Positions 1-53,702 of a DNA stretch of 53,702 nucleotides are shown one piece after another. Positions within the stretch are counted from its first letter, which is position 1, and each line of letters begins with the position of its first letter. This stretch comes from Mucilaginibacter sp. (GTDB lineage Bacteria > Bacteroidota > Bacteroidia > Sphingobacteriales > Sphingobacteriaceae). Below the pieces are notes generated by a model. It was not told where the DNA came from, did no database searches, and saw only the letters and a program-made list of their open reading frames with translations. Made by a program: the position numbers and the translations under genes. The stretch covers positions 1 to 53,702 of the forward strand of contig JAQBOH010000184.1 of the NCBI GenBank assembly GCA_028288125.1, in the 5' to 3' direction.

Positions 1-1285
1 GGCCGGCGTCGTCAAAATCCGTATCAATATCGGGCATCGACTTACGGTCGGGATTCAGGAATCTTTCGAACAGCAGGTTATATTTGATCGGGTCGATATT
101 GGTGATCCCGATACAATAGGCCACAACCGAGCCCGCTGCAGAACCACGACCCGGGCCAATGAACACACCCATATCCCGGCCGGCCTTTATGAAATCAGCT
201 ACAATTAAAAAGTACCCGGCAAAACCCATGGTTTTAACCGTGAACAATTCAAAATTGATACGCTCTTCAACTTCGGGCGTCAAGTCGATATAGCGCTCTT
301 TAGCACCGAGGAAAGTTAAATGTTTAAGATACTCCCACTGGTTGAGCGTATCCGCATCAGCCGTTTTATGGATATTAAACTCAGGCGGAATAACGAAGTT
401 GGGCAGTAAGATATCCCGCTTCAGCTTTAAAACTTCTACCTTATCGACGATCTCGTTGGTATTATCCAATGATTCGGGCAGGTCCTCGAACAGCTTGCCC
501 ATCTCAGCCTGCGATTTAAAGTAAAACTGGTCGTTCGGGAAACCGAAACGATAGCCCTTGCCGCCCTCTTCATCTGTAGCGATAGGCGTGCTCTGCATAT
601 CGCCGGTATTCACGCAAAGTAAAATATCGTGAGCGTTTGAATCCTGCTGGTCAACGTAATGCGAATCGTTTGAACAGATCACCTTTACGTTGTACTTTTT
701 GGCAAATTTCAGCAATACCGCATTAACAGTATTTTGCTCGGGGATATCGTGGCGCTGCAGTTCGATGTAATAATCTTCGCCAAACAGGTCGAGCCACCAT
801 TTAAACTCCACTTCAGCCTCCGCTTCACCGCCTCTTAAGATCGCCTGCGGTACCGAAGCGCCCAGGCAGCAAGTAGTGGCAATCAGGCCCTTATGATGCT
901 TTAAGATCAGTTCTTTATCAATACGAGGCCATTTACTGTAAAGGCCTTCCATATACCCGGCAGAGCATAGTTTAACCAGGTTTTTATAGCCTTCAGCATT
1001 TTTTGCCAGCATCAGCTGGTGGTATCTTTTATCTTTTTTTTCTTTGGTGAACTGTTTTTTATGGCGGTCATCCACCACATAAAATTCGCAGCCGACTATG
1101 GGTTTCACGTTATGCTTCCCGGCTTCGGCCACAAACTTAAACACGCCGAACATATTCCCGTGATCGGTAATGGCCAGGGCCTTCATGCCATCCGCCGCCG
1201 CTTTTTTATACAGCTTTGATATATCGGCAGCGCCGTCGAGCAATGAAAACTGGGTATGTACGTGTAAGTGTGAAAAATCGGGCAT
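1..1285 (-). CDS. dnaE: DNA polymerase III alpha subunit, N-terminal part (runs off window)
   Basis: This is the replicative DNA polymerase catalytic subunit; only about the first 428 codons are in the window, so the ORF track omitted it. I translated it from the reverse complement. The start is ATG at 1283-1285, giving MPDFSHLHVHTQ. The N-terminal PHP domain is clear: HLHVH at residues 6-10 and ITDHGN near 39-44, then GVFKFV and a GCEFYV strand. The reading frame stays open to base 2, where the polymerase core would begin further left. The upstream DPP gene lies on the same strand, 256 bp away, with repeat-like sequence between. Seen: frame and PHP motifs. Known: PHP at the N-terminus is typical of DnaE. 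Very sure. Confidence 0.95.
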   Translation of the reverse strand, partial: MPDFSHLHVHTQFSLLDGAADISKLYKKAAADGMKALAITDHGNMFGVFKFVAEAGKHNVKPIVGCEFYVVDDRHKKQFTKEKKDKRYHQLMLAKNAEGYKNLVKLCSAGYMEGLYSKWPRIDKELILKHHKGLIATTCCLGASVPQAILRGGEAEAEVEFKWWLDLFGEDYYIELQRHDIPEQNTVNAVLLKFAKKYNVKVICSNDSHYVDQQDSNAHDILLCVNTGDMQSTPIATDEEGGKGYRFGFPNDQFYFKSQAEMGKLFEDLPESLDNTNEIVDKVEVLKLKRDILLPNFVIPPEFNIHKTADADTLNQWEYLKHLTFLGAKERYIDLTPEVEERINFELFTVKTMGFAGYFLIVADFIKAGRDMGVFIGPGRGSAAGSVVAYCIGITNIDPIKYNLLFERFLNPDRKSMPDIDTDFDDAG

Positions 1286-1328
1286 CGCTGTTTTATCCTC
1301 CTCTGGTAGAAAAACAAAGTTAGGCCGA

Positions 1329-1363
1329 ATTTCGGATTTCGGATGTTCGATTTCGGATTTGTG
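1329..1363. repeat. Degenerate heptad tandem repeat (ATTTCGG-type)
   Basis: Five consecutive 7-bp units (ATTTCGG, ATTTCGG, ATGTTCG, ATTTCGG, ATTTGTG) lie in the dnaE upstream region. This is one of many 7-bp-period patches in the window. Confidence 0.6.
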
Positions 1364-1401
1364 GAGAAAAAGCTTAAGTGCGAATAACTAATTTTACACC
1401 A

Positions 1402-1497
1402 CTTGTCTGAACCATGATTTCCAAGATTAAATGATTTTAGGATTATAGCTGTCAATCCTAGTTATCTTAAAATCCTAAAAATCATGGTTCAGACAAG
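1402..1497. repeat. Palindromic interspersed-type element with perfect 19-bp arms
   Basis: The arm at 1402-1420 (CTTGTCTGAACCATGATTT) is the exact reverse complement of 1479-1497. The 58-bp middle contains further AGGATT/AATCCT complementarity, so the whole element can fold into a long hairpin. It lies between the 3' end of the DPP gene and the start of dnaE, both leftward, so it could also end the DPP transcript. No transposase is present. It looks like a non-coding REP/MITE-like repeat, but copy number cannot be seen from here. Confidence 0.65.
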
Positions 1498-1511
1498 GAA
1501 TGCAGTCAAAA

Positions 1512-1546
1512 TCTGACCTTCGACGTCTGACTTCCGACCTCCTATT
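1512..1546. repeat. Degenerate heptad tandem repeat (TCTGACC-type)
   Basis: 7-bp units TCTGACC, TTCGACG, TCTGACT, TCCGACC, TCCTATT run directly into the stop codon (1542-1544) of the DPP gene, right after the palindromic element at 1402-1497. Confidence 0.55.
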
Positions 1547-3794
1547 TCGCATTCAAATTCGGCAGATCATTATTCCCTTTTAAGTAGCGCTCCAAAAACT
1601 GGAAGCTTACATCGGATATCAGGACATAGCTTTGCCAGTTATAGGCCGCGCCATGGGCTCCGGGCGGGTAAATGCGCAATTCGGCATCTTTACCGGCGTT
1701 GGTTAAAGCGGTTAGCAATTGCATGGTGTTGGCCGGGTGCACGTTATCATCGCTCATGGAATGGATCAGCAATAAATGATCCTTCAGGTTTGCCGCATAG
1801 GTCATGTCCGAGCTTGCTTTATACCCGGCTTCATTATCGGGCAGGGTACTCATGTAACGCTCGGTATAAACATCATCATACAAACGCCAGTCGGTAACCG
1901 GCGAATTGGCTATGCCTACCTTGAATACACCCGGATGAGTTAACAGGGTATAAGTGGTGCTGTAGCCGCCATAGCTGGTGCCCATAATAGCCATTTTGGA
2001 ACCGTCGACAAACGGCATTTTAGCGAGGTAACCGGCGGTTTCGGCAAAGTCGTTGCTTTCGTACTTGCCCAGTTGCTTATAAACCACCTTCATAAAGGCG
2101 CTGCCATAATTGGCGATGCCGCGGTTATTTACATTGGCCACAATGTAGCCGTTTTGCGCCAGCCATTGCTGCCAGCTATCCGTCGAAAAATTGTTGAATA
2201 CATCGTGCGACTCCGGGCCGCCGTAAACGGTCATCACCACCGGGTATTTTTTGGTGGGATCGTAGTTATATGGTTTTATCATATAACCGTCCAGATTTAC
2301 ACCGTCGGAAGTTTTAAATTTAAAATACTCCGGCGCCGAGTAGCTATGCGTTTGCAAATACTCGTTTACAGCGTGGTTGTCTTCGAGCATTTTAAGGGTT
2401 TTACCCTGGCCGTCGCAAAGCGCCACATGCAAAGGTGTGCTGACATTGCTGTATGATTCAAGATAATATTTGGCATTGGGCGACATGTTGATGTCATGAA
2501 AACCCGGCACGGTTGAAATTTTTGTTTTAGCGGAGCCATCAAATTTAATGGAGTAAAACTGCTGGTCGAGGCCTGAATCTTCGGCCGACAAATAATATAT
2601 CTTTTTTGTTTCAGGGTCGATGCCCGAAACTTTTATCATATCCCAGTCGCCTTTTGTTACCTGGTTGAGCAGTTTGCCATCATACCCGTAACGGTAGATG
2701 TGGTAATAGCCCGAACGGTCGGACACCCAGAAAAACTCTTTCGAATTTTCGGGAAAGTAAATCATATCGTTAACGTTGGTATAAAAGTTAAAAACGGCTA
2801 CCCAGGTGGTATTTTTTTCTTCGAGCACAACATGATGCTCACCGGTTTTTACATTAAAAAAGTAAAGCTTCATGTGGTTTTGTGCACGGTTGAGGGTCAT
2901 AAGCGCCAGCACGTCGGGATTGCTGGTCCAGTAAATGCGCGGAATATAAAAATCGCCGGTCTCATCAGGCGCAAGCCAAACCTTTTTGCCCGACGCCACG
3001 TCGACCACGCCTATTTTTACCTTTGGATTAGGGTCGCCAACCTGGGGGATGGAGATATGGATACGATCAGGGTGCAACCCTTCATAATTGGTCATTTCGA
3101 AATCGGGAACGGGCTTTTCATCGAACTGCCAGAAAGCAATATACCGGCTATCCTTCGACCAGTTCCAGGCCTGCGCCTGGCCAAACTCCTCTTCATACAC
3201 CCAATCGTAATGGCCGTTGAATATTCCGCTCTCGCTGGTCACGTCGTGCGTTAGTTGCTGCTCTTTGCCAGTCGTGAAATTGTAAACGAACATGTTGCCG
3301 TTGCGTTCCATACCTACTTTTGAGCCATCGGGGGATAACTCGGCAGTGCGGGCATCTTTGGCAGCCTGTTTAAGCTGTTTGTTTTCCAAATCGTAGATAT
3401 AATAATCGGCTATACCCGAGCGGCGATAAATAGACCTGAAATCGGTTTTAAAAACCAGGTGCTTTGAATCGTGCGACCATTGGAATGACTCATAATTGAA
3501 CGCTTTATCCGACGCAGGGAAATTGAGGCCTTTGTTAGTGAAAATTAATTCATCCTTCAGCGTTCGCGGGTCCATCGAACGGATCTCGTCGTTTTCTGTG
3601 TATGAATATTTGTTCCCGCCGTTGGTCCAGTTTACGCTTTGCGGGCCGGGATTACCGGACAGGCTACCGCCTGACCTCAGGGCATCTGTCAGACTCGTAT
3701 ACTGCTGTTTATTTTGCGCACTGAGGCCGAAAGGTACAAGGCAAGCGAATGTAAATGTTAAAATTAATTTGCTACCGGCGGATAGGTACTTCAT
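1542..3794 (-). CDS. Dipeptidyl peptidase IV-type S9 serine peptidase, exported
   Basis: A prolyl oligopeptidase-family (S9B) exopeptidase that would remove N-terminal Xaa-Pro dipeptides in the periplasm. I place the start at the ATG at 3794 (750 aa; MKYLSAGSKLILTF...FGLSAQ) because it gives a clean signal peptide; the ORF track start 33 codons upstream, or the ATG at 3812, would put charged or odd sequence before it. The N-terminal half is a beta-propeller (DPPIV_N) with the DWVYEEEF double-Glu motif that binds the substrate amino terminus in DPP4. The C-terminal alpha/beta hydrolase has GTSYGGY (Ser about 607), SDDNVHP (Asp about 682) and GAHG (His about 714), a complete triad. Divergent from the lipoprotein gene at 3931. 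Length fits the family. Sure of family; physiological substrate unknown. Confidence 0.93.
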   Translation of the reverse strand: MKYLSAGSKLILTFTFACLVPFGLSAQNKQQYTSLTDALRSGGSLSGNPGPQSVNWTNGGNKYSYTENDEIRSMDPRTLKDELIFTNKGLNFPASDKAFNYESFQWSHDSKHLVFKTDFRSIYRRSGIADYYIYDLENKQLKQAAKDARTAELSPDGSKVGMERNGNMFVYNFTTGKEQQLTHDVTSESGIFNGHYDWVYEEEFGQAQAWNWSKDSRYIAFWQFDEKPVPDFEMTNYEGLHPDRIHISIPQVGDPNPKVKIGVVDVASGKKVWLAPDETGDFYIPRIYWTSNPDVLALMTLNRAQNHMKLYFFNVKTGEHHVVLEEKNTTWVAVFNFYTNVNDMIYFPENSKEFFWVSDRSGYYHIYRYGYDGKLLNQVTKGDWDMIKVSGIDPETKKIYYLSAEDSGLDQQFYSIKFDGSAKTKISTVPGFHDINMSPNAKYYLESYSNVSTPLHVALCDGQGKTLKMLEDNHAVNEYLQTHSYSAPEYFKFKTSDGVNLDGYMIKPYNYDPTKKYPVVMTVYGGPESHDVFNNFSTDSWQQWLAQNGYIVANVNNRGIANYGSAFMKVVYKQLGKYESNDFAETAGYLAKMPFVDGSKMAIMGTSYGGYSTTYTLLTHPGVFKVGIANSPVTDWRLYDDVYTERYMSTLPDNEAGYKASSDMTYAANLKDHLLLIHSMSDDNVHPANTMQLLTALTNAGKDAELRIYPPGAHGAAYNWQSYVLISDVSFQFLERYLKGNNDLPNLNAK

Positions 3795-3930
3795 AAAAAT
3801 TCGTTTAATCATAAAGGCGCTAAAAGTAACAGAATTACTTCGCGCTGGCAATGGGTAAAATGAATAACGCCCGGAAAATGAACTTTGCGACAATCATTTT
3901 AGTATTTTCGGGCAAATTACCATCATCACC

Positions 3931-4332
3931 ATGAAAAATACCTTTTTTATACCAGCCGCAATCTTTTTACTTTTCCTTGCATCGTGTAAGCCCGCCATTA
4001 AACCTGAACAACTTTATGGAAAATGGAAATACATAAAAGTTGAAAAACCGAACAACCCACCCGACAGCGTGAATGGGTACGAGTTGCAGCGACAAGCACC
4101 GAATATCCTGTTTACTAAAAGCCATGATCTTGTGATCACCTGGAATAGCCAGGTTTTATCGCACGGCAGATTTACAATGGATGGCGATAACATTCAATAT
4201 ACCGAAAGCATGCCGGACGGTAAAAAAAGAACTTTTCCGTTTTTGGTATCGAAACTAACGGATAAGGAGATCATTTTTGAAACAAGCGGTAAGGATGGGT
4301 CGCGGGTTACGGCGGTGAAGGAAGTTCATTAG
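3931..4332 (+). CDS. Small lipoprotein, lipocalin-like
   Basis: A 133-residue predicted lipoprotein. The N-terminus MKNTFFIPAAIFLLFLASC is a type II signal peptide with lipobox LASC at about residue 19. The mature part begins KPAIKPEQLYGKWKYIKVE, with GKW followed by alternating beta-type segments, as in the small lipocalin-like lipoproteins common in Bacteroidota. It ends KEVH. It is transcribed divergently from the DPP IV gene, 136 bp away, so the two could share a control region, but I see no clear TAnnTTTG box. No function can be assigned; 'lipocalin-like' rests on the GxW pattern and size only. Confidence 0.8.
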   Translation: MKNTFFIPAAIFLLFLASCKPAIKPEQLYGKWKYIKVEKPNNPPDSVNGYELQRQAPNILFTKSHDLVITWNSQVLSHGRFTMDGDNIQYTESMPDGKKRTFPFLVSKLTDKEIIFETSGKDGSRVTAVKEVH

Positions 4333-4405
4333 TTCAATGGTTCATTGGTAAGACTTATTTCAAGAAATGAATAAAATATTAATAGGGTTACTTTCATAAA
4401 TCCTT

Positions 4406-4807
4406 TTATAAATCGCAGTTTATCATCCAGTGGATGCCGAACTTGTCGGTTACCTGTCCGAACAGGGCGCCCCAGAATTGCTTTTCCATTGGCCTTACAA
4501 CTTTGCCGCCTTCGGCAAGCTGGTTAAAAATTGACCGGGACTGTGCTTCATCGGTCAAACGCAGACTTAGGTGAATGCCATCACCATGAATGATTTTATC
4601 GTTGGGCATACCGTCGGAGAACATGAGTGTATTATCGCCAAATGTTAACCGGCCATGCATGATCTTACTCTTTTGTTCTTCGGGCATGGGGAAATCAGCA
4701 TCGCCAAATCGGCTTACATCGTGAATTTGGCCGTTGAATATTTTTTGATAGATATTCATTACTTCTTCTGCGTTGCCCTGGAAGTTTAAATAAGGAATCA
4801 GTTTCAT
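4406..4807 (-). CDS. VOC family protein (PhnB/glyoxalase-like)
   Basis: A 133-residue vicinal oxygen chelate fold protein of the PhnB-like group. The track ORF is 232 aa, but the family begins at MKLIPYLNFQGNAEEVMNIYQKIF, so I use the ATG at 4807; the longer version would run over the 5' end of the gntP-like gene on the other strand. It shows the typical order for this group: AEE...YQKIFNG, a central GRLTFGDNTLMFSDG segment, and a C-terminal QFWGALFGQVTDKFGIHWMIN, close to the consensus W G ... D.FG..W. These proteins are often annotated as 3-demethylubiquinone methyltransferase-like, but no enzymatic activity is assured. Standalone gene. Confidence 0.88.
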   Translation of the reverse strand: MKLIPYLNFQGNAEEVMNIYQKIFNGQIHDVSRFGDADFPMPEEQKSKIMHGRLTFGDNTLMFSDGMPNDKIIHGDGIHLSLRLTDEAQSRSIFNQLAEGGKVVRPMEKQFWGALFGQVTDKFGIHWMINCDL

Positions 4808-4910
4808 GGCTTTGGTTTTTACGTTAAAAGTAAGAATTTTATCGGCAAGAATCCCAATTACAAATATTGTTATTACATTAGTCGGATAGCCTTCTAAACC
4901 GATTACCTGA

Positions 4911-6227
4911 ATGTCATTACTCACCATCCTGTTCTGTATTATTTTACTCGTGGTTTTGGTGAGTTGGGCCAGGGTGAACCCGTTTCTGGCCTTCCTGATC
5001 GTTTCGATAACGGCGGGCTTATTATTAGGAATTCCGTTAGATAAGGTAACCACCTCGGTCCAAAAAGGGCTGGGCGACACGCTTGGCACCATAACGATCA
5101 TCATTTGCCTGGGCGCAATGCTCGGAAAACTGGTGGCCGACAGCGGCGCGGCGCAAAAGATAGCGGAAGTATTGGTTAACCTGTTCGGCGTAAAATATAT
5201 TCAATGGGCGCTGGTGGTGGTGGGCTTTATTGTTGGGATACCGTTGTTTTACAACACAGGTTTTGTGCTGATGGTGCCGCTGATCTTTTCGGTAGTGTAT
5301 AAATATAAACTTCCGGCGGTATATATCGGGTTGCCGATGCTGGCGGCGCTGTCGGTTACGCATGGTTTTTTGCCGCCGCACCCCTCGCCTTCGGCGCTGG
5401 TACTGATCTTCCATGCCAATATGGGTAAAACGTTGATTTACGGGATCATACTCGCTATCCCGGCAATCATACTGGCGGGGCCTTTATTTGCCCGTACGCT
5501 GAAGAAAATTCCGTCCACACCACTAGCCACTTTCAGGGCGGAAGAACTGCCGCCGGAAAAACTTCCCGGCTCTGCCAACAGCTTTTTAACAGCGCTTTTG
5601 CCGGTTATCCTGTTAATGGGCACAACATTGTATCTGAACACCGATCATACGCAAGGAAATACGCATAAGCTTATCGCTTTTATCGGCGATACGCCTATTG
5701 TGATGCTTATTTCACTTATCGTTGCGACGTATACTTTGGGGCTGAAGCAAGGCAAAACGATGAAATATTTGGGAACCATTTATGGGGATGCCGTAAAAGA
5801 TATTTCATTGATATTACTGATCATCGCCGGCTCGGGCGCGTTTAAACAGGTACTTACGGATAGCGGCATCAACAATAGTATTTCCAGCCTTTTGCAGAGC
5901 TTTAATTTACAGCCGCTTGTTTTAGGGTGGATCATCGCAGCGGTTATCCGGATTAGTTTGGGCTCGGCGACAGTTGCCGGGTTAACGGCTGCGGGTATCT
6001 TATCGTCGATGGTGATGCACGATCCCAGCATAAACCCCAACCTAATGGTATTGTCGATCGGCGCCGGCAGCCTGGCTTTTTCACATGTAAACGATGGGGG
6101 CTTCTGGCTGTTTAAGGAATATTTCAACCTTTCGATAACGGACACCATACGATCGTGGTCGGTGATGGAATCAATTGTGTCGGTTGTTGGATTGGCGGGG
6201 GTATTGATTTTGAACCAGGTGGTGTAG
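4911..6227 (+). CDS. GntP-family gluconate:H+ symporter-like permease
   Basis: A 438-residue inner-membrane transporter of the GntP (gluconate:H+ symporter) family, importing gluconate or a related sugar acid with protons. The sequence is almost entirely hydrophobic helices from residue 4 (LLTILFCIILLVVLVSWARVNPFLAFL) onward. Family features are SWARVNPFLAFLIVSI near the start, the THGFLPPHPSP loop near the middle, and the C-terminal FSHVNDGGFWLFKEYFN, which is highly characteristic. No gluconate kinase or dehydrogenase gene is adjacent, so the substrate is unproven. It converges on dnaX, with a 90-bp inverted repeat between them. Start ATG at 4911 fits the family length. Confidence 0.92.
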   Translation: MSLLTILFCIILLVVLVSWARVNPFLAFLIVSITAGLLLGIPLDKVTTSVQKGLGDTLGTITIIICLGAMLGKLVADSGAAQKIAEVLVNLFGVKYIQWALVVVGFIVGIPLFYNTGFVLMVPLIFSVVYKYKLPAVYIGLPMLAALSVTHGFLPPHPSPSALVLIFHANMGKTLIYGIILAIPAIILAGPLFARTLKKIPSTPLATFRAEELPPEKLPGSANSFLTALLPVILLMGTTLYLNTDHTQGNTHKLIAFIGDTPIVMLISLIVATYTLGLKQGKTMKYLGTIYGDAVKDISLILLIIAGSGAFKQVLTDSGINNSISSLLQSFNLQPLVLGWIIAAVIRISLGSATVAGLTAAGILSSMVMHDPSINPNLMVLSIGAGSLAFSHVNDGGFWLFKEYFNLSITDTIRSWSVMESIVSVVGLAGVLILNQVV

Positions 6228-6231
6228 TTTT

Positions 6232-6321
6232 AGTCCATAGTCGATGGTCCATGGACCATGGTAAACTTGGGTAAAAAATGAATTTAATTACTTAACAGCT
6301 ATGGTCTATCGACTATGGACT
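6232..6321. repeat. Inverted repeat made of heptads between convergent genes
   Basis: The left arm 6232-6252 and right arm 6301-6321 are inverted copies matching at 19 of 21 positions (AGTCCATAGTCGAT... versus ...ATCGACTATGGACT). Both arms have 7-bp periodicity (TCCATAG, TCGATGG, TCCATGG, ACCATGG; and CTATGGT, CTATCGA, CTATGGA). A perfect 16-bp palindrome, ATGGTCCATGGACCAT, lies at 6244-6259. It fills the gap between the 3' ends of the gntP-like gene and dnaX and may act as a bidirectional terminator, although neither side has a strong T-tract. Confidence 0.65.
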
Positions 6322-6324
6322 CGC

Positions 6325-8130
6325 CTAATCAAAATCCAGGTTAAATTTATTTTTCAAATCAACCAGCGCGGGGTTTTTGGCGGCCATGTGCTGGAATTTT
6401 TCGGAAGCGGTGTAAGGGCGTTTAACCACGGCTTTTTCATCCACGCGTACGCTTACTTCAATATCGTAATTTTTTAAGTTGCTGCGTAAAAAGTTGTGCA
6501 GGTTGGGCCGCTCATCGCGGAACATGTTTTCCTGCACTTTATTTTCCACGACGATTTCATAGCTATTCGGCCCGATCAATGTCGGCGGGGTTGAGATAAA
6601 AATGGTTAGTGCGTTCTTTTTACCATCAGCTTTGAGCTGCGCGGCGAAATCGCTCCAGCATTGCAGGAACTGGTCGGGCGTGAAATCCTCTTTGTCATCG
6701 CCTTTGAGATAGGGGTCTTCTTCTTCGAGCAACACTTCGGCAGTTTTACCCATATCTTTTAACGACGGGATCTTTACCGATGTGCCGGCGCCGTTCGCAT
6801 TTGGGATAAACACCTTTGGCTTTTCGACAGGTGATTCTTCTTTTACTTCTTTTACGGGCGGTTTATCTTCAGGCTGATTTTTTGCTGTATTGTACGCCAG
6901 TGGCGCCTCGCTGACAACGGATACAGTTTCTTCTTTGACCGGCTTTTCGGGCGCTATTGCTGCCGTATCAGGTTTTTTTTTTATTTGCTCACCTATGGCG
7001 GGCATCGCGTTAAGCGGGTTGGCGGCCAGGCTAAAGACCGACACCAGGTTACACATTTTAAGCAGGGCCAGCTCAACCTGCAAGCGCTGATTTTTACTTT
7101 GCTTGTAGCTCAGATCGCACTGGTTGGCAATGTTCATCGCCGAAAGCAGGAAGGAAACGGTTGACGCCTGCGATTGCTGCAAATATTTGGCTTTTATGCC
7201 CTCGCTTACTTCCAGCAGTTTTAATGTCGACTGGTCCTTACTTACCAGCAGGTTGCGGAAATGCTCGGACAGGCCGGATATGAAGTGTGCACCGTCGAAA
7301 CCGCGGGCCAATATCTCGTCAAAAAGCAACAGGGTTTTGGCGCTGTCCTCGGTTAACAGGCTATCCGTTACATTAAAATAGTAATCGTAATCCAGTATGT
7401 TGAGGTTATCGATTACGGAGCGGTAGGTTACGTTTCCGCCGGAGAAGCTTACGATCTGGTCGAACATCGACAAAGCATCGCGCAAGCCGCCATCAGCTTT
7501 TTGGGCGATGATATGCAGGCCGTCGGCCTCATAGCTGATGTTCTCCTTTTGGGCGATGGATGCCAGGTGAGCGGCCATATCGTCTACACGGATGCGGTTG
7601 AAATCAAATATCTGGCAGCGCGAAAGTATGGTGGGCAGTATTTTATGTTTCTCGGTAGTGGCCAGGATAAAAATGGCGTAATGCGGCGGCTCTTCCAGTG
7701 TTTTTAAAAACGCGTTGAAAGCGGCCTGCGACAGCATGTGCACCTCATCGATGATATATATTTTATAACGTACGCCCTGGGGCGGTATGCGCACCTGCTC
7801 TATCAGGCTGCGGATATCGTCGACTGAATTGTTTGACGCTGCATCCAGTTCGTGAACATTAAAAGAATTGCCGTTCTGGAACGACAGGCACGAAGCACAA
7901 ACGCCGCAAGCTTCGCCGTTAGGCTGCAAATTTTCGCAGTTAATGGTTTTTGCCAGGATGCGCGCGCAGGTAGTTTTGCCCACGCCACGCGGGCCGCAGA
8001 ATAAAAAGGCCTGCGCAAGCTGGTTATTTTTTATGGCGTTTTTTAACGTGCTGGTGATATGCTGCTGACCTACAACACTTTCAAAGGTAGCCGGGCGATA
8101 TTTGCGTGCCGAAACAATAAAATTATCCAC
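6325..8130 (-). CDS. dnaX: DNA polymerase III subunits gamma and tau
   Basis: Clamp-loader ATPase subunit of the replicase, 601 residues. Start ATG 8130 gives MDNFIVSARKYRPATFESVVGQ, the standard DnaX opening. Walker A is GPRGVGKT (46-53); zinc ligands are Cys65, 75, 78 and 81; Walker B is IIDEVHML; the sensor/SRC motif is LSRCQIFDF. Domain III follows to about residue 370. After a Lys/Pro/Glu-rich linker, the C-terminal part has its own folded region (FLQCWSDFAAQLKADGKKNALTIF) as in Bacteroidota tau. Notably, codons 383-386 contain ten consecutive A residues (see separate entry), so a short gamma form is plausible. Very sure of identity; the two-product idea is inference. Confidence 0.97.
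   Translation of the reverse strand: MDNFIVSARKYRPATFESVVGQQHITSTLKNAIKNNQLAQAFLFCGPRGVGKTTCARILAKTINCENLQPNGEACGVCASCLSFQNGNSFNVHELDAASNNSVDDIRSLIEQVRIPPQGVRYKIYIIDEVHMLSQAAFNAFLKTLEEPPHYAIFILATTEKHKILPTILSRCQIFDFNRIRVDDMAAHLASIAQKENISYEADGLHIIAQKADGGLRDALSMFDQIVSFSGGNVTYRSVIDNLNILDYDYYFNVTDSLLTEDSAKTLLLFDEILARGFDGAHFISGLSEHFRNLLVSKDQSTLKLLEVSEGIKAKYLQQSQASTVSFLLSAMNIANQCDLSYKQSKNQRLQVELALLKMCNLVSVFSLAANPLNAMPAIGEQIKKKPDTAAIAPEKPVKEETVSVVSEAPLAYNTAKNQPEDKPPVKEVKEESPVEKPKVFIPNANGAGTSVKIPSLKDMGKTAEVLLEEEDPYLKGDDKEDFTPDQFLQCWSDFAAQLKADGKKNALTIFISTPPTLIGPNSYEIVVENKVQENMFRDERPNLHNFLRSNLKNYDIEVSVRVDEKAVVKRPYTASEKFQHMAAKNPALVDLKNKFNLDFD
6973..6982 (-). other. dnaX: A10 slippery run in dnaX, candidate gamma-form slip site
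   Basis: On the coding strand the sequence reads CAA ATA AAA AAA AAA CCT, with ten A residues after the T of codon 383. Adding one A, or a -1 ribosomal shift, gives ACC TGA: stop after 387 residues. Losing one A gives AAC CTG ATA CGG CAG CAA TAG: stop after 391 residues. Both products would keep the ATPase and collar domains and lack the tau tail. In Thermus thermophilus an A9 run in dnaX makes gamma by transcriptional slippage, and E. coli uses a -1 frameshift at an A-rich site. The stops are seen; function is inferred. Confidence 0.6.
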
Positions 8131-8211
8131 AGCTACTAAGGTAATGAGAAATTGGGTATGTTAAAACAGGATTGACGAATTGTTGGTAAATCCCTCGTCC
8201 TTTTATATACA

Positions 8212-8302
8212 TGTCATTGCTGTAGAGGAACGACAAAGCAATCTCATAGCATGCAAAGCGTAAACACGCGACGAGATTGCCGCGCTATCGCTCGCAATGA
8301 CA
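8212..8302. repeat. REP-like inverted repeat (TGTCATTGC...GCAATGACA)
   Basis: Outer arms TGTCATTGC (8212-8220) and GCAATGACA (8294-8302) are inverted copies, as are inner arms GCAATCTC (8238-8245) and GAGATTGC (8273-8280). This fits a cruciform-forming intergenic repeat. From memory, sequences of this form are frequent between genes in many bacteria including Bacteroidota; copy number is not checkable here. It lies between the start of dnaX and the 3' end of the acidic protein gene. Confidence 0.6.
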
Positions 8303-8314
8303 AATTGCTTTGTG

Positions 8315-8617
8315 CTAAAAATCCTCTTCAGGCGGCAGGTGGTCGTCGTCGTCGGGGTCTAGGATGTCGTTTTCGAGCTCGATTTGGTGGAGGTCGTTTT
8401 CGTCTTCGGCCATGTCTTCGAAATCTTCGTCGTCTACGTCCGACCAGTCATCCTGTTCTTCATCGTCAAATGAATCGCCATCGCCGGGGGATAGGAAGGT
8501 TATTGCACCTGTTCTATGCGGCGCTATATCCGACAAATTCGTGTTGCTTGTTGGAGACAACTCCAACAAGGGCGAAAGCGGGTTGTCTATAATCAGTTCG
8601 TCAAACAGCATTATCAT
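8315..8617 (-). CDS. Small acidic protein of unknown function
   Basis: A 100-residue protein I do not recognise. The first 45 residues are mixed (MIMLFDELIIDNPLSPLLELSPTS), followed by a very acidic tail from about residue 46 to the end (DSFDDEEQDDWSDVDDEDFEDMAEDEND..., ending LPPEEDF). No membrane segment or signal peptide is visible. The acidic tail is low in complexity and probably disordered. Supporting a real gene: it has an ATG start, good length, and the third-base pattern changes while Asp/Glu are kept (both GAC/GAT and GAA/GAG are used). It lies leftward between the aldo/keto reductase gene and dnaX, flanked by repeats on both sides. It could be a nucleic-acid mimic or a partner of a basic protein, but that is guesswork. 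Confidence 0.6.
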   Translation of the reverse strand: MIMLFDELIIDNPLSPLLELSPTSNTNLSDIAPHRTGAITFLSPGDGDSFDDEEQDDWSDVDDEDFEDMAEDENDLHQIELENDILDPDDDDHLPPEEDF

Positions 8618-8649
8618 GGGTTTTAAAATAAAATTCCGGGACGATTTTA

Positions 8650-8680
8650 GACTTACGAAGTTTTGAAAACTTCGTAAGTC
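8650..8680. repeat. Perfect 31-bp palindrome (15-bp arms)
   Basis: GACTTACGAAGTTTT at 8650-8664 and its exact reverse complement at 8666-8680 surround a single G. It lies just past the stop of the aldo/keto reductase gene (transcribed leftward), so it may serve as its terminator, but no T-tract follows in that direction. It could equally be a dispersed palindrome or a protein-binding site. Confidence 0.6.
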
Positions 8681-8709
8681 TCTTAAGTCTTCTCAAATGT
8701 AACAGTAAA

Positions 8710-9591
8710 TTAATCAAGAAACTTCATATCTTCTTCCGTCAATTGAATTTCGGCTGCTTTTAAATTTTCTTCAAAATGTTTTAATGATGACGTGCCGGGG
8801 ATGGGTAATATCCATGGTGAGCGGTGCAGCAGCCACGCTATGTTCGCCTGCACTTCACTGATGCCGTATTTCTTTGCTAGTTCGGCCATGCGCACATCTT
8901 TTTTCGGCATGGATAAAAACAGTGAAAAATACGGGACGAGCGGTATATCGTTTTGCTCGCAAATATCCAACACTTCTTCGCCGCCGTTGCTTTCCATGTG
9001 CCCGGCTTTGTGGGTGGTGCGCTGCGCGTGGCCGTACATATTTTCCACGGTGACTATCTCGCCCATCGTCATGGCTGTTCGCAGTTCATCACGGGTTACG
9101 TTGCTTACGCCCACATGCAATATTTTGCCTTCTTTTTGCAGTTCGAACATCGCATCCATCGACTCTTTAAACGGCGCGCCGGCACCGGCAATCGCCCGGA
9201 AATGCACAAGGGAAATTTGCTCCTGTTTAAGCGTACGCAAATTATTATCAATGCTGCTGCGCAGGTTTTCGGGGGTATTGAATGGTATCCAGCTTTTATC
9301 AGGCTTGCGCGCGCCGCCAACCTTGGTGCAGATCACCAGGTCTTTTGGATATGGATATAATGCTTCGGCTATTAAACGGTTGGTGACGTCTTCGCCGTAA
9401 TAATCAGCGGTGTCTAAAAAGTTGATGCCGCTTTTTATGGCTTGCTTTAATATTTGCAAGGCTTCGGGCCTGTTTGCGGGCTCGCCGTATATCTCGGGAC
9501 CTGTAAGGCGCATGGTGCCGTAGCCTAATCGGTTAACGGTTAATGGATGGGCGCTTTTGGCGGCTATGGTTATGGTTTTGGGGATGTTCAT
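8710..9591 (-). CDS. Aldo/keto reductase family oxidoreductase
   Basis: A 293-residue NADPH-dependent aldo/keto reductase, cytosolic. Family signatures are seen in order: GYGTMRLTG near residue 24, GINFLDTADYYGED (catalytic Asp and Tyr) around 55-68, VICTKVGG (catalytic Lys) around 86-92, LVHFRA in the position of the usual LxxH segment, and GVSN around 137. The C-terminus has ILPIPGTSSLKHFEEN, the NADPH-binding region. It begins MNIPKTITIAAKSAHPLTVNRLG. No pathway neighbours point to a substrate. The gene stands alone leftward, between the repeat patchwork at 9.6-10.2 kb and the 8650 palindrome. Sure of family, not of substrate. Confidence 0.92.
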   Translation of the reverse strand: MNIPKTITIAAKSAHPLTVNRLGYGTMRLTGPEIYGEPANRPEALQILKQAIKSGINFLDTADYYGEDVTNRLIAEALYPYPKDLVICTKVGGARKPDKSWIPFNTPENLRSSIDNNLRTLKQEQISLVHFRAIAGAGAPFKESMDAMFELQKEGKILHVGVSNVTRDELRTAMTMGEIVTVENMYGHAQRTTHKAGHMESNGGEEVLDICEQNDIPLVPYFSLFLSMPKKDVRMAELAKKYGISEVQANIAWLLHRSPWILPIPGTSSLKHFEENLKAAEIQLTEEDMKFLD

Positions 9592-9685
9592 GGTGTTTTT
9601 ATAGTTAGAGAAGGCGAAATTAAAGATTGTTTGCCGATTATGCAGTAGTGAAATATCATGAGTAAGTTATAATTTGGTTATATTA

Positions 9686-9780
9686 ACTAATCAAGGATTT
9701 TTGCGCCAGGGATAGCAGCGGATACCGGCATTGTGGCTATGCCCGTGCAGTATGAGCGGATAGCCCGCCCGGGCGCCCAA
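9686..9780. repeat. Structured GC-rich intergenic element, probably a dispersed repeat
   Basis: A GC-rich block in otherwise AT-rich spacer. GCGCC near its left end pairs with GGCGC near its right end; GGCAT...ATGCC forms an internal hairpin; AGCGGATA occurs twice as a direct repeat. No convincing ORF spans it. From memory, blocks resembling 'aaggatttttgcgccagggatagcagcgg' recur near gene ends in Bacteroidota, so I call it a probable dispersed element; a structured RNA is possible. It starts about 95 bp upstream of the aldo/keto reductase start. Confidence 0.4.
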
Positions 9781-9790
9781 GTTAAAGTAG

Positions 9791-9823
9791 CAGTTGGTAG
9801 TTGCAGTTGACAGTTGCAGTTGG
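9791..9823. repeat. CAGTTG-type tandem repeat, 13-bp (7+6) period
   Basis: Units CAGTTGG TAGTTG, CAGTTGA CAGTTG, CAGTTGG follow each other. This is related in sequence to the GTTGTAAGTT heptads at 22026, 33664 and 49803. Confidence 0.5.
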
Positions 9824-9862
9824 CAGCATTAGCGTTGGTGTCGCGGGTATATTTACCCACCC

Positions 9863-9928
9863 TCCCGATAGCTATCGGGACATCGCTACGCTTGACCACC
9901 CTCTCTTTTTGCAGGCAAAATAGAGGGT
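9863..9928. repeat. Two adjacent palindromes in the gene-free region before rpsF
   Basis: TCCCGATAGCTATCGGGA at 9863-9880 is a perfect 18-bp palindrome. At 9898-9928, ACCCTCT-C-TTTTTGC pairs with GCAAAA-T-AGAGGGT to form a long hairpin. The stretch 9929-10185 that follows holds no gene I can support: it is strongly pyrimidine/CA-biased on the plus strand, and its ORF looks like a composition artefact. Confidence 0.55.
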
Positions 9929-10185
9929 TGGGGAATATTATGCGCTTCGCTCAATTTATTATCCTTACCCTCTTACCCCTTCTCATTCTATTCCTCATTC
10001 TCACCCTGATCATAACCATAACTACAACCATAATCGTAAACACACCAGTTCTCATTCATAACATGCCTATAATGATACCTATACCCACACACCATCTTAT
10101 CCATAGTATATTCTACCCTTGCCCTCGCTACAACCGCTTAGTCAAAACAAATATCATTCTCAGTATAAATGAACTCAATTTACTG

Positions 10186-10216
10186 TTTGATAATAACAAA
10201 AATCTCCCTATATTTG
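10186..10216 (+). promoter_or_regulatory. Bacteroidota-type promoter of the rpsF operon
   Basis: TTTG at 10186-10189, 19 bp, then TATATTTG at 10209-10216. This is a full match to the Bacteroidota sigma-A consensus (TTTG, 19-21 bp, TAnnTTTG). Transcription should begin near 10223, leaving a short leader of about 38 nt. The leader starts with a small CCCG/CGGG stem (10221-10234), which might be bound by S6:S18 but is too short to claim. Confidence 0.8.
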
Positions 10217-10260
10217 CAGCCCCGTAATAGCGGGTAAATAATTAAAAATCAAGTATAACA

Positions 10261-10629
10261 ATGCAACAGTACGAAATCGTGATCGTTCTAACCCCGTTGT
10301 TATCAGTTGAAACTGATAAGGAGGCTATAGCTAAATACAGCAAATTCATTACTGATAACGGAGCCGAAATTGTCCAGGAGGATAATTGGGGTTTGAGAAA
10401 ACTTGCGTACCCTATTCAAAAGAAAACTACAGGGTACTATCACTTAACTGAATTTAAGGCTCCGGGTGAATTAATTAACAAACTGGAGATTGAATTAAGG
10501 CGCGATGAGCGCGTTTTGCGTTTCCTCACTATCTCGCTGGATAAACATGCCATCGCGTATAATGAGAAAAAACGCAGCGGCGCATTCAACCAAAAGAAAC
10601 CAGTTAAAACAGAGGAGGCTGCAAGCTAA
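10261..10629 (+). CDS. rpsF: 30S ribosomal protein bS6
   Basis: A 122-residue small-subunit protein that binds 16S rRNA together with bS18. It begins [17 protein letters not shown], with the usual alpha/beta ferredoxin-like pattern, then [23 protein letters not shown] and [15 protein letters not shown], the standard S6 segments. The C-terminal tail is Lys-rich and disordered ([20 protein letters not shown]). The stop codon overlaps the rpsR start (TAATG), which implies translational coupling. It is first in the rpsF-rpsR-rplI operon behind a strong promoter. The classical ssb or priB gene between rpsF and rpsR is absent, as is usual in this phylum. Confidence 0.98.
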
Positions 10630-10892
10630 TGGCAAACGAACAAATTAAATACGTTACCGCTCCCAAAGTGGAGGATACACGTAAAAAATACTGCCGTTTT
10701 AAAAAGAACGGTATTAAGTATATCGACTACAAAGACGCAAACTTTTTATTGAAATTCATAAACGACCAGGGTAAGGTTTTACCGCGCCGTTTAACCGGAA
10801 CTTCGTTAAAGTTTCAGCGTAAGGTGGCCCAGGCTGTTAAGCGTGCGCGCCATATCGGTTTATTGCCGTATGTTACAGATTCATTAAAATAA
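10629..10892 (+). CDS. rpsR: 30S ribosomal protein bS18
   Basis: An 87-residue ribosomal protein, partner of bS6 on the 30S platform. The core is conserved: [63 protein letters not shown], matching the bS18 consensus (the K.LPRR.TG segment and the RARHI.LLPY end). The ATG shares its A with the rpsF stop codon, so the start is fixed by coupling; an AGAGGAGG sequence just upstream is a good Shine-Dalgarno match, unusual for this phylum. Single Cys, with no zinc set. Followed 16 bp later by rplI. Confidence 0.98.
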
Positions 10893-10908
10893 TCAGGAGG
10901 CAGATATA

Positions 10909-11352
10909 ATGGAAGTTATTTTAAAACAAGACGTAAAAAACCTCGGTGATAAAGACGATGTAGTAAACGTTAAACCAGGTTATGGCCGTAATTTCCTTAT
11001 CCCAAAGGGTTATGCCATACAGGCTACTGAATCGGCCCGCAAGGTGCTGGCCGAGAACCTGAAGCAGGCGCAGTTTAAACAGGATAAGATCCGCAAGGAT
11101 GCCGATGCTATTGCCGCCCGTTTGGAAGGTGTTAAACTTTCTATAGGTGCTAAAGCCGGCGAAACAGGCAAAATATTCGGCGCTATCAATACCATTCAAA
11201 TAGCCGACGCTTTGAAAAAAGAAGGCTTTGAGGTTGACCGTCGTCGTATTACTTTTGACCAGGAACCAAAATTTGTTGGCGAGTATATTGCCAATATTAA
11301 CCTGCACAAAGAGGTGAAGGTTAGGGTTCCGTTTGAGGTGGTGGCAGAGTAA
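10909..11352 (+). CDS. rplI: 50S ribosomal protein bL9
   Basis: A 147-residue large-subunit protein with two RNA-binding domains joined by a long helix. The N-terminal signature MEVILKQDVKNLGDKDDVVNVKPGYGRNFLIPKGYA is diagnostic, followed by the charged connecting helix (ENLKQAQFKQDKIRKDADAIAARLEG) and the C-terminal domain with GKIFGAINTIQIADALKKEG. An AGGAGG sequence lies about 10 bp upstream of the ATG. It is last in the rpsF operon; a hairpin plus T-tract terminator follows at 11404-11437, nested within a 34-bp perfect inverted repeat. Confidence 0.98.
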   Translation: MEVILKQDVKNLGDKDDVVNVKPGYGRNFLIPKGYAIQATESARKVLAENLKQAQFKQDKIRKDADAIAARLEGVKLSIGAKAGETGKIFGAINTIQIADALKKEGFEVDRRRITFDQEPKFVGEYIANINLHKEVKVRVPFEVVAE

Positions 11353-11353
11353 A

Positions 11354-11500
11354 GCCCCCTCTAAATCTCCCCCGGTAGGGGAGACTTAAAATAGAAATTA
11401 ACCAAAAGTGTTTTGCGAAAGCTCAACACTTTTTTTGTGTAAGGAATTTTTTACCTTGCAGGTAAAAAGTCTCCCCTACCGGGGGAGATTTAGAGGGGGC
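11354..11500. repeat. Perfect 34-bp inverted repeat flanking the rplI terminator
   Basis: The arm 11354-11387 (starting GCCCCCTCTAAATCTCCCCC) is the exact reverse complement of 11467-11500 over all 34 bases, with a 79-bp spacer. The arms start 1 bp after the rplI stop and end 4 bp before the mtgA start. The spacer contains the terminator hairpin and a second hairpin (TTTTTACC...GGTAAAAA). Each arm is itself partly palindromic (CTCCCCC GGTA GGGGAG). From memory, CCCCCTCTAAATC-type words are common in Bacteroidota spacers. Confidence 0.8.
11404..11437 (+). terminator. Intrinsic terminator after rplI
   Basis: Stem AAAAGTGTT (11404-11412) pairs with AACACTTTT (11425-11433), loop TTGCGAAAGCTC (whose TTGC/GAAA/GCTC can extend the stem), followed by T residues to 11437. 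It ends the rpsF operon. Confidence 0.7.
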
Positions 11501-11504
11501 TTAT

Positions 11505-12200
11505 ATGATCAAAGGCGGATTACCCAGGCTGATATGGCGCATTGTTAAACTGGTGTTGATATTTTTTGTGGGCGGCAGTATTTTGGCGGTTATCCTTTTC
11601 CGGTTTGTGAACCCGCCGGTTACGCTTTTGATGATACAACGGGGGTTTGAGCGCAAAGCCGCCGGAAAGGAGTGGAAAATTGACAAACGCTGGAAAAGCT
11701 TTGACGACATTGCCGACCCGATGAAACGTGCCGCCGTAGCCGCCGAGGATCAAACTTTCCTGGAAAACCATGGGTTCGACTTCAGCGCCATTGAAAAGGC
11801 GATCAAAAAGAACGCGCATAGCAAAAAACTCATCGGCGGCAGCACCATATCACAGCAAACTGCAAAAAATGTATTCCTATGGCCGGGCAGGTCGCTTGTG
11901 CGGAAGGGTTTTGAGGCCTGGTTTACCTTCCTGATGGAAATTTTCTGGAGCAAAAAGCGCATTATGGAGGTTTACCTTAACGTGATTGAAATCGGCGACG
12001 GCATTTATGGTGTTGAAGCGGCATCACAAGCCTATTTTAATAAACCGGCATCCGACTTAACCAACCACGAAGCCGCCGCTATTGCGGTGATATTTCCCAG
12101 TCCGCTCAAATGGTCGGCTACCCATCCTACCCGGTACCTTAGGCACCGGCAATACCTGATTATGAAAAATATGCGAAGGCTGGGGCCGCTGGAGTTTTGA
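11505..12200 (+). CDS. mtgA: Monofunctional biosynthetic peptidoglycan transglycosylase
   Basis: A 231-residue GT51 glycosyltransferase that polymerises glycan strands from lipid II at the outer face of the inner membrane. One N-terminal membrane anchor is seen at about residues 14-32 (LVLIFFVGGSILAVILF). GT51 motifs are complete and in order: AAVAAEDQTFLENHGFD (catalytic Glu), GGSTISQQTAKNVFLWPGRS, RKGFEAWFTFLMEIFWSKKRIMEVYLNVIEIGDGIYGVEAAS, then the ANHEAAAIAVIFPSP-like end. No transpeptidase domain follows, and the length fits MtgA rather than class A PBPs. It starts 4 bp after the inverted repeat that ends the ribosomal operon, so its promoter, if any, must lie in that repeat. Confidence 0.96.
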   Translation: MIKGGLPRLIWRIVKLVLIFFVGGSILAVILFRFVNPPVTLLMIQRGFERKAAGKEWKIDKRWKSFDDIADPMKRAAVAAEDQTFLENHGFDFSAIEKAIKKNAHSKKLIGGSTISQQTAKNVFLWPGRSLVRKGFEAWFTFLMEIFWSKKRIMEVYLNVIEIGDGIYGVEAASQAYFNKPASDLTNHEAAAIAVIFPSPLKWSATHPTRYLRHRQYLIMKNMRRLGPLEF

Positions 12201-12267
12201 ATGGTTCATAGTCGATAGCAGTTTCCAATTTACCCAATGATGCTTCTTGAATTAACTTAAAGGGTTC

Positions 12268-12612
12268 TTATTTGGTAAATGTAGAATCAACGATTTTGCC
12301 GTTGTTGATATCCACTCTAAACCTAAATCCACACCAGTTCCATGAAATTAGTAAGCTTTCGGTTATTTCAAAGTCTATGAATGGACAGTGGCCAATTGAA
12401 TCCAATTCATTTGATTTTTCAATTTGCCACAACAGTTCACCTGAACCAGATACTGCAAAAATATTTTGATTATAAAAATTGTCTCCGAAAACATCAAGCA
12501 TAACATAAATCCTCTCATTCTGGTCAATCACTTTCATTATTGCGAAATCAAATTCCAGCGTATTCCCATTGCCAAAAACGAGTTTTCGTTCGTCGATTGT
12601 ATACTCCTTCAT
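12268..12612 (-). CDS. Hypothetical protein, beta-rich
   Basis: A 114-residue protein I do not recognise. It begins MKEYTIDERKLVFGNGNTLEFDFAIMKVIDQNERIYVMLDVFGDN and looks like a run of beta strands with turns (NGN, DQNE, SGSGE, DINNGK), including WQIEKSNELDSIGHCPFIDFEI and WNWCGFRFRVD. No signal peptide or membrane segment. Similar short beta-propeller-blade-like proteins occur alone in Bacteroidota genomes. It converges on mtgA; the local sequence is more AT-rich than its neighbours, which may point to transfer. No function proposed. Confidence 0.7.
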   Translation of the reverse strand: MKEYTIDERKLVFGNGNTLEFDFAIMKVIDQNERIYVMLDVFGDNFYNQNIFAVSGSGELLWQIEKSNELDSIGHCPFIDFEITESLLISWNWCGFRFRVDINNGKIVDSTFTK

Positions 12613-12754
12613 TCTTGCCGATACTTTAGGTTACTTTAACCACGAGTAATTGGTATATACTTTTTTGGTTTTACCTTTATAAATATATTTATAATTTCTA
12701 ATTTCACGATTAACATTCATTCACGGTTATCTTGCCAAAAACTATCTTTACAAA

Positions 12755-12907
12755 ATGAACAAAACCACCCTGTTATTTTATGCCGCCGGCCTGGCTGTTG
12801 GCGTGGGTATTGGTTTTGTGGTGCATAACCTGGCTATAGGTATGGGCGTGGGCGCCGCGCTCGGGTTAATACTGGCACGCAACCACCGCCGCAAAACCCG
12901 CGAATAA
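12755..12907 (+). CDS. Small glycine-rich membrane protein (50 aa, missed by ORF track)
   Basis: I translated this directly: MNKTTLLFYAAGLAVGVGIGFVVHNLAIGMGVGAALGLILARNHRRKTRE, 50 residues, ATG 12755 to TAA 12905-12907. It has two hydrophobic Gly/Ala-rich segments (about 6-23 and 26-41) with glycine-zipper spacing (GxxxG-like) and a basic tail, so it probably sits in the inner membrane as a hairpin, possibly as an oligomer. It lies 43 bp before the arsC stop codon on the other strand. Codon use resembles neighbouring genes (GGC, GGT, CTG). Function unknown; very short length keeps confidence moderate. Confidence 0.6.
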   Translation: MNKTTLLFYAAGLAVGVGIGFVVHNLAIGMGVGAALGLILARNHRRKTRE

Positions 12908-12950
12908 TAAAAAAAGGACGCCAGCCGGCATCGGTTCTTCCTTCCTGACT

Positions 12951-13367
12951 CTAATTACAATGTGTCTTAACAAAATCCTCTGCGTAAGCTTTTATTTCGT
13001 CACGAACTGTTCTGAATTTATCCATTACCTGTCCGGCGGTGCCGGTTGCCCTTGCGGGATCGGTAAAGTTATGATGAAAGCGTTCGGCCGTGGTTGGGAA
13101 CCATGGGCAGTTTTCTTTCGCGTTATCGCATACGGTTATCACATCATCAAAAGGAATATCCGCATACTCACCGACATTGTTTGAGGTGTGGCGGCTAATG
13201 TCGATACCGTCCTCCGCCATTACCTGTATGGCTTTGGGGTTAACGCCATGAGTTTCGATACCGGCGCTATAAATAGCGGCTTTATCGCCTGCAAAATGCC
13301 TTAAATACCCTTCGGCTATCTGGCTGCGACAGCTGTTACCGGTGCATAGTACCAAAATATTTTTCAT
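12951..13367 (-). CDS. arsC: Arsenate reductase, thioredoxin-coupled (LMW-PTP fold)
   Basis: A 138-residue cytosolic enzyme reducing arsenate to arsenite. The P-loop CTGNSCRS at 8-15 and the redox pair in [10 protein letters not shown] (about Cys80 and Cys87) are the three catalytic cysteines of the Staphylococcus aureus pI258 ArsC type; [14 protein letters not shown] and [10 protein letters not shown] are the typical middle. It is the last gene of the leftward ars operon, overlapping the acr3 stop by 4 bp (ATGA type), so they are translationally coupled: arsenate is reduced and then exported by Acr3. Very sure of family and context. Confidence 0.95.
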
Positions 13368-14446
13368 ATATGCGTTTGAATTTTAGGCGTATAATATTTT
13401 TTTCTTAACCAAAAGACTACATTCACAAGGGCAATCAAAGCCGGCACTTCAACCAACGGCCCGATAACCCCTGCAAAGGCCTCCCCGCTATTAATACCAA
13501 ACACGCCTATCGAAACAGCAATAGCCAATTCAAAATTGTTACCCGCGGCAGTGAACGACAGCGCCGCATTTTGTGAATAATCTGCACCGAGCCAGTAACC
13601 AGCGGTAAACGTTACCATAAACATGATGATAAAATAAATGACCAGCGGGATAGCAATGCGCACCACATCAAATGGGATGTGAACGATCAAGTCACCTTTT
13701 AAGCTGAACATGGCGAGAATGGTAAATAACAACGCAATTAATGTTACCGGACTTATTTTAGGAATGAAAACTGATGTGTACCATTCGTTGCCTTTTACCT
13801 TACGTAAAATATGCCGTGTCAGGAATCCGCCTATAAAGGGCGCACCCAGGTAAATAAATACGGATTTTGCTATCTGCCCTATACCGATGTCCACCTGCAA
13901 TCCGGTCAGGCCGAAATACGGCGGCAGGATGGTTATAAATATCCAGGCAAACAGGCTGTAAAAAAGGACCTGGAAGATACTGTTAAAAGCTACCAGCCCG
14001 GCTGCGTATTCACGATTGCCATCGGCAAGTTCGTTCCAAACGATAATCATCGCAATACACCTTGCCAAACCGATCATAATTAAGCCTATCATATACGCGG
14101 GATGATCCCGAAGAAAAATAATCGATAAGGAAAACATGAGCACCGGCCCGATGATCCAGTTCATGACCAGCGACAGCGATAGAATTTTGACATTTTTGAA
14201 TACACGGCCCAATTCTTCGAACCTTACTTTAGCAAAAGGCGGATACATCATCAGGATCAAACCTATGGCAATAGGCAGGTTCGTCGTTCCGGATTGGAAG
14301 GAATTGATCAATGTTTTTGTGCCCGGTACAAAATAACCCAAAGCAACGCCCACTCCCATGGCAAGAAATATCCACAAAGTTAAGTATTGGTCTAAAAACC
14401 TTAATTTTTTTCTTTCGGACGCAGGCGTGCAATTGTTAGCACTCAT
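13364..14446 (-). CDS. acr3: ACR3-family arsenite efflux transporter
   Basis: An inner-membrane arsenite/H+ antiporter. I use the ATG at 14446 ([31 protein letters not shown]; 360 aa). The ATG at 14461 is possible; the track start at 14476 is a TTG and less likely. About ten membrane helices are visible. The key motif [19 protein letters not shown] contains the conserved metalloid-transport Cys, and the conserved Glu segment [36 protein letters not shown] is intact. It sits between arsN2 and arsC in the operon. ArsB-type transporters lack these motifs, so Acr3 is firm. Confidence 0.95.
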
Positions 14447-14531
14447 CTCTTTTTTGTACATTTTTTTAAATCCCAAACTGTCTATTACCCTCCTTATACA
14501 TAACCCTGAACTTCTCTTGCAGTATTCAGGT

Positions 14532-14957
14532 TTATATGTTCTTTTTCATGACAATAGCAGACTGAGGACAAACACGGCTAAACTCAGATGATTGCCGTAC
14601 TTCGGCAGGCACATCGGCCCTTATGATCTTCACGTAACCTTTGCTCCCGAAATAACCCGGCGCAGTTTCTGTTAATAAGTAAATTTCCGTTAATGCTTTG
14701 GAAGCAGCCAGCGCTTCTACCCGCCCGAGCAATTTGGCCGCTATTCCTCTGCCCCTGTAGTCCGCGCTCACTGCTAATGAGCGTAACAGGCCATAATTGC
14801 CGTATATCTCTAAACCTGCAACGCCGATAACTGCCGCATCTTCAATAGCTACAACGAAATTATCCAGCGTGTCCGGCAGGTCTGCAACCGGCAACTTTTC
14901 AGCGGCCAGCAAAGCGATTACCTGATCCTTATAATGTTGCGCGTGATGTGTTATCAT
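14532..14957 (-). CDS. arsN2: Arsenic-resistance GNAT acetyltransferase (ArsN2-like)
   Basis: A 141-residue GNAT N-acetyltransferase. The acetyl-CoA loop [18 protein letters not shown] is clear at about residues 68-85, after [13 protein letters not shown]; the C-terminal half has [47 protein letters not shown], which is the characteristic end of ArsN2 proteins encoded in ars operons, including the conserved SSEFSxxCPxSA. The substrate is probably an organoarsenical or a related toxin, but this is not settled for the family. It lies 10 bp downstream of the DUF6428 gene and 55 bp before the track start of acr3. Confidence 0.85.
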
Positions 14958-14967
14958 CAGGTTTGTT

Positions 14968-15537
14968 TTAGCAGCAGCCTCCGCCGGGTGTGCAGCAAGC
15001 TTCTGCCGCTATGGCCAGGTTTTTTAATTCTACTTTCGGTTTTTCGCTGGCAGCAGGCGCGCAGCATTCCTCACCTTTATCACTTGTACCACAACTTCCG
15101 CCACGACTGATGGCCTTGCACTGTACGGCATCCGGGCGCAAGTCAATAACAAGGCTTTCACTGTCAGCCGTCATTTCATTCGGGAACATTTGGCGGGTAT
15201 CAAATTCGGAATTGCCAAACTCTATTTTTACCGTTCCGTTTGGATCAAGCGGCAGCATCTTTTCTACGACCCCGACAATAGATAAAGCTTTTTTTACTTT
15301 CATGGAACGTAGTTGCTGCTGACCTTCGGGTACCCACAGCTGCACGATAATTTCTGTCCAGGCATTCATCACGCCGCCGCAATCGACGGAGGTGATGGGC
15401 GCCTGTTTGATCTCGGTGATATGATAAGCGGCATCTACAAATTTACCGTCAGCATATTGAATTAGCAGATCAAGTTCGGGGTGCTGCAATAAGGCGTCTT
15501 TAAATTTTTTCCAGGTGATGGCTTCTACTTTATTCAT
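14968..15537 (-). CDS. DUF6428 family protein with Cys-rich tail
   Basis: A 189-residue cytosolic protein resembling DUF6428, found in Bacteroidota ars operons. The N-terminal domain (about 1-135) reads MNKVEAITWKKFKDALLQHPELDLLIQYADG...VDCGGVMNAWTEIIVQLWVP. From about residue 139 the tail has eight Cys: CKAISRGGSC, EECCAPAA, EACCTPGGGCC at the extreme C-terminus. Paired Cys of this kind can bind As(III), as in ArsD and in ArsR C-termini, so a metalloid chaperone or buffer role is plausible. That is inference; no function is established. It is the second gene of the operon, with its own copy of the candidate ArsR site 15 bp before the ATG. Confidence 0.85.
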   Translation of the reverse strand: MNKVEAITWKKFKDALLQHPELDLLIQYADGKFVDAAYHITEIKQAPITSVDCGGVMNAWTEIIVQLWVPEGQQQLRSMKVKKALSIVGVVEKMLPLDPNGTVKIEFGNSEFDTRQMFPNEMTADSESLVIDLRPDAVQCKAISRGGSCGTSDKGEECCAPAASEKPKVELKNLAIAAEACCTPGGGCC

Positions 15538-15551
15538 GATCTCATTTGTTT

Positions 15552-15572
15552 ATTGCGATATTACGATTGATT
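15552..15572 (-). promoter_or_regulatory. Candidate ArsR site before the DUF6428 gene
   Basis: ATTGCGATATTACGATTGATT lies 15 bp before the DUF6428 start codon and shares ATTACGATTGATT with the site before arsR at 15920-15940. The two copies in the same operon are unlikely to be chance. This one has no good promoter box, so it may control an internal start or be a secondary operator. Confidence 0.5.
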
Positions 15573-15585
15573 GCTTCAATTTTTT

Positions 15586-15915
15586 TTAACAGCAATTAGC
15601 CGGTTCTTTATATAAGCTAAAAAATTCGCCCAGCTGGCTGCTCAACAATTTCCATGCTTTTGGCTCAATACAATAGCATACGCTTACGCCCTCAATGGCG
15701 CCTTGTATCAGCCCTGCGGTTTTCAGTTCCTTTAAATGCTGCGATATAGTGGCCTGCGCCAGGCCCAGCTCATCGACAAGGTCGCCGCAGATGCAGGCGT
15801 TGACGTTGATGATCTGCTGCAGGATAGCAATACGGGCCGGGTGCGCCAATGCCTTCAGCATAACGGCCAGCCTGTTTTGCTCGTCGGTGAATATTTCTGT
15901 TTTTGTTAGTCCCAT
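15586..15915 (-). CDS. arsR: ArsR-family arsenic-responsive repressor
   Basis: A winged-helix metalloregulator, 109 residues from the ATG at 15915 (MGLTKTEIFTDEQNRLAVMLKALAHPARIAIL). The track start at 15996 would add an Ile-rich, Lys-rich leader not seen in the family and would read through the candidate operator. HPARIAILQQI leads to NACICGDLVDELGLAQATISQHLKELKTAGLI, the DNA-recognition helix with a CxC As(III)-binding motif at its start; more Cys occur in VSVCYCIE and the C-terminal ANCC. It heads the five-gene leftward ars operon, 48 bp before the DUF6428 gene, and probably represses its own promoter. Confidence 0.92.
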   Translation of the reverse strand: MGLTKTEIFTDEQNRLAVMLKALAHPARIAILQQIINVNACICGDLVDELGLAQATISQHLKELKTAGLIQGAIEGVSVCYCIEPKAWKLLSSQLGEFFSLYKEPANCC

Positions 15916-15919
15916 GTAT

Positions 15920-15958
15920 ATCGCAATATTACGATTGATTATTAAAATATCAAAATTA
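15920..15958 (-). promoter_or_regulatory. ars operon promoter and operator
   Basis: On the leftward strand TAATTTTG (complement of 15951-15958) matches TAnnTTTG, although no TTG is found at the expected -33 spacing. It is followed by ATCGTAATATTGCGAT, a 16-bp near-perfect dyad (15920-15935), ending 4 bp before the arsR ATG. A repressor bound there would block initiation, and arsenite would release it. The leader would be about 30 nt. Confidence 0.5.
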
Positions 15959-16009
15959 ATTTTAATAATTTTATTAAGTCGTTGATCTTTAGGCAATTAT
16001 TTCTATTTG

Positions 16010-16063
16010 ATCAACTGTATCTGTTGTATCAACTGTATCTATTGTATCAACTGTATCTGTTGT
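16010..16063. repeat. Three tandem 18-bp repeats
   Basis: ATCAACTGTATCTGTTGT occurs three times head to tail; the middle copy differs by one base (ATTGT for GTTGT). It lies in the spacer between arsR and the GT117 gene. No protein is supported here. Confidence 0.7.
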
Positions 16064-16112
16064 ATCTCTTCACAAATGATACAGCTTATACTATTGCCAC
16101 GAAAAAAATCCA

Positions 16113-16145
16113 TAAACAAAAACAGCCCCATAAATATGAGGCTGT
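16113..16145 (-). terminator. Intrinsic terminator after the GT117 gene
   Basis: Read leftward: ACAGCC (complement of 16140-16145), then a CAT/ATG-extended stem, GGCTGT (complement of 16122-16127), then TTTTTGTTT. It lies 21 bp past the stop codon at 16167. Confidence 0.7.
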
Positions 16146-16166
16146 CAGCTTTTATAGCATTTTGTT

Positions 16167-19100
16167 TTATTGCTGTCTTAAAATAGCAGAGAATTTTGTT
16201 TCGTAATCTTTTAATTGCGCTTTCAGCTTGTTGTTAAGCGCGGTTTGATGATTTTCAGTGGTCATAGCGATCATTCCATTTAAAAACGAAGCGCCGTACT
16301 GTACATCGCGCACATTCAAATTGCCTGAACTATTTTGCAGCAGGTAATAGTTATAGTCGAGCTGATCGGTTATGTAACTATCCACGCTTGTGATAAACTT
16401 GTTGGCTAAAACCGAGTCGTGCAATAAGTAGGCGGTTTGCGCCATAAATATTTTACGGTCAACTACTTCCAGGCCTGGATTTATATCAGGCATTTCCGCA
16501 TCATATTTATGCAGGGCTTTTAGCGCCAGGTCGGGATGGCCGTCTTTGATCAATCCTTGTGCAAGGTCAAGAAAAGTGGTTATCATAACCGGGTAAAACA
16601 TGGTAGTTGACTCATGATCCAAATATTTAGCTGTTTTGAAATTGCCATATTTAAACTTAGTCATCATGTTGTTATACATCACCAGGCTATTTGTTTTGCC
16701 CAATTGGTCCTTTGTTGTCGTATCGGGCTTAAAAGGTATCAGGTGATAGGTAAAGCCTTCTTTGTACAGGTAAGGCTGTAAGCCAACCAGGTTTTCGTTG
16801 CCGATGGTTGTTGTAAAGCAAATCGGCCTTACCCAATTGTTATGGGCCAGGATATCCAGTATGGCCAGGTTTTCTTTGGTCACATAGTTGGAAGTGTATT
16901 TCCATTCCATTACGGCAGCAAGCTTATCTTTTTGATCAGGTGTGATGACATGGTTTTTCAGCACATCAACAGGGTTAATCGTTATCTTAAAGTTTTTAGT
17001 TGGCAGGAAATTGCCATATTCGCCGCTTTGGTATTGCACCTGGGTACGTTTATCATCAGATGAAATAAAATCAAATACGTCCTTAACTTCAACTGAACCC
17101 GGGATCTTTTTGTCGTCAAAATAAATAATGTCGCGCACGCCTTCCTTATACTTATCGTATGGCATTGTAATCGGCAGGGGGGCCGATTCGTTCATTTTTG
17201 ACTGCATCTGATGGATATACCAATCGCCTGTAAACAAGCTCAGGTTTACAATACGCACATCCGGCCTGATGCCTTCCACTTCCTGATCATACCAAAGCGA
17301 GTAGGTATCGTTATCTCCGTATGTAAATAAAATGGCGTTCGGCGGGCACGATATGAGGTAATTATAAGCCATATCATGAGGCGTCATTTTGGTGGAGCGG
17401 TCGTGTGCCTTCCATTCTTCTTTTGCCATTAACACAGGAGCTGCCAGGAGGCAAACGGCAGTGGCTCCAATAGCGGCAACCTTTGGATTTATTTTTTTTC
17501 CGATAAGCTCAGCAAGTGCTATTACCCCCAAGCCTATCCAGATGGCAAAGGCATAAAACGAGCCGACATACGAATAGTCCCTTTCCCGCGGCTGGATACT
17601 TGGCTGGTTAACATACATTACAATAGCTATTCCGGTAAAAAAGAAAAGCAGCAGCACCACAAGAGCATCGCGCTTTTTACGCTGGAAATGATAAACAGCG
17701 CCCAATAAACCAATGATAAATGGCAATGCGAATAATGGCGTATAAGTAGTGCCGTCAATTACTGATTTCGGCAAATTTTTATGATTGTCGCGGATACCGC
17801 TTGTCCAGTTGCCGTCGATACCGGTCATGTTTTGCTGGCCATCCATATCGTTATAGCGTCCTACGTAATTCCATAAAAAGTATCTTACATACATTTGGTA
17901 TATCTGCCAGCTGAACATCCATTTAAGGTTATCACCAAAATTGGGTGACTGCCCTTCGCCCATTTGCAGCCATTGGCGGTAAAATTGCGGGTCCTGGCCC
18001 TCGGCGCTGTACATACGCGGCAGTATGGTGGTATGGTCGTAAACATAATTGGTTTTTTTGCCGGCGTTCTCGTATTTTGTTTCTCCCTTGCGGTAAATAA
18101 TGTTGCCTTCTGTTTGGTCAACAACCTTAGCATCAAAATACTGTCCGAATAATAATGGGTTTTCGCCATACTGAACCCGGTTTAAATAACCGTAAAGAAT
18201 AAACGCGTTATCCGGATGCGAATTATCCAGATCCGGACTTGCGGCGGCGCGGATAGGTATATAGGCAAAAGAGCTATATCCGAAGTAAATAAAGGCTACG
18301 CATAAAAGCGCGAGGTTCAGCAACGGTTTTCTGTACTTGATGCTGTACCATATCCCCGTAACCAAAGCGGCTACAATGATCAGCAGGAAGAAGAATGCGC
18401 CGCTCCAAAATCCGAGACCCAGCGTATTCACAAAGAAAAGATCGAAATAAGCCGCTATTTTTACAGTATAACCCCGGATACCATATTGCACAAACACAAG
18501 TATAAACACGCCGATCAATAAAGTTATGAAGGCGTTGCGGACAGTAACATTCCGGCCGCGGCGGAAATAATACACCAGCGATATAGCAGGTATGGTTAAC
18601 AGGTTAAGCAAGTGTATTCCTATCGACAAACCAATGATATAAGCGATAAATAACAACCATCGGTCTGCGCCGGGTTCGTCGGCATGGGCATCCCATTTTA
18701 ATATGGCCCAAAACACAATAGCCGTACAAAGCGACGACAGCGCGAATACAATGGTTTCCACAGCCGAGAACCAAAAAGTATCAGTAAAGGTAAATGCCAG
18801 TGCGCCAACCAAACCGGCGCCTATAATCAGTATCATATTTGACTGCTCAATAGCCTCGCCGGATTTATTCAGCATTTTTCGGGCCAGCGCAGTAATGGTC
18901 CAGAACAGGAACATGATTGTAGCGCCGCTGGCCAGGGCGGAGCCCATATTGGTAAAGTAGGGTACCTTGGCATTATCGCCCATTGACAGCAGCGAGAATG
19001 CCTTTCCGAGCATAGCAAACAGCGGATATCCCGGCTGATGCGCTACCTGTAAGCGGTACGCGCACGAAATAAACTCGCCGCAGTCCCAAAAGCTTACGGA

Positions 19101-19184
19101 TGGCTCAAGCGTTAAAATATAGGTAACTGACGCGATCGCGAAGCAAAGCCAGCCGAAAAGATTATTGATTTTTTTGTATTGCAT
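16167..19184 (-). CDS. DUF2723 (GT117-type) membrane glycosyltransferase
   Basis: A 1005-residue inner-membrane protein of the DUF2723/TMEM260 family, which are protein O-mannosyltransferase-like glycosyltransferases (GT117). The family signature lies at the N-terminus: LTLEPSVSFWDCGEFISCAYRLQVAHQPGYPLFAMLG, with the WDCGEF acidic residue expected to be catalytic. About 12 hydrophobic segments fill the first 600 residues; the last 350 are soluble (TPHDMAYNYLISCPPNAILFTYGDNDTYSLWYDQEVEGIRPDVRIVNLSL, conserved in the family). Bacteroidota O-glycosylate many exported proteins, and this is a likely participant, but its acceptor is unknown. It has its own terminator and no operon partners. Confidence 0.9.
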   Translation of the reverse strand: MQYKKINNLFGWLCFAIASVTYILTLEPSVSFWDCGEFISCAYRLQVAHQPGYPLFAMLGKAFSLLSMGDNAKVPYFTNMGSALASGATIMFLFWTITALARKMLNKSGEAIEQSNMILIIGAGLVGALAFTFTDTFWFSAVETIVFALSSLCTAIVFWAILKWDAHADEPGADRWLLFIAYIIGLSIGIHLLNLLTIPAISLVYYFRRGRNVTVRNAFITLLIGVFILVFVQYGIRGYTVKIAAYFDLFFVNTLGLGFWSGAFFFLLIIVAALVTGIWYSIKYRKPLLNLALLCVAFIYFGYSSFAYIPIRAAASPDLDNSHPDNAFILYGYLNRVQYGENPLLFGQYFDAKVVDQTEGNIIYRKGETKYENAGKKTNYVYDHTTILPRMYSAEGQDPQFYRQWLQMGEGQSPNFGDNLKWMFSWQIYQMYVRYFLWNYVGRYNDMDGQQNMTGIDGNWTSGIRDNHKNLPKSVIDGTTYTPLFALPFIIGLLGAVYHFQRKKRDALVVLLLFFFTGIAIVMYVNQPSIQPRERDYSYVGSFYAFAIWIGLGVIALAELIGKKINPKVAAIGATAVCLLAAPVLMAKEEWKAHDRSTKMTPHDMAYNYLISCPPNAILFTYGDNDTYSLWYDQEVEGIRPDVRIVNLSLFTGDWYIHQMQSKMNESAPLPITMPYDKYKEGVRDIIYFDDKKIPGSVEVKDVFDFISSDDKRTQVQYQSGEYGNFLPTKNFKITINPVDVLKNHVITPDQKDKLAAVMEWKYTSNYVTKENLAILDILAHNNWVRPICFTTTIGNENLVGLQPYLYKEGFTYHLIPFKPDTTTKDQLGKTNSLVMYNNMMTKFKYGNFKTAKYLDHESTTMFYPVMITTFLDLAQGLIKDGHPDLALKALHKYDAEMPDINPGLEVVDRKIFMAQTAYLLHDSVLANKFITSVDSYITDQLDYNYYLLQNSSGNLNVRDVQYGASFLNGMIAMTTENHQTALNNKLKAQLKDYETKFSAILRQQ

Positions 19185-19514
19185 GGATGATAAGTAATGG
19201 TTTTATCGAAGGGTAAATATCACGATTTTTAACACTTATTTTAAAAAAACTACTGTGGCTTAACAACTTTTAACAATTTTAAACGCACGTGCCCTTTAGC
19301 AGCCGGCAAAAATAATGTATTAAAAAGCATCCCTCCTATAAATCTTGCAGTTTTTTAAAGGGTAACCTGGCCGCGGTAACCATACAGGAAAGTTAGAGCT
19401 GTGCCAAAAAATCGCAAAATACATCCGCCTATTGGTTGCCCCTTCACTATCGCAGTAGTTCTGCTTGCAACAAATCATTTTTATTTACCCATAAATAACG
19501 CTTATTTTGCTGCA

Positions 19515-21122
19515 ATGCAAAATACCGTCTTTTTACCTGTTAAAAAAATAACATTATTGCTAGGGGTTATCCTGTTTTCGGTACAGGTGAGCAGGTCGCA
19601 GACGGTTTACTTACCCCTTTCGTACCAGCTTAACCAAAAATTTAATTCGACACTTTATTCGGTTAGTAGTTCCCTTCATACTTCATTAAGGCCGTTTTTG
19701 ATTGACAGTTCGCTCACGCCAACTTATAATGCGATCATGCAGCGCGGGGTTGATAGCAACCGTAAATCATGGGTGTTCAGGAAATTATTTAATGAACATT
19801 TGTTTGATGAAACGAATAAAGAATATACTTTTTTTGGCGATTACCTGCCCGATCTCCAGTTAGGACACGACTTTTCAGGCAAAAGCACCACTGATCTTAA
19901 CACACGCGGTTACCAGTTTGGCGGCACGGTTGGCACTAAGTTTTACTTTTATACCAGCGGGTACGAAAACCAGGGCAAGTTTGCCAATTATCTGAACGAT
20001 TATATCAATAAGGTCAATTTTGTACCGGGCCAGGCCTACGTACACAATTCCATCAATTCATCAAAAGACTGGTCGTATGTTACCGCCATCATTTCATATA
20101 CGCCCATAAAACAGCTGAATATCACGCTTGGCGAAGACAAAACATTTATCGGCGATGGCTACCGTTCGCTGCTGCTATCCGATTTTGCTGCCAATTACCC
20201 TTTATTGCGTTTAACCGCGAACCTGGGCAAGGTGCAGTATATGATGATGTGGGCTTATCTGCAGGATGCCACGGCAAAACAGTTTGATTCTTTTACCAAT
20301 AATCGCCGCAAATGGGCCGCTTTCCATTACCTCGACTGGAATGTAAACAACCGGCTGTCACTTGGCTTTTTCAACGCAGTGATAACTGAAGAAGCGAATG
20401 ACCAGGGACAGTTTCATGGTTTTGATGTGAATTATATAAACCCGCTGATTTATTCGAGCTCACTCGGCCCGTCATCCCAGCCGGATAATGTGCTGGCCGG
20501 TTTTACCGGGAAGTATAAAATATTTGATAAGACCGCTGTTTACGGCCAGTTGCTGCTCGACCGTTTTAACGCAGGCGACTTCTTTTCAAATGGTAATACT
20601 AATAATACCAACGGGGTACAGCTAGGCATCCGCGGCGCCGACATGTTTAGCGTTAACAGTCTTAATTTTCTGTTCGAATACAATACGGTTAAACCCTATA
20701 CCTATCAAAGTAACCAGCTGATAACCAACTATACCGAGTATAGTGAGCCGTTAGGCGATCCGCTTGGCGCGAATTTCAGGGAGTTGATCGGGATACTTAA
20801 CTATTCGGCGGGACGGTTTGATTTTATGGGACAACTGAATTATGCGAAGTATGGCCTCGACCCGGCAAATATGAATTATGGCCGCGATCTTACCCAACCG
20901 TTTACACAGTCTGTATCCGCCACTTCCGTGGGACAGGGGATACCTACCCACCTGTATTACGCCGAAGGGACTGTATCTCTCCTAATTAATCCCAAATACA
21001 ACCTTCGCCTCGAACTTGGTGGACTGTTGCGCGATGAAGGGAACGCTTTAACGAGTAAAAAAACCGCGCTCTTTACCTTCGGCCTCCGCAGTACTTTCCG
21101 GAATTTATACCACGATTTTTAG
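19515..21122 (+). CDS. Outer-membrane beta-barrel protein, Wzi/RemB-like
   Basis: A 535-residue secreted protein from the ATG at 19515 (MQNTVFLPVKKITLLLGVILFSVQVSRSQTVYLPL), which gives a proper signal peptide; the track start lies 38 codons upstream and adds a second hydrophobic stretch. The mature part is rich in alternating aromatic/polar strands (GTKFYFYTSGYENQGKFANYLNDYINKVNFVPGQ, LNITLGEDKTFIGDGYRSLLLSDFAANYPLLRL) and ends with LFTFGLRSTFRNLYHDF, typical of an outer-membrane barrel. The GEDKTFIGDGYRSLLLSD segment resembles capsule-assembly Wzi and flavobacterial gliding protein RemB. Divergent from the GT117 gene. Role in capsule or surface attachment is inferred. Confidence 0.75.
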   Translation: MQNTVFLPVKKITLLLGVILFSVQVSRSQTVYLPLSYQLNQKFNSTLYSVSSSLHTSLRPFLIDSSLTPTYNAIMQRGVDSNRKSWVFRKLFNEHLFDETNKEYTFFGDYLPDLQLGHDFSGKSTTDLNTRGYQFGGTVGTKFYFYTSGYENQGKFANYLNDYINKVNFVPGQAYVHNSINSSKDWSYVTAIISYTPIKQLNITLGEDKTFIGDGYRSLLLSDFAANYPLLRLTANLGKVQYMMMWAYLQDATAKQFDSFTNNRRKWAAFHYLDWNVNNRLSLGFFNAVITEEANDQGQFHGFDVNYINPLIYSSSLGPSSQPDNVLAGFTGKYKIFDKTAVYGQLLLDRFNAGDFFSNGNTNNTNGVQLGIRGADMFSVNSLNFLFEYNTVKPYTYQSNQLITNYTEYSEPLGDPLGANFRELIGILNYSAGRFDFMGQLNYAKYGLDPANMNYGRDLTQPFTQSVSATSVGQGIPTHLYYAEGTVSLLINPKYNLRLELGGLLRDEGNALTSKKTALFTFGLRSTFRNLYHDF

Positions 21123-21250
21123 GATAGAAGGTGCATAAGCACCGTTGCCATTCTAAACGTGGTGAAGAATCTTTTCAATGTGAAAGTTGCAGAATTACCT
21201 ATCAGGCGCAGAAGATCTTTCGCTCACGCTCAAGATGACAAAAAACCCGA

Positions 21251-21277
21251 AACAAAAAAGGCGGGAATCATCCCGCC
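21251..21277 (-). terminator. Intrinsic terminator of the pst-phoU operon
   Basis: Leftward: GGCGGGA, loop TGAT, TCCCGCC, then TTTTTTG. This is a perfect 7-bp GC-rich stem plus T-tract, 48 bp past the phoU stop codon. Confidence 0.88.
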
Positions 21278-21324
21278 AATTCTATCACAATCATCAATCG
21301 TAATTCTTAAATTGTAAATCGTAA

Positions 21325-22011
21325 TTATTCCTCCCCCTCTACCCTACGTTTCCCGCTTTCGAAGTGCTTTAATATTTTCGCTTCAACATAAAAAATAATC
21401 TCCTCGGCTATATTTTTCGACTGGTCGCCTACGCGTTCGAGCTTGCGGATGATCGACAGCATATACAATGCTTCGGGCATGTTGTTCATATTCGCTTTGA
21501 TCAGCTCCCCTATCACTTCCGGGGCGTTCATATTAATCGCATCCAAAACATCATCTCTTTTGAATATACTGCGGGCAAGCACGGTGTCTTCTTTTTCAAA
21601 AGCGGAGCGGGTGTCTATCAATATATTAACCGCTTCGTCATACATCCGCAGTATCGAGGTACTTTCTAATGCTTTCACATCAAAATTTACCGCCGATTCA
21701 ACAACATATAGCGCTATACCGGCAGCTATATCGCCGATACGCTCAAGATTGGTGTTTATTTTAAGGGCAGCGAGTAAAAACCGCAGATCCACAGCTACCG
21801 GACAATGAAGCGCAAAAATATTTTCACAGTCCCTGTCGATCTTTAGCTCGAATGAATTCACTCTTTTTTCTTTAACCAAAACCTCACGTGCCAGGTCTTT
21901 ATCAAATTGTACCATGGCCTCTTTCGCCTTGTTCAACTGCGACTGGACCAATATCCACATACTTATCAATTCCTTCTTTAGCGCGTTAATTTCGTTCTCT
22001 AATGGTGTCAT
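21325..22011 (-). CDS. phoU: Phosphate signalling protein PhoU
   Basis: A 228-residue cytosolic regulator linking the Pst transporter to the PhoR kinase and limiting phosphate uptake. It is built of two similar three-helix PhoU repeats: the first has VNSFELKIDRDCENIFALHCPVAVDLRFLLAALKINTNLERIGDIAAGIA (the E.IGD metal-binding motif), the second has YMLSIIRKLERVGDQSKNIAEEIIFYVEAK (ERVGD). Start MTPLENEINALKKEL is typical. It is the last gene of the operon, 163 bp after pstB, separated by a heptad-repeat spacer, and followed by a strong terminator. Confidence 0.95.
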   Translation of the reverse strand: MTPLENEINALKKELISMWILVQSQLNKAKEAMVQFDKDLAREVLVKEKRVNSFELKIDRDCENIFALHCPVAVDLRFLLAALKINTNLERIGDIAAGIALYVVESAVNFDVKALESTSILRMYDEAVNILIDTRSAFEKEDTVLARSIFKRDDVLDAINMNAPEVIGELIKANMNNMPEALYMLSIIRKLERVGDQSKNIAEEIIFYVEAKILKHFESGKRRVEGEE

Positions 22012-22025
22012 AATTTTTTATTTGT

Positions 22026-22171
22026 GTTAGTTGTAGGTTGTGGGTTGTAAGTTGCAGGCAAAATCTGTCATAACTCCCAACTTATAAATTACACTAACTA
22101 TTCAACTATCTGTTCTTTGTCTTTTATACAAAGTTGTATATATACAACCTATAACTTACAACCTTCAACCA
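22026..22171. repeat. Facing heptad repeats between pstB and phoU
   Basis: 22026-22060 reads GTTAGTT GTAGGTT GTGGGTT GTAAGTT GCAGGCA; 22144-22171 reads ACAACCT ATAACTT ACAACCT TCAACCA. The right block is an inverted version of the left (GTTGTAAGTT against AACTTACAAC), so the spacer can fold. A fold here in the mRNA could tune phoU relative to pstB. Confidence 0.6.
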
Positions 22172-22174
22172 ACC

Positions 22175-22933
22175 CTAACTAAATCTTCCCGTAATATAAT
22201 TTTGCGTTCGTTTATCTTTAGGCGCGGTAAACATTTGCCTGGTGTTATCAAATTCAACCAGCTCGCCCAGGTAAAAAAATGCTGTTTTATCGCTTACGCG
22301 GGCGGCCTGCTGCATATTGTGTGTTACAATAATCAGGGTATAATTAGCCTTTAATTCATGAAACAAAGCTTCAATGCTCGACGTCGAGATCGGGTCAAGC
22401 GCCGAGGTTGGTTCATCGAACAGGATTACTTCTGGCTCCATAGCGATAGCCCGTGCTATACACAAGCGCTGCTGCTGCCCACCCGAAAGGAAGGTGCCCT
22501 TTTTGTGCAGTGAGTCCTTAACCTCATTCCATAAGGCCGCTGATGTTAATGACTTCTCAACAATATGGTCCATTTCAACCTTAGGAATTTTAAGGCCGTT
22601 TAATTTATAGCCCGCCACCACGTTATCGTAAATGCTCAAATTAGGGAACGGGTTTGGCCGCTGAAACACCATACCGATCTTATACCGAACGTAAATGGGG
22701 TTCATGGTGTAGATATCATCCGCATAAAGCTTCAGCATACCCTCGGTTCTCGCGCCGGGAACCAGTTCGTGCATGCGGTTAATGCAGCGTAAAAATGTTG
22801 TTTTACCGCAGCCCGATGGGCCCATAACAGCTATCACCTGGTTCTTTTCTATTTTTATCGAAACATCTTTTACCGCGTGATTATCCCCAAACCAGGCATT
22901 AAAATTTGAGGCGCTTATAACTGAATGTTCCAT
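22175..22933 (-). CDS. pstB: Phosphate ABC transporter ATP-binding protein
   Basis: A 252-residue ATPase powering phosphate import. Motifs: Walker [10 protein letters not shown] (about 34-42), Q-loop [10 protein letters not shown] (the PNPFP is specific to PstB), signature [15 protein letters not shown], Walker [13 protein letters not shown], and the H-loop [15 protein letters not shown]. Begins [25 protein letters not shown]. Its start overlaps the 3' end of pstA by 19 bp, implying coupled translation with the permease. Cytosolic face of the inner membrane. Confidence 0.97.
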
Positions 22934-23760
22934 TTTCTTGTGATCAACTTGGTAAATATATTTAATAGCAATACAAACATTAATAATATAAACGACGCTC
23001 CCCAGGCCAGGTTATGCCACTCGTCATAAGGGCTGGTAGCGTAATTAAATATGAGCAAAGGTAAGCTTTGCATTGGTTTTGTGATGGCGGCCGATAAATA
23101 AGGATTGCCAAACGCTGTAAACAATAACGGCGCGGTTTCACCGACAATACGGGCTACCGAAAGCATTATTCCGGATAAAATTCCGGCAAAACCGCATGGT
23201 ACGATAACTTTTAAGATCACCCGGTGATAGGGCACACCCAATGAAAGGGCTGCCTCTTTTAGCGAATCAGGAAGTAATTTTAGCGTTTGCTCGGTCGACC
23301 GGATGACGATCGGCAGCATCATAATGGCTAAAGCCACGCTGCCTGATAATGCCGAAAAAGTACCTAGCGGTTTTACGATCCAAAAATACACTACCATACC
23401 CACTACAATAGAAGGTACGCCCTGCAATATATCAACACATAAACCGGCATAATAGGCCAGCCTGGTAGTCGCATTCTCGCTCAGGTAAATCCCGGTTAAT
23501 ATGCCAGTGGGTATTGCAATTAATGACGATAAAGCAACAATTATTATGCTGCCCAAAAGCGCGTTGCTGATACCGCCACCGGTTTCGCCTACGGGTGCTG
23601 GTACATGGGTCAAAAAATGCCAGTTCACCTGCGTTACACCCTGCTTAATAATGTACAGCAAAATGATAATTAACGGGATAGTGATAACAAAGGCCAAAAA
23701 AATTATTATTGATTTGAATACAATGCTCTTGGTGTTTCTTACTTTTAATCTTGCGTCCAT
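22915..23760 (-). CDS. pstA: Phosphate ABC transporter permease PstA
   Basis: A 281-residue inner-membrane permease. Six hydrophobic helices; the BPD_transp_1 region contains the EAA-type loop [48 protein letters not shown], which is characteristic of PstA (GETAPLLFT). Starts [16 protein letters not shown]. It lies 4 bp after pstC and overlaps pstB by 19 bp, so the three cytoplasmic/membrane components are tightly coupled. Pairs with PstC to form the channel. Confidence 0.96.
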
Positions 23761-23764
23761 TCCG

Positions 23765-24679
23765 TCAATTATTAGTGTATTTCGTAATTATCTTTTTCCC
23801 GATCAGGTTGATGATCACCGTAACTACAAACAATACCAGGCCGAGCTCAATTAACGCCGATAGATATACAGTGTGGTCGGCTTCGGTAAATTCGTTGGCA
23901 ATAACGCTGGCCATGGTATTACCCGGGCCAAAAAAAGCATCCTTTATCGAATGAGCAATTGCGCTGGTATTACCTATCAGCATAGCCACGGCCATGGTTT
24001 CGCCAAGGGCGCGGCCCAGCGACAAAAGGATACCGGCAAATAACCCCGAACGGGTATAAGGTAAAATAACACTGCGGATAACTTCAAAACGGGTTGCCCC
24101 AAGCGCATAGGCGCCCTCCTTTAAAGGCGACGGCACCATGCGTATTAACGATGTTCCTAAAGACGCCGCATAAGGAATGATCATGACCGCCAATACAAGC
24201 GATGACGTAAAAACGCCTACCCCGTACGGCGCCACGCCAATTTTCGCTTCGAATGATCGTATGACGGGAACCAAAACAGATAATCCCCAGAAACCGTAAA
24301 TAACCGATGGCACGGCCGCTATCAACTCGATGGTATTTTTCAGCAAATTTGACAGCCACCCTTTAGGATTATATTCTCCAAGATAAATGGCGATAGCATA
24401 TGAAAAAGGTATCGAAATAATTAAGGCTGTAAATGAAGTAAGTATGGTGCCGATCAAAAAAGGATAGGCGCCGTAAATATTATTAACCGGGTCCCATATT
24501 TTGCCCCACAAAAATTTTATTCCCAGGGATTTAATTGACGGCATAGATTGGACGATAAGTGTTACCAGGATACCGATAACCAGTACCAGTAAAATCGCGC
24601 TCATTATCCACAGTACACGCTTAAAAACGGTTTCCCATTTCATTTGGCTGTACGAAAGGTCTAATCTTTTATGTTTCAC
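23765..24679 (-). CDS. pstC: Phosphate ABC transporter permease PstC
   Basis: A 304-residue inner-membrane permease, partner of PstA. Hydrophobic segments begin at about residue 20 (VLWIMSAILLVLVIGILVTLIV). Family marks: GTILTSFTALIISIPFSYAIAIYLGEY, LIAAVPSVIYGFWGLSVLVPVI, the EAA loop KEGAYALGATRFEVIRSVILPYTRSGLFAGILLSLGRALGETMAVAMLIGNT (GRALGETMAV is PstC-specific). It starts 110 bp after the pstS stop codon; that spacer carries a strong hairpin. Confidence 0.96.
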   Translation of the reverse strand: MKHKRLDLSYSQMKWETVFKRVLWIMSAILLVLVIGILVTLIVQSMPSIKSLGIKFLWGKIWDPVNNIYGAYPFLIGTILTSFTALIISIPFSYAIAIYLGEYNPKGWLSNLLKNTIELIAAVPSVIYGFWGLSVLVPVIRSFEAKIGVAPYGVGVFTSSLVLAVMIIPYAASLGTSLIRMVPSPLKEGAYALGATRFEVIRSVILPYTRSGLFAGILLSLGRALGETMAVAMLIGNTSAIAHSIKDAFFGPGNTMASVIANEFTEADHTVYLSALIELGLVLFVVTVIINLIGKKIITKYTNN

Positions 24680-24700
24680 AAATTTTGGGGTTTGTTATTT

Positions 24701-24745
24701 AACACAAATACCAGTCCCCTGTTTTATGGGACTGGCAATTGTGTT
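24701..24745 (-). promoter_or_regulatory. Intercistronic hairpin between pstS and pstC
   Basis: AACACAA (24701-24707) pairs with TTGTGTT (24739-24745) and CCAGTCCC (24711-24718) pairs with GGGACTGG (24728-24735), with a symmetric 3x3 internal loop between the two stems. It is not followed by a T-tract, so it is more likely an mRNA-end stabiliser or partial attenuator that keeps pstS expression above pstCAB than a full terminator. Confidence 0.6.
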
Positions 24746-24789
24746 TTATTACTTAAAAGCTGATAAACAGATAGTTTAGTAAATCAACA

Positions 24790-25839
24790 TTATAATATCG
24801 CTTTCCCGCCGTAAGTGGCTGATTTTAAAAGTTTTTCAGCAACCTTTAAGGCTGATTTTGAAAGTGGGGCATAATTTAAAGGTTCACAATTTTTCTGTCC
24901 TTCGTGAATGTTGTACCACATTAACTGCAGCAGCATTTTAGCCCTTGCCATCGAGCGGTTGCTGTAATTCTGGTCTTTATAAATAAGAGCCCAGGTAAAG
25001 CTGGTGATAGGGTAACCTTTTGGATTATCTGTATTTGTTAATGATACTTCGGCATTTGCAGGGAGCTCAACATTGCTTGATGCTGTAGTAGTAGCAAGTG
25101 TCGGCGTGATAAATTTACCCGATTTGTTTTGAACAGACGCATAAGGCATTTTATTTTGAATGGCGTAAGCCAGCTCGTTGTAACCTATTGCACCAGGGGT
25201 TTGCTTAACTAAGCCGGCAACCCCTTCGTTACCTTTGCCGCCTAAACCTGCAGGCCAGTTAACCGCGCTGGCTTTACCTACCTTTTTTGCCCAATCTTCA
25301 TTTACTTTGGTCAGGTAGTCGGTAAAAATAAACGAGGTACCGCTACCGTCTGAACGGTGAACAACAACAATCGGAACATCAGGTATTTTAACGCCTTTAT
25401 TAGCAGCTGCTATTTCCGGGCTGTTCCAGTTAGTGATCTTACCTAAATAAATATCGGCCAGATCCTTACCTGTTAATTTTAAAGAACCATTAAATCCGGG
25501 GATGTTGTAAGTAATTACCACAGCTCCCGAAGCCATTGGGATATGTAAAACCGGTACGCCGATCTTTTTAGCCTGCTCAGCATTCAATGGAGCATCCGAT
25601 CCGCCAAAGTCAACTGTTTTATTGGTCAGCTGCAGTATACCGCCGCCCGATCCGATTGACTGGTAATTAACCTTAACACCGTGCGTTGCACTGTATTCGG
25701 CAAATATTTTTGAAAACAGGGGATACACAAAGGTACTGCCTGCACCTAACAAGGTGTTGTCTTGGGCAGAAGCCGATAGCGCCAGGCAGTTTGCAGCTAA
25801 TGCTACAACTACGAACTGTAAACTTTTTAAAACTTTCAT
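24790..25839 (-). CDS. pstS: Periplasmic phosphate-binding protein PstS
   Basis: A 349-residue phosphate receptor. Signal peptide MKVLKSLQFVVVALAANCLALSASAQ (cleavage after about residue 26, no lipobox Cys). Ligand-binding segments are present: GAGSTFVYPLFSKIFAEY near the mature N-terminus, YQSIGSGGGILQL, DFGGSDAPL, and VVVHRSDGSGTSFIFTDYL, which bind phosphate in E. coli PstS. It is second in the operon, 36 bp after the porin gene. Should be the most abundant component; see the hairpin entry. Confidence 0.97.
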   Translation of the reverse strand: MKVLKSLQFVVVALAANCLALSASAQDNTLLGAGSTFVYPLFSKIFAEYSATHGVKVNYQSIGSGGGILQLTNKTVDFGGSDAPLNAEQAKKIGVPVLHIPMASGAVVITYNIPGFNGSLKLTGKDLADIYLGKITNWNSPEIAAANKGVKIPDVPIVVVHRSDGSGTSFIFTDYLTKVNEDWAKKVGKASAVNWPAGLGGKGNEGVAGLVKQTPGAIGYNELAYAIQNKMPYASVQNKSGKFITPTLATTTASSNVELPANAEVSLTNTDNPKGYPITSFTWALIYKDQNYSNRSMARAKMLLQLMWYNIHEGQKNCEPLNYAPLSKSALKVAEKLLKSATYGGKAIL

Positions 25840-25875
25840 GGTTTTTTTGTTTGCTTTTATAGTGGTGAATAACGT

Positions 25876-27276
25876 TTACTTACCAAAAGTAAAGTAGAAT
25901 GTCAGCCTGTAAACCAGTGTATGGTTATTAGTCAGGTACCCGGCTGTCGAAGCCGACCGGTTGTCCTGGTAATAAATGGCCCATATATTCGGCATAAAGT
26001 GTACGTTTTTTACCGGGTTATAATCTAAGCCTGCTGTGTAAAACTGCTCTTTTGAAGTTGGATTATAAGAACCGTAATTGGTGTTGATGCTATACGAATC
26101 AGCCGAATTAAAGTCTGAATTAGGATTATAAGAGTCGTAACGGGCATAATAATTCCAGTTTTTAGCAAGAGGACCCTTTGCCCAAAGTGAAATACCTTTT
26201 ACGGTAGCATCCTCAGGTAATTTAGTGGCTGAATTGGTAACGCCACTGGCAATATTTTGGGTATAAGCTTCAACACCAATTGTGATTGGCTTAGTGCTGT
26301 AAGATGCAAATATCTTAAACATATTATGCTCCTGGCCAGGAATAACGGCAGTAGCAGCAGCTGTTTTTGCATAATCAGCATAAAAGTCAACATATAGCTT
26401 TTTATTCAGGAATTTACCCCAAAGGTCACCGTAAAATATTTTGTAAAAACCAGTGTTGGCGTTAGCAGCGGATAATAAACTGGCCTGGCTATTGTTACCA
26501 ACCATTAAAACGTAGCCATAATTTTTTGTCGCCGGGTCAAATGTTCCCTGTAAGGCTGCGCCAATATCGTATGAGTTATTTTTGTGGAAGTCGGTTATTG
26601 TTTTCTCGATTGAACGGTAACCCCATGTTGCTTCTGATAAACTAACCGGAGCGTTTGTACCAGGTTCGTTTAACGCGAAACCGGGAGTGCTCATTTCACC
26701 GATCACAAAGTCGGTTCCAGTCCAAAGGTCTCTTACACGCAGGTTAAAATTTTTGATCCAGAAGGCCATTTTACCGTCAACCAGGTTATCGCCGTTTTGG
26801 ATAGATGTTGTTCCGTTAACACCTGTACTGGCGTTTGGCTCGCTCGCCAGCAATACTTCTACCTTAAATTTCTTGTCGATCTCATAGTCATAACCTAAGT
26901 ATAGACGACGGAATTGGAAGGCATTGCGATACTGGGGCACACCATTATACATCGACTCCGGGCCGCGATTGGTCGGGTCAGCATGCCCTTCATAATAAAA
27001 GTCGCCGAAAGTGTAGCCCCATAATCTTCTCTGAGGTTTCCATGTAGTATCCGGGTCTGCGGCTTTCGCTGCTGTCTTAATTTCCGTCTTAGGATCAGTC
27101 GTTGTTGTTTCAGGATGTACAGTCGCTTTCGAATTGGCTGTTGCGCCTGTAGTTGCGGCAAATGATGTCGCGGTAGTATTAGTTAGTGACGCGGTTTGCG
27201 CTTTAACAGCAAAACTTGTAATCGCTAAAACGATTATCATCGCCGCACTAAAAAATTTTGTAAACATTTTTTTCAT
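25876..27276 (-). CDS. Outer-membrane porin in the phosphate operon
   Basis: A 466-residue beta-barrel protein. Signal peptide MKKMFTKFFSAAMIIVLAITSFAVKAQ, then a Thr/Ala-rich linker (about 28-75), then a barrel: FQFRRLYLGYDYEIDKKFKVEVLLASEPNA, NLRVRDLWTGTDFVIGEMSTPGF, alternating strands to the C-terminal LVYRLTFYFTFGK, the aromatic-ended last strand. The FRRLYLGYDYEIDKKF pattern is like OprO/P-type phosphate-selective porins. As first gene of the pst operon it is probably the phosphate entry channel under starvation, an inference from context. Family not proven. Confidence 0.8.
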   Translation of the reverse strand: MKKMFTKFFSAAMIIVLAITSFAVKAQTASLTNTTATSFAATTGATANSKATVHPETTTTDPKTEIKTAAKAADPDTTWKPQRRLWGYTFGDFYYEGHADPTNRGPESMYNGVPQYRNAFQFRRLYLGYDYEIDKKFKVEVLLASEPNASTGVNGTTSIQNGDNLVDGKMAFWIKNFNLRVRDLWTGTDFVIGEMSTPGFALNEPGTNAPVSLSEATWGYRSIEKTITDFHKNNSYDIGAALQGTFDPATKNYGYVLMVGNNSQASLLSAANANTGFYKIFYGDLWGKFLNKKLYVDFYADYAKTAAATAVIPGQEHNMFKIFASYSTKPITIGVEAYTQNIASGVTNSATKLPEDATVKGISLWAKGPLAKNWNYYARYDSYNPNSDFNSADSYSINTNYGSYNPTSKEQFYTAGLDYNPVKNVHFMPNIWAIYYQDNRSASTAGYLTNNHTLVYRLTFYFTFGK

Positions 27277-27302
27277 ATCAATAAGGATTAAATTATTTGC
27301 TC

Positions 27303-27374
27303 CAAAGGTGCAGGCTTCGCATTATCTTAATGTTAAGAAATGATTAACCTTTGGTGATATTATGTAAATGTTAA
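27303..27374 (-). promoter_or_regulatory. Candidate Pho-box promoter of the porin-pst operon
   Basis: Reading leftward, TTAATCATTTC and TTAACATTAAG form two 11-bp repeats (27326-27347), with a further TTAACATTTAC at 27364-27374. The 11-bp spacing is the hallmark of PhoB sites. CACCTTTG (27303-27310, near-match to TAnnTTTG) follows 15 bp downstream, so the Pho box would stand in for a -33 element, as at activated promoters. By analogy only; the phylum's Pho box is not recalled in detail. Confidence 0.45.
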
Positions 27375-27487
27375 CTTAGTGCCAAAAACCTTTTAAATCG
27401 GATTAAAATACGGTCTGGCATCGATGTACGTTATAAAAGCACTGTGAGACAGCGCATTAAATTATTAGTTGAATTTAATACAATCGG

Positions 27488-27509
27488 TAACATATGCTTA
27501 ACATATGTC
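27488..27509. promoter_or_regulatory. Two direct 11-bp repeats, unknown regulator
   Basis: TAACATATGCT TAACATATGTC is a direct repeat with 11-bp spacing, again of PhoB type but in the opposite orientation to the pst promoter. It lies in the 431-bp gene-free stretch 27277-27707. I see no gene in that stretch; the rest is AT-rich with the two regulatory candidates and a heptad patch. Confidence 0.35.
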
Positions 27510-27669
27510 GGCATTTTCTTTATACATTGTTAATATTGGCTGTTTTTTCTGCTTGAAAATGCACTATTTAACCTCATTCGGACAGATCGAGGCGAATTAT
27601 GACCGGTGATCGCACTAAAAAGAAAATATTGTTTTGAGAGACAGTAGATCTGAACGCAAAACCTGGATC

Positions 27670-27704
27670 AACTAAATGACCAATTGAACTAATGACTAAT
27701 GACC
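27670..27704. repeat. Degenerate heptad repeat (AATGACT-type)
   Basis: Units AACTAAA TGACCAA TTGAACT AATGACT AATGACC, immediately before the HTH gene's stop codon (27708, other strand). Confidence 0.5.
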
Positions 27705-27707
27705 AAC

Positions 27708-28070
27708 TTACCCCGCCTTTTGAGCTACAGCAAGTCCCTGGTCCTTCAGTTCCTTGAGCTCTATTTCATATGCGCGCATCCTGGCATGCAAAATATCCAG
27801 TTCGGTGCGCATCATTTGTATCTCGGTTATAAGTTTCGCTGATTCGGGCTTATTGATCTTCTTTTCGCCTGTGCCGAGGATGAGCCACTCGGGCGAATAT
27901 TTTAACTGGAAACAAAGCTTCCGGATAAGATAATAGCTAACATCCTGCTTTTTATTGATCACCTTGCTGATAAAACCCTGATCAACACTGATAAGGCCAG
28001 CTAATGCCAGCTGGCCGCCATGCTCTTTAACTATTACCTTTAACCGTTTTATTAATGCTTCGTCCGACAT
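27708..28070 (-). CDS. Small HTH regulator with C-terminal coiled coil
   Basis: A 120-residue cytosolic protein. Residues 1-70 look like a Cro/XRE-like helix-turn-helix: ALIKRLKVIVKEHGGQLALAGLISVDQGFISKVINKKQDVSYYLIRKLCFQLKYSPEWLILGTGEKK. The turn VDQGFISKVINKK is the likely recognition helix region, and SPEWLILGTG resembles the ends of phage-repressor-like domains. Residues 75-115 form a Leu-repeated coiled coil (EIQMMRTELDILHARMRAYEIELKELKDQ), suggesting a dimer. It is upstream of the porin-pst operon on the same strand, separated by 431 bp, so it could be an independent regulator; no target is visible. Confidence 0.8.
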   Translation of the reverse strand: MSDEALIKRLKVIVKEHGGQLALAGLISVDQGFISKVINKKQDVSYYLIRKLCFQLKYSPEWLILGTGEKKINKPESAKLITEIQMMRTELDILHARMRAYEIELKELKDQGLAVAQKAG

Positions 28071-28116
28071 TTGATTGCAATAATAAACAAAGTAGCGGAA
28101 TAGTCAATAGGTAATC

Positions 28117-28279
28117 ATGCGAATCAAGAGTCAAGAACCAAGAGTCAGGAAAAAAGCCTCAAGAGAGAAAAAATCGATAAAAAGAAAACATTTCAGCAGA
28201 ATATTTCAGATCAATGCTATAAAAATGAAATGACTTTTCTTTTTATCTTGATCCTTGGTTCTAATATCTTGATTCGCAT
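28117..28279. repeat. 163-bp imperfect hairpin with heptad arms
   Basis: Left arm heptads AATCAAG AGTCAAG AACCAAG AGTCAGG (28122-28149); right arm ATCTTGA TCCTTGG TTCTAAT ATCTTGA TTCGCAT (28245-28279). Outer ends ATGCGAATCAAGA and TCTTGATTCGCAT are exact inverses. Inner parts also pair (GATAAAAAGAAAA...CATTTCA with TGAAATG...TTTTCTTTTTATC). It lies between the HTH and GNAT genes and may end the GNAT transcript. Confidence 0.65.
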
Positions 28280-28297
28280 TAATATAATATGGATTAA

Positions 28298-28807
28298 CTA
28301 TATGGTATCTAACCGTTTCTCGTAGCAGTAGAACCGCAAATTTGGCCTGAAACTAAGCCCTATCTCCCCGGCAAACCGATAGCCGAGCTTAGGGAACAAC
28401 CTTTGGGCTGCCGGATTTTCCGTATTGGTATCGATACGCAATGTATGAATGCCCCGATTTATTGCTTCGTGCTCGGCTTGCATCAGCAGGGTGGCGGCAA
28501 TGCCCCCACCCCTGTATTTTTCACTAACGGCAAGCCGGTGGGTAACAATAGCCTGTTCGGTAATATCCCAGCCAGCATCGGCATATTCCGGCTCCTGGTC
28601 GGTAGTAATGGCGGCTATGCCGGCAATTGTCCCGCCAACCTCGGCAACCCAGAGCTGCTGTAACCTAATATCGTTTTCAAACACCTGCGCATTGGGATAA
28701 GTGCTGTCCCATTGGAAGTTCCCTGCAGCATTCAACGCAGGTACAACTTCATTTATCAGTTGCATGATAGCAGGAATATCGTTTAAGTGAGCACGCCGGA
28801 TAACCAT
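28298..28807 (-). CDS. GNAT family N-acetyltransferase
   Basis: A 169-residue GNAT protein. Starts MVIRRAHLNDIPAIMQLINEVVPALNAAGNFQWDSTYPNAQVFENDI, a pattern seen in a common Bacteroidota GNAT group (QWDxxYPN). The acetyl-CoA loop is VSEKYRGGGIAATLLMQAEHEAINRG at about residues 93-118, followed by TLRIDTNTENPAAQRLFPKLGYRFAGEIGL. Ends CYEKRLDTI. The substrate cannot be told. Stands alone, divergent from the membrane protein at 28927. Confidence 0.88.
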   Translation of the reverse strand: MVIRRAHLNDIPAIMQLINEVVPALNAAGNFQWDSTYPNAQVFENDIRLQQLWVAEVGGTIAGIAAITTDQEPEYADAGWDITEQAIVTHRLAVSEKYRGGGIAATLLMQAEHEAINRGIHTLRIDTNTENPAAQRLFPKLGYRFAGEIGLSFRPNLRFYCYEKRLDTI

Positions 28808-28858
28808 ATTATGGATTTTCTGTGAAAATAGATTAATTCTGTATTACGGTAAAAACCA

Positions 28859-28890
28859 TTTGCAATATTCAAATAAATTTATTTACTTTG
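28859..28890 (+). promoter_or_regulatory. Promoter of the 187-aa membrane protein gene
   Basis: TTTG at 28859-28862, 20 bp, TTACTTTG at 28883-28890 (one mismatch to TAnnTTTG). Expected start near 28897, leader about 30 nt before the ATG at 28927. Confidence 0.55.
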
Positions 28891-28926
28891 ATTTACAAAG
28901 TACTTTTAAATAATTAAATCAAGATC

Positions 28927-29490
28927 ATGAACTACTTAACTATTTTCAAAAACTGGGTGCCTTATGCGGCTATCATCACTTTATTGTGTGGTATAATTTT
29001 TATTACAACCCAGCAAAGCTTTCGGTCGACCGCAGACGACCCGCAATACCAGTTGATTGAGGACGGCACGGTGGCGATCAACAATGGCGCCAACCCTAAA
29101 TCCCTTGTTAATCCAGCTCAATCAATTGAGATTTCCAAAAGCCTTGCCCCTTTTATCGTGATATATGACTCGGGCGGCAACCTTATTGCAGCAAACGCCA
29201 ACTTAGATGGCAAAGCGTTGACGATACCTAAAGGGGTTCTGAACTATATAGAAAAACATGGCAAAGATGCAGCCACCTGGCAGCCACGGCCAGGGGTACG
29301 ACTGGCAATGGTTGGAATGAAATCTGACGCGGGCAAAATTGTAATAGCAGGCCGATCGCTCCGCAAAGTCGAAGAACGGATAGCCAGGCTGGGTGAGCAG
29401 GTTTTATTTGGCTGGGGATGTTCACTTATCGGTTTATTGATCGTAGTTGTATTCCAGGATTGGATGACAAAAAAATATAGCCGGGATTGA
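28927..29490 (+). CDS. Membrane protein with sensor-like extracytoplasmic domain
   Basis: A 187-residue protein I do not recognise by name. One membrane helix at about 11-28 (WVPYAAIITLLCGIIFITT) and one at about 156-174 (VLFGWGCSLIGLLIVVVF) flank an extracytoplasmic domain of about 125 residues (PQYQLIEDGTVAINNG...APFIVIYDSGGNLIAANANLDGKALTIPKGVLNYIEKHG...RPGVRLAMVGMK...KIVIAGRSLRKVEERI). The APFIVIYDSGGNLIAANANLDG segment looks like the sensing domain seen in histidine kinases, but no kinase domain follows; the tail is only MTKKYSRD. It could be a truncated sensor or an accessory subunit. Converges on the next gene with a 2-bp gap. Confidence 0.75.
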   Translation: MNYLTIFKNWVPYAAIITLLCGIIFITTQQSFRSTADDPQYQLIEDGTVAINNGANPKSLVNPAQSIEISKSLAPFIVIYDSGGNLIAANANLDGKALTIPKGVLNYIEKHGKDAATWQPRPGVRLAMVGMKSDAGKIVIAGRSLRKVEERIARLGEQVLFGWGCSLIGLLIVVVFQDWMTKKYSRD

Positions 29491-29492
29491 TT

Positions 29493-29960
29493 TTAGTTGT
29501 CTTCGGTGTTATCCGGAATCTCAGGGTTAAAATAGGCCATTACCTTGTCGTAAATCTCAGCATCTTTACCTTTAACCCATCTTAACGGAAGATTGATTTG
29601 CTTTCCATACTCCGATTCCCACTTTAAATCGATGCGAAGCATGGATGCGCTGCGCCCGGGAATCAGGCTAATGTCATCTATATCGATCCAGTTCACGCTG
29701 ATATCGCGAATATAATCGCTGATGCCTTCCGTATCCAGTTCAAGGGCGATATCGCCTTTCAGCGCAGGTATCAGCCGTTTAATCACCAGCAGGGTTAGCA
29801 GCGAAAGAAACAAAAAAGCACATATTCCATACACGGTCCAACTTACTGTGTTACTGGCCCCGTGTGCGTTCGAAAACAGCATCCATATTAATATTACCAT
29901 CAGCAAAATGGTACCGAGGCTAAAATTCAGGCTATAGCGATATTGAGTGGGTGCGGTCAT
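29493..29960 (-). CDS. Membrane protein with PH-like domain, unknown function
   Basis: A 155-residue protein. Two hydrophobic helices at about 15-30 (LGTILLMVILIWMLF) and 40-62 (SWTVYGICAFLFLSLLTLLVI), then a cytosolic domain: GDIALELDTEGISDYIRDISVNWIDIDDISLIPGRSASMLRIDLKWESEYG...INLPLRWVKGKDAEIYDKVMAYFN. The LELDxxGI...I.W.DI pattern resembles STM3941-type PH-like membrane proteins. No pathway can be assigned. It is 35 bp upstream, in sequence, of the porin gene's stop codon. Confidence 0.72.
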   Translation of the reverse strand: MTAPTQYRYSLNFSLGTILLMVILIWMLFSNAHGASNTVSWTVYGICAFLFLSLLTLLVIKRLIPALKGDIALELDTEGISDYIRDISVNWIDIDDISLIPGRSASMLRIDLKWESEYGKQINLPLRWVKGKDAEIYDKVMAYFNPEIPDNTEDN

Positions 29961-29995
29961 ACTTATAAATATACATCATTCTTTGAATTAAATGT

Positions 29996-32101
29996 TTAAT
30001 TATAAAATGACCAGGACACGCCGAACTTAAGCAAGTGGTCCATTTGCGGGTACTTATTCACAGTATAAAATCCTTTGCTGAAAAGGCCCTGGTTGGCGTA
30101 ATCATACATAATAAACAGGTTGGTGCGCTGCAAAGTGGCTTTAAAAAATACTGTTGCAATGGGATATGAAGAAAAAGTAACGTTAGCCCCGTTATAAAAC
30201 TGCCCCAGCCCAGTAGCATACGAAGGGGCCACATATGGTGAGTTATACCGTACATCGACACCCAGGTTTGAATATAAAACATTAAACAGGAACATCTTAT
30301 AATATAAACTGGTATAGTTATAAAACTGCGGTATACGTAAGGTGGACTGGTAGTCGGTTTTTTCATACACCAAAAAGTCGTCAAAGTGCCACCTGCGCCA
30401 GGCTATGCTTTTGCCAAAACTTACCTTAAGCAGGTTAATCGGCGCGCCCAATTGCACCGGGTGCGCATCGATACCGCCCGCCTGCGCAGCAAAGTATAAA
30501 TAATCGGTAATTAAAAAGTACTCCACCTTTAAATCCAGCTTTAGCGGGTTGTTCACGTAGTTAAACGAAATGCTATTTGTTTTTTGATTGTTGAACTTAT
30601 TGTGAAAAATGTAGTGATTGGATATCCAGTTGGTATACACCAATGCCGGTGTGCTACTTTGCGTATACCCTTCAAATATGATTCTGCCGGCTTTCTGACT
30701 GCCTGCCAGGACAACCTTTGCATCGTACAAAAAATCCCCGGCGTCCCGCCCCTGGGCAATCTGCTGAAAATCGCCCTCAAGCCCTATCCTGTCGCTGAAC
30801 CGGTAACTTAATTTAGCTTTCAGGGTTATGTCCTGGAACGATGAGTTTTGCACCCGCGTGGGCTGGTTAACTTTATTGCCATACTGATTGAATACTGTAT
30901 CACTGACAAATTGACTATAATGATAATAATCCTGTAAAAGCCCCAGGTCGAGCTTTACTTCATTCTTTACAAATTTTACCGCTTTGCTCCTAAGATAGAA
31001 ACTATAGGAGAACTCGTTTTGAAGATGCTGCACTGTAAGCGAATCACGAGAGTAATTAGAACTGAAATAATAATCCGGGAACACATGATAAAGGTCCGGG
31101 TCGTTTTGCACAAAATTATATTTGCGGGTATTGTAATTAAAAGTATAGGCCAACCGTTGCGTCGGTAAAATATTGGATGTGCCTGTTGAGCCCCTCTGCA
31201 GGCTATCGATCCTGCCAATGTAGTAAAATTGCTTAAGGTATATCCCGCCGCTGGTCCAGTTCTCATAAGTACGCGATAAACGTACCGGTTCGTCAAGTGT
31301 ACTGAGCGGGTTTTTTTCGACGAAAATGGTATCGTTGGCTAGTATCGATCCGGTTTCAGGAGCTTTCAAATTATTATATATCAGGTTAGCCAATAAATTA
31401 TACCGTTTGTTTTTTGATTCATACCAGGCAAATGCCGCGGCATTTACATCGCTTACATTTTGCGCCAACAAATTGCTGCTGTAAAAACCTTTCGATCCGG
31501 TAAAATTTAAGTTAAAGCCAATGTTAAGCCGTGGATTTACGTTTTGCGTATGGAGCACCTTAAAATATTGTTCCTTCAGTCCGCCCACGAATAACGATAA
31601 CTGGGTATAGGGTACCCGCGTCCGGTAATAATTAATATCCTGCGGATTAAACATATAGGCATCAAGCGTATGCAAACCTGCATCGAAACCAATGGTGTGT
31701 GTCGGTTCATATAAAAGGCTCCTTTCTGCCAAGCCCAGGTTACCCAAATGTATTTTAGGGCTCCTGGGCTGCATTAGCGGGCTGTAGTTTTCGTAATTAT
31801 AAATTCCGGTATCTAAAGGAAAAAGCTGCGTGCTGTCTTTTAAAAACCGCTCGCTGGTTACCCTTACAAATTTCGAATTGAAAATAACCGTGTCTCTCCT
31901 CCTGTCCTGCTTTTTCCGCAGCGAATCCATTTGCTGCTCGTCGGTCAGTTTAGGAACGCCAGCCCTTCCCGTATCACGCAGGTTCGGACGCAAAGGCTGC
32001 TGCCCGGGGTAATTTGGGTTTGTCGGCGATTGCCCAAAAACGGATTGCACCCCTGCTAAGAAGAGGATGATAAAAATATATTTTAACTTTTCAGGCATCA
32101 A
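29996..32101 (-). CDS. Putative outer-membrane porin (Porin_10-like)
   Basis: A 701-residue outer-membrane beta-barrel. Signal peptide MMPEKLKYIFIILFLAGVQSVFGQ, then a disordered Pro/Arg-rich linker (SPTNPNYPGQQPLRPNLRDTGRAGVPKLTDEQQMDSLRKKQ), then many amphipathic strands ending LLKFGVSWSFYN, a typical barrel terminus. It resembles the Bacteroidota 'putative porin' family. It is the third gene of an overlapping set (lpxK, purine nucleoside phosphorylase, porin): its start overlaps the phosphorylase stop by 11 bp. A nucleoside-related uptake role is possible from context only. Confidence 0.82.
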   Translation of the reverse strand: MMPEKLKYIFIILFLAGVQSVFGQSPTNPNYPGQQPLRPNLRDTGRAGVPKLTDEQQMDSLRKKQDRRRDTVIFNSKFVRVTSERFLKDSTQLFPLDTGIYNYENYSPLMQPRSPKIHLGNLGLAERSLLYEPTHTIGFDAGLHTLDAYMFNPQDINYYRTRVPYTQLSLFVGGLKEQYFKVLHTQNVNPRLNIGFNLNFTGSKGFYSSNLLAQNVSDVNAAAFAWYESKNKRYNLLANLIYNNLKAPETGSILANDTIFVEKNPLSTLDEPVRLSRTYENWTSGGIYLKQFYYIGRIDSLQRGSTGTSNILPTQRLAYTFNYNTRKYNFVQNDPDLYHVFPDYYFSSNYSRDSLTVQHLQNEFSYSFYLRSKAVKFVKNEVKLDLGLLQDYYHYSQFVSDTVFNQYGNKVNQPTRVQNSSFQDITLKAKLSYRFSDRIGLEGDFQQIAQGRDAGDFLYDAKVVLAGSQKAGRIIFEGYTQSSTPALVYTNWISNHYIFHNKFNNQKTNSISFNYVNNPLKLDLKVEYFLITDYLYFAAQAGGIDAHPVQLGAPINLLKVSFGKSIAWRRWHFDDFLVYEKTDYQSTLRIPQFYNYTSLYYKMFLFNVLYSNLGVDVRYNSPYVAPSYATGLGQFYNGANVTFSSYPIATVFFKATLQRTNLFIMYDYANQGLFSKGFYTVNKYPQMDHLLKFGVSWSFYN

Positions 32102-32912
32102 AACCGGCTATCAATTCTTTAAGTATCAATGTCATTTTAGGCTCCGCCTCGGTTGCAACAGCCAGTATCTCCTCCACCGACACTGGGCTCAGCACATCGG
32201 TAAAACCCTCGTCAGTGAGTACCGAAATGGCAAACACCGGTAAACCCATATGGTTTGCTACAATTACTTCGGGCACAGTGCTCATGCCCACCGCGTCGCC
32301 GCCTATTATGCGTAAATAATTATACTCGGCTTTCGTTTCCAGGTTCGGGCCGGTTACAGCAACATAAACTCCCTTGTTACATGTAATATTGTTTGCCCTG
32401 GCTATCTCCAACGCCTTATTTATAAGTGTAAGGTTATAAGGTTGGCTCATATCCGGGAAACGCGGCCCAAGCTCCGTTTCATTCCGACCTATAAGCGGAT
32501 TTTGCGGCTGCAGGTTAATGTGGTCTTCAATCACCATCAGGCTGCCCTTTTTAAAGCCGGGATTCAGTGCACCGCTGGCATTCGAAACGAAAAGCGTTTT
32601 TATGCCCAGCATTTTCAATACCCTTACCGGGAAAGTGATCTGCTGCATGCTATAGCCTTCGTAATAATGCAGCCGGCCCTGCATGGCAACAATTTTTTTG
32701 CCCGCGAGTTTGCCGAAGATCAATTTGCCCGAATGAAACTCCAGAGTAGAGATCGGAAAATCGGGAATATTGGAATACATCAGCTGTTTTTCAACTTCCA
32801 CTTCCTTTACCAGTCCACCCAGGCCGGTTCCTAATATAATTCCTATCTCAGGTTCGAACTCGCCAATGCGGCTTTTAATGTATGCTGTTGTCCGCTCTAT
32901 GCTCTCTAACAT
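32091..32912 (-). CDS. Purine nucleoside phosphorylase (PNP, trimeric class I)
   Basis: A 273-residue cytosolic enzyme that cleaves inosine/guanosine with phosphate to base and ribose-1-phosphate. Family motifs in order: GIILGTGLGGL (phosphate-binding), FPISTLEFHSGKLIFGKLAGKKIVAMQGRLHYYEGYSMQQITFPVRVLKMLG, LFVSNASGALNPGF, VTGPNLETKAEYNYLRIIGGDAVGMSTVPEVIVANHMGLPVFAISVLTD (base-binding Asn/Glu region). Length fits the trimeric group. It overlaps lpxK by 38 bp and the porin gene by 11 bp, which shows a single tightly packed transcript. Confidence 0.95.
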   Translation of the reverse strand: MLESIERTTAYIKSRIGEFEPEIGIILGTGLGGLVKEVEVEKQLMYSNIPDFPISTLEFHSGKLIFGKLAGKKIVAMQGRLHYYEGYSMQQITFPVRVLKMLGIKTLFVSNASGALNPGFKKGSLMVIEDHINLQPQNPLIGRNETELGPRFPDMSQPYNLTLINKALEIARANNITCNKGVYVAVTGPNLETKAEYNYLRIIGGDAVGMSTVPEVIVANHMGLPVFAISVLTDEGFTDVLSPVSVEEILAVATEAEPKMTLILKELIAGFDA

Positions 32913-33975
32913 ATTCAGTAACTAATTGATTGAACCGCTGCCCGCTTTCTTTTAAAAATTCCACTCTTATCGGCATTACGTACACGGGCAGATCTCCGGC
33001 ACCGGCCATACCCGTTTTAAACCACGAATGATCTAAACGCTGCGCATCCTTCTCTGTTGTAACGACTATTTTTTTTGCTGATGTGCAGACTTCAAATTCA
33101 CCGGCAAGTTTAGCGATATTTTTTAAGGTAAACGGGTGATGGTCGGGATATTTGTGATGAACAATATGAGAGGTACTGTGGCCTAAATGCTGTACCAGCG
33201 GTTCGGCATTAGCTATGCCCGTTAATAAAAATGCAGTAGTGTCTTTGCCAATAGTTAATCCGGCTGCTTCGCCATCCAAATTCTGCAACCCCTGGTAGGC
33301 GATGGATGTAAAAAACAATTGCTGGTAAGGCAGTGGGTCTATTTTGCCTGCAACAACAGTCTGTTCATCCGCCGTAAGTTGTGCCGGGCATTTGGTTACC
33401 ACAATAACCTGCGCCCGCCATCGCCCGCTGAACGGCTCGCGCATATTGCCCGCCGGCAATAACAAATGCGCATCATCAACGCGGTTATAGTCAAACAGCA
33501 AAATACTGAGGCCGGCTTCAACCGCCCTATGCTGGTATGCGTCGTCCATCAGGATAAGATCATGGTCCGGTAAAAGAAGTTCTATTCCCTTAACCCTGTT
33601 CTCGCAAACCGCTACGGTAATGTCGGGAAACTTGTGCCTAAACTGTGCCGGCTCGTCGCCGATTAGTTGTGAGTTGTGAGTTGTAAGTTGTAAGTCAGTT
33701 GTCCCTGTACTTGATACTTCAACAAAACCTTTCGTCCGTCTCCCGTATCCCCTGCTCAGGGTTGCCAGTTTATACTGATCTTTTAATAAACGGACAAGAT
33801 ATTCCGTCATCGGGCTTTTTCCCGCGCCGCCGACTTCAAGATTACCGACTGAAATAACAGGAATTTTAAACCGCCGGCTCTTAAACACCCCTGCATCATA
33901 ACACCAGTTGCGGATAATAACTACCAGCCCATAAAGCAATGAAAAGGGAAATAATAACCAGCGCAGGTATTTCAT
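32875..33975 (-). CDS. lpxK: Tetraacyldisaccharide 4'-kinase
   Basis: A 366-residue inner-membrane-associated kinase that phosphorylates the lipid A disaccharide at the 4' position. N-terminal hydrophobic helix (YLRWLLFPFSLLYGLVVIIRNW), then Walker A VGNLEVGGAGKSPMTEYLV at about 42-60, TLSRGYGRR, IGDEPAQF, DLILMDDAYQHRAV (the DDAYQHR variant of DDGFQHR), and later VTKCP. It has an unusual insertion: residues around TTDLQLTTHNSQL are encoded by an in-frame heptad DNA repeat (see 33664-33702) in the variable segment before IGDEP. It should remain functional. Stop overlaps the PNP start by 38 bp. Confidence 0.95.
   Translation of the reverse strand: MKYLRWLLFPFSLLYGLVVIIRNWCYDAGVFKSRRFKIPVISVGNLEVGGAGKSPMTEYLVRLLKDQYKLATLSRGYGRRTKGFVEVSSTGTTDLQLTTHNSQLIGDEPAQFRHKFPDITVAVCENRVKGIELLLPDHDLILMDDAYQHRAVEAGLSILLFDYNRVDDAHLLLPAGNMREPFSGRWRAQVIVVTKCPAQLTADEQTVVAGKIDPLPYQQLFFTSIAYQGLQNLDGEAAGLTIGKDTTAFLLTGIANAEPLVQHLGHSTSHIVHHKYPDHHPFTLKNIAKLAGEFEVCTSAKKIVVTTEKDAQRLDHSWFKTGMAGAGDLPVYVMPIRVEFLKESGQRFNQLVTEYVREHRADNSIH
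33664..33702. repeat. Heptad repeat inside lpxK
   Basis: TAGTTGT GAGTTGT GAGTTGT AAGTTGT AAGTCAG TTGT within the lpxK coding sequence, reading DLQLTTHNSQL on the coding strand. It is the same GTTGTAAGTT family as the intergenic repeats at 22026 and 49803. Confidence 0.7.
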
Positions 33976-34060
33976 ATCGCTGTAAAGATATAAAAACGGT
34001 TGAACAGGGGTTTTGCTTAATGCCGATTACAAAATACCCTCCCCGCGCCTGTTCACCTAA

Positions 34061-34831
34061 TTATTTTATGATCTCCACCACCGGCAAAACCTTTTCATCG
34101 ATCTTGCCATCGACTACCGAAACGTAATAGGTATTGCTCTTGTCGTCAATAGCCACCGAACGGATGTATTTTTCGTTTTCAAAAACAATGCCTGCCCGGT
34201 CATCGATAGCATAGCCCGGCGACAATTTCCCTTTAAGTATGTTATCAAAATAAAGCGGCCTGCGCAAAGGCTCGCTGTGGTAATGTGGGCAATGACTGGT
34301 TGGTATAAAAGCCAAACCTTTTACAATAGACAGGTCTTTCGGCCTTGAATCGGTAGTGCCGCCCTGGAACCAGCATAGCGAGCCGGCACTGCCGCCAGCC
34401 AGCACAATTCCATTGTTATAGGCTTTTCTTAAAACTGTGTCAATGCCCTGCGCCTTCCAGATCGCTAACATGTTAAGCGTATTACCGCCCCCTACAACTA
34501 TGGCGTCCATACTCAGCAGGTTTTCTTCAAAGGTTTTGGTTTCGGTGTACGAGGCAACGAACGCTTTTTGCACAAAGGGGCGCATCGGCAAGTCCTGGCA
34601 CACTTCATACCACGCGACGATGCCGCCGGCATTGTCAGCCGATGCTGTCGGCAAAAAACATATCCTTGGGTTTTCTTTTTTTGTTAAGGCAATAACATAA
34701 CGCATAAACGGCTTGGTAAACTGGCCGCCATACGCAAAAATAGTACGGGCTGCGCCTGCTTTCGGAGCCACCTGTGCAATACCCGTAAAACAAATCGTAA
34801 AAAATAAAATCGAAAAGCAGAGTTTTTTCAT
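34061..34831 (-). CDS. Exported S51-type peptidase (dipeptidase E/cyanophycinase-like)
   Basis: A 256-residue serine hydrolase. Signal peptide MKKLCFSILFFTICFTGIAQ, so periplasmic, unlike cytosolic E. coli PepE. S51 features: TIFAYGGQFTKPFMRYVIAL, ICFLPTASADNAGG, MDAIVVGGGNTLNMLAIWKAQGIDTVLRKAYNNGIVLAGGSAGSLCWFQGG (nucleophile Ser in GGSAGS), then a HCPHYHSE segment and DDRAGIVFEN near the C-terminus. It would cleave Asp-Xaa dipeptides or cyanophycin-like beta-Asp peptides. It lies 85 bp upstream of lpxK on the same strand and downstream of the heptamer array. Confidence 0.85.
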   Translation of the reverse strand: MKKLCFSILFFTICFTGIAQVAPKAGAARTIFAYGGQFTKPFMRYVIALTKKENPRICFLPTASADNAGGIVAWYEVCQDLPMRPFVQKAFVASYTETKTFEENLLSMDAIVVGGGNTLNMLAIWKAQGIDTVLRKAYNNGIVLAGGSAGSLCWFQGGTTDSRPKDLSIVKGLAFIPTSHCPHYHSEPLRRPLYFDNILKGKLSPGYAIDDRAGIVFENEKYIRSVAIDDKSNTYYVSVVDGKIDEKVLPVVEIIK

Positions 34832-34897
34832 GACGATAAAATTAACACAAAATACAACTTCTTATAATTGAAATTGCAGTAATTTGACCGCCCAATT

Positions 34898-35002
34898 TTG
34901 CCTATTGCCTATTGCCTATTGCCTATTGCCTATTGCCTATTGCCTATTGCCTATTGCCTATTGCCTATTGCCTATTGCCTATTGCCTATTGCCTATTGCC
35001 TA
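34898..35002. repeat. Perfect 15-copy TTGCCTA heptamer array
   Basis: TTGCCTA is repeated exactly 15 times (105 bp) without a mismatch. The last three bases (CTA, 35000-35002) are the stop codon of the permease gene read leftward, so the array begins inside its stop and fills most of the gap to the peptidase gene. Each unit read leftward is TAGGCAA. Perfect copies suggest recent slippage, so the length should vary between strains. Confidence 0.95.
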
Positions 35003-37435
35003 CTCGCTCTTCAAAGCCTTTATCGGGTTGGCTATAGCCGCTTTGATCGACTGAAAACTTACTGTTAACAACGCAATCACAATAGAAACCACACCGGCCA
35101 GCGCAAATATCCACCAGCTGATCGGCGCCCTGTAGTTAAAACCCTGTAGCCATTTGTTCATACCCCACCACGCGATTGGCGAGGCGATAACAATAGCCAA
35201 TGCTACAAGTTTCACAAAATCTAAAGACAAAAGCGTTGTAATAGCCTCCACGCTTGCACCCAACACTTTGCGGATGCCAATTTCCTTGCTGCGCTGTTCG
35301 GCCATAAAGGCGGATAAGGCAAACAAACCCAAACACGCCACTATAATAGCCAGTATGGCGAAGGTGGTGAATATGTGCCCCATCCGCTGTACGTCGGCAT
35401 ACATATTGGCAAAGCTCTCGTCCAGAAAGGTGTAGCGTATAGACTGCCCTGGCGAAATGCTTTTCCAGGTATTGGTTATGGCCTGGAGGGTGCTTTTCAT
35501 ATCAGCGCTTTTTACTTTAACGGTTACCATGGATGGGCTTAAACTGAAATGGAGCACCATCGGCCCGATCTGGTCATGCATCGAGTCAAAATTAAAATCC
35601 TGCACCACGCCAATAACGGTAAATGTGTAGCCGTTTGTGATACGTTTTCCTATTGGGTTTTTAAGATTGAGTTTTTTAGCTAAAGTTTGATTGATAATTA
35701 TTGATTTGCCGGCTGTGTCGTCCGACATATCGTACGAGAAATTCCGGCCTTCCAAAAGCTTCATGCCCAATGTTTTGAGATAGGTATCATCAACCTGCCA
35801 AAACTGGCCGCCAATGCCTGCATCGAGCTTGGTTCTTCCCTCGTTATAAAAAGTGTTCCCGTTGCGTTTCGCTCCGGAAATGGGCAGGTAATCGCTTATG
35901 GATGCGCTTTTAACAGATGCCAGTTTTTGCAGCTCGTTTTTAAAGCTCTTTACATTTTTATCGCCCAGCGTATTGGTGCCTTGTATTACCACTACCTGAT
36001 CTTTATCAAACCCTACTTTTTTGTTGAGGATGTATTGCATCTGGTTATAGATAACCAGGGTGCTGATGATAAGAATAATAGAGGTTGTAAACTGGAAAAC
36101 CACCAGGCTGTTCCGTAAAACCGAACTTTTACTGCCTGCGCTCAATGTGCCTTTAAGTACCTGGACCGGCTTGAACCCTGATAAATATAAAGCGGGATAC
36201 ATCCCGGCCACGATACCGATAATAAACGCCGAAATGAATACGATGGGGATAAGCCACCATTCGCCCCAGGGGATAATTAATGATTTTGATGTTAGGGTAT
36301 TGAAATAAGGCAGCAGCAGCCAGGCCAGCAACATCCCGATAGCAAATGAAAGAAAGCTATATAATAACGATTCGGTGAGGAACTGTTTGATCAAGCTGCT
36401 GCGGTACGATCCCACCACTTTACGCAAACCCACTTCTTTTGCCCTGTTGGCCGATTTTGCTGTAGATAGATTAATAAAGTTGATGCAGGCGATAACCAGG
36501 ATAAATCCTGCCACGGCGCCGAATAGCCAGATAAACCGGATGTCGCCGTGTGAAAGCCCATCGTCGATATCGTAAGAATAAAGGTTTATATCCGTTACCG
36601 GCTGAAGCGCCATCTTAATCTTGGCGGCCTCCTGTTCGGCGTTTTTTACACCGCCCTTTTTAAAGTTCGGCAGGAAGTAGTTTTTAACAATGTCAGCTGT
36701 CATTTTCTGCTCGAAATCCTTCACGTCGGTGCCCGCTTTAAGCAGCACATAGGTGGAGTAGTTAAAAGTGCCCCAGTTATTTTGCTCATTCTGCCAAAAC
36801 TCCATTCCGATTAGGGTCAGCATAAAATCGTATTGCAGGTGCGATGTGGCCGGAAAGTTTTCCATCACCCCACCCACCGTATACGGCTTGGTTTTGTCGT
36901 TATTAAAGTACATCACTTTACCCACCGGGTTTTGCCCGTGGAAATATTTATCAGCCTTCCTTCTGGAAATCACCATCGTACGCGGACTAACCAGCGCATG
37001 CAAGCGATCACCATAAACCATAGGTAATTTTAATATATTCAGCATGCTTTGGTCGGCATAGGTAATACCGTCCTCGTAGCTGTTTTCCACCTGGTCTGCG
37101 CGGCGCACTTCTGCTGTACCAGCGCCCATCAGGGTATTGGGCATTAGGCGGCCTGAAAATTCTATCTGCGGGAAATCCTTCTTCAGCGTTTTAGCAAGCG
37201 GCGCCGGCCATTCGGGGCCTTTTCCGACGGTGCCGTTATTGGTATACACAATCAGCACGCGGAAAATGCGGTTCGCGTCCGGGTACGACTTATCATAGCT
37301 CAATTCGTTGCGGATGTACAAAGCGATCAGCAAACACGCTGCAATGCTCAATGCAAATCCACCGATCTTTATAGCCGCATACATTTTTTGTTTGCGAAGC
37401 TGCCTTACGGCGATTTTTATATAGTTCTTTATCAT
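35000..37435 (-). CDS. FtsX/MacB-like ABC transporter permease (first of three)
   Basis: An 811-residue inner-membrane protein with two copies of the MacB_PCD-FtsX layout. N-terminal helix ([53 protein letters not shown]), a periplasmic domain (about 45-280), three helices around 290-430 ([40 protein letters not shown]), a second periplasmic domain, and final helices with [21 protein letters not shown] and the end [19 protein letters not shown]. Transports or extrudes lipid or peptide substrates in family members; needs an ABC ATPase not found here. Its stop codon is part of the heptamer array. 59 bp after the next paralog. Confidence 0.93.
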
Positions 37436-37447
37436 GGTAGACCAATT

Positions 37448-37479
37448 ATTGAATTAGTGATTTATTGAATTAGTGATTT
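37448..37479. repeat. Two direct 16-bp repeats between permease genes
   Basis: ATTGAATTAGTGATTT occurs twice in a row (37448-37463, 37464-37479) in the spacer between two permease paralogs. A diverged version sits in the other spacer near 39890-39925. Confidence 0.6.
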
Positions 37480-37494
37480 TTGACTGCAAACTAC

Positions 37495-39879
37495 CTACTC
37501 ACTTCTAAGGCTTTTCACCGGATTTGCCAATGCGGCTTTGATGCTCTGGAAACTCACAGTTAGCAAGGTGATGAATATAGCACAAACGGCAGTTGCCGCG
37601 AAAATCCACCAGGATAGCTCGGCGTGATAGCGATACTTTTGCAGCCATCCATACATACAATACCACGCGACGGGTGTTGCAATCAAAAGTGAAATGATCA
37701 CCAGTTTTATAAAATCTTTTGACAATAGGCTCCATAAGCCAAAAACAGTTGCGCCCAATACCTTACGAACGCCTATTTCTTTGGTTCGCTGTTCGGCCAT
37801 AAAAGAAGCCATACCGGAAAGGCCGAGGCAACTGATAAAAATAGCCAGGATGGTAAAGAAATTGGCGAGTTTACCAATTCGCTCCTCCTCTCCAAATTTC
37901 TTTGCATAATCTGTATCCGTAAACCCAAAGGTAAATGGCTGCGCGGGATTGTATTTTTTAAACACCGCTTCGATCTTTGCTATCGCTTCATGTGTGCTTT
38001 TCATAGGGTTAATTCTCACTTCAACTACAGGCTGGGCACTTCCGTCGCAAACGAAAACAGTCCGGAAAACCGGCTCATATGGCGACTGCATAAGCATATC
38101 GTGTATGACGCCAATGACATGATACGTCTTTTTATCCCACTTAATGGTTTCGCCAACAGGGTGCTTTAGCCCCATAAATTTAACCGCGGTTTCGTTCAGT
38201 ATCATTGCCGTCGAATCAGTAATAAAATCCCGGGAGAAATCACGGCCCTCCTTAATATGCCAGCCTATCGTTTTTCCAAAATCGGTTGAAACGAAAATGG
38301 CGCCGAAATCGCCCTGTACAGCGGGGTCTTTTCCCCTCCATTCAAAACCATTATCAAATTCATTTACATAGGTTGTGGCGCCGGATGTTTCCGCTATTTC
38401 CGATACCTCTCCCGAATTTTTTAACTCATCACGAATTGCATTAAAGTTCTTATGGATATCTTCGGTTACTATGGGTATAGTAATAAGGCCATCGCGGTTG
38501 TACCCAACGGCTCGGTTTTTTGCGAATTGGATTTGCTGGAAAACAACAATCGTCCCGATGATCAAAACCGCCGACACCGTAAACTGCAGCACAACAAGAA
38601 TCTTCCTTGGCAAAGCCGCCAAACGGCCGGCGCGGAAGGTGCCCTTCAATACTTTAACCGGCTGGAAGGAGGATAAATAAAGAGCAGGATAACTTCCGGC
38701 TATTATACCGGTAATAAGCACGAACAATATACCCGACAACCAAAATAAAGGATTGGCCCATAGCACCTGCATCTTTTTATCGGCGACTTCATTGAAATAC
38801 GGGAGTGCAAGCATCACCAGCAAGATAGAAATAGCAAAAGCGCATATCGTCACCACCAGCGATTCGCTGAAAAACTGCCATATAAGCTGACTTCTGACAG
38901 AACCAATGGCCTTTCGGATGCCGACCTCCCTGGCGCGTTTTTCCGATCGTGCCGTATTCAGGTTCATAAAATTGATACAAGCTAACAGTAATACAAAAAA
39001 ACCTATGATGCCAAAAAGCCAAACGAATTCAATTCGTCCCCCTTCATTCACCCCATTTTTAAAGCCGGAATACAGGTGCCATTTGCCCATCGGGTGTAAA
39101 AAAACCACTGGCTTAAATGCGGCATCGGCTTTTGTAACCTTATTGAGCTTTGCATCTTTGATTTTTACCGACACCTTGCCCATATCAGCATTGTCAGCTA
39201 CTTGTACCAGCGTCTGGAACGAGTTATTCCGCCACGGGTTGGAAGATTTTTCAGACCAGTTATTGGCATCGATATACAACTTCCAGGGTGCAATAAATGT
39301 AAGACTGTTAAAATCAGAATTGTATGGCAGATCCTCATATATACCCGTTACGGTTACATTAAATTTATTGTCGATCCTTACGAGTTTATTTACCGGATCG
39401 CCATCGCCAAATAAGGCTTTGGCAGTTGATGCCGAAAGTATGATCGAGTGAATATCCTGCAATGCCGAGCGAGTGCCTTTCAGCATTTTCAGTGACAGCA
39501 TATCGGTGATCTGCGGCTCATAATAATTGCCGCTTTTTGTGATCTTTTTCTCGCCAAATGCAAGGATATGGTTGTTCGTCCACGATGACATAGATACATA
39601 CTTAAAATCGCTGCCGTAACTTTTCTTTAGCTCTTCACCCATTAAATAAGGAACAGAAGTTTGTGTACCAACATCGCCATTAAAAGTTTGGTGTTGCATC
39701 ACAATGGCTAACCGATTGTAATTTTGAAAACTCTTATTGAACGACAATTCATCCCATATCCACAATCCAATCAACATAGCAACCGCCATTCCGATTGACA
39801 AGCCGGCGATATTGATAAACGAATGCGCCTTATTTTTTACAAGGTTGCGCCAGGCAATTTTTAAATAATTCTTTATCAT
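37495..39879 (-). CDS. FtsX/MacB-like ABC transporter permease (second of three)
   Basis: A 794-residue paralog with the same layout: MIKNYLKIAWRNLVKNKAHSFINIAGLSIGMAVAMLIGLWIWDELSFNKSF, periplasmic domain, FVLLLACINFMNLNTARSEKRAREVGIRKAIGSVRSQLIWQFFSESLVV, second periplasmic domain with DFIKLVIISLLIATPVAWY, and the MASFMAEQRTKEIGVRKVLGAT / [19 protein letters not shown] end. Sequence differs widely from its neighbours in the periplasmic parts, pointing to divergent substrates or to paralogs of some age. Likely co-transcribed with the flanking permeases; no ATPase gene adjacent. Confidence 0.93.
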   Translation of the reverse strand: MIKNYLKIAWRNLVKNKAHSFINIAGLSIGMAVAMLIGLWIWDELSFNKSFQNYNRLAIVMQHQTFNGDVGTQTSVPYLMGEELKKSYGSDFKYVSMSSWTNNHILAFGEKKITKSGNYYEPQITDMLSLKMLKGTRSALQDIHSIILSASTAKALFGDGDPVNKLVRIDNKFNVTVTGIYEDLPYNSDFNSLTFIAPWKLYIDANNWSEKSSNPWRNNSFQTLVQVADNADMGKVSVKIKDAKLNKVTKADAAFKPVVFLHPMGKWHLYSGFKNGVNEGGRIEFVWLFGIIGFFVLLLACINFMNLNTARSEKRAREVGIRKAIGSVRSQLIWQFFSESLVVTICAFAISILLVMLALPYFNEVADKKMQVLWANPLFWLSGILFVLITGIIAGSYPALYLSSFQPVKVLKGTFRAGRLAALPRKILVVLQFTVSAVLIIGTIVVFQQIQFAKNRAVGYNRDGLITIPIVTEDIHKNFNAIRDELKNSGEVSEIAETSGATTYVNEFDNGFEWRGKDPAVQGDFGAIFVSTDFGKTIGWHIKEGRDFSRDFITDSTAMILNETAVKFMGLKHPVGETIKWDKKTYHVIGVIHDMLMQSPYEPVFRTVFVCDGSAQPVVEVRINPMKSTHEAIAKIEAVFKKYNPAQPFTFGFTDTDYAKKFGEEERIGKLANFFTILAIFISCLGLSGMASFMAEQRTKEIGVRKVLGATVFGLWSLLSKDFIKLVIISLLIATPVAWYCMYGWLQKYRYHAELSWWIFAATAVCAIFITLLTVSFQSIKAALANPVKSLRSE

Positions 39880-39951
39880 GATCGGTTTAATTGTTGAATA
39901 GTGATTTAGTGAATTATTGATTTTTAACTGTAAACTGCTATGCCAACTGTC

Positions 39952-42378
39952 TCACTCACTTTTAAGGCTCTTCACCGGGTTCATCAAAGCAGCTTTTACT
40001 GCTTGTGAGCTTACTGTAACCAGCGCAATGATCACTGCTACAGTACCTGCAAGGGCAAACATCCACCAGCTAAGCGGTATACGATAAGCAAATGCCTGCA
40101 GCCATTTGCCCATACCGTACCAAGCTATCGGCGTCGCGATAATGAACGATATAATTACCAGCTTTAAAAAATCAATTGATAACAATCCAACTATGCCCGA
40201 AACACTTGCGCCCAAAACCTTCCGGATGCCAATTTCCTTGTTCCGCTGCTCGGCGCTAAAAGCGGCCAGGCCAAACAACCCGAGGCACGAAATAAGTATA
40301 GCTACCAGTGTAAATGAATTGATGATCTGCGATAATACGATCTCGCTCTCATATTGCTTTTGCACTTCCAAATCCAGGAATGTGTATTCAAACGGCACCG
40401 ACGGCATATCTTTTTTCCATATATCGCCAATACTGCTCAATAGGGCTTTATAATTTGTGCTGTTGGTGGCTACGATCATACTCGTAAAATCGCCCGGGTT
40501 TTTATCATACACCAGCATAAACGGACGGACATCATCATGCAGGGAATTATAGTTAAAGTCCTTCATCACACCAGCCACGGTTACAAATACAGCAGGGCCG
40601 CCATATTGGGTATAAAGCCGCGCCCCGGGGGCGGTTTGCGCGTTCAGGTTCAGCCTTTTTGCCAACGTTTGGTTAATGAGCACCTTACCTGAGTCGCCGC
40701 GCATAAAATCGCGGCCGCTCACCAACTTTATACCGGTGGTTTTTACGAAAAACTCATCGCAGGCAATGTTCTGGGCATCAATGGCGGTTGACATATTCCC
40801 GCCGGCAGGGTAAACCCCATGATCATGCATTACAAATTGGCTCAGGTAATTGTCTGCACTTGAAACGGTTCTTACGCCTGCCAGTTGTTTTAAATCCTTT
40901 GCCATAGCCGGCATTTTGTTTTGCGCATCGCTGGTGTAAAAATTAAATACGAGCTTTTGGTTTTTATCAAAGCCGAGGTCCTTTGATTTAATATAGTTGA
41001 GCTGACTGTAAATAATGATGATACCCGTTATCATTACTATAGACAATACAAATTGAAACACCACCAGCGATTTCCGTATCCCGGCTGCTGAAATTTGGCT
41101 GTTAAAATTTCCTTTGATAACCTTTATGGCCTCGAAGGCCGATAAGTAAAACGCGGGGTAGCTACCCGCAACGAGCCCGGTAACCACAATCAGCCCTGTT
41201 AGCATCAGCCACAAACGGTAATCACCCAAAAAAGTCAGATGGATATCGGTTTGGGTAATACTATTAAGATAGGGCAGCACTACCCACAATAGTGGGATAG
41301 CGATAATTACACCAATAAACGATAGCAAAAACGATTCGCCCAGGAACTGTTTAATTAAATCGTACTTTCCTGCTCCGATTACCTTACGTACGCCTACCTC
41401 TTTGGCCCTTTTTGATGCACGTGCGGTCGACAGGTTCATAAAGTTAATGCAGGCGATAACCTGTATCAGTACCGCTATCAAAATTAGCATAAAAAGGAAT
41501 GAAGGGTCGGCAGTTTTAGTTGGCTCCACGTCGAATCCTCCTGTCGTATGAATTGACCTGACCGACTGTAAATGCAGTTCTTTTCGCATACCAAGCTGTT
41601 TCATTTGCGACCCCGCATACTTTTTCAGGAAGGCAGAGAACTTCTTTTCCAATGTCTTTGCATTTGCATCAGGGCGCAACACGATATAGGAAAAAAGAAA
41701 ATTATTACCGGCCCATTCCGGGTCATTGGCGATGGAATTTCCGGTATTCCCGCTTTTCATCGAAATAAACATGTTGCCCTCAAGGTGCGATTGGCCAAGG
41801 CTTTGGTCAACCACGCCGGTTACCTTAAAATCGTGCTTGCCGTATGCATCGTCGATGTTTATTAATTTTCCAACGGCTCTATCTCTTCCAAAAAGTTTTT
41901 CAGCAGTCGACTTTAACAGTACAATGGAATAGGGTTCATCTAAAGCATGCGCAGCCCGCCCTTCAACAAAATGATAGCTGAAAACATCAAAGTAGGTAGA
42001 GTCCACATAAAAAGCGCCCGTTTCATAAAATGATTGCTCCTTGTAGCGCAACAGGTGCTGCTTAGCGCCGAGCATGTCGGTTTTCACCACCCGCGTATAA
42101 TTCTGCACCTCGGGGAAATCTCTTTTGATAGCAGGCGCGATTGGCGGCGACGAAGCCGCGCCATGGTGTTTATCGCCGGTTAGTACCAGATCGGTAGTTA
42201 TCCGGTATATATTGTTAACGTTTTTATGATGCTTATCATAACTATACTGTTGCTGCACATATAGTAAAATATACAGGCAGCACAACGTACCGGCAGCCAG
42301 TCCAAAAATATTGATAAAGCTGAAGGTCTTATTTTTCAGCAAAAAACGGAACGCCGTTTTAAGATAACTTTTTAGCAT
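39952..42378 (-). CDS. FtsX/MacB-like ABC transporter permease (third of three, first transcribed)
   Basis: An 808-residue paralog. Starts MLKSYLKTAFRFLLKNKTFSFINIFGLAAGTLCCLYILLYVQQQYSYDKHHKNVNN. Core segments: MLILIAVLIQVIACINFMNLSTARASKRAKEVGVRKVIGAGKYDLIKQFLGESFLLSFIGV, later [36 protein letters not shown] and the end SSQAVKAALMNPVKSLKSE. Being furthest upstream on the strand, it should be transcribed first of the three. No TAnnTTTG promoter was found convincingly in the 200 bp before it, which includes heptad repeats. Substrate unknown. Confidence 0.93.
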   Translation of the reverse strand: MLKSYLKTAFRFLLKNKTFSFINIFGLAAGTLCCLYILLYVQQQYSYDKHHKNVNNIYRITTDLVLTGDKHHGAASSPPIAPAIKRDFPEVQNYTRVVKTDMLGAKQHLLRYKEQSFYETGAFYVDSTYFDVFSYHFVEGRAAHALDEPYSIVLLKSTAEKLFGRDRAVGKLINIDDAYGKHDFKVTGVVDQSLGQSHLEGNMFISMKSGNTGNSIANDPEWAGNNFLFSYIVLRPDANAKTLEKKFSAFLKKYAGSQMKQLGMRKELHLQSVRSIHTTGGFDVEPTKTADPSFLFMLILIAVLIQVIACINFMNLSTARASKRAKEVGVRKVIGAGKYDLIKQFLGESFLLSFIGVIIAIPLLWVVLPYLNSITQTDIHLTFLGDYRLWLMLTGLIVVTGLVAGSYPAFYLSAFEAIKVIKGNFNSQISAAGIRKSLVVFQFVLSIVMITGIIIIYSQLNYIKSKDLGFDKNQKLVFNFYTSDAQNKMPAMAKDLKQLAGVRTVSSADNYLSQFVMHDHGVYPAGGNMSTAIDAQNIACDEFFVKTTGIKLVSGRDFMRGDSGKVLINQTLAKRLNLNAQTAPGARLYTQYGGPAVFVTVAGVMKDFNYNSLHDDVRPFMLVYDKNPGDFTSMIVATNSTNYKALLSSIGDIWKKDMPSVPFEYTFLDLEVQKQYESEIVLSQIINSFTLVAILISCLGLFGLAAFSAEQRNKEIGIRKVLGASVSGIVGLLSIDFLKLVIISFIIATPIAWYGMGKWLQAFAYRIPLSWWMFALAGTVAVIIALVTVSSQAVKAALMNPVKSLKSE

Positions 42379-42423
42379 AGTTTATTGATTCATTTAGTTC
42401 ATTGGTCTTGCTCGGCACTCTTA

Positions 42424-42451
42424 CCTTTCGCCTTTGACCTTTCACCTCGTT
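42424..42451. repeat. Heptad repeat (CCTTTCG-type)
   Basis: CCTTTCG CCTTTGA CCTTTCA CCTCGTT in the spacer between chrA and the permease genes. Confidence 0.55.
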
Positions 42452-42578
42452 CATGGACTAACAAAATGCCAAACAGATATCAATCTAATAATCAACAAGT
42501 TGAATCAATTCTACGCGAGGTAATTCGTTCGGTTTCGATACAGTGGATGTTCGGTTATGGATAGGAGATTAAGCCGCT

Positions 42579-43751
42579 TTATAAAGCTTTGATCAGCAAC
42601 CCAATAACGGCAGCAGCGGCAATGATAACCGGCTCGTTAATCTTTTTGATATATAACATACCTGCAACCGCTAAAACCGCGATCAGGGCGGTGGGGATAT
42701 CGATAATGGACCGTATACCAATGACGATAACAGATCCTGCGAGAGCGCCGATCACAGCCGCCGTAATACCTTCAACAAATGCTTTGATGCTGACATTTTT
42801 TACGATCTTTTTAAATGACGGCGCCAGCATAACGGTAAATAAGTAGCATGGCAAAAATGTAGCCAGCGCGGCAACACACGCGCCAGGGAAGCCTGCCGCC
42901 AGGTAGCCTACAAAGCCAACCGTAATTACCACGGGGCCGGGTGTTATCATGGCCACAGCCACGGCATCAACAAACTGGTGCTCGGTCAGCCAGCCAAATT
43001 CTTTTACCACACCGCCATGCAGGAAGGGGACTATCGCCAGTCCGCTGCCAAAAACAAACGTACCAGCCTTTAAAAAGAACCAGCCGATACGCAGCAGCGT
43101 TTTTCCGTCATAATTCCAGAATCCGATGCTAAGCAATATAATTCCCGGTGCAATAACCGGTTTTTTTAGCCATTGGGGCGGCGCTTTGATCAGCATATAT
43201 AAAATGCCGCAGGTAATAAATAACAGGATTTCTTCCCGCTCCGTAACTACCGTAATCACAATAGCGGCAATGTAAAAGAGCCACAGCATCCACTTCGATC
43301 TCATAGCACTCAACTCAAGCTTACCTATTGATTTGATGGTAAGCTTATATGCACTTATCGCGATAATGCCTATAACCGCTGCGCCAACGCCGTAAAATAC
43401 AGCCTGCATCCATGGCAAGCCGCCATAAAGTTTATAGGCCATGCCCAGCAGCACAACCATAATAAACGACGGCAAAACAAATGCTAAACCGGCAAGCGTA
43501 GCGCCAATCAGTCTGTAGTGTACAAACCCGATGTAAATACCCAGTTGCGCTGCCAGGGGGCCGGGGGCCAGCTGGGCCAGCGCGAGACCTTCTTTGTATT
43601 CCTCTTCTGTTAACCAGGCTTTATCTTCTACCAGGTCGCGGTGCATATAGCCGACAAGGGCCACTGGGCCGCCGAAACCCCAGGTTCCCAGTTTCAGAAA
43701 ATAGGCCGCAAGTTCCCTCCTGGTATAAACAGGCGGAATAGCATCTTCCAT
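42579..43751 (-). CDS. chrA: Chromate transporter ChrA, two-domain
   Basis: A 390-residue inner-membrane protein of the CHR family that exports chromate. Both halves are present: the first has LKLGTWGFGGPVALVGYMHRDLVEDKAWLTEEEYKEGLALAQLAPGPLAAQLGIYIGF, the second FFLKAGTFVFGSGLAIVPFLHGGVVKEFGWLTEHQFVDAVAVAMITPGPVVITVGFVGYLAAG. These are internal duplicates with FGG/FGSG and PGP motifs, as in long-chain ChrA. It is the last gene of the chr module, 26 bp after the DUF1259 gene. The ChrB-like regulator two genes up supports chromate as the substrate; sulfate-type export cannot be excluded. Confidence 0.95.
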   Translation of the reverse strand: MEDAIPPVYTRRELAAYFLKLGTWGFGGPVALVGYMHRDLVEDKAWLTEEEYKEGLALAQLAPGPLAAQLGIYIGFVHYRLIGATLAGLAFVLPSFIMVVLLGMAYKLYGGLPWMQAVFYGVGAAVIGIIAISAYKLTIKSIGKLELSAMRSKWMLWLFYIAAIVITVVTEREEILLFITCGILYMLIKAPPQWLKKPVIAPGIILLSIGFWNYDGKTLLRIGWFFLKAGTFVFGSGLAIVPFLHGGVVKEFGWLTEHQFVDAVAVAMITPGPVVITVGFVGYLAAGFPGACVAALATFLPCYLFTVMLAPSFKKIVKNVSIKAFVEGITAAVIGALAGSVIVIGIRSIIDIPTALIAVLAVAGMLYIKKINEPVIIAAAAVIGLLIKAL

Positions 43752-43777
43752 AATTATCCCCTGTTTTAGTTTATCGG

Positions 43778-44755
43778 CTACATGTGCATCGGCTCTTTAC
43801 CTTTGCCCAGTTCATTCAATGCCGCCCTGAATCCCTGCGCAAGTGTGACGGCCTGGCCGCGCCCATAATAATGCAAAAAGATCATATGCGGACTGTCCAT
43901 CAACATGTGGTTGTGCACGGCCACCACTTCAAGGTTATGCTTACGCAATGCCCTGATCACATCATTCACCTCGCTTTGCAGCATGGCAATATCCCCAGCA
44001 ATATGTGCGTCGCTCTGTTTACCGGCGAAAGACGCCCAGCTGTTCAGCCCAATATTTGTTGTCATATCCACGCCCATAGCAGTTACCTTTAGGTCGCTGC
44101 GGCCAATGGCGTATTTGTAGGTCGGCCCGTTTACAGTGCCGGTATATTTAACGATGGCATCCAGCGCGGGCACGTCAAAATTCTCTTTCCCCGTCATAGC
44201 AGGCGGCGAACCCGGTGCCGGTTGATTCGCAGGAAACAGTTTGCTGTCGCGTATGGTGTTGGCATATTTTTTTGCCAGCTCAGCCACGCTTCCCATGCCG
44301 TGAATGTGCATATAAAACATCCTTGGCTCTTCATAAAAAAAGTGGTTGTGAATGGCCGCTATTTCTAATCCGTTGGCATGCGCGGCAGATATTAGCGCAT
44401 TCACTTCATCCTGCTGCAAAACATTATCGCTCATCACCATGGCCGATTTGCCATCCATCGTTTTTTTGAATGACACCCAACCCCCAAAGCCAAACGGGAT
44501 AGGCACTGGTTCGCCTTTGATTTTCATTTTCAGATCGTTGCGCGGTATGGGCGTAGTGTGCACGGCCTCGGCTTCTTTATAAGCGCCTTTTTTACCCAGG
44601 GCGCTCTCAATGGACGCTATTTCTTCAGGTGTAAGGCCCGGCGTTTTCCCTGCCGGGGACATCGCTTCTAATTTGTTTAAAGGAAAAAGTAACGAGGTAC
44701 CAAGTACTGCTGTTGCCTGCAATATCTGCCGGCGGCTTAAATTGGGTGTTTTCAT
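43778..44755 (-). CDS. DUF1259 (LppY/LpqO-type) protein, Tat-like signal
   Basis: A 325-residue exported protein made of two copies of the DUF1259 domain. The N-terminus MKTPNLSRRQILQATAVLGTSLLFPLNKLEA has the SRRQILQ Tat-type motif. Each half carries an HNH...P.M...H...G.G set: first half GLEIAAIHNHFFYEEPRMFYMHIHGMGS, second half NLEVVAVHNHMLMDSPHMIFLHYYGRGQ. The repeated His suggests metal binding. It lies between the regulator and chrA (65 and 26 bp), so it may act in chromate defence, perhaps in the periplasm; function is inferred from neighbours only. Confidence 0.85.
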   Translation of the reverse strand: MKTPNLSRRQILQATAVLGTSLLFPLNKLEAMSPAGKTPGLTPEEIASIESALGKKGAYKEAEAVHTTPIPRNDLKMKIKGEPVPIPFGFGGWVSFKKTMDGKSAMVMSDNVLQQDEVNALISAAHANGLEIAAIHNHFFYEEPRMFYMHIHGMGSVAELAKKYANTIRDSKLFPANQPAPGSPPAMTGKENFDVPALDAIVKYTGTVNGPTYKYAIGRSDLKVTAMGVDMTTNIGLNSWASFAGKQSDAHIAGDIAMLQSEVNDVIRALRKHNLEVVAVHNHMLMDSPHMIFLHYYGRGQAVTLAQGFRAALNELGKGKEPMHM

Positions 44756-44820
44756 ATGATGGATTATATTTAAGATGATTACAATACTATTAACTTTTTA
44801 GGCGGGCAAATTGTACAGTT

Positions 44821-45678
44821 TTAACTATTTGTATCCTTTTTACTTTTTTGCATCGCTTTTTTATATGCCGAAGGGTTCTCGCCCATTTGCTTTTTAAATA
44901 TACGGTTAAAATGACTTTGATCCGAAAAGCCCGTCAGGTAAGCAATCTCAGTTAACGAATAATTAGTGGCCTGCATAAAGTGAATGGCTTTTTCGATCCG
45001 CATTTTGCGGATATAGTCGCCAAATGTTAAGTTCTCAAAGTATTTCGAAAACTCCCGCGATAAATAAGCAGGATTGATCTCCAGTTCTTCCGACACCTGT
45101 TGCAGGCTCAGGCTCATATTGGTGTCCACCTGGTCCTGTATCATTTCTTTGAGCTCATTAGCCCATTCCGGCGCCTTTTTAATATTCGCCTGTTTCAGGT
45201 ATTTATGGTACACTTCCAGTAAAAGCTGCTCAGCAGGTGCCTGTGTATGTTTTTCCTGGTACAGGTATTTCGCCCAGGTATATAGCCCATCGTATATTTT
45301 CATGCCCAATTCAAGCAGTTCATGATCGTCTTTAATATTTTGAGACAGTCCCATAAATATCGCCGACAAACCCGAAGCCTGGGGCGCGAAATCATGCCGG
45401 TCGGTATCTGCCCCGCGAACGATCAATGCGATACGGTTGAGCGCGGCATCTTTTAAGTGATGCTTTTTCAGGAAATAATCAAACGTACATTGATCGTCAT
45501 AATGTGTGTATTCAACATCCGGAAGGTCAAACGGTGTAGCATTTAATTCCTTAGCTTTTAATATAACCTGGTCAAAGGGCACATAAATAATTTCCGCGTC
45601 CGGGTCAATAAATCTTTTGATCAGCCAGGGGCAGGCAATGCGGTCAATTTTAGGATGTTCGCGTGTGATCCATTTCAT
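44821..45678 (-). CDS. ChrB-domain/AraC fusion, likely chromate-responsive regulator
   Basis: A 285-residue cytosolic regulator combining two domains. Residues 1-135 match the ChrB C-terminal (Chrome_Resist) domain: MKWITREHPKIDRIACPWLIKRFIDPDAEIIYVP, ATPFDLPDVEYTHYDDQCTFDYFLKKHHL, IVRGADTDRHDFAPQASGLSAIFMGLS. Residues 180-275 are an AraC HTH: LSLQQVSEELEINPAYLSREFSKYFENLTFGDYIRKMRIEKAIHFMQATNYSLTEIAYLTGFSDQSHFNRIFKKQMGENPSAYKK. It is the first gene of the leftward chr module. It probably binds or senses Cr(VI) and turns on the ChrA operon as a one-component activator. The fusion is seen; the ligand is inferred. Confidence 0.9.
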   Translation of the reverse strand: MKWITREHPKIDRIACPWLIKRFIDPDAEIIYVPFDQVILKAKELNATPFDLPDVEYTHYDDQCTFDYFLKKHHLKDAALNRIALIVRGADTDRHDFAPQASGLSAIFMGLSQNIKDDHELLELGMKIYDGLYTWAKYLYQEKHTQAPAEQLLLEVYHKYLKQANIKKAPEWANELKEMIQDQVDTNMSLSLQQVSEELEINPAYLSREFSKYFENLTFGDYIRKMRIEKAIHFMQATNYSLTEIAYLTGFSDQSHFNRIFKKQMGENPSAYKKAMQKSKKDTNS

Positions 45679-45847
45679 ATCATTCGGTCAGGTTAATTTC
45701 AAAGATATTATAGAATGGGGTACGGGCGAAAAATAAAAACGTTGACGTGTGCCGATTATAATTTAAATACCTATAGCATAATGGAAACAGGAATTTAGTA
45801 TTATCCGATTCCGTTTTATAACTTAGATACTTAAACCTTTCTTAATT

Positions 45848-46756
45848 ATGAAGTGTAAATTATTGCCTTTCCTTTTATTGGTTACTTCCGTGGGATTCGC
45901 GCAAACAGATAAAAAGCTAACGGCCAAACTAAACGAGCTTGTAAAAGGCTTTAACGGACAGGTCGGCATTTACGTTCAAAACCTTAAAACCGGTAAAACC
46001 GCAGCTATCAACGCGGATACGCTGTTCCCTACCGCCAGCATGATAAAAGTAAGCATTCAATGCGGGCTAATGGATAAAATTGAAAAGGGTCAGATGCAGT
46101 ACAATCAAAAACTGGTTTACCGCGATTCGCTGCTTTATAAAGGCGAGGATATCTTAGGCTCTTTTAAAGACAAAGACACCATTGAGGTGAGTAAAGTGGC
46201 CCTGCTGATGATCACGATGAGTGACAATACCGCAAGTGTATGGCTGCAAAAGCTTGTCGGCGGGCCGTATATTAACAACTGGCTGGAACAAAACGGGTTC
46301 AAAGTAATGCGGGTAAATTCAAGGGTTCCCGGGCGCGAGGCTATTCGCAAACGATACGGCTGGGGTGTTACCACGCCCTATGAAATGTGCCGCTTATTTA
46401 CCATGATCCGTGAAGGAAAGGCAGTAAATCCGGCAGCCAGCCAGCGCATGTACCGCAACATGGGCCGTATATTTTGGGACGACAAGGCCATATCGCAAAT
46501 ACCGCCCTATATACAAACCGCCTCCAAACAGGGCGCGCTCGACGAATCAAAGTCGGAAACTGTGTTGGTAAACGCGCCGCATGGCGATTATGTATTTTCT
46601 ATCATCACCAATAACAACAAAGACCGACGCTGGTTGTCCGATAATGAGGCGTACATCCTTATCCGCAAAGTGTCTGCGCTTTTATGGCATTATTACGAGC
46701 CCAAAAGCGACTGGAAACCGGCGGATGGGATAGAAAGGTATATGTTGAATGAATAA
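45848..46756 (+). CDS. Class A beta-lactamase-like serine hydrolase
   Basis: A 302-residue exported protein. Signal peptide MKCKLLPFLLLVTSVGFAQ. The active-site SxxK is SMIK at 64-67; SDN is present at 125-127 (MSDNTAS); a Glu in the omega-loop-like stretch VPGREAIRKRYGWG (Glu164) could be the deacylation base. The third motif, normally K(T/S)G, reads KQG at 227-229, an unusual change. It may be a weak lactamase or a penicillin-interacting enzyme of another kind. No regulatory genes of bla type are nearby. Gene starts near 45848 with no clear promoter box. Confidence 0.85.
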   Translation: MKCKLLPFLLLVTSVGFAQTDKKLTAKLNELVKGFNGQVGIYVQNLKTGKTAAINADTLFPTASMIKVSIQCGLMDKIEKGQMQYNQKLVYRDSLLYKGEDILGSFKDKDTIEVSKVALLMITMSDNTASVWLQKLVGGPYINNWLEQNGFKVMRVNSRVPGREAIRKRYGWGVTTPYEMCRLFTMIREGKAVNPAASQRMYRNMGRIFWDDKAISQIPPYIQTASKQGALDESKSETVLVNAPHGDYVFSIITNNNKDRRWLSDNEAYILIRKVSALLWHYYEPKSDWKPADGIERYMLNE

Positions 46757-46805
46757 TTTGAGTTTGAAAGTCCGAAAGGGCGAAAAGAATTAAAGCAGCA
46801 AAATC

Positions 46806-47612
46806 ATGAAGAAACATACACGTAACTTATTAGCGGCAATAGCCGTCCTATTGGCCATGCCTGCATTTGCCCAAACAGCAACAGAAGGCCAATATTTTAC
46901 ATCCTTCGATACCACAAAGATCTATTATGAGGTTAAAGGTGCTGGCTTCCCAGTCGTATTAATTCATGGTTTTTCGGGCACAGGCCAGGGCTGGAAAAAA
47001 GCCGCCGTTTACACCGATTTGCTGAATGCAGGCTACCAGGTGATTTTAATTGACCAGCGGGGCAATGGCCTCTCTGATAAACCGCACAACGAAATGGCCT
47101 ACGCGCACGACGCCGAGGCAAAGGACATTATGGGTCTCGTCAGTTATTTAAAAATTAAAAAATATGATGCAGTGGGATATTCGCGTGGGTCAATCATCGC
47201 CTCGAGGCTTCTGGTACTGGATAAACGGCTCCATCGGGCAATATTGGGCGGCATGGGCGAGGCATATACCAATCCTGATTGGCCGCGCCGGGTGCATGCT
47301 TACCGCGCATTAATGGGTGATACTACGCTGCACGATGTGGATGATATGATAAAATATATCCATAGTCAGCATTTTGATGAGCTGGCGCTGGCATATCAGC
47401 AAAAGTATCAACCCTCAACAAGTACAGCGGAATTATCAATGGTGCATAAGCCAGTGTTGATCATTCGCGGTACAGAGGATAAAGAGAATGGCTCAGAAAC
47501 CCGGCTAAAAAACCTTATCCCGCATTCAAGCCTGGTTTATGTGCCGGGTAATCATAATACAGCTATCAGGAACGCGGAGTTTTCGTCGGCTGTATTAAGC
47601 TTTCTGCAGTAG
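46806..47612 (+). CDS. Exported alpha/beta hydrolase
   Basis: A 268-residue serine hydrolase with signal peptide MKKHTRNLLAAIAVLLAMPAFAQ. Oxyanion region VVLIHGFSGTGQGW, nucleophile elbow GYSRGS (Ser about 123), acid in IIRGTEDKE, and His in VPGNHNTAIRN near the C-terminus complete a triad. QRGNGLSDKP matches the common epoxide-hydrolase/esterase-type cap entry. Starts 49 bp after the lactamase-like gene on the same strand and may be co-transcribed. Substrate unknown. Confidence 0.9.
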   Translation: MKKHTRNLLAAIAVLLAMPAFAQTATEGQYFTSFDTTKIYYEVKGAGFPVVLIHGFSGTGQGWKKAAVYTDLLNAGYQVILIDQRGNGLSDKPHNEMAYAHDAEAKDIMGLVSYLKIKKYDAVGYSRGSIIASRLLVLDKRLHRAILGGMGEAYTNPDWPRRVHAYRALMGDTTLHDVDDMIKYIHSQHFDELALAYQQKYQPSTSTAELSMVHKPVLIIRGTEDKENGSETRLKNLIPHSSLVYVPGNHNTAIRNAEFSSAVLSFLQ

Positions 47613-47697
47613 TGCACTATACTCCCCATTATAATATGTTTGGCGTGTTATTTGTATATATAATATATATATCACATAACCGTATTAAATAAATTTT

Positions 47698-48027
47698 ATG
47701 AAAAACTTAATCATTTCTGCCGGGATCATGCTAGCCACTTTGGTAGCAGCCGGTAACGTAGCACAAGCGCAAACACATAAAAAAATAAGCGACCAGGGAA
47801 AGGGTGCGATAATCGGCGGCGCCGGCGGCGCTGTTGCCGGTGGTTTAATAGGCCACGGCGTTAAAGGAGCGCTTATTGGCGGCGCTATAGGCGCTGGCGG
47901 CGGATATATTATTGGTAACGAACACCGCAAACACGAAGTAAAAGAACAGCGGGCTACCGAAAGAGCCGCTTATCTGCGCGAACGCCGCAGGCACGTTTAC
48001 GCCGCAAATCACCATATTAAATATTAA
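47698..48027 (+). CDS. Glycine-zipper protein, exported (YMGG-like)
   Basis: A 109-residue protein. Signal peptide MKNLIISAGIMLATLVAAGNVAQAQ, then basic THKKISDQGKGAIIGGAGGAVAGGLIGHGVKGALIGGAIGAGGGYIIGNEHRK, a glycine-zipper segment (about 33-75), and a Lys/Arg/Glu/His tail ending HHIKY. Such proteins embed in or associate with membranes and are seen in many Bacteroidota. The zipper suggests helix packing or pore formation; function unknown. Strong terminator follows at 48044. Upstream is very AT-rich (TATATAATATATATAT), with no clear promoter. Confidence 0.85.
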   Translation: MKNLIISAGIMLATLVAAGNVAQAQTHKKISDQGKGAIIGGAGGAVAGGLIGHGVKGALIGGAIGAGGGYIIGNEHRKHEVKEQRATERAAYLRERRRHVYAANHHIKY

Positions 48028-48043
48028 ATAACAGATGAATTAG

Positions 48044-48072
48044 ACCCGTAACCAAAAGTTACGGGTTTTTTG
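48044..48072 (+). terminator. Intrinsic terminator after the glycine-zipper gene
   Basis: ACCCGTAAC (48044-48052), loop CAAAA, GTTACGGGT (48058-48066), then T residues. A perfect 9-bp stem 17 bp past the stop codon. Confidence 0.88.
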
Positions 48073-48189
48073 TTTAGTAGAATTACGAATAAGTGTAGCA
48101 AAGTACATACACTTCGTAGCCATATTGTAATTTGTTGTGCCGTATTGGTAACATTATTTACACAATCTTCTTTGTAAAAAAAAATACGT

Positions 48190-48197
48190 TACTTTTG
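48190..48197 (+). promoter_or_regulatory. Candidate -7 box before the first receiver gene
   Basis: TACTTTTG fits TAnnTTTG. A TTTG lies 15 bp upstream (48171), shorter than the usual 19-21, so the -33 match is weak. Would give a leader of about 80 nt. Confidence 0.4.
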
Positions 48198-48282
48198 CAT
48201 CACCCGATTAAGTTTAAGCCCAGACGATTTTTTTGCAAGCTGCACCTGTGATAGCTTTTTCGGCCTATTGGATCACTATTGC

Positions 48283-48642
48283 ATGGGAAAGCGCATTTTA
48301 ATTTTGGATGACAACGAGGATATCCTTGAAATTGTACAGGAAACTTTAACTTATGAAGAGTTTGAGGTGCAAAGCACCTCGCGTAGCGATGCCGTTATTC
48401 CGCTCGTTGAAAAATTCATCCCCGACCTGGTTATTCTTGATTACCGTGTCGCCGGTTTAAACGGGGGTGAGCTATGCCGGCAAATTAAGGCCCATCCCGA
48501 TTTTAGTAATATCCCGGTTATCATTTTCTCGGCTTATATCAACCACAACGATGAATTGTTATCCTATGGATGTGACGCCATCATAAATAAGCCTTTTGAT
48601 CTCACCGAACTTGTTGAGAAAGTAAACAGCCTAATCTCGTAA
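48283..48642 (+). CDS. Stand-alone response regulator (receiver only)
   Basis: A 119-residue receiver-domain protein from ATG 48283 (MGKRILILDDNEDILEIVQ); the track start is a TTG 5 codons earlier. Acidic pair at Asp9/Asp10 (LILDDNED), phosphoacceptor Asp in LVILDYRVAGLNG (about residue 54), Ser in VIIFSAY, and Lys in NKPFDL are all conserved. No output domain. Probably a phosphotransfer relay or diffusible partner of an unlinked histidine kinase. A second stand-alone receiver is encoded 0.7 kb downstream, with a zinc ribbon gene between. Confidence 0.92.
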   Translation: MGKRILILDDNEDILEIVQETLTYEEFEVQSTSRSDAVIPLVEKFIPDLVILDYRVAGLNGGELCRQIKAHPDFSNIPVIIFSAYINHNDELLSYGCDAIINKPFDLTELVEKVNSLIS

Positions 48643-48849
48643 TAAAAAAAAATTTTATTAGAAAAAAATTTTTAAATTGCCTATAAATTAATGCAGGGCA
48701 CCTAAATTCATTATCTCCAGTACCGAATTTTAATAACTGATTGACCGCTTGTTAAGTAAGTATTTTTAATTCACGCTCACACAGATATTATTGAATTTAC
48801 GTAACTTTTATTTCCTGTAGCGTTAAATTATTTTTTTGAAAATGATTCA

Positions 48850-49077
48850 ATGGTTGCGGTAATTAATGATAGTAAAAGTATTGCTCTGGTAGAGAACAAA
48901 CTACCAGCGTGTCCAAGATGTAAATCACAATTTGATTACAGGGTTCATAGAAACTTTTTCATCAAAATTTTTTTATTCTGGCTTCCTTTAAGAAGATACG
49001 CCTGTTATAACTGTAAACGCAAATTCTACATTTTGCACGGCAAGCCATTTACCAATCTCTCACATCTGAAAAATTAG
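48850..49077 (+). CDS. Small zinc-ribbon-like protein
   Basis: A 75-residue protein. MVAVINDSKSIALVENKLPACPRCKSQFDYRVHRNFFIKIFLFWLPLRRYACYNCKRKFYILHGKPFTNLSHLKN. Two CxxC pairs, CPRC (21-24) and CYNC (52-55), make a four-Cys zinc ribbon; between them a hydrophobic stretch FFIKIFLFWLPLRR could pack the fold or touch the membrane. The basic tail may bind nucleic acid. It lies between the two receiver genes, all on the plus strand, but 200-300 bp apart, so not clearly one operon. Confidence 0.7.
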   Translation: MVAVINDSKSIALVENKLPACPRCKSQFDYRVHRNFFIKIFLFWLPLRRYACYNCKRKFYILHGKPFTNLSHLKN

Positions 49078-49172
49078 ATTTTCTATACCCGTGCAATTAT
49101 AATTTTATTACCTGTAAATCAGTTCATCACCATGCTTCTTGGTAAAATACTTTCGCATTTGTTTAAAAAGTT

Positions 49173-49180
49173 TATGTTTG
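49173..49180 (+). promoter_or_regulatory. Candidate -7 box in the spacer before the second receiver gene
   Basis: TATGTTTG (49173-49180) fits TAnnTTTG, but no TTTG is found at the proper -33 distance. The 306-bp gene-free stretch 49078-49383 also has a perfect CAATAGC-CTTC-GCTATTG hairpin (49294-49311) in what would be the leader. Nothing else was seen there. Confidence 0.35.
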
Positions 49181-49383
49181 CATCAAAATTTGACCCTATT
49201 CAACATTGAATGGTGTTTTAGGCAAAAAGATATATTGTTAAACTTATTGGCGCCAATTCGGTCATAGATATTAACCGCCGCCAAAAAATACTACAATAGC
49301 CTTCGCTATTGATTTAAAAACGTGGGGAATTTGCATTGCTAAAATTCATACTTATTTAATCAAATATTTATTCCGATAATTTT

Positions 49384-49752
49384 ATGATGCAAAAGATTTT
49401 GGCGGTTGATGACGATAATGATATACTGGAAGTACTGCGGTTTGTACTCGAAGATTCAGGTTATGAGGTAGAAACACTATCCGATGGAAAGTATTTATTC
49501 GATAAAATAAAATCAAATACACCCGACTTAATACTACTTGATATTATGCTCGGGAGTTTGGATGGGCGCGAATTGTGCAAAGATGTTAAAGCCAGGGTAG
49601 AGACAAAAGGTATCCCTGTTATTTTAATTTCGGCCAGTCACAGCATAGCCGATTCCATGACCCAAAAAGGCGCGCCGAATGCCTTCATTGCAAAACCCTT
49701 TGATATTGATGTTTTATTAAGCACCATTCAAACGCATTTACGGGCAGCGTAG
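49384..49752 (+). CDS. Stand-alone response regulator (second receiver)
   Basis: A 122-residue receiver: MMQKILAVDDDNDILEVLRFVLEDSGYEVETLSDG. Asp residues at 9-11, phosphoacceptor Asp in LILLDIMLGSLDGRELCKDV (about 54), Ser in VILISASHS, Lys in IAKPFDIDVLLSTI. Ends LRAA. Similar to the 48283 protein but not close, so probably separate partners. No output domain. Downstream the strand changes and a heptad repeat follows. Confidence 0.92.
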   Translation: MMQKILAVDDDNDILEVLRFVLEDSGYEVETLSDGKYLFDKIKSNTPDLILLDIMLGSLDGRELCKDVKARVETKGIPVILISASHSIADSMTQKGAPNAFIAKPFDIDVLLSTIQTHLRAA

Positions 49753-49755
49753 GAA

Positions 49756-49830
49756 AAGTTGGCAGTGAGCCAGTTGGCAGCCCGCAATAGAAAAGGCTGC
49801 TTGCAACTTATAACCTATAACTTGCAACTC
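49756..49830. repeat. Facing heptad-type repeats after the second receiver gene
   Basis: Left: AAGTTGG CAGTGAG CCAGTTGG; right: GCAACTT ATAACCT ATAACTT GCAACTC (49803-49830). The right half ends in the stop codon region of the DUF922-like gene. Same family as 22026 and 33664. Confidence 0.55.
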
Positions 49831-50959
49831 ACTTCACGCCAAATTTCTTCAATTCTTTATCGATATAACCGTTCCATCTTTCTTGTGCGGATTCGTTAGA
49901 ACCGTGCCTGGTCTCTTCATCATACAGCTTTTGCATATTGGTCATTTCCCTGTACGATTCCAGGTACTCAACATTGATCGGCCCGTCAAAATTACCGGCG
50001 GGCAGCTCTTCGCCCGATATTTTTTGTTTAAATCCTTCGGCTGCTATTTTCGCGATATCAAAATGCCGCTGCTCATGATTTAATGCATACGCGTTACGGC
50101 TTTCCTCCTTTACCCAGCAGGCGCTTTTCGGCAAACATACTTTCATTGTAAGATATATATCGACAACCCCATTATTAACCTCGTTACGTTCGTCATACCC
50201 GATAGACGGATATATTTCGGCATCATACCTGCTGTTTGGTATCTTCGATTGAAAGTCATTCCAGGTTAGCGGCCTGCTAACTGAATAATATATACTGTCG
50301 CCTTCTGCTTTTTCCCGGTAGTCGTCAAACGTCACCTTAACGGCCTTTGCCAGTTTAATATTGGTAGCTGCCTGACGGTTCATCCAGGTATTTAAATAAA
50401 TAAAGCCGTTTTCGAGCACATGCCTTAATGCGGGCTCGATTTCCTGTGGCTGCCCGGCGTTCCGGGTATAGGTGGCGTTACCATTATAGTCAGTGAGATG
50501 CAGCCCCCCTTCCGGCACATCGTCCCGGTCTTCAAGGTCAAACGACATAACCAGGCTTACGTGCCCTTCCACTCCTCCTCCGCTCAATGCCGACTCAGTC
50601 ACAATGCACTTTTTAAGGCTGGCAATAACCGGGCGTAAGGCCGTATTTCGCGGTAAGTTATGTTCGATAAATTGTTTAATGGCCGCAAAGCCCCCACCCT
50701 TCAAATCTACAGGGATCAATTTAGCCTGGCTCGTTTCATTAGCCCCGGCAGGTACCAGCCACGCTAGGGCAGCACGGCTTTGGCGTTCATCAATCACATT
50801 GGCTATGTAAAATTCTTTGGGAGTTATGGCAATACGTTCATCCTGTAAAATAATATCCCCGGGTGGTTTCGGCACGGATTGAAATCCGCAAAAAAACAAA
50901 GCACCGTAAATCAACATGAAATTGAACAGCCTTTGCCCGGTAAAAACAGACTTTATCAT
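49829..50959 (-). CDS. DUF922-like secreted HEXXH protein
   Basis: A 376-residue protein. An N-terminal hydrophobic stretch (LFNFMLIYGALFFCGFQSV) is a signal peptide or anchor. The C-terminal half has LTWNDFQSKIPNSRYDAEIYPSIGYDER and YALNHEQRHFDIAKIAAEGFKQKI, where HEQRH is an HEXXH zinc motif followed by D and E residues; this pattern is like DUF922, a family suspected of metalloprotease activity. A central part (about 45-200) is not recognised. Convergent with the second receiver gene and overlapping the repeat by 2 bp. Peptidase function is inferred. Confidence 0.78.
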   Translation of the reverse strand: MIKSVFTGQRLFNFMLIYGALFFCGFQSVPKPPGDIILQDERIAITPKEFYIANVIDERQSRAALAWLVPAGANETSQAKLIPVDLKGGGFAAIKQFIEHNLPRNTALRPVIASLKKCIVTESALSGGGVEGHVSLVMSFDLEDRDDVPEGGLHLTDYNGNATYTRNAGQPQEIEPALRHVLENGFIYLNTWMNRQAATNIKLAKAVKVTFDDYREKAEGDSIYYSVSRPLTWNDFQSKIPNSRYDAEIYPSIGYDERNEVNNGVVDIYLTMKVCLPKSACWVKEESRNAYALNHEQRHFDIAKIAAEGFKQKISGEELPAGNFDGPINVEYLESYREMTNMQKLYDEETRHGSNESAQERWNGYIDKELKKFGVK

Positions 50960-51218
50960 TGTTATTATATAACGCTAAAATAAGATACGCTATTATTTTA
51001 TTTTGTCTTTACTTAGTTATTAATTTAAGTAAAATTATGTCAAGCATGTACTTTCTCAGCTGCCGTTTACCTGCTCTTTATCGGCAAAAGTTTTCAACAG
51101 GCATACAATCCCTGATTATTATCCGTTAAAAAAACAGGTTCTCCACAGGTTGTGAATTATTAATGTGTATTTCATTTTTACGTTTCGCTATTTTCGCAAA
51201 TCGTTAGTTCGTCCGTAT

Positions 51219-53702
51219 ATGACCAAACTTAAATACATTGCCTTTTTTGCCCCTATATTTTTTGTTTTATCTTCAAGTGCCCAGCAAAATCCGTCATTCC
51301 AGGTTTACCGTACCTGGCATGCCGCTACCGAACTGCTGGATAAAGGGAAATATGCCGCGGCAGCCGAGCAGTTCCGGCTGGTTGAACAGTACAAGTATAA
51401 AACCACCACACAATCTCAATTTGAGTCTGAGCTATCCTTAACAAAAGAAAACGCGCAATATTACGAAGCGTTATGCGCCCTTGAACTGGGTAATGATGAT
51501 GCCGAAAGTATGTTTCTGCGGTTCATCAAAGAGCATCCCGAAAATCCGTTGACCAAACTGGCTTATTTCCAGGTGGGAAGATATTATTCAAAACAGGAAA
51601 AATACACCGATGCGCTTGTTTGGTTTAATAAAGTAAGTGCCGGCGATTTGGCCGGGAGCGAAAATACTGAGTATAAATTCCGGAAGGGTTATGCCTACTT
51701 TGCCACCAACGATTATAAAAACGCCCAGCAGCTGTTTAGCCAGGTAAAAAATACCCGGTCGCAGTTTACAGATGACGCCACCTATTATTTTGCCTACATA
51801 GCTTACCTGAATAAAGACTATCACTTAGCGCTGGCAAATTTTGAAAAGCTAAAAAAGTCAAAAAAGTACGAAAGCAGCTATCCCTATTATATCACCGCCG
51901 TGTATTTCCTGGACAACCGGTATGATGATGTAATCAATTATGCTATTCCCATCCTAAATACCACGCACCAACAGCACGAAACCGAAATGTTGCGCCTGGT
52001 AGCCGCTTCATATTTTGCTAAGGCCGATTATCAAAATGCGGCAAAATACTATGGCCGTTTTGAAGGCGAGGACCAGGGCAAAACCCAAAATACACAGGAT
52101 AGTTACCAAATGGGGTATACTTATTACCGGATTGGCAGTTATCCGAAAGCTGCATCTGAACTGGTAAGGCTCCAGCAGCAGAATGACGTTTTCAGCCAGA
52201 ATGGGAATTATACCCTGGGCGAAGTTTTCCTGAAAATGGATAATAAGCAAAGCGCCCGCAGCGCGTTCCTGGCCGCATCCAAACTTGATTTTGATAAACA
52301 ACTGCAGGAAGACGCTTTATACCAGTACGCCAAACTATCCTACGAACTTGACTTTAATACCCAGGCGCTTGATGCAACACGTTTATATTTGAAAAATTAT
52401 CCCAATTCAAAACGCAACGACGAGGTTAAGACTTTGCTGGGTGAAGAATTGTTGAACTCGCATAACTATAAGGAAGCGGTTGAAATACTGGAGCCGATCC
52501 CGAATAAGTCGGCCAGTGCAAGAGCGGCCTATCAAAAAGTTACCTACTACCGCGGGCTCGAGTTTTATAACGAGCGCGCATTTGAAAATGCTATCGGAAT
52601 TTTCCTGCGGTCGCTTAAATTTCCGGTCGATACCAAAGTTGAAGCGCTCACCACTTACTGGATGGCAGAGTCAATGTACGAAGTGCGCAAGTACAGCGAA
52701 TCGGTTGAGACGTTTAAAAAGTTTTTGGACCTGCCCGATGCCGGCGAAACCGATGTATACAACTATGCAAACTATGCGCTTGCCTATGCAGCTTTCGGCG
52801 GCGAAGAATATAAAACAGCTGCGAATTATTTCCAGAAATTTTTGCGCGGAGATGAAAAGGATGCCAATACGGTAAACGATGCAATAAGCCGCCTTGCTGA
52901 CAGCTACTTTGTTCTGAAAAACTACGCAACCGCGTTAGAATATTATAATCGCATTATTGAACGGCGCAGCCAGGGAGAGGACTATGCCTTATTTCAGCGC
53001 GGTATGATACAGGGTTTGCAGGGGTCGCCGGATGCCAAAATAAATACGCTGAATGAAGTGCTGAGCAAGTTCCCAAAATCGGATTATGCCGACGATGCTT
53101 CTTTTGAGATCGCATACACCTATTTTTTACAAGGCGACGGCGAAAAGGCCAAAACCGGGTTGCAGGATATGATCCAGCAATACGCGCATAGCAGTTACAT
53201 ACCGCGGGCGTTAGTTACCATTGGCCTGATTGATTACAATGCCGGGCGGGAAGATCAGGCCGTTGAATCGTTCAAAAAGGTAATACAGGATTATTCATCG
53301 ACAGACGAGGCTAAGCTTGCGCTGAAACAGATCGAAAAGATATACACCGACAAAGGCGATGCCCAAACATTTATCAGCTATGCGGCCACTACGCCCATAG
53401 GTAATTATACTACGGCCGACCAGGAAAACATTATGTACACAGCGGCAAATAACCTGTATTTAAGAGGCAACTGGCAGGGTACGGTAGGCGCGGTAAATGC
53501 CTATTTCGATAAGTTCCCGGCCAAACCTATTTATGATAAGCAAGCGAGATTTATAAGGGCCCAAAGCCTTGTTGCCCTTAACCGGCCGGATGAAGCTGTA
53601 ACAGATTACAATGTTATTTTGAACGACTGGACAAGCGCATACAGTGAGCAGTCACTCATCAGCATGGCCCGGCTATATATCGCACAAAAAAAATATAACG
53701 AC
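51219..53702 (+). CDS. Large TPR protein, partial at right edge
   Basis: The first 828 codons of a TPR-repeat protein; no stop before the window ends, so the track omitted it. I translated from ATG 51219: MTKLKYIAFFAPIFFVLSSSAQQNPSF, a signal peptide. Multiple TPR/Sel1-like units follow, e.g. YYEALCALELGNDDAESMFLRFIKEHPENP, AYFQVGRYYSKQEKYTDALVWFNKV, GYAYFATNDYKNAQQLFSQV, AYLNKDYHLALANFEKL. Resembles secreted TPR proteins of Bacteroidota with a scaffold role, possibly in the cell envelope. Codon use matches neighbours. The upstream 259-bp spacer holds no clear promoter. Confidence 0.92.
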   Translation, partial: MTKLKYIAFFAPIFFVLSSSAQQNPSFQVYRTWHAATELLDKGKYAAAAEQFRLVEQYKYKTTTQSQFESELSLTKENAQYYEALCALELGNDDAESMFLRFIKEHPENPLTKLAYFQVGRYYSKQEKYTDALVWFNKVSAGDLAGSENTEYKFRKGYAYFATNDYKNAQQLFSQVKNTRSQFTDDATYYFAYIAYLNKDYHLALANFEKLKKSKKYESSYPYYITAVYFLDNRYDDVINYAIPILNTTHQQHETEMLRLVAASYFAKADYQNAAKYYGRFEGEDQGKTQNTQDSYQMGYTYYRIGSYPKAASELVRLQQQNDVFSQNGNYTLGEVFLKMDNKQSARSAFLAASKLDFDKQLQEDALYQYAKLSYELDFNTQALDATRLYLKNYPNSKRNDEVKTLLGEELLNSHNYKEAVEILEPIPNKSASARAAYQKVTYYRGLEFYNERAFENAIGIFLRSLKFPVDTKVEALTTYWMAESMYEVRKYSESVETFKKFLDLPDAGETDVYNYANYALAYAAFGGEEYKTAANYFQKFLRGDEKDANTVNDAISRLADSYFVLKNYATALEYYNRIIERRSQGEDYALFQRGMIQGLQGSPDAKINTLNEVLSKFPKSDYADDASFEIAYTYFLQGDGEKAKTGLQDMIQQYAHSSYIPRALVTIGLIDYNAGREDQAVESFKKVIQDYSSTDEAKLALKQIEKIYTDKGDAQTFISYAATTPIGNYTTADQENIMYTAANNLYLRGNWQGTVGAVNAYFDKFPAKPIYDKQARFIRAQSLVALNRPDEAVTDYNVILNDWTSAYSEQSLISMARLYIAQKKYND

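Follow-up and report, generated by a model that had tools for sequence, protein, structure and literature searches.

The window, by which we mean the whole stretch of 53,702 nucleotides of DNA from Mucilaginibacter sp., a soil bacterium of the Bacteroidota, analyzed here, carries at 44821–45678 on the minus strand a gene for a protein of 285 residues that starts with ATG and is conserved over its full length. When the protein is compared with Pfam, residues 3–135 (45274–45672, minus strand) match the ChrB C-terminal domain, ChrB_C (PF09828), with 174.7 bits against a cut-off of 25 (E = 1.5e-51), and residues 196–274 (44857–45093, minus strand) match HTH_18 with 74.3 bits against a cut-off of 33.6 (E = 9.9e-21); the C-terminal part also gives an HTH_AraC match. 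The first-pass annotation had proposed that a ChrB C-terminal domain is joined here to a C-terminal AraC helix-turn-helix (HTH) domain, and had named an insignificant ChrB match as one result that would speak against its reading; both scores lie far above their cut-offs. Neither Pfam nor the alignment reveals a ChrB_N domain or any further N-terminal domain, ChrB_C beginning at residue 3. Dozens of independent genomes show this open reading frame, so the fusion is a real gene and no assembly artefact. It encodes the sole ChrB_C protein of the source genome (a 3.42 Mb assembly, 80% complete). A second, two-domain ChrA is encoded on another contig of this genome (G000:C31:6719-7879), where there is no ChrB_C. 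The NCBI name of the homologues, 'chromate resistance protein ChrB domain-containing protein', makes no mention of the AraC part.

The fusion gene is followed on the same strand, after 65 bp, by a gene for an exported protein of the DUF1259/LppY-LpqO family (43778–44755, minus strand; PF07485, E = 3.9e-76), which is ChrL-like by its family link (PMC2751784), and, after a further 26 bp, by the gene for a long ChrA chromate efflux transporter (42579–43751, minus strand; PF02417, E = 2.5e-79; TIGR00937, 381.9 bits against a cut-off of 171.7). The first-pass annotation was right that the fusion heads an operon with ChrA, but it left the intervening DUF1259 gene unmentioned. A chr operon comprises a regulator, chrA and accessory chr genes; the window has chrA and a DUF1259/chrL-type gene, and the chrC (superoxide dismutase), chrF and chrK types are found as accessory genes at homologous loci. 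The divergent neighbor (45848–46756, plus strand) belongs to the Beta-lactamase2 family (E = 8.7e-44), scores well under the NCBI class A cut-off and is not conserved next to the fusion. Elsewhere in the window, at 12951–15996 on the minus strand, lies an arsenic-type resistance cluster encoding an ArsR-family HTH protein, DUF6428, a GNAT acetyltransferase, an SBF/ACR3-type transporter and an LMWPc arsenate-reductase-type protein.

Upstream of the fusion, an EM motif finder returned the motif TAnnTTTG, which is repeated before the fusion homologues with scores far above those of shuffled sequences and which we take to be the Bacteroidota -7 promoter box. In the window the match is TATCTTTG (45700–45707, minus strand), 21 nt before the ATG of the fusion. 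This box was the only motif that the search upstream of the fusions yielded, with no conserved operator; when it was masked, the remaining upstream signals were weak and mostly reflected shared ancestry. Scans for sigma-70 promoters and terminators gave nothing clearly beyond shuffled sequences.

In the AF2 model the ChrB_C domain has a mean pLDDT of 97, whereas pLDDT falls to 45–52 at about residues 141–170; the linker itself was placed from this model at approximately residues 136–168 (45175–45273, minus strand), with low confidence at 145–167, and AraC-type helices are predicted in the C-terminal part. With a pTM of 0.52 for the whole model, the placement of the domains relative to each other is undefined. 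The C-terminal part matches AraC-type domains in the PDB by sequence and by fold (Foldseek, TMt up to 0.83). For ChrB_C alone there is no significant sequence relative in the PDB, and among the fold matches listed none had E below 0.58 or a probability above 0.25, making it a candidate for an unsolved fold on the basis of the model. A rhodanese superfamily relationship has been proposed for the ChrB C-terminus (PMC3817168). We found no support for it: 35 ChrB_C domains searched against Pfam, with E values up to 5 allowed, match no rhodanese family, and no rhodanese is among the PDB fold matches listed (best probability 0.25). An origin from DHH/MYG1 phosphoesterases was also considered, on account of a weak viral fold match (probability 0.33, TMq 0.58) and a resemblance in motifs, but was dropped because profile comparison with the NrnA- and RecJ-type DHH families gave a probability of 0.1%.

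A scan of genome contigs recovered full-length homologues at 61–86% identity in Mucilaginibacter, Pedobacter, Hufsiella, Chitinophaga, Niastella, Paraflavisolibacter, Cyclobacteriaceae and others, and the fusion is also present in Spirosoma. Between families of Bacteroidota it is conserved over its full length at 60–85% identity. Matches in Proteobacteria, Archaea, Acidobacteria and Omnitrophota end at about residue 150; a single gammaproteobacterial match extending past this point (L063) proved on inspection to be a stand-alone ChrB_C whose next gene encodes DUF1259. Across this one contig scan and a plasmid collection, full-length fusions are found in Bacteroidota only. Although 1133 of 72,556 plasmid records match the fusion, just two do so over the whole length at >55% identity, the Bacteroidota plasmids of Pedobacter (pA27BH1) and Spirosoma oryzicola, and a plasmid search with the C-terminal two thirds of the protein otherwise gave only generic AraC matches among the matches listed. 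At the level of genomes, the fusion occurs in 39 of 101 Mucilaginibacter genomes (counting matches below 1e-120). A ChrB_C match is present in 18 of 396 Bacteroidota genomes, and in 17 of these 18 it is the AraC fusion (interrupted or partial in two, G388 and G301); the remaining genome lies outside Bacteroidia and has a canonical ChrB. No canonical ChrB accompanies the fusion in the Bacteroidia loci examined. In Bacteroidia, the usual regulator of chromate resistance is probably this fusion. The domain pairing, which had been presented as unusual, is real enough, but it is the standard form in this class and no isolated oddity. We found no report of it in the open-access papers searched, and the fusion appears to be unstudied so far. 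In places the operon is mobile: on pA27BH1 it adjoins a Tn3-family transposase and a recombinase, and in another genome (G441, L157:9509-14873) the neighbors of the fusion-DUF1259-ChrA operon are genes of a CTnDOT-type conjugative transposon, among them a TraJ homologue.

The gene order that the first-pass annotation suggested looking for in other genomes recurs as well. Across 62 fusion loci, chrA is found on the same strand in 45 and DUF1259 in 25; other recurrent neighbors are a stand-alone ChrB_C directly in the gene run (10 loci), TolC-RND genes (10), a divergent YncE-like propeller (8) and an Fe/Mn superoxide dismutase of the ChrC type (4). An exported, barrel-like protein of 165–190 residues with no Pfam match is encoded at 17 of the 62 loci (for example L013:6113-6643). 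At nine loci TolC-RND genes lie directly downstream of the fusion, with no chrA within the retrieved stretch, and we considered whether chrA and the RND pump belong to two separate regulons; this was mostly overturned by seven longer stretches: in five of them (L158, L159, L160, L161 and L166) chrA comes after the RND genes, with the same orientation. The combined operon of L158 and L159 consists of a divergent yncE followed by the fusion, TolC, RND, an HlyD-type adaptor, DUF1259, a stand-alone ChrB_C and ChrA, and the other three are variants of this arrangement. In all five the pump sits between the regulator and chrA, and could make possible a two-step export of chromate. The RND proteins of these combined operons, which are partial sequences, score under the cut-off of every NCBIfam RND subfamily.

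A tree of 117 ChrB_C domains places the fused and the stand-alone domains of Bacteroidota in one set (support 100/96), next to the proteobacterial stand-alone (ChrF-type) domains and remote from canonical ChrB, which is separated by long branches. One entry labelled canonical (L064) is, judging by its placement, a stand-alone domain that lies within a longer open reading frame. An AU test does not reject a single origin of the fusion, nor does it establish one (p-AU 0.51). The stand-alone and fused proteins also have in common the tail SWAKxxxxEKHT, which in the fusion stands directly before the AraC linker. The putative sensory domain thus derives from the stand-alone, ChrF-like ChrB_C lineage and not from the ChrB regulator. 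Given the grouping in the tree and the shared tail, the fusion most likely began as a second copy of the ChrF-like protein encoded in the operon, to which an AraC domain became attached.

The residues linked to the chromate response are retained. In the ChrB of Ochrobactrum tritici, the changes R180A, R187A and H229A abolish induction by chromate, while C213A and four other arginine changes leave it intact (PMC3817168). We mapped these positions by a numbering offset on CH34 ChrB1, not by the O. tritici sequence itself: at an offset of 12, CH34 ChrB1 carries the expected residue at seven of the nine mutated positions, R180, R187 and H229 included, against at most two at any other offset. Residues R6, R13 and H59 of the fusion align with R192, R199 and H241 of CH34 ChrB1; they are invariant in 39 fusions, and their equivalents are invariant in 35 diverse ChrB_C domains, canonical ones included.

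Based on these sequence comparisons, we suggest that the fusion is probably a one-component, chromate-responsive regulator of the AraC family, the Bacteroidia counterpart that replaces ChrB. The first-pass annotation had put forward a candidate one-component chromate sensor, and the domain scores, the chromate-export operons around most homologues and the three invariant residues favor it. Counting against it are the failure of the upstream search to yield a conserved operator, the undefined arrangement of the two domains in the AF2 model, the two RND loci that lack a downstream chrA (L162 and L164), and the fact that R6, R13 and H59 are just as invariant in stand-alone ChrB_C proteins. Chromate inside the cell would be recognized directly by the N-terminal ChrB_C domain, at a site including R6, R13 and H59, and this recognition would alter the binding of the C-terminal AraC-type domain to DNA at the fusion's own promoter, so that the protein would regulate its own synthesis. 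The AraC domain would then activate the operon of the fusion, chrL (DUF1259) and chrA, and ChrA would export chromate; activation is proposed in preference to repression because the protein is a member of the AraC family. In evolutionary terms, the fusion may have arisen in Bacteroidota from a ChrF-like stand-alone ChrB_C and an AraC domain, displacing the ChrB_N-ChrB_C regulator.

It is conceivable, though unlikely, that the signal is not chromate itself but a related oxyanion or an effect that chromate has on the cell, such as oxidative stress or thiol stress, and that the operon is a broader stress operon. Some of the operons contain the Fe/Mn superoxide dismutase, C16 and C64 are conserved in the fusions, and the Arthrobacter chrL and chrA genes are also induced by H2O2, albeit 12.5- and 3.2-fold compared with 63- and 51-fold by Cr(VI) (PMC2751784). 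However, the fusion keeps the residues that ChrB needs to respond to chromate, the one ChrB cysteine that was tested, C213, is dispensable (PMC3817168), and the gene content is that of chromate determinants. We give still less weight to a scheme in which ChrB_C is an enzyme or chromate-handling protein that was attached to the AraC part incidentally, with regulation that requires no ligand to be sensed by ChrB_C. In its favor, earlier work cited in PMC3817168 suggests that ChrB may act as a reductase, the junction falls at the shared tail, and R6, R13 and H59 are invariant in the stand-alone ChrB_C of the same operons too, so a role in folding or catalysis in place of sensing is possible for them. 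Against this, the fused copy is kept as the first gene of operons in which a stand-alone ChrB_C is already present, as expected of a separate regulatory role. Moreover, an N-terminal ligand domain is a common feature of regulators in the AraC family. That the fusion mainly controls a multidrug-type RND pump, its link to chromate being secondary, seems very improbable: the nine loci with TolC-RND directly downstream and the two longer stretches with RND and adaptor genes but no chrA downstream (L162 and L164) could be read in this way, but chrA follows the RND genes in the other five, and the operon in the window has no RND gene at all.

Chromate sensing by the fusion remains our preferred reading; one-component regulation by chromate is of a known kind, and what is new is the exchanged DNA-binding domain. 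To our knowledge, few chromate-responsive regulators have been described. The fusion amounts to a natural domain swap: its putative sensory domain is coupled to a DNA-binding domain that is well understood, and this makes it possible to test ChrB_C itself directly as a chromate sensor. The fusion would also account for chromate regulation in Bacteroidota, a group whose sampled genomes hardly ever have a canonical ChrB, and it could serve as a compact chromate biosensor. More speculatively, Bacteroidota may have evolved a separate class of AraC-type activators by turning the operon's ChrF-like protein into a sensor in place of ChrB, a class that in some of these bacteria drives a combined system, with ChrA delivering chromate into the periplasm and a pump of TolC, RND and adaptor proteins taking it out of the cell; ChrB_C may be an oxyanion-binding domain of unsolved fold.

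When the fusion is set beside the canonical ChrB regulators of O. tritici TnOtChr and Cupriavidus metallidurans pMOL28, the likeness lies in a ChrB_C domain with the three residues needed for induction, in the place as first gene of a chr operon that includes chrA and, probably, in autoregulation. The architecture is different: canonical ChrB has ChrB_N for DNA binding and a C-terminal ChrB_C, whereas the fusion has an N-terminal ChrB_C followed by the AraC-type part, and its ChrB_C is only 31–35% identical to that of canonical ChrB and of another lineage. Much closer are the ChrF of pMOL28 (a stand-alone ChrB_C of 140 residues) and the stand-alone ChrB_C proteins of Bacteroidota, which are 52–67% identical to the fusion domain and have the same invariant residues in the same operons, but lack a DNA-binding domain. 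Within the AraC/XylS family, the fusion has the double HTH of about 100 residues seen in AraC, SoxS, MarA and YesN-type proteins, by sequence and by fold, but at its N-terminus ChrB_C stands in place of the AraC cupin or of other ligand domains so far described. The kinds of genes that recur at fusion loci also make up the chr cluster of pMOL28 in C. metallidurans (chrB, chrA, a superoxide dismutase gene, chrE, a stand-alone ChrB_C, DUF1259 and YncE). The determinant of Arthrobacter FB24 encodes ChrB-Nterm, ChrB-Cterm, ChrA, ChrK and ChrL, of which ChrL belongs to the DUF1259/LppY-LpqO family like the fusion's neighbor, and ChrK is a WD40-type propeller resembling the YncE-like neighbor of fusion loci; chrL and chrK are induced by chromate and required for full resistance (PMC2751784). 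In Arthrobacter FB24, ChrB is split into two genes with no AraC part (PMC2751784), whereas in Bacteroidia a single protein unites ChrB_C with the AraC-type domain.
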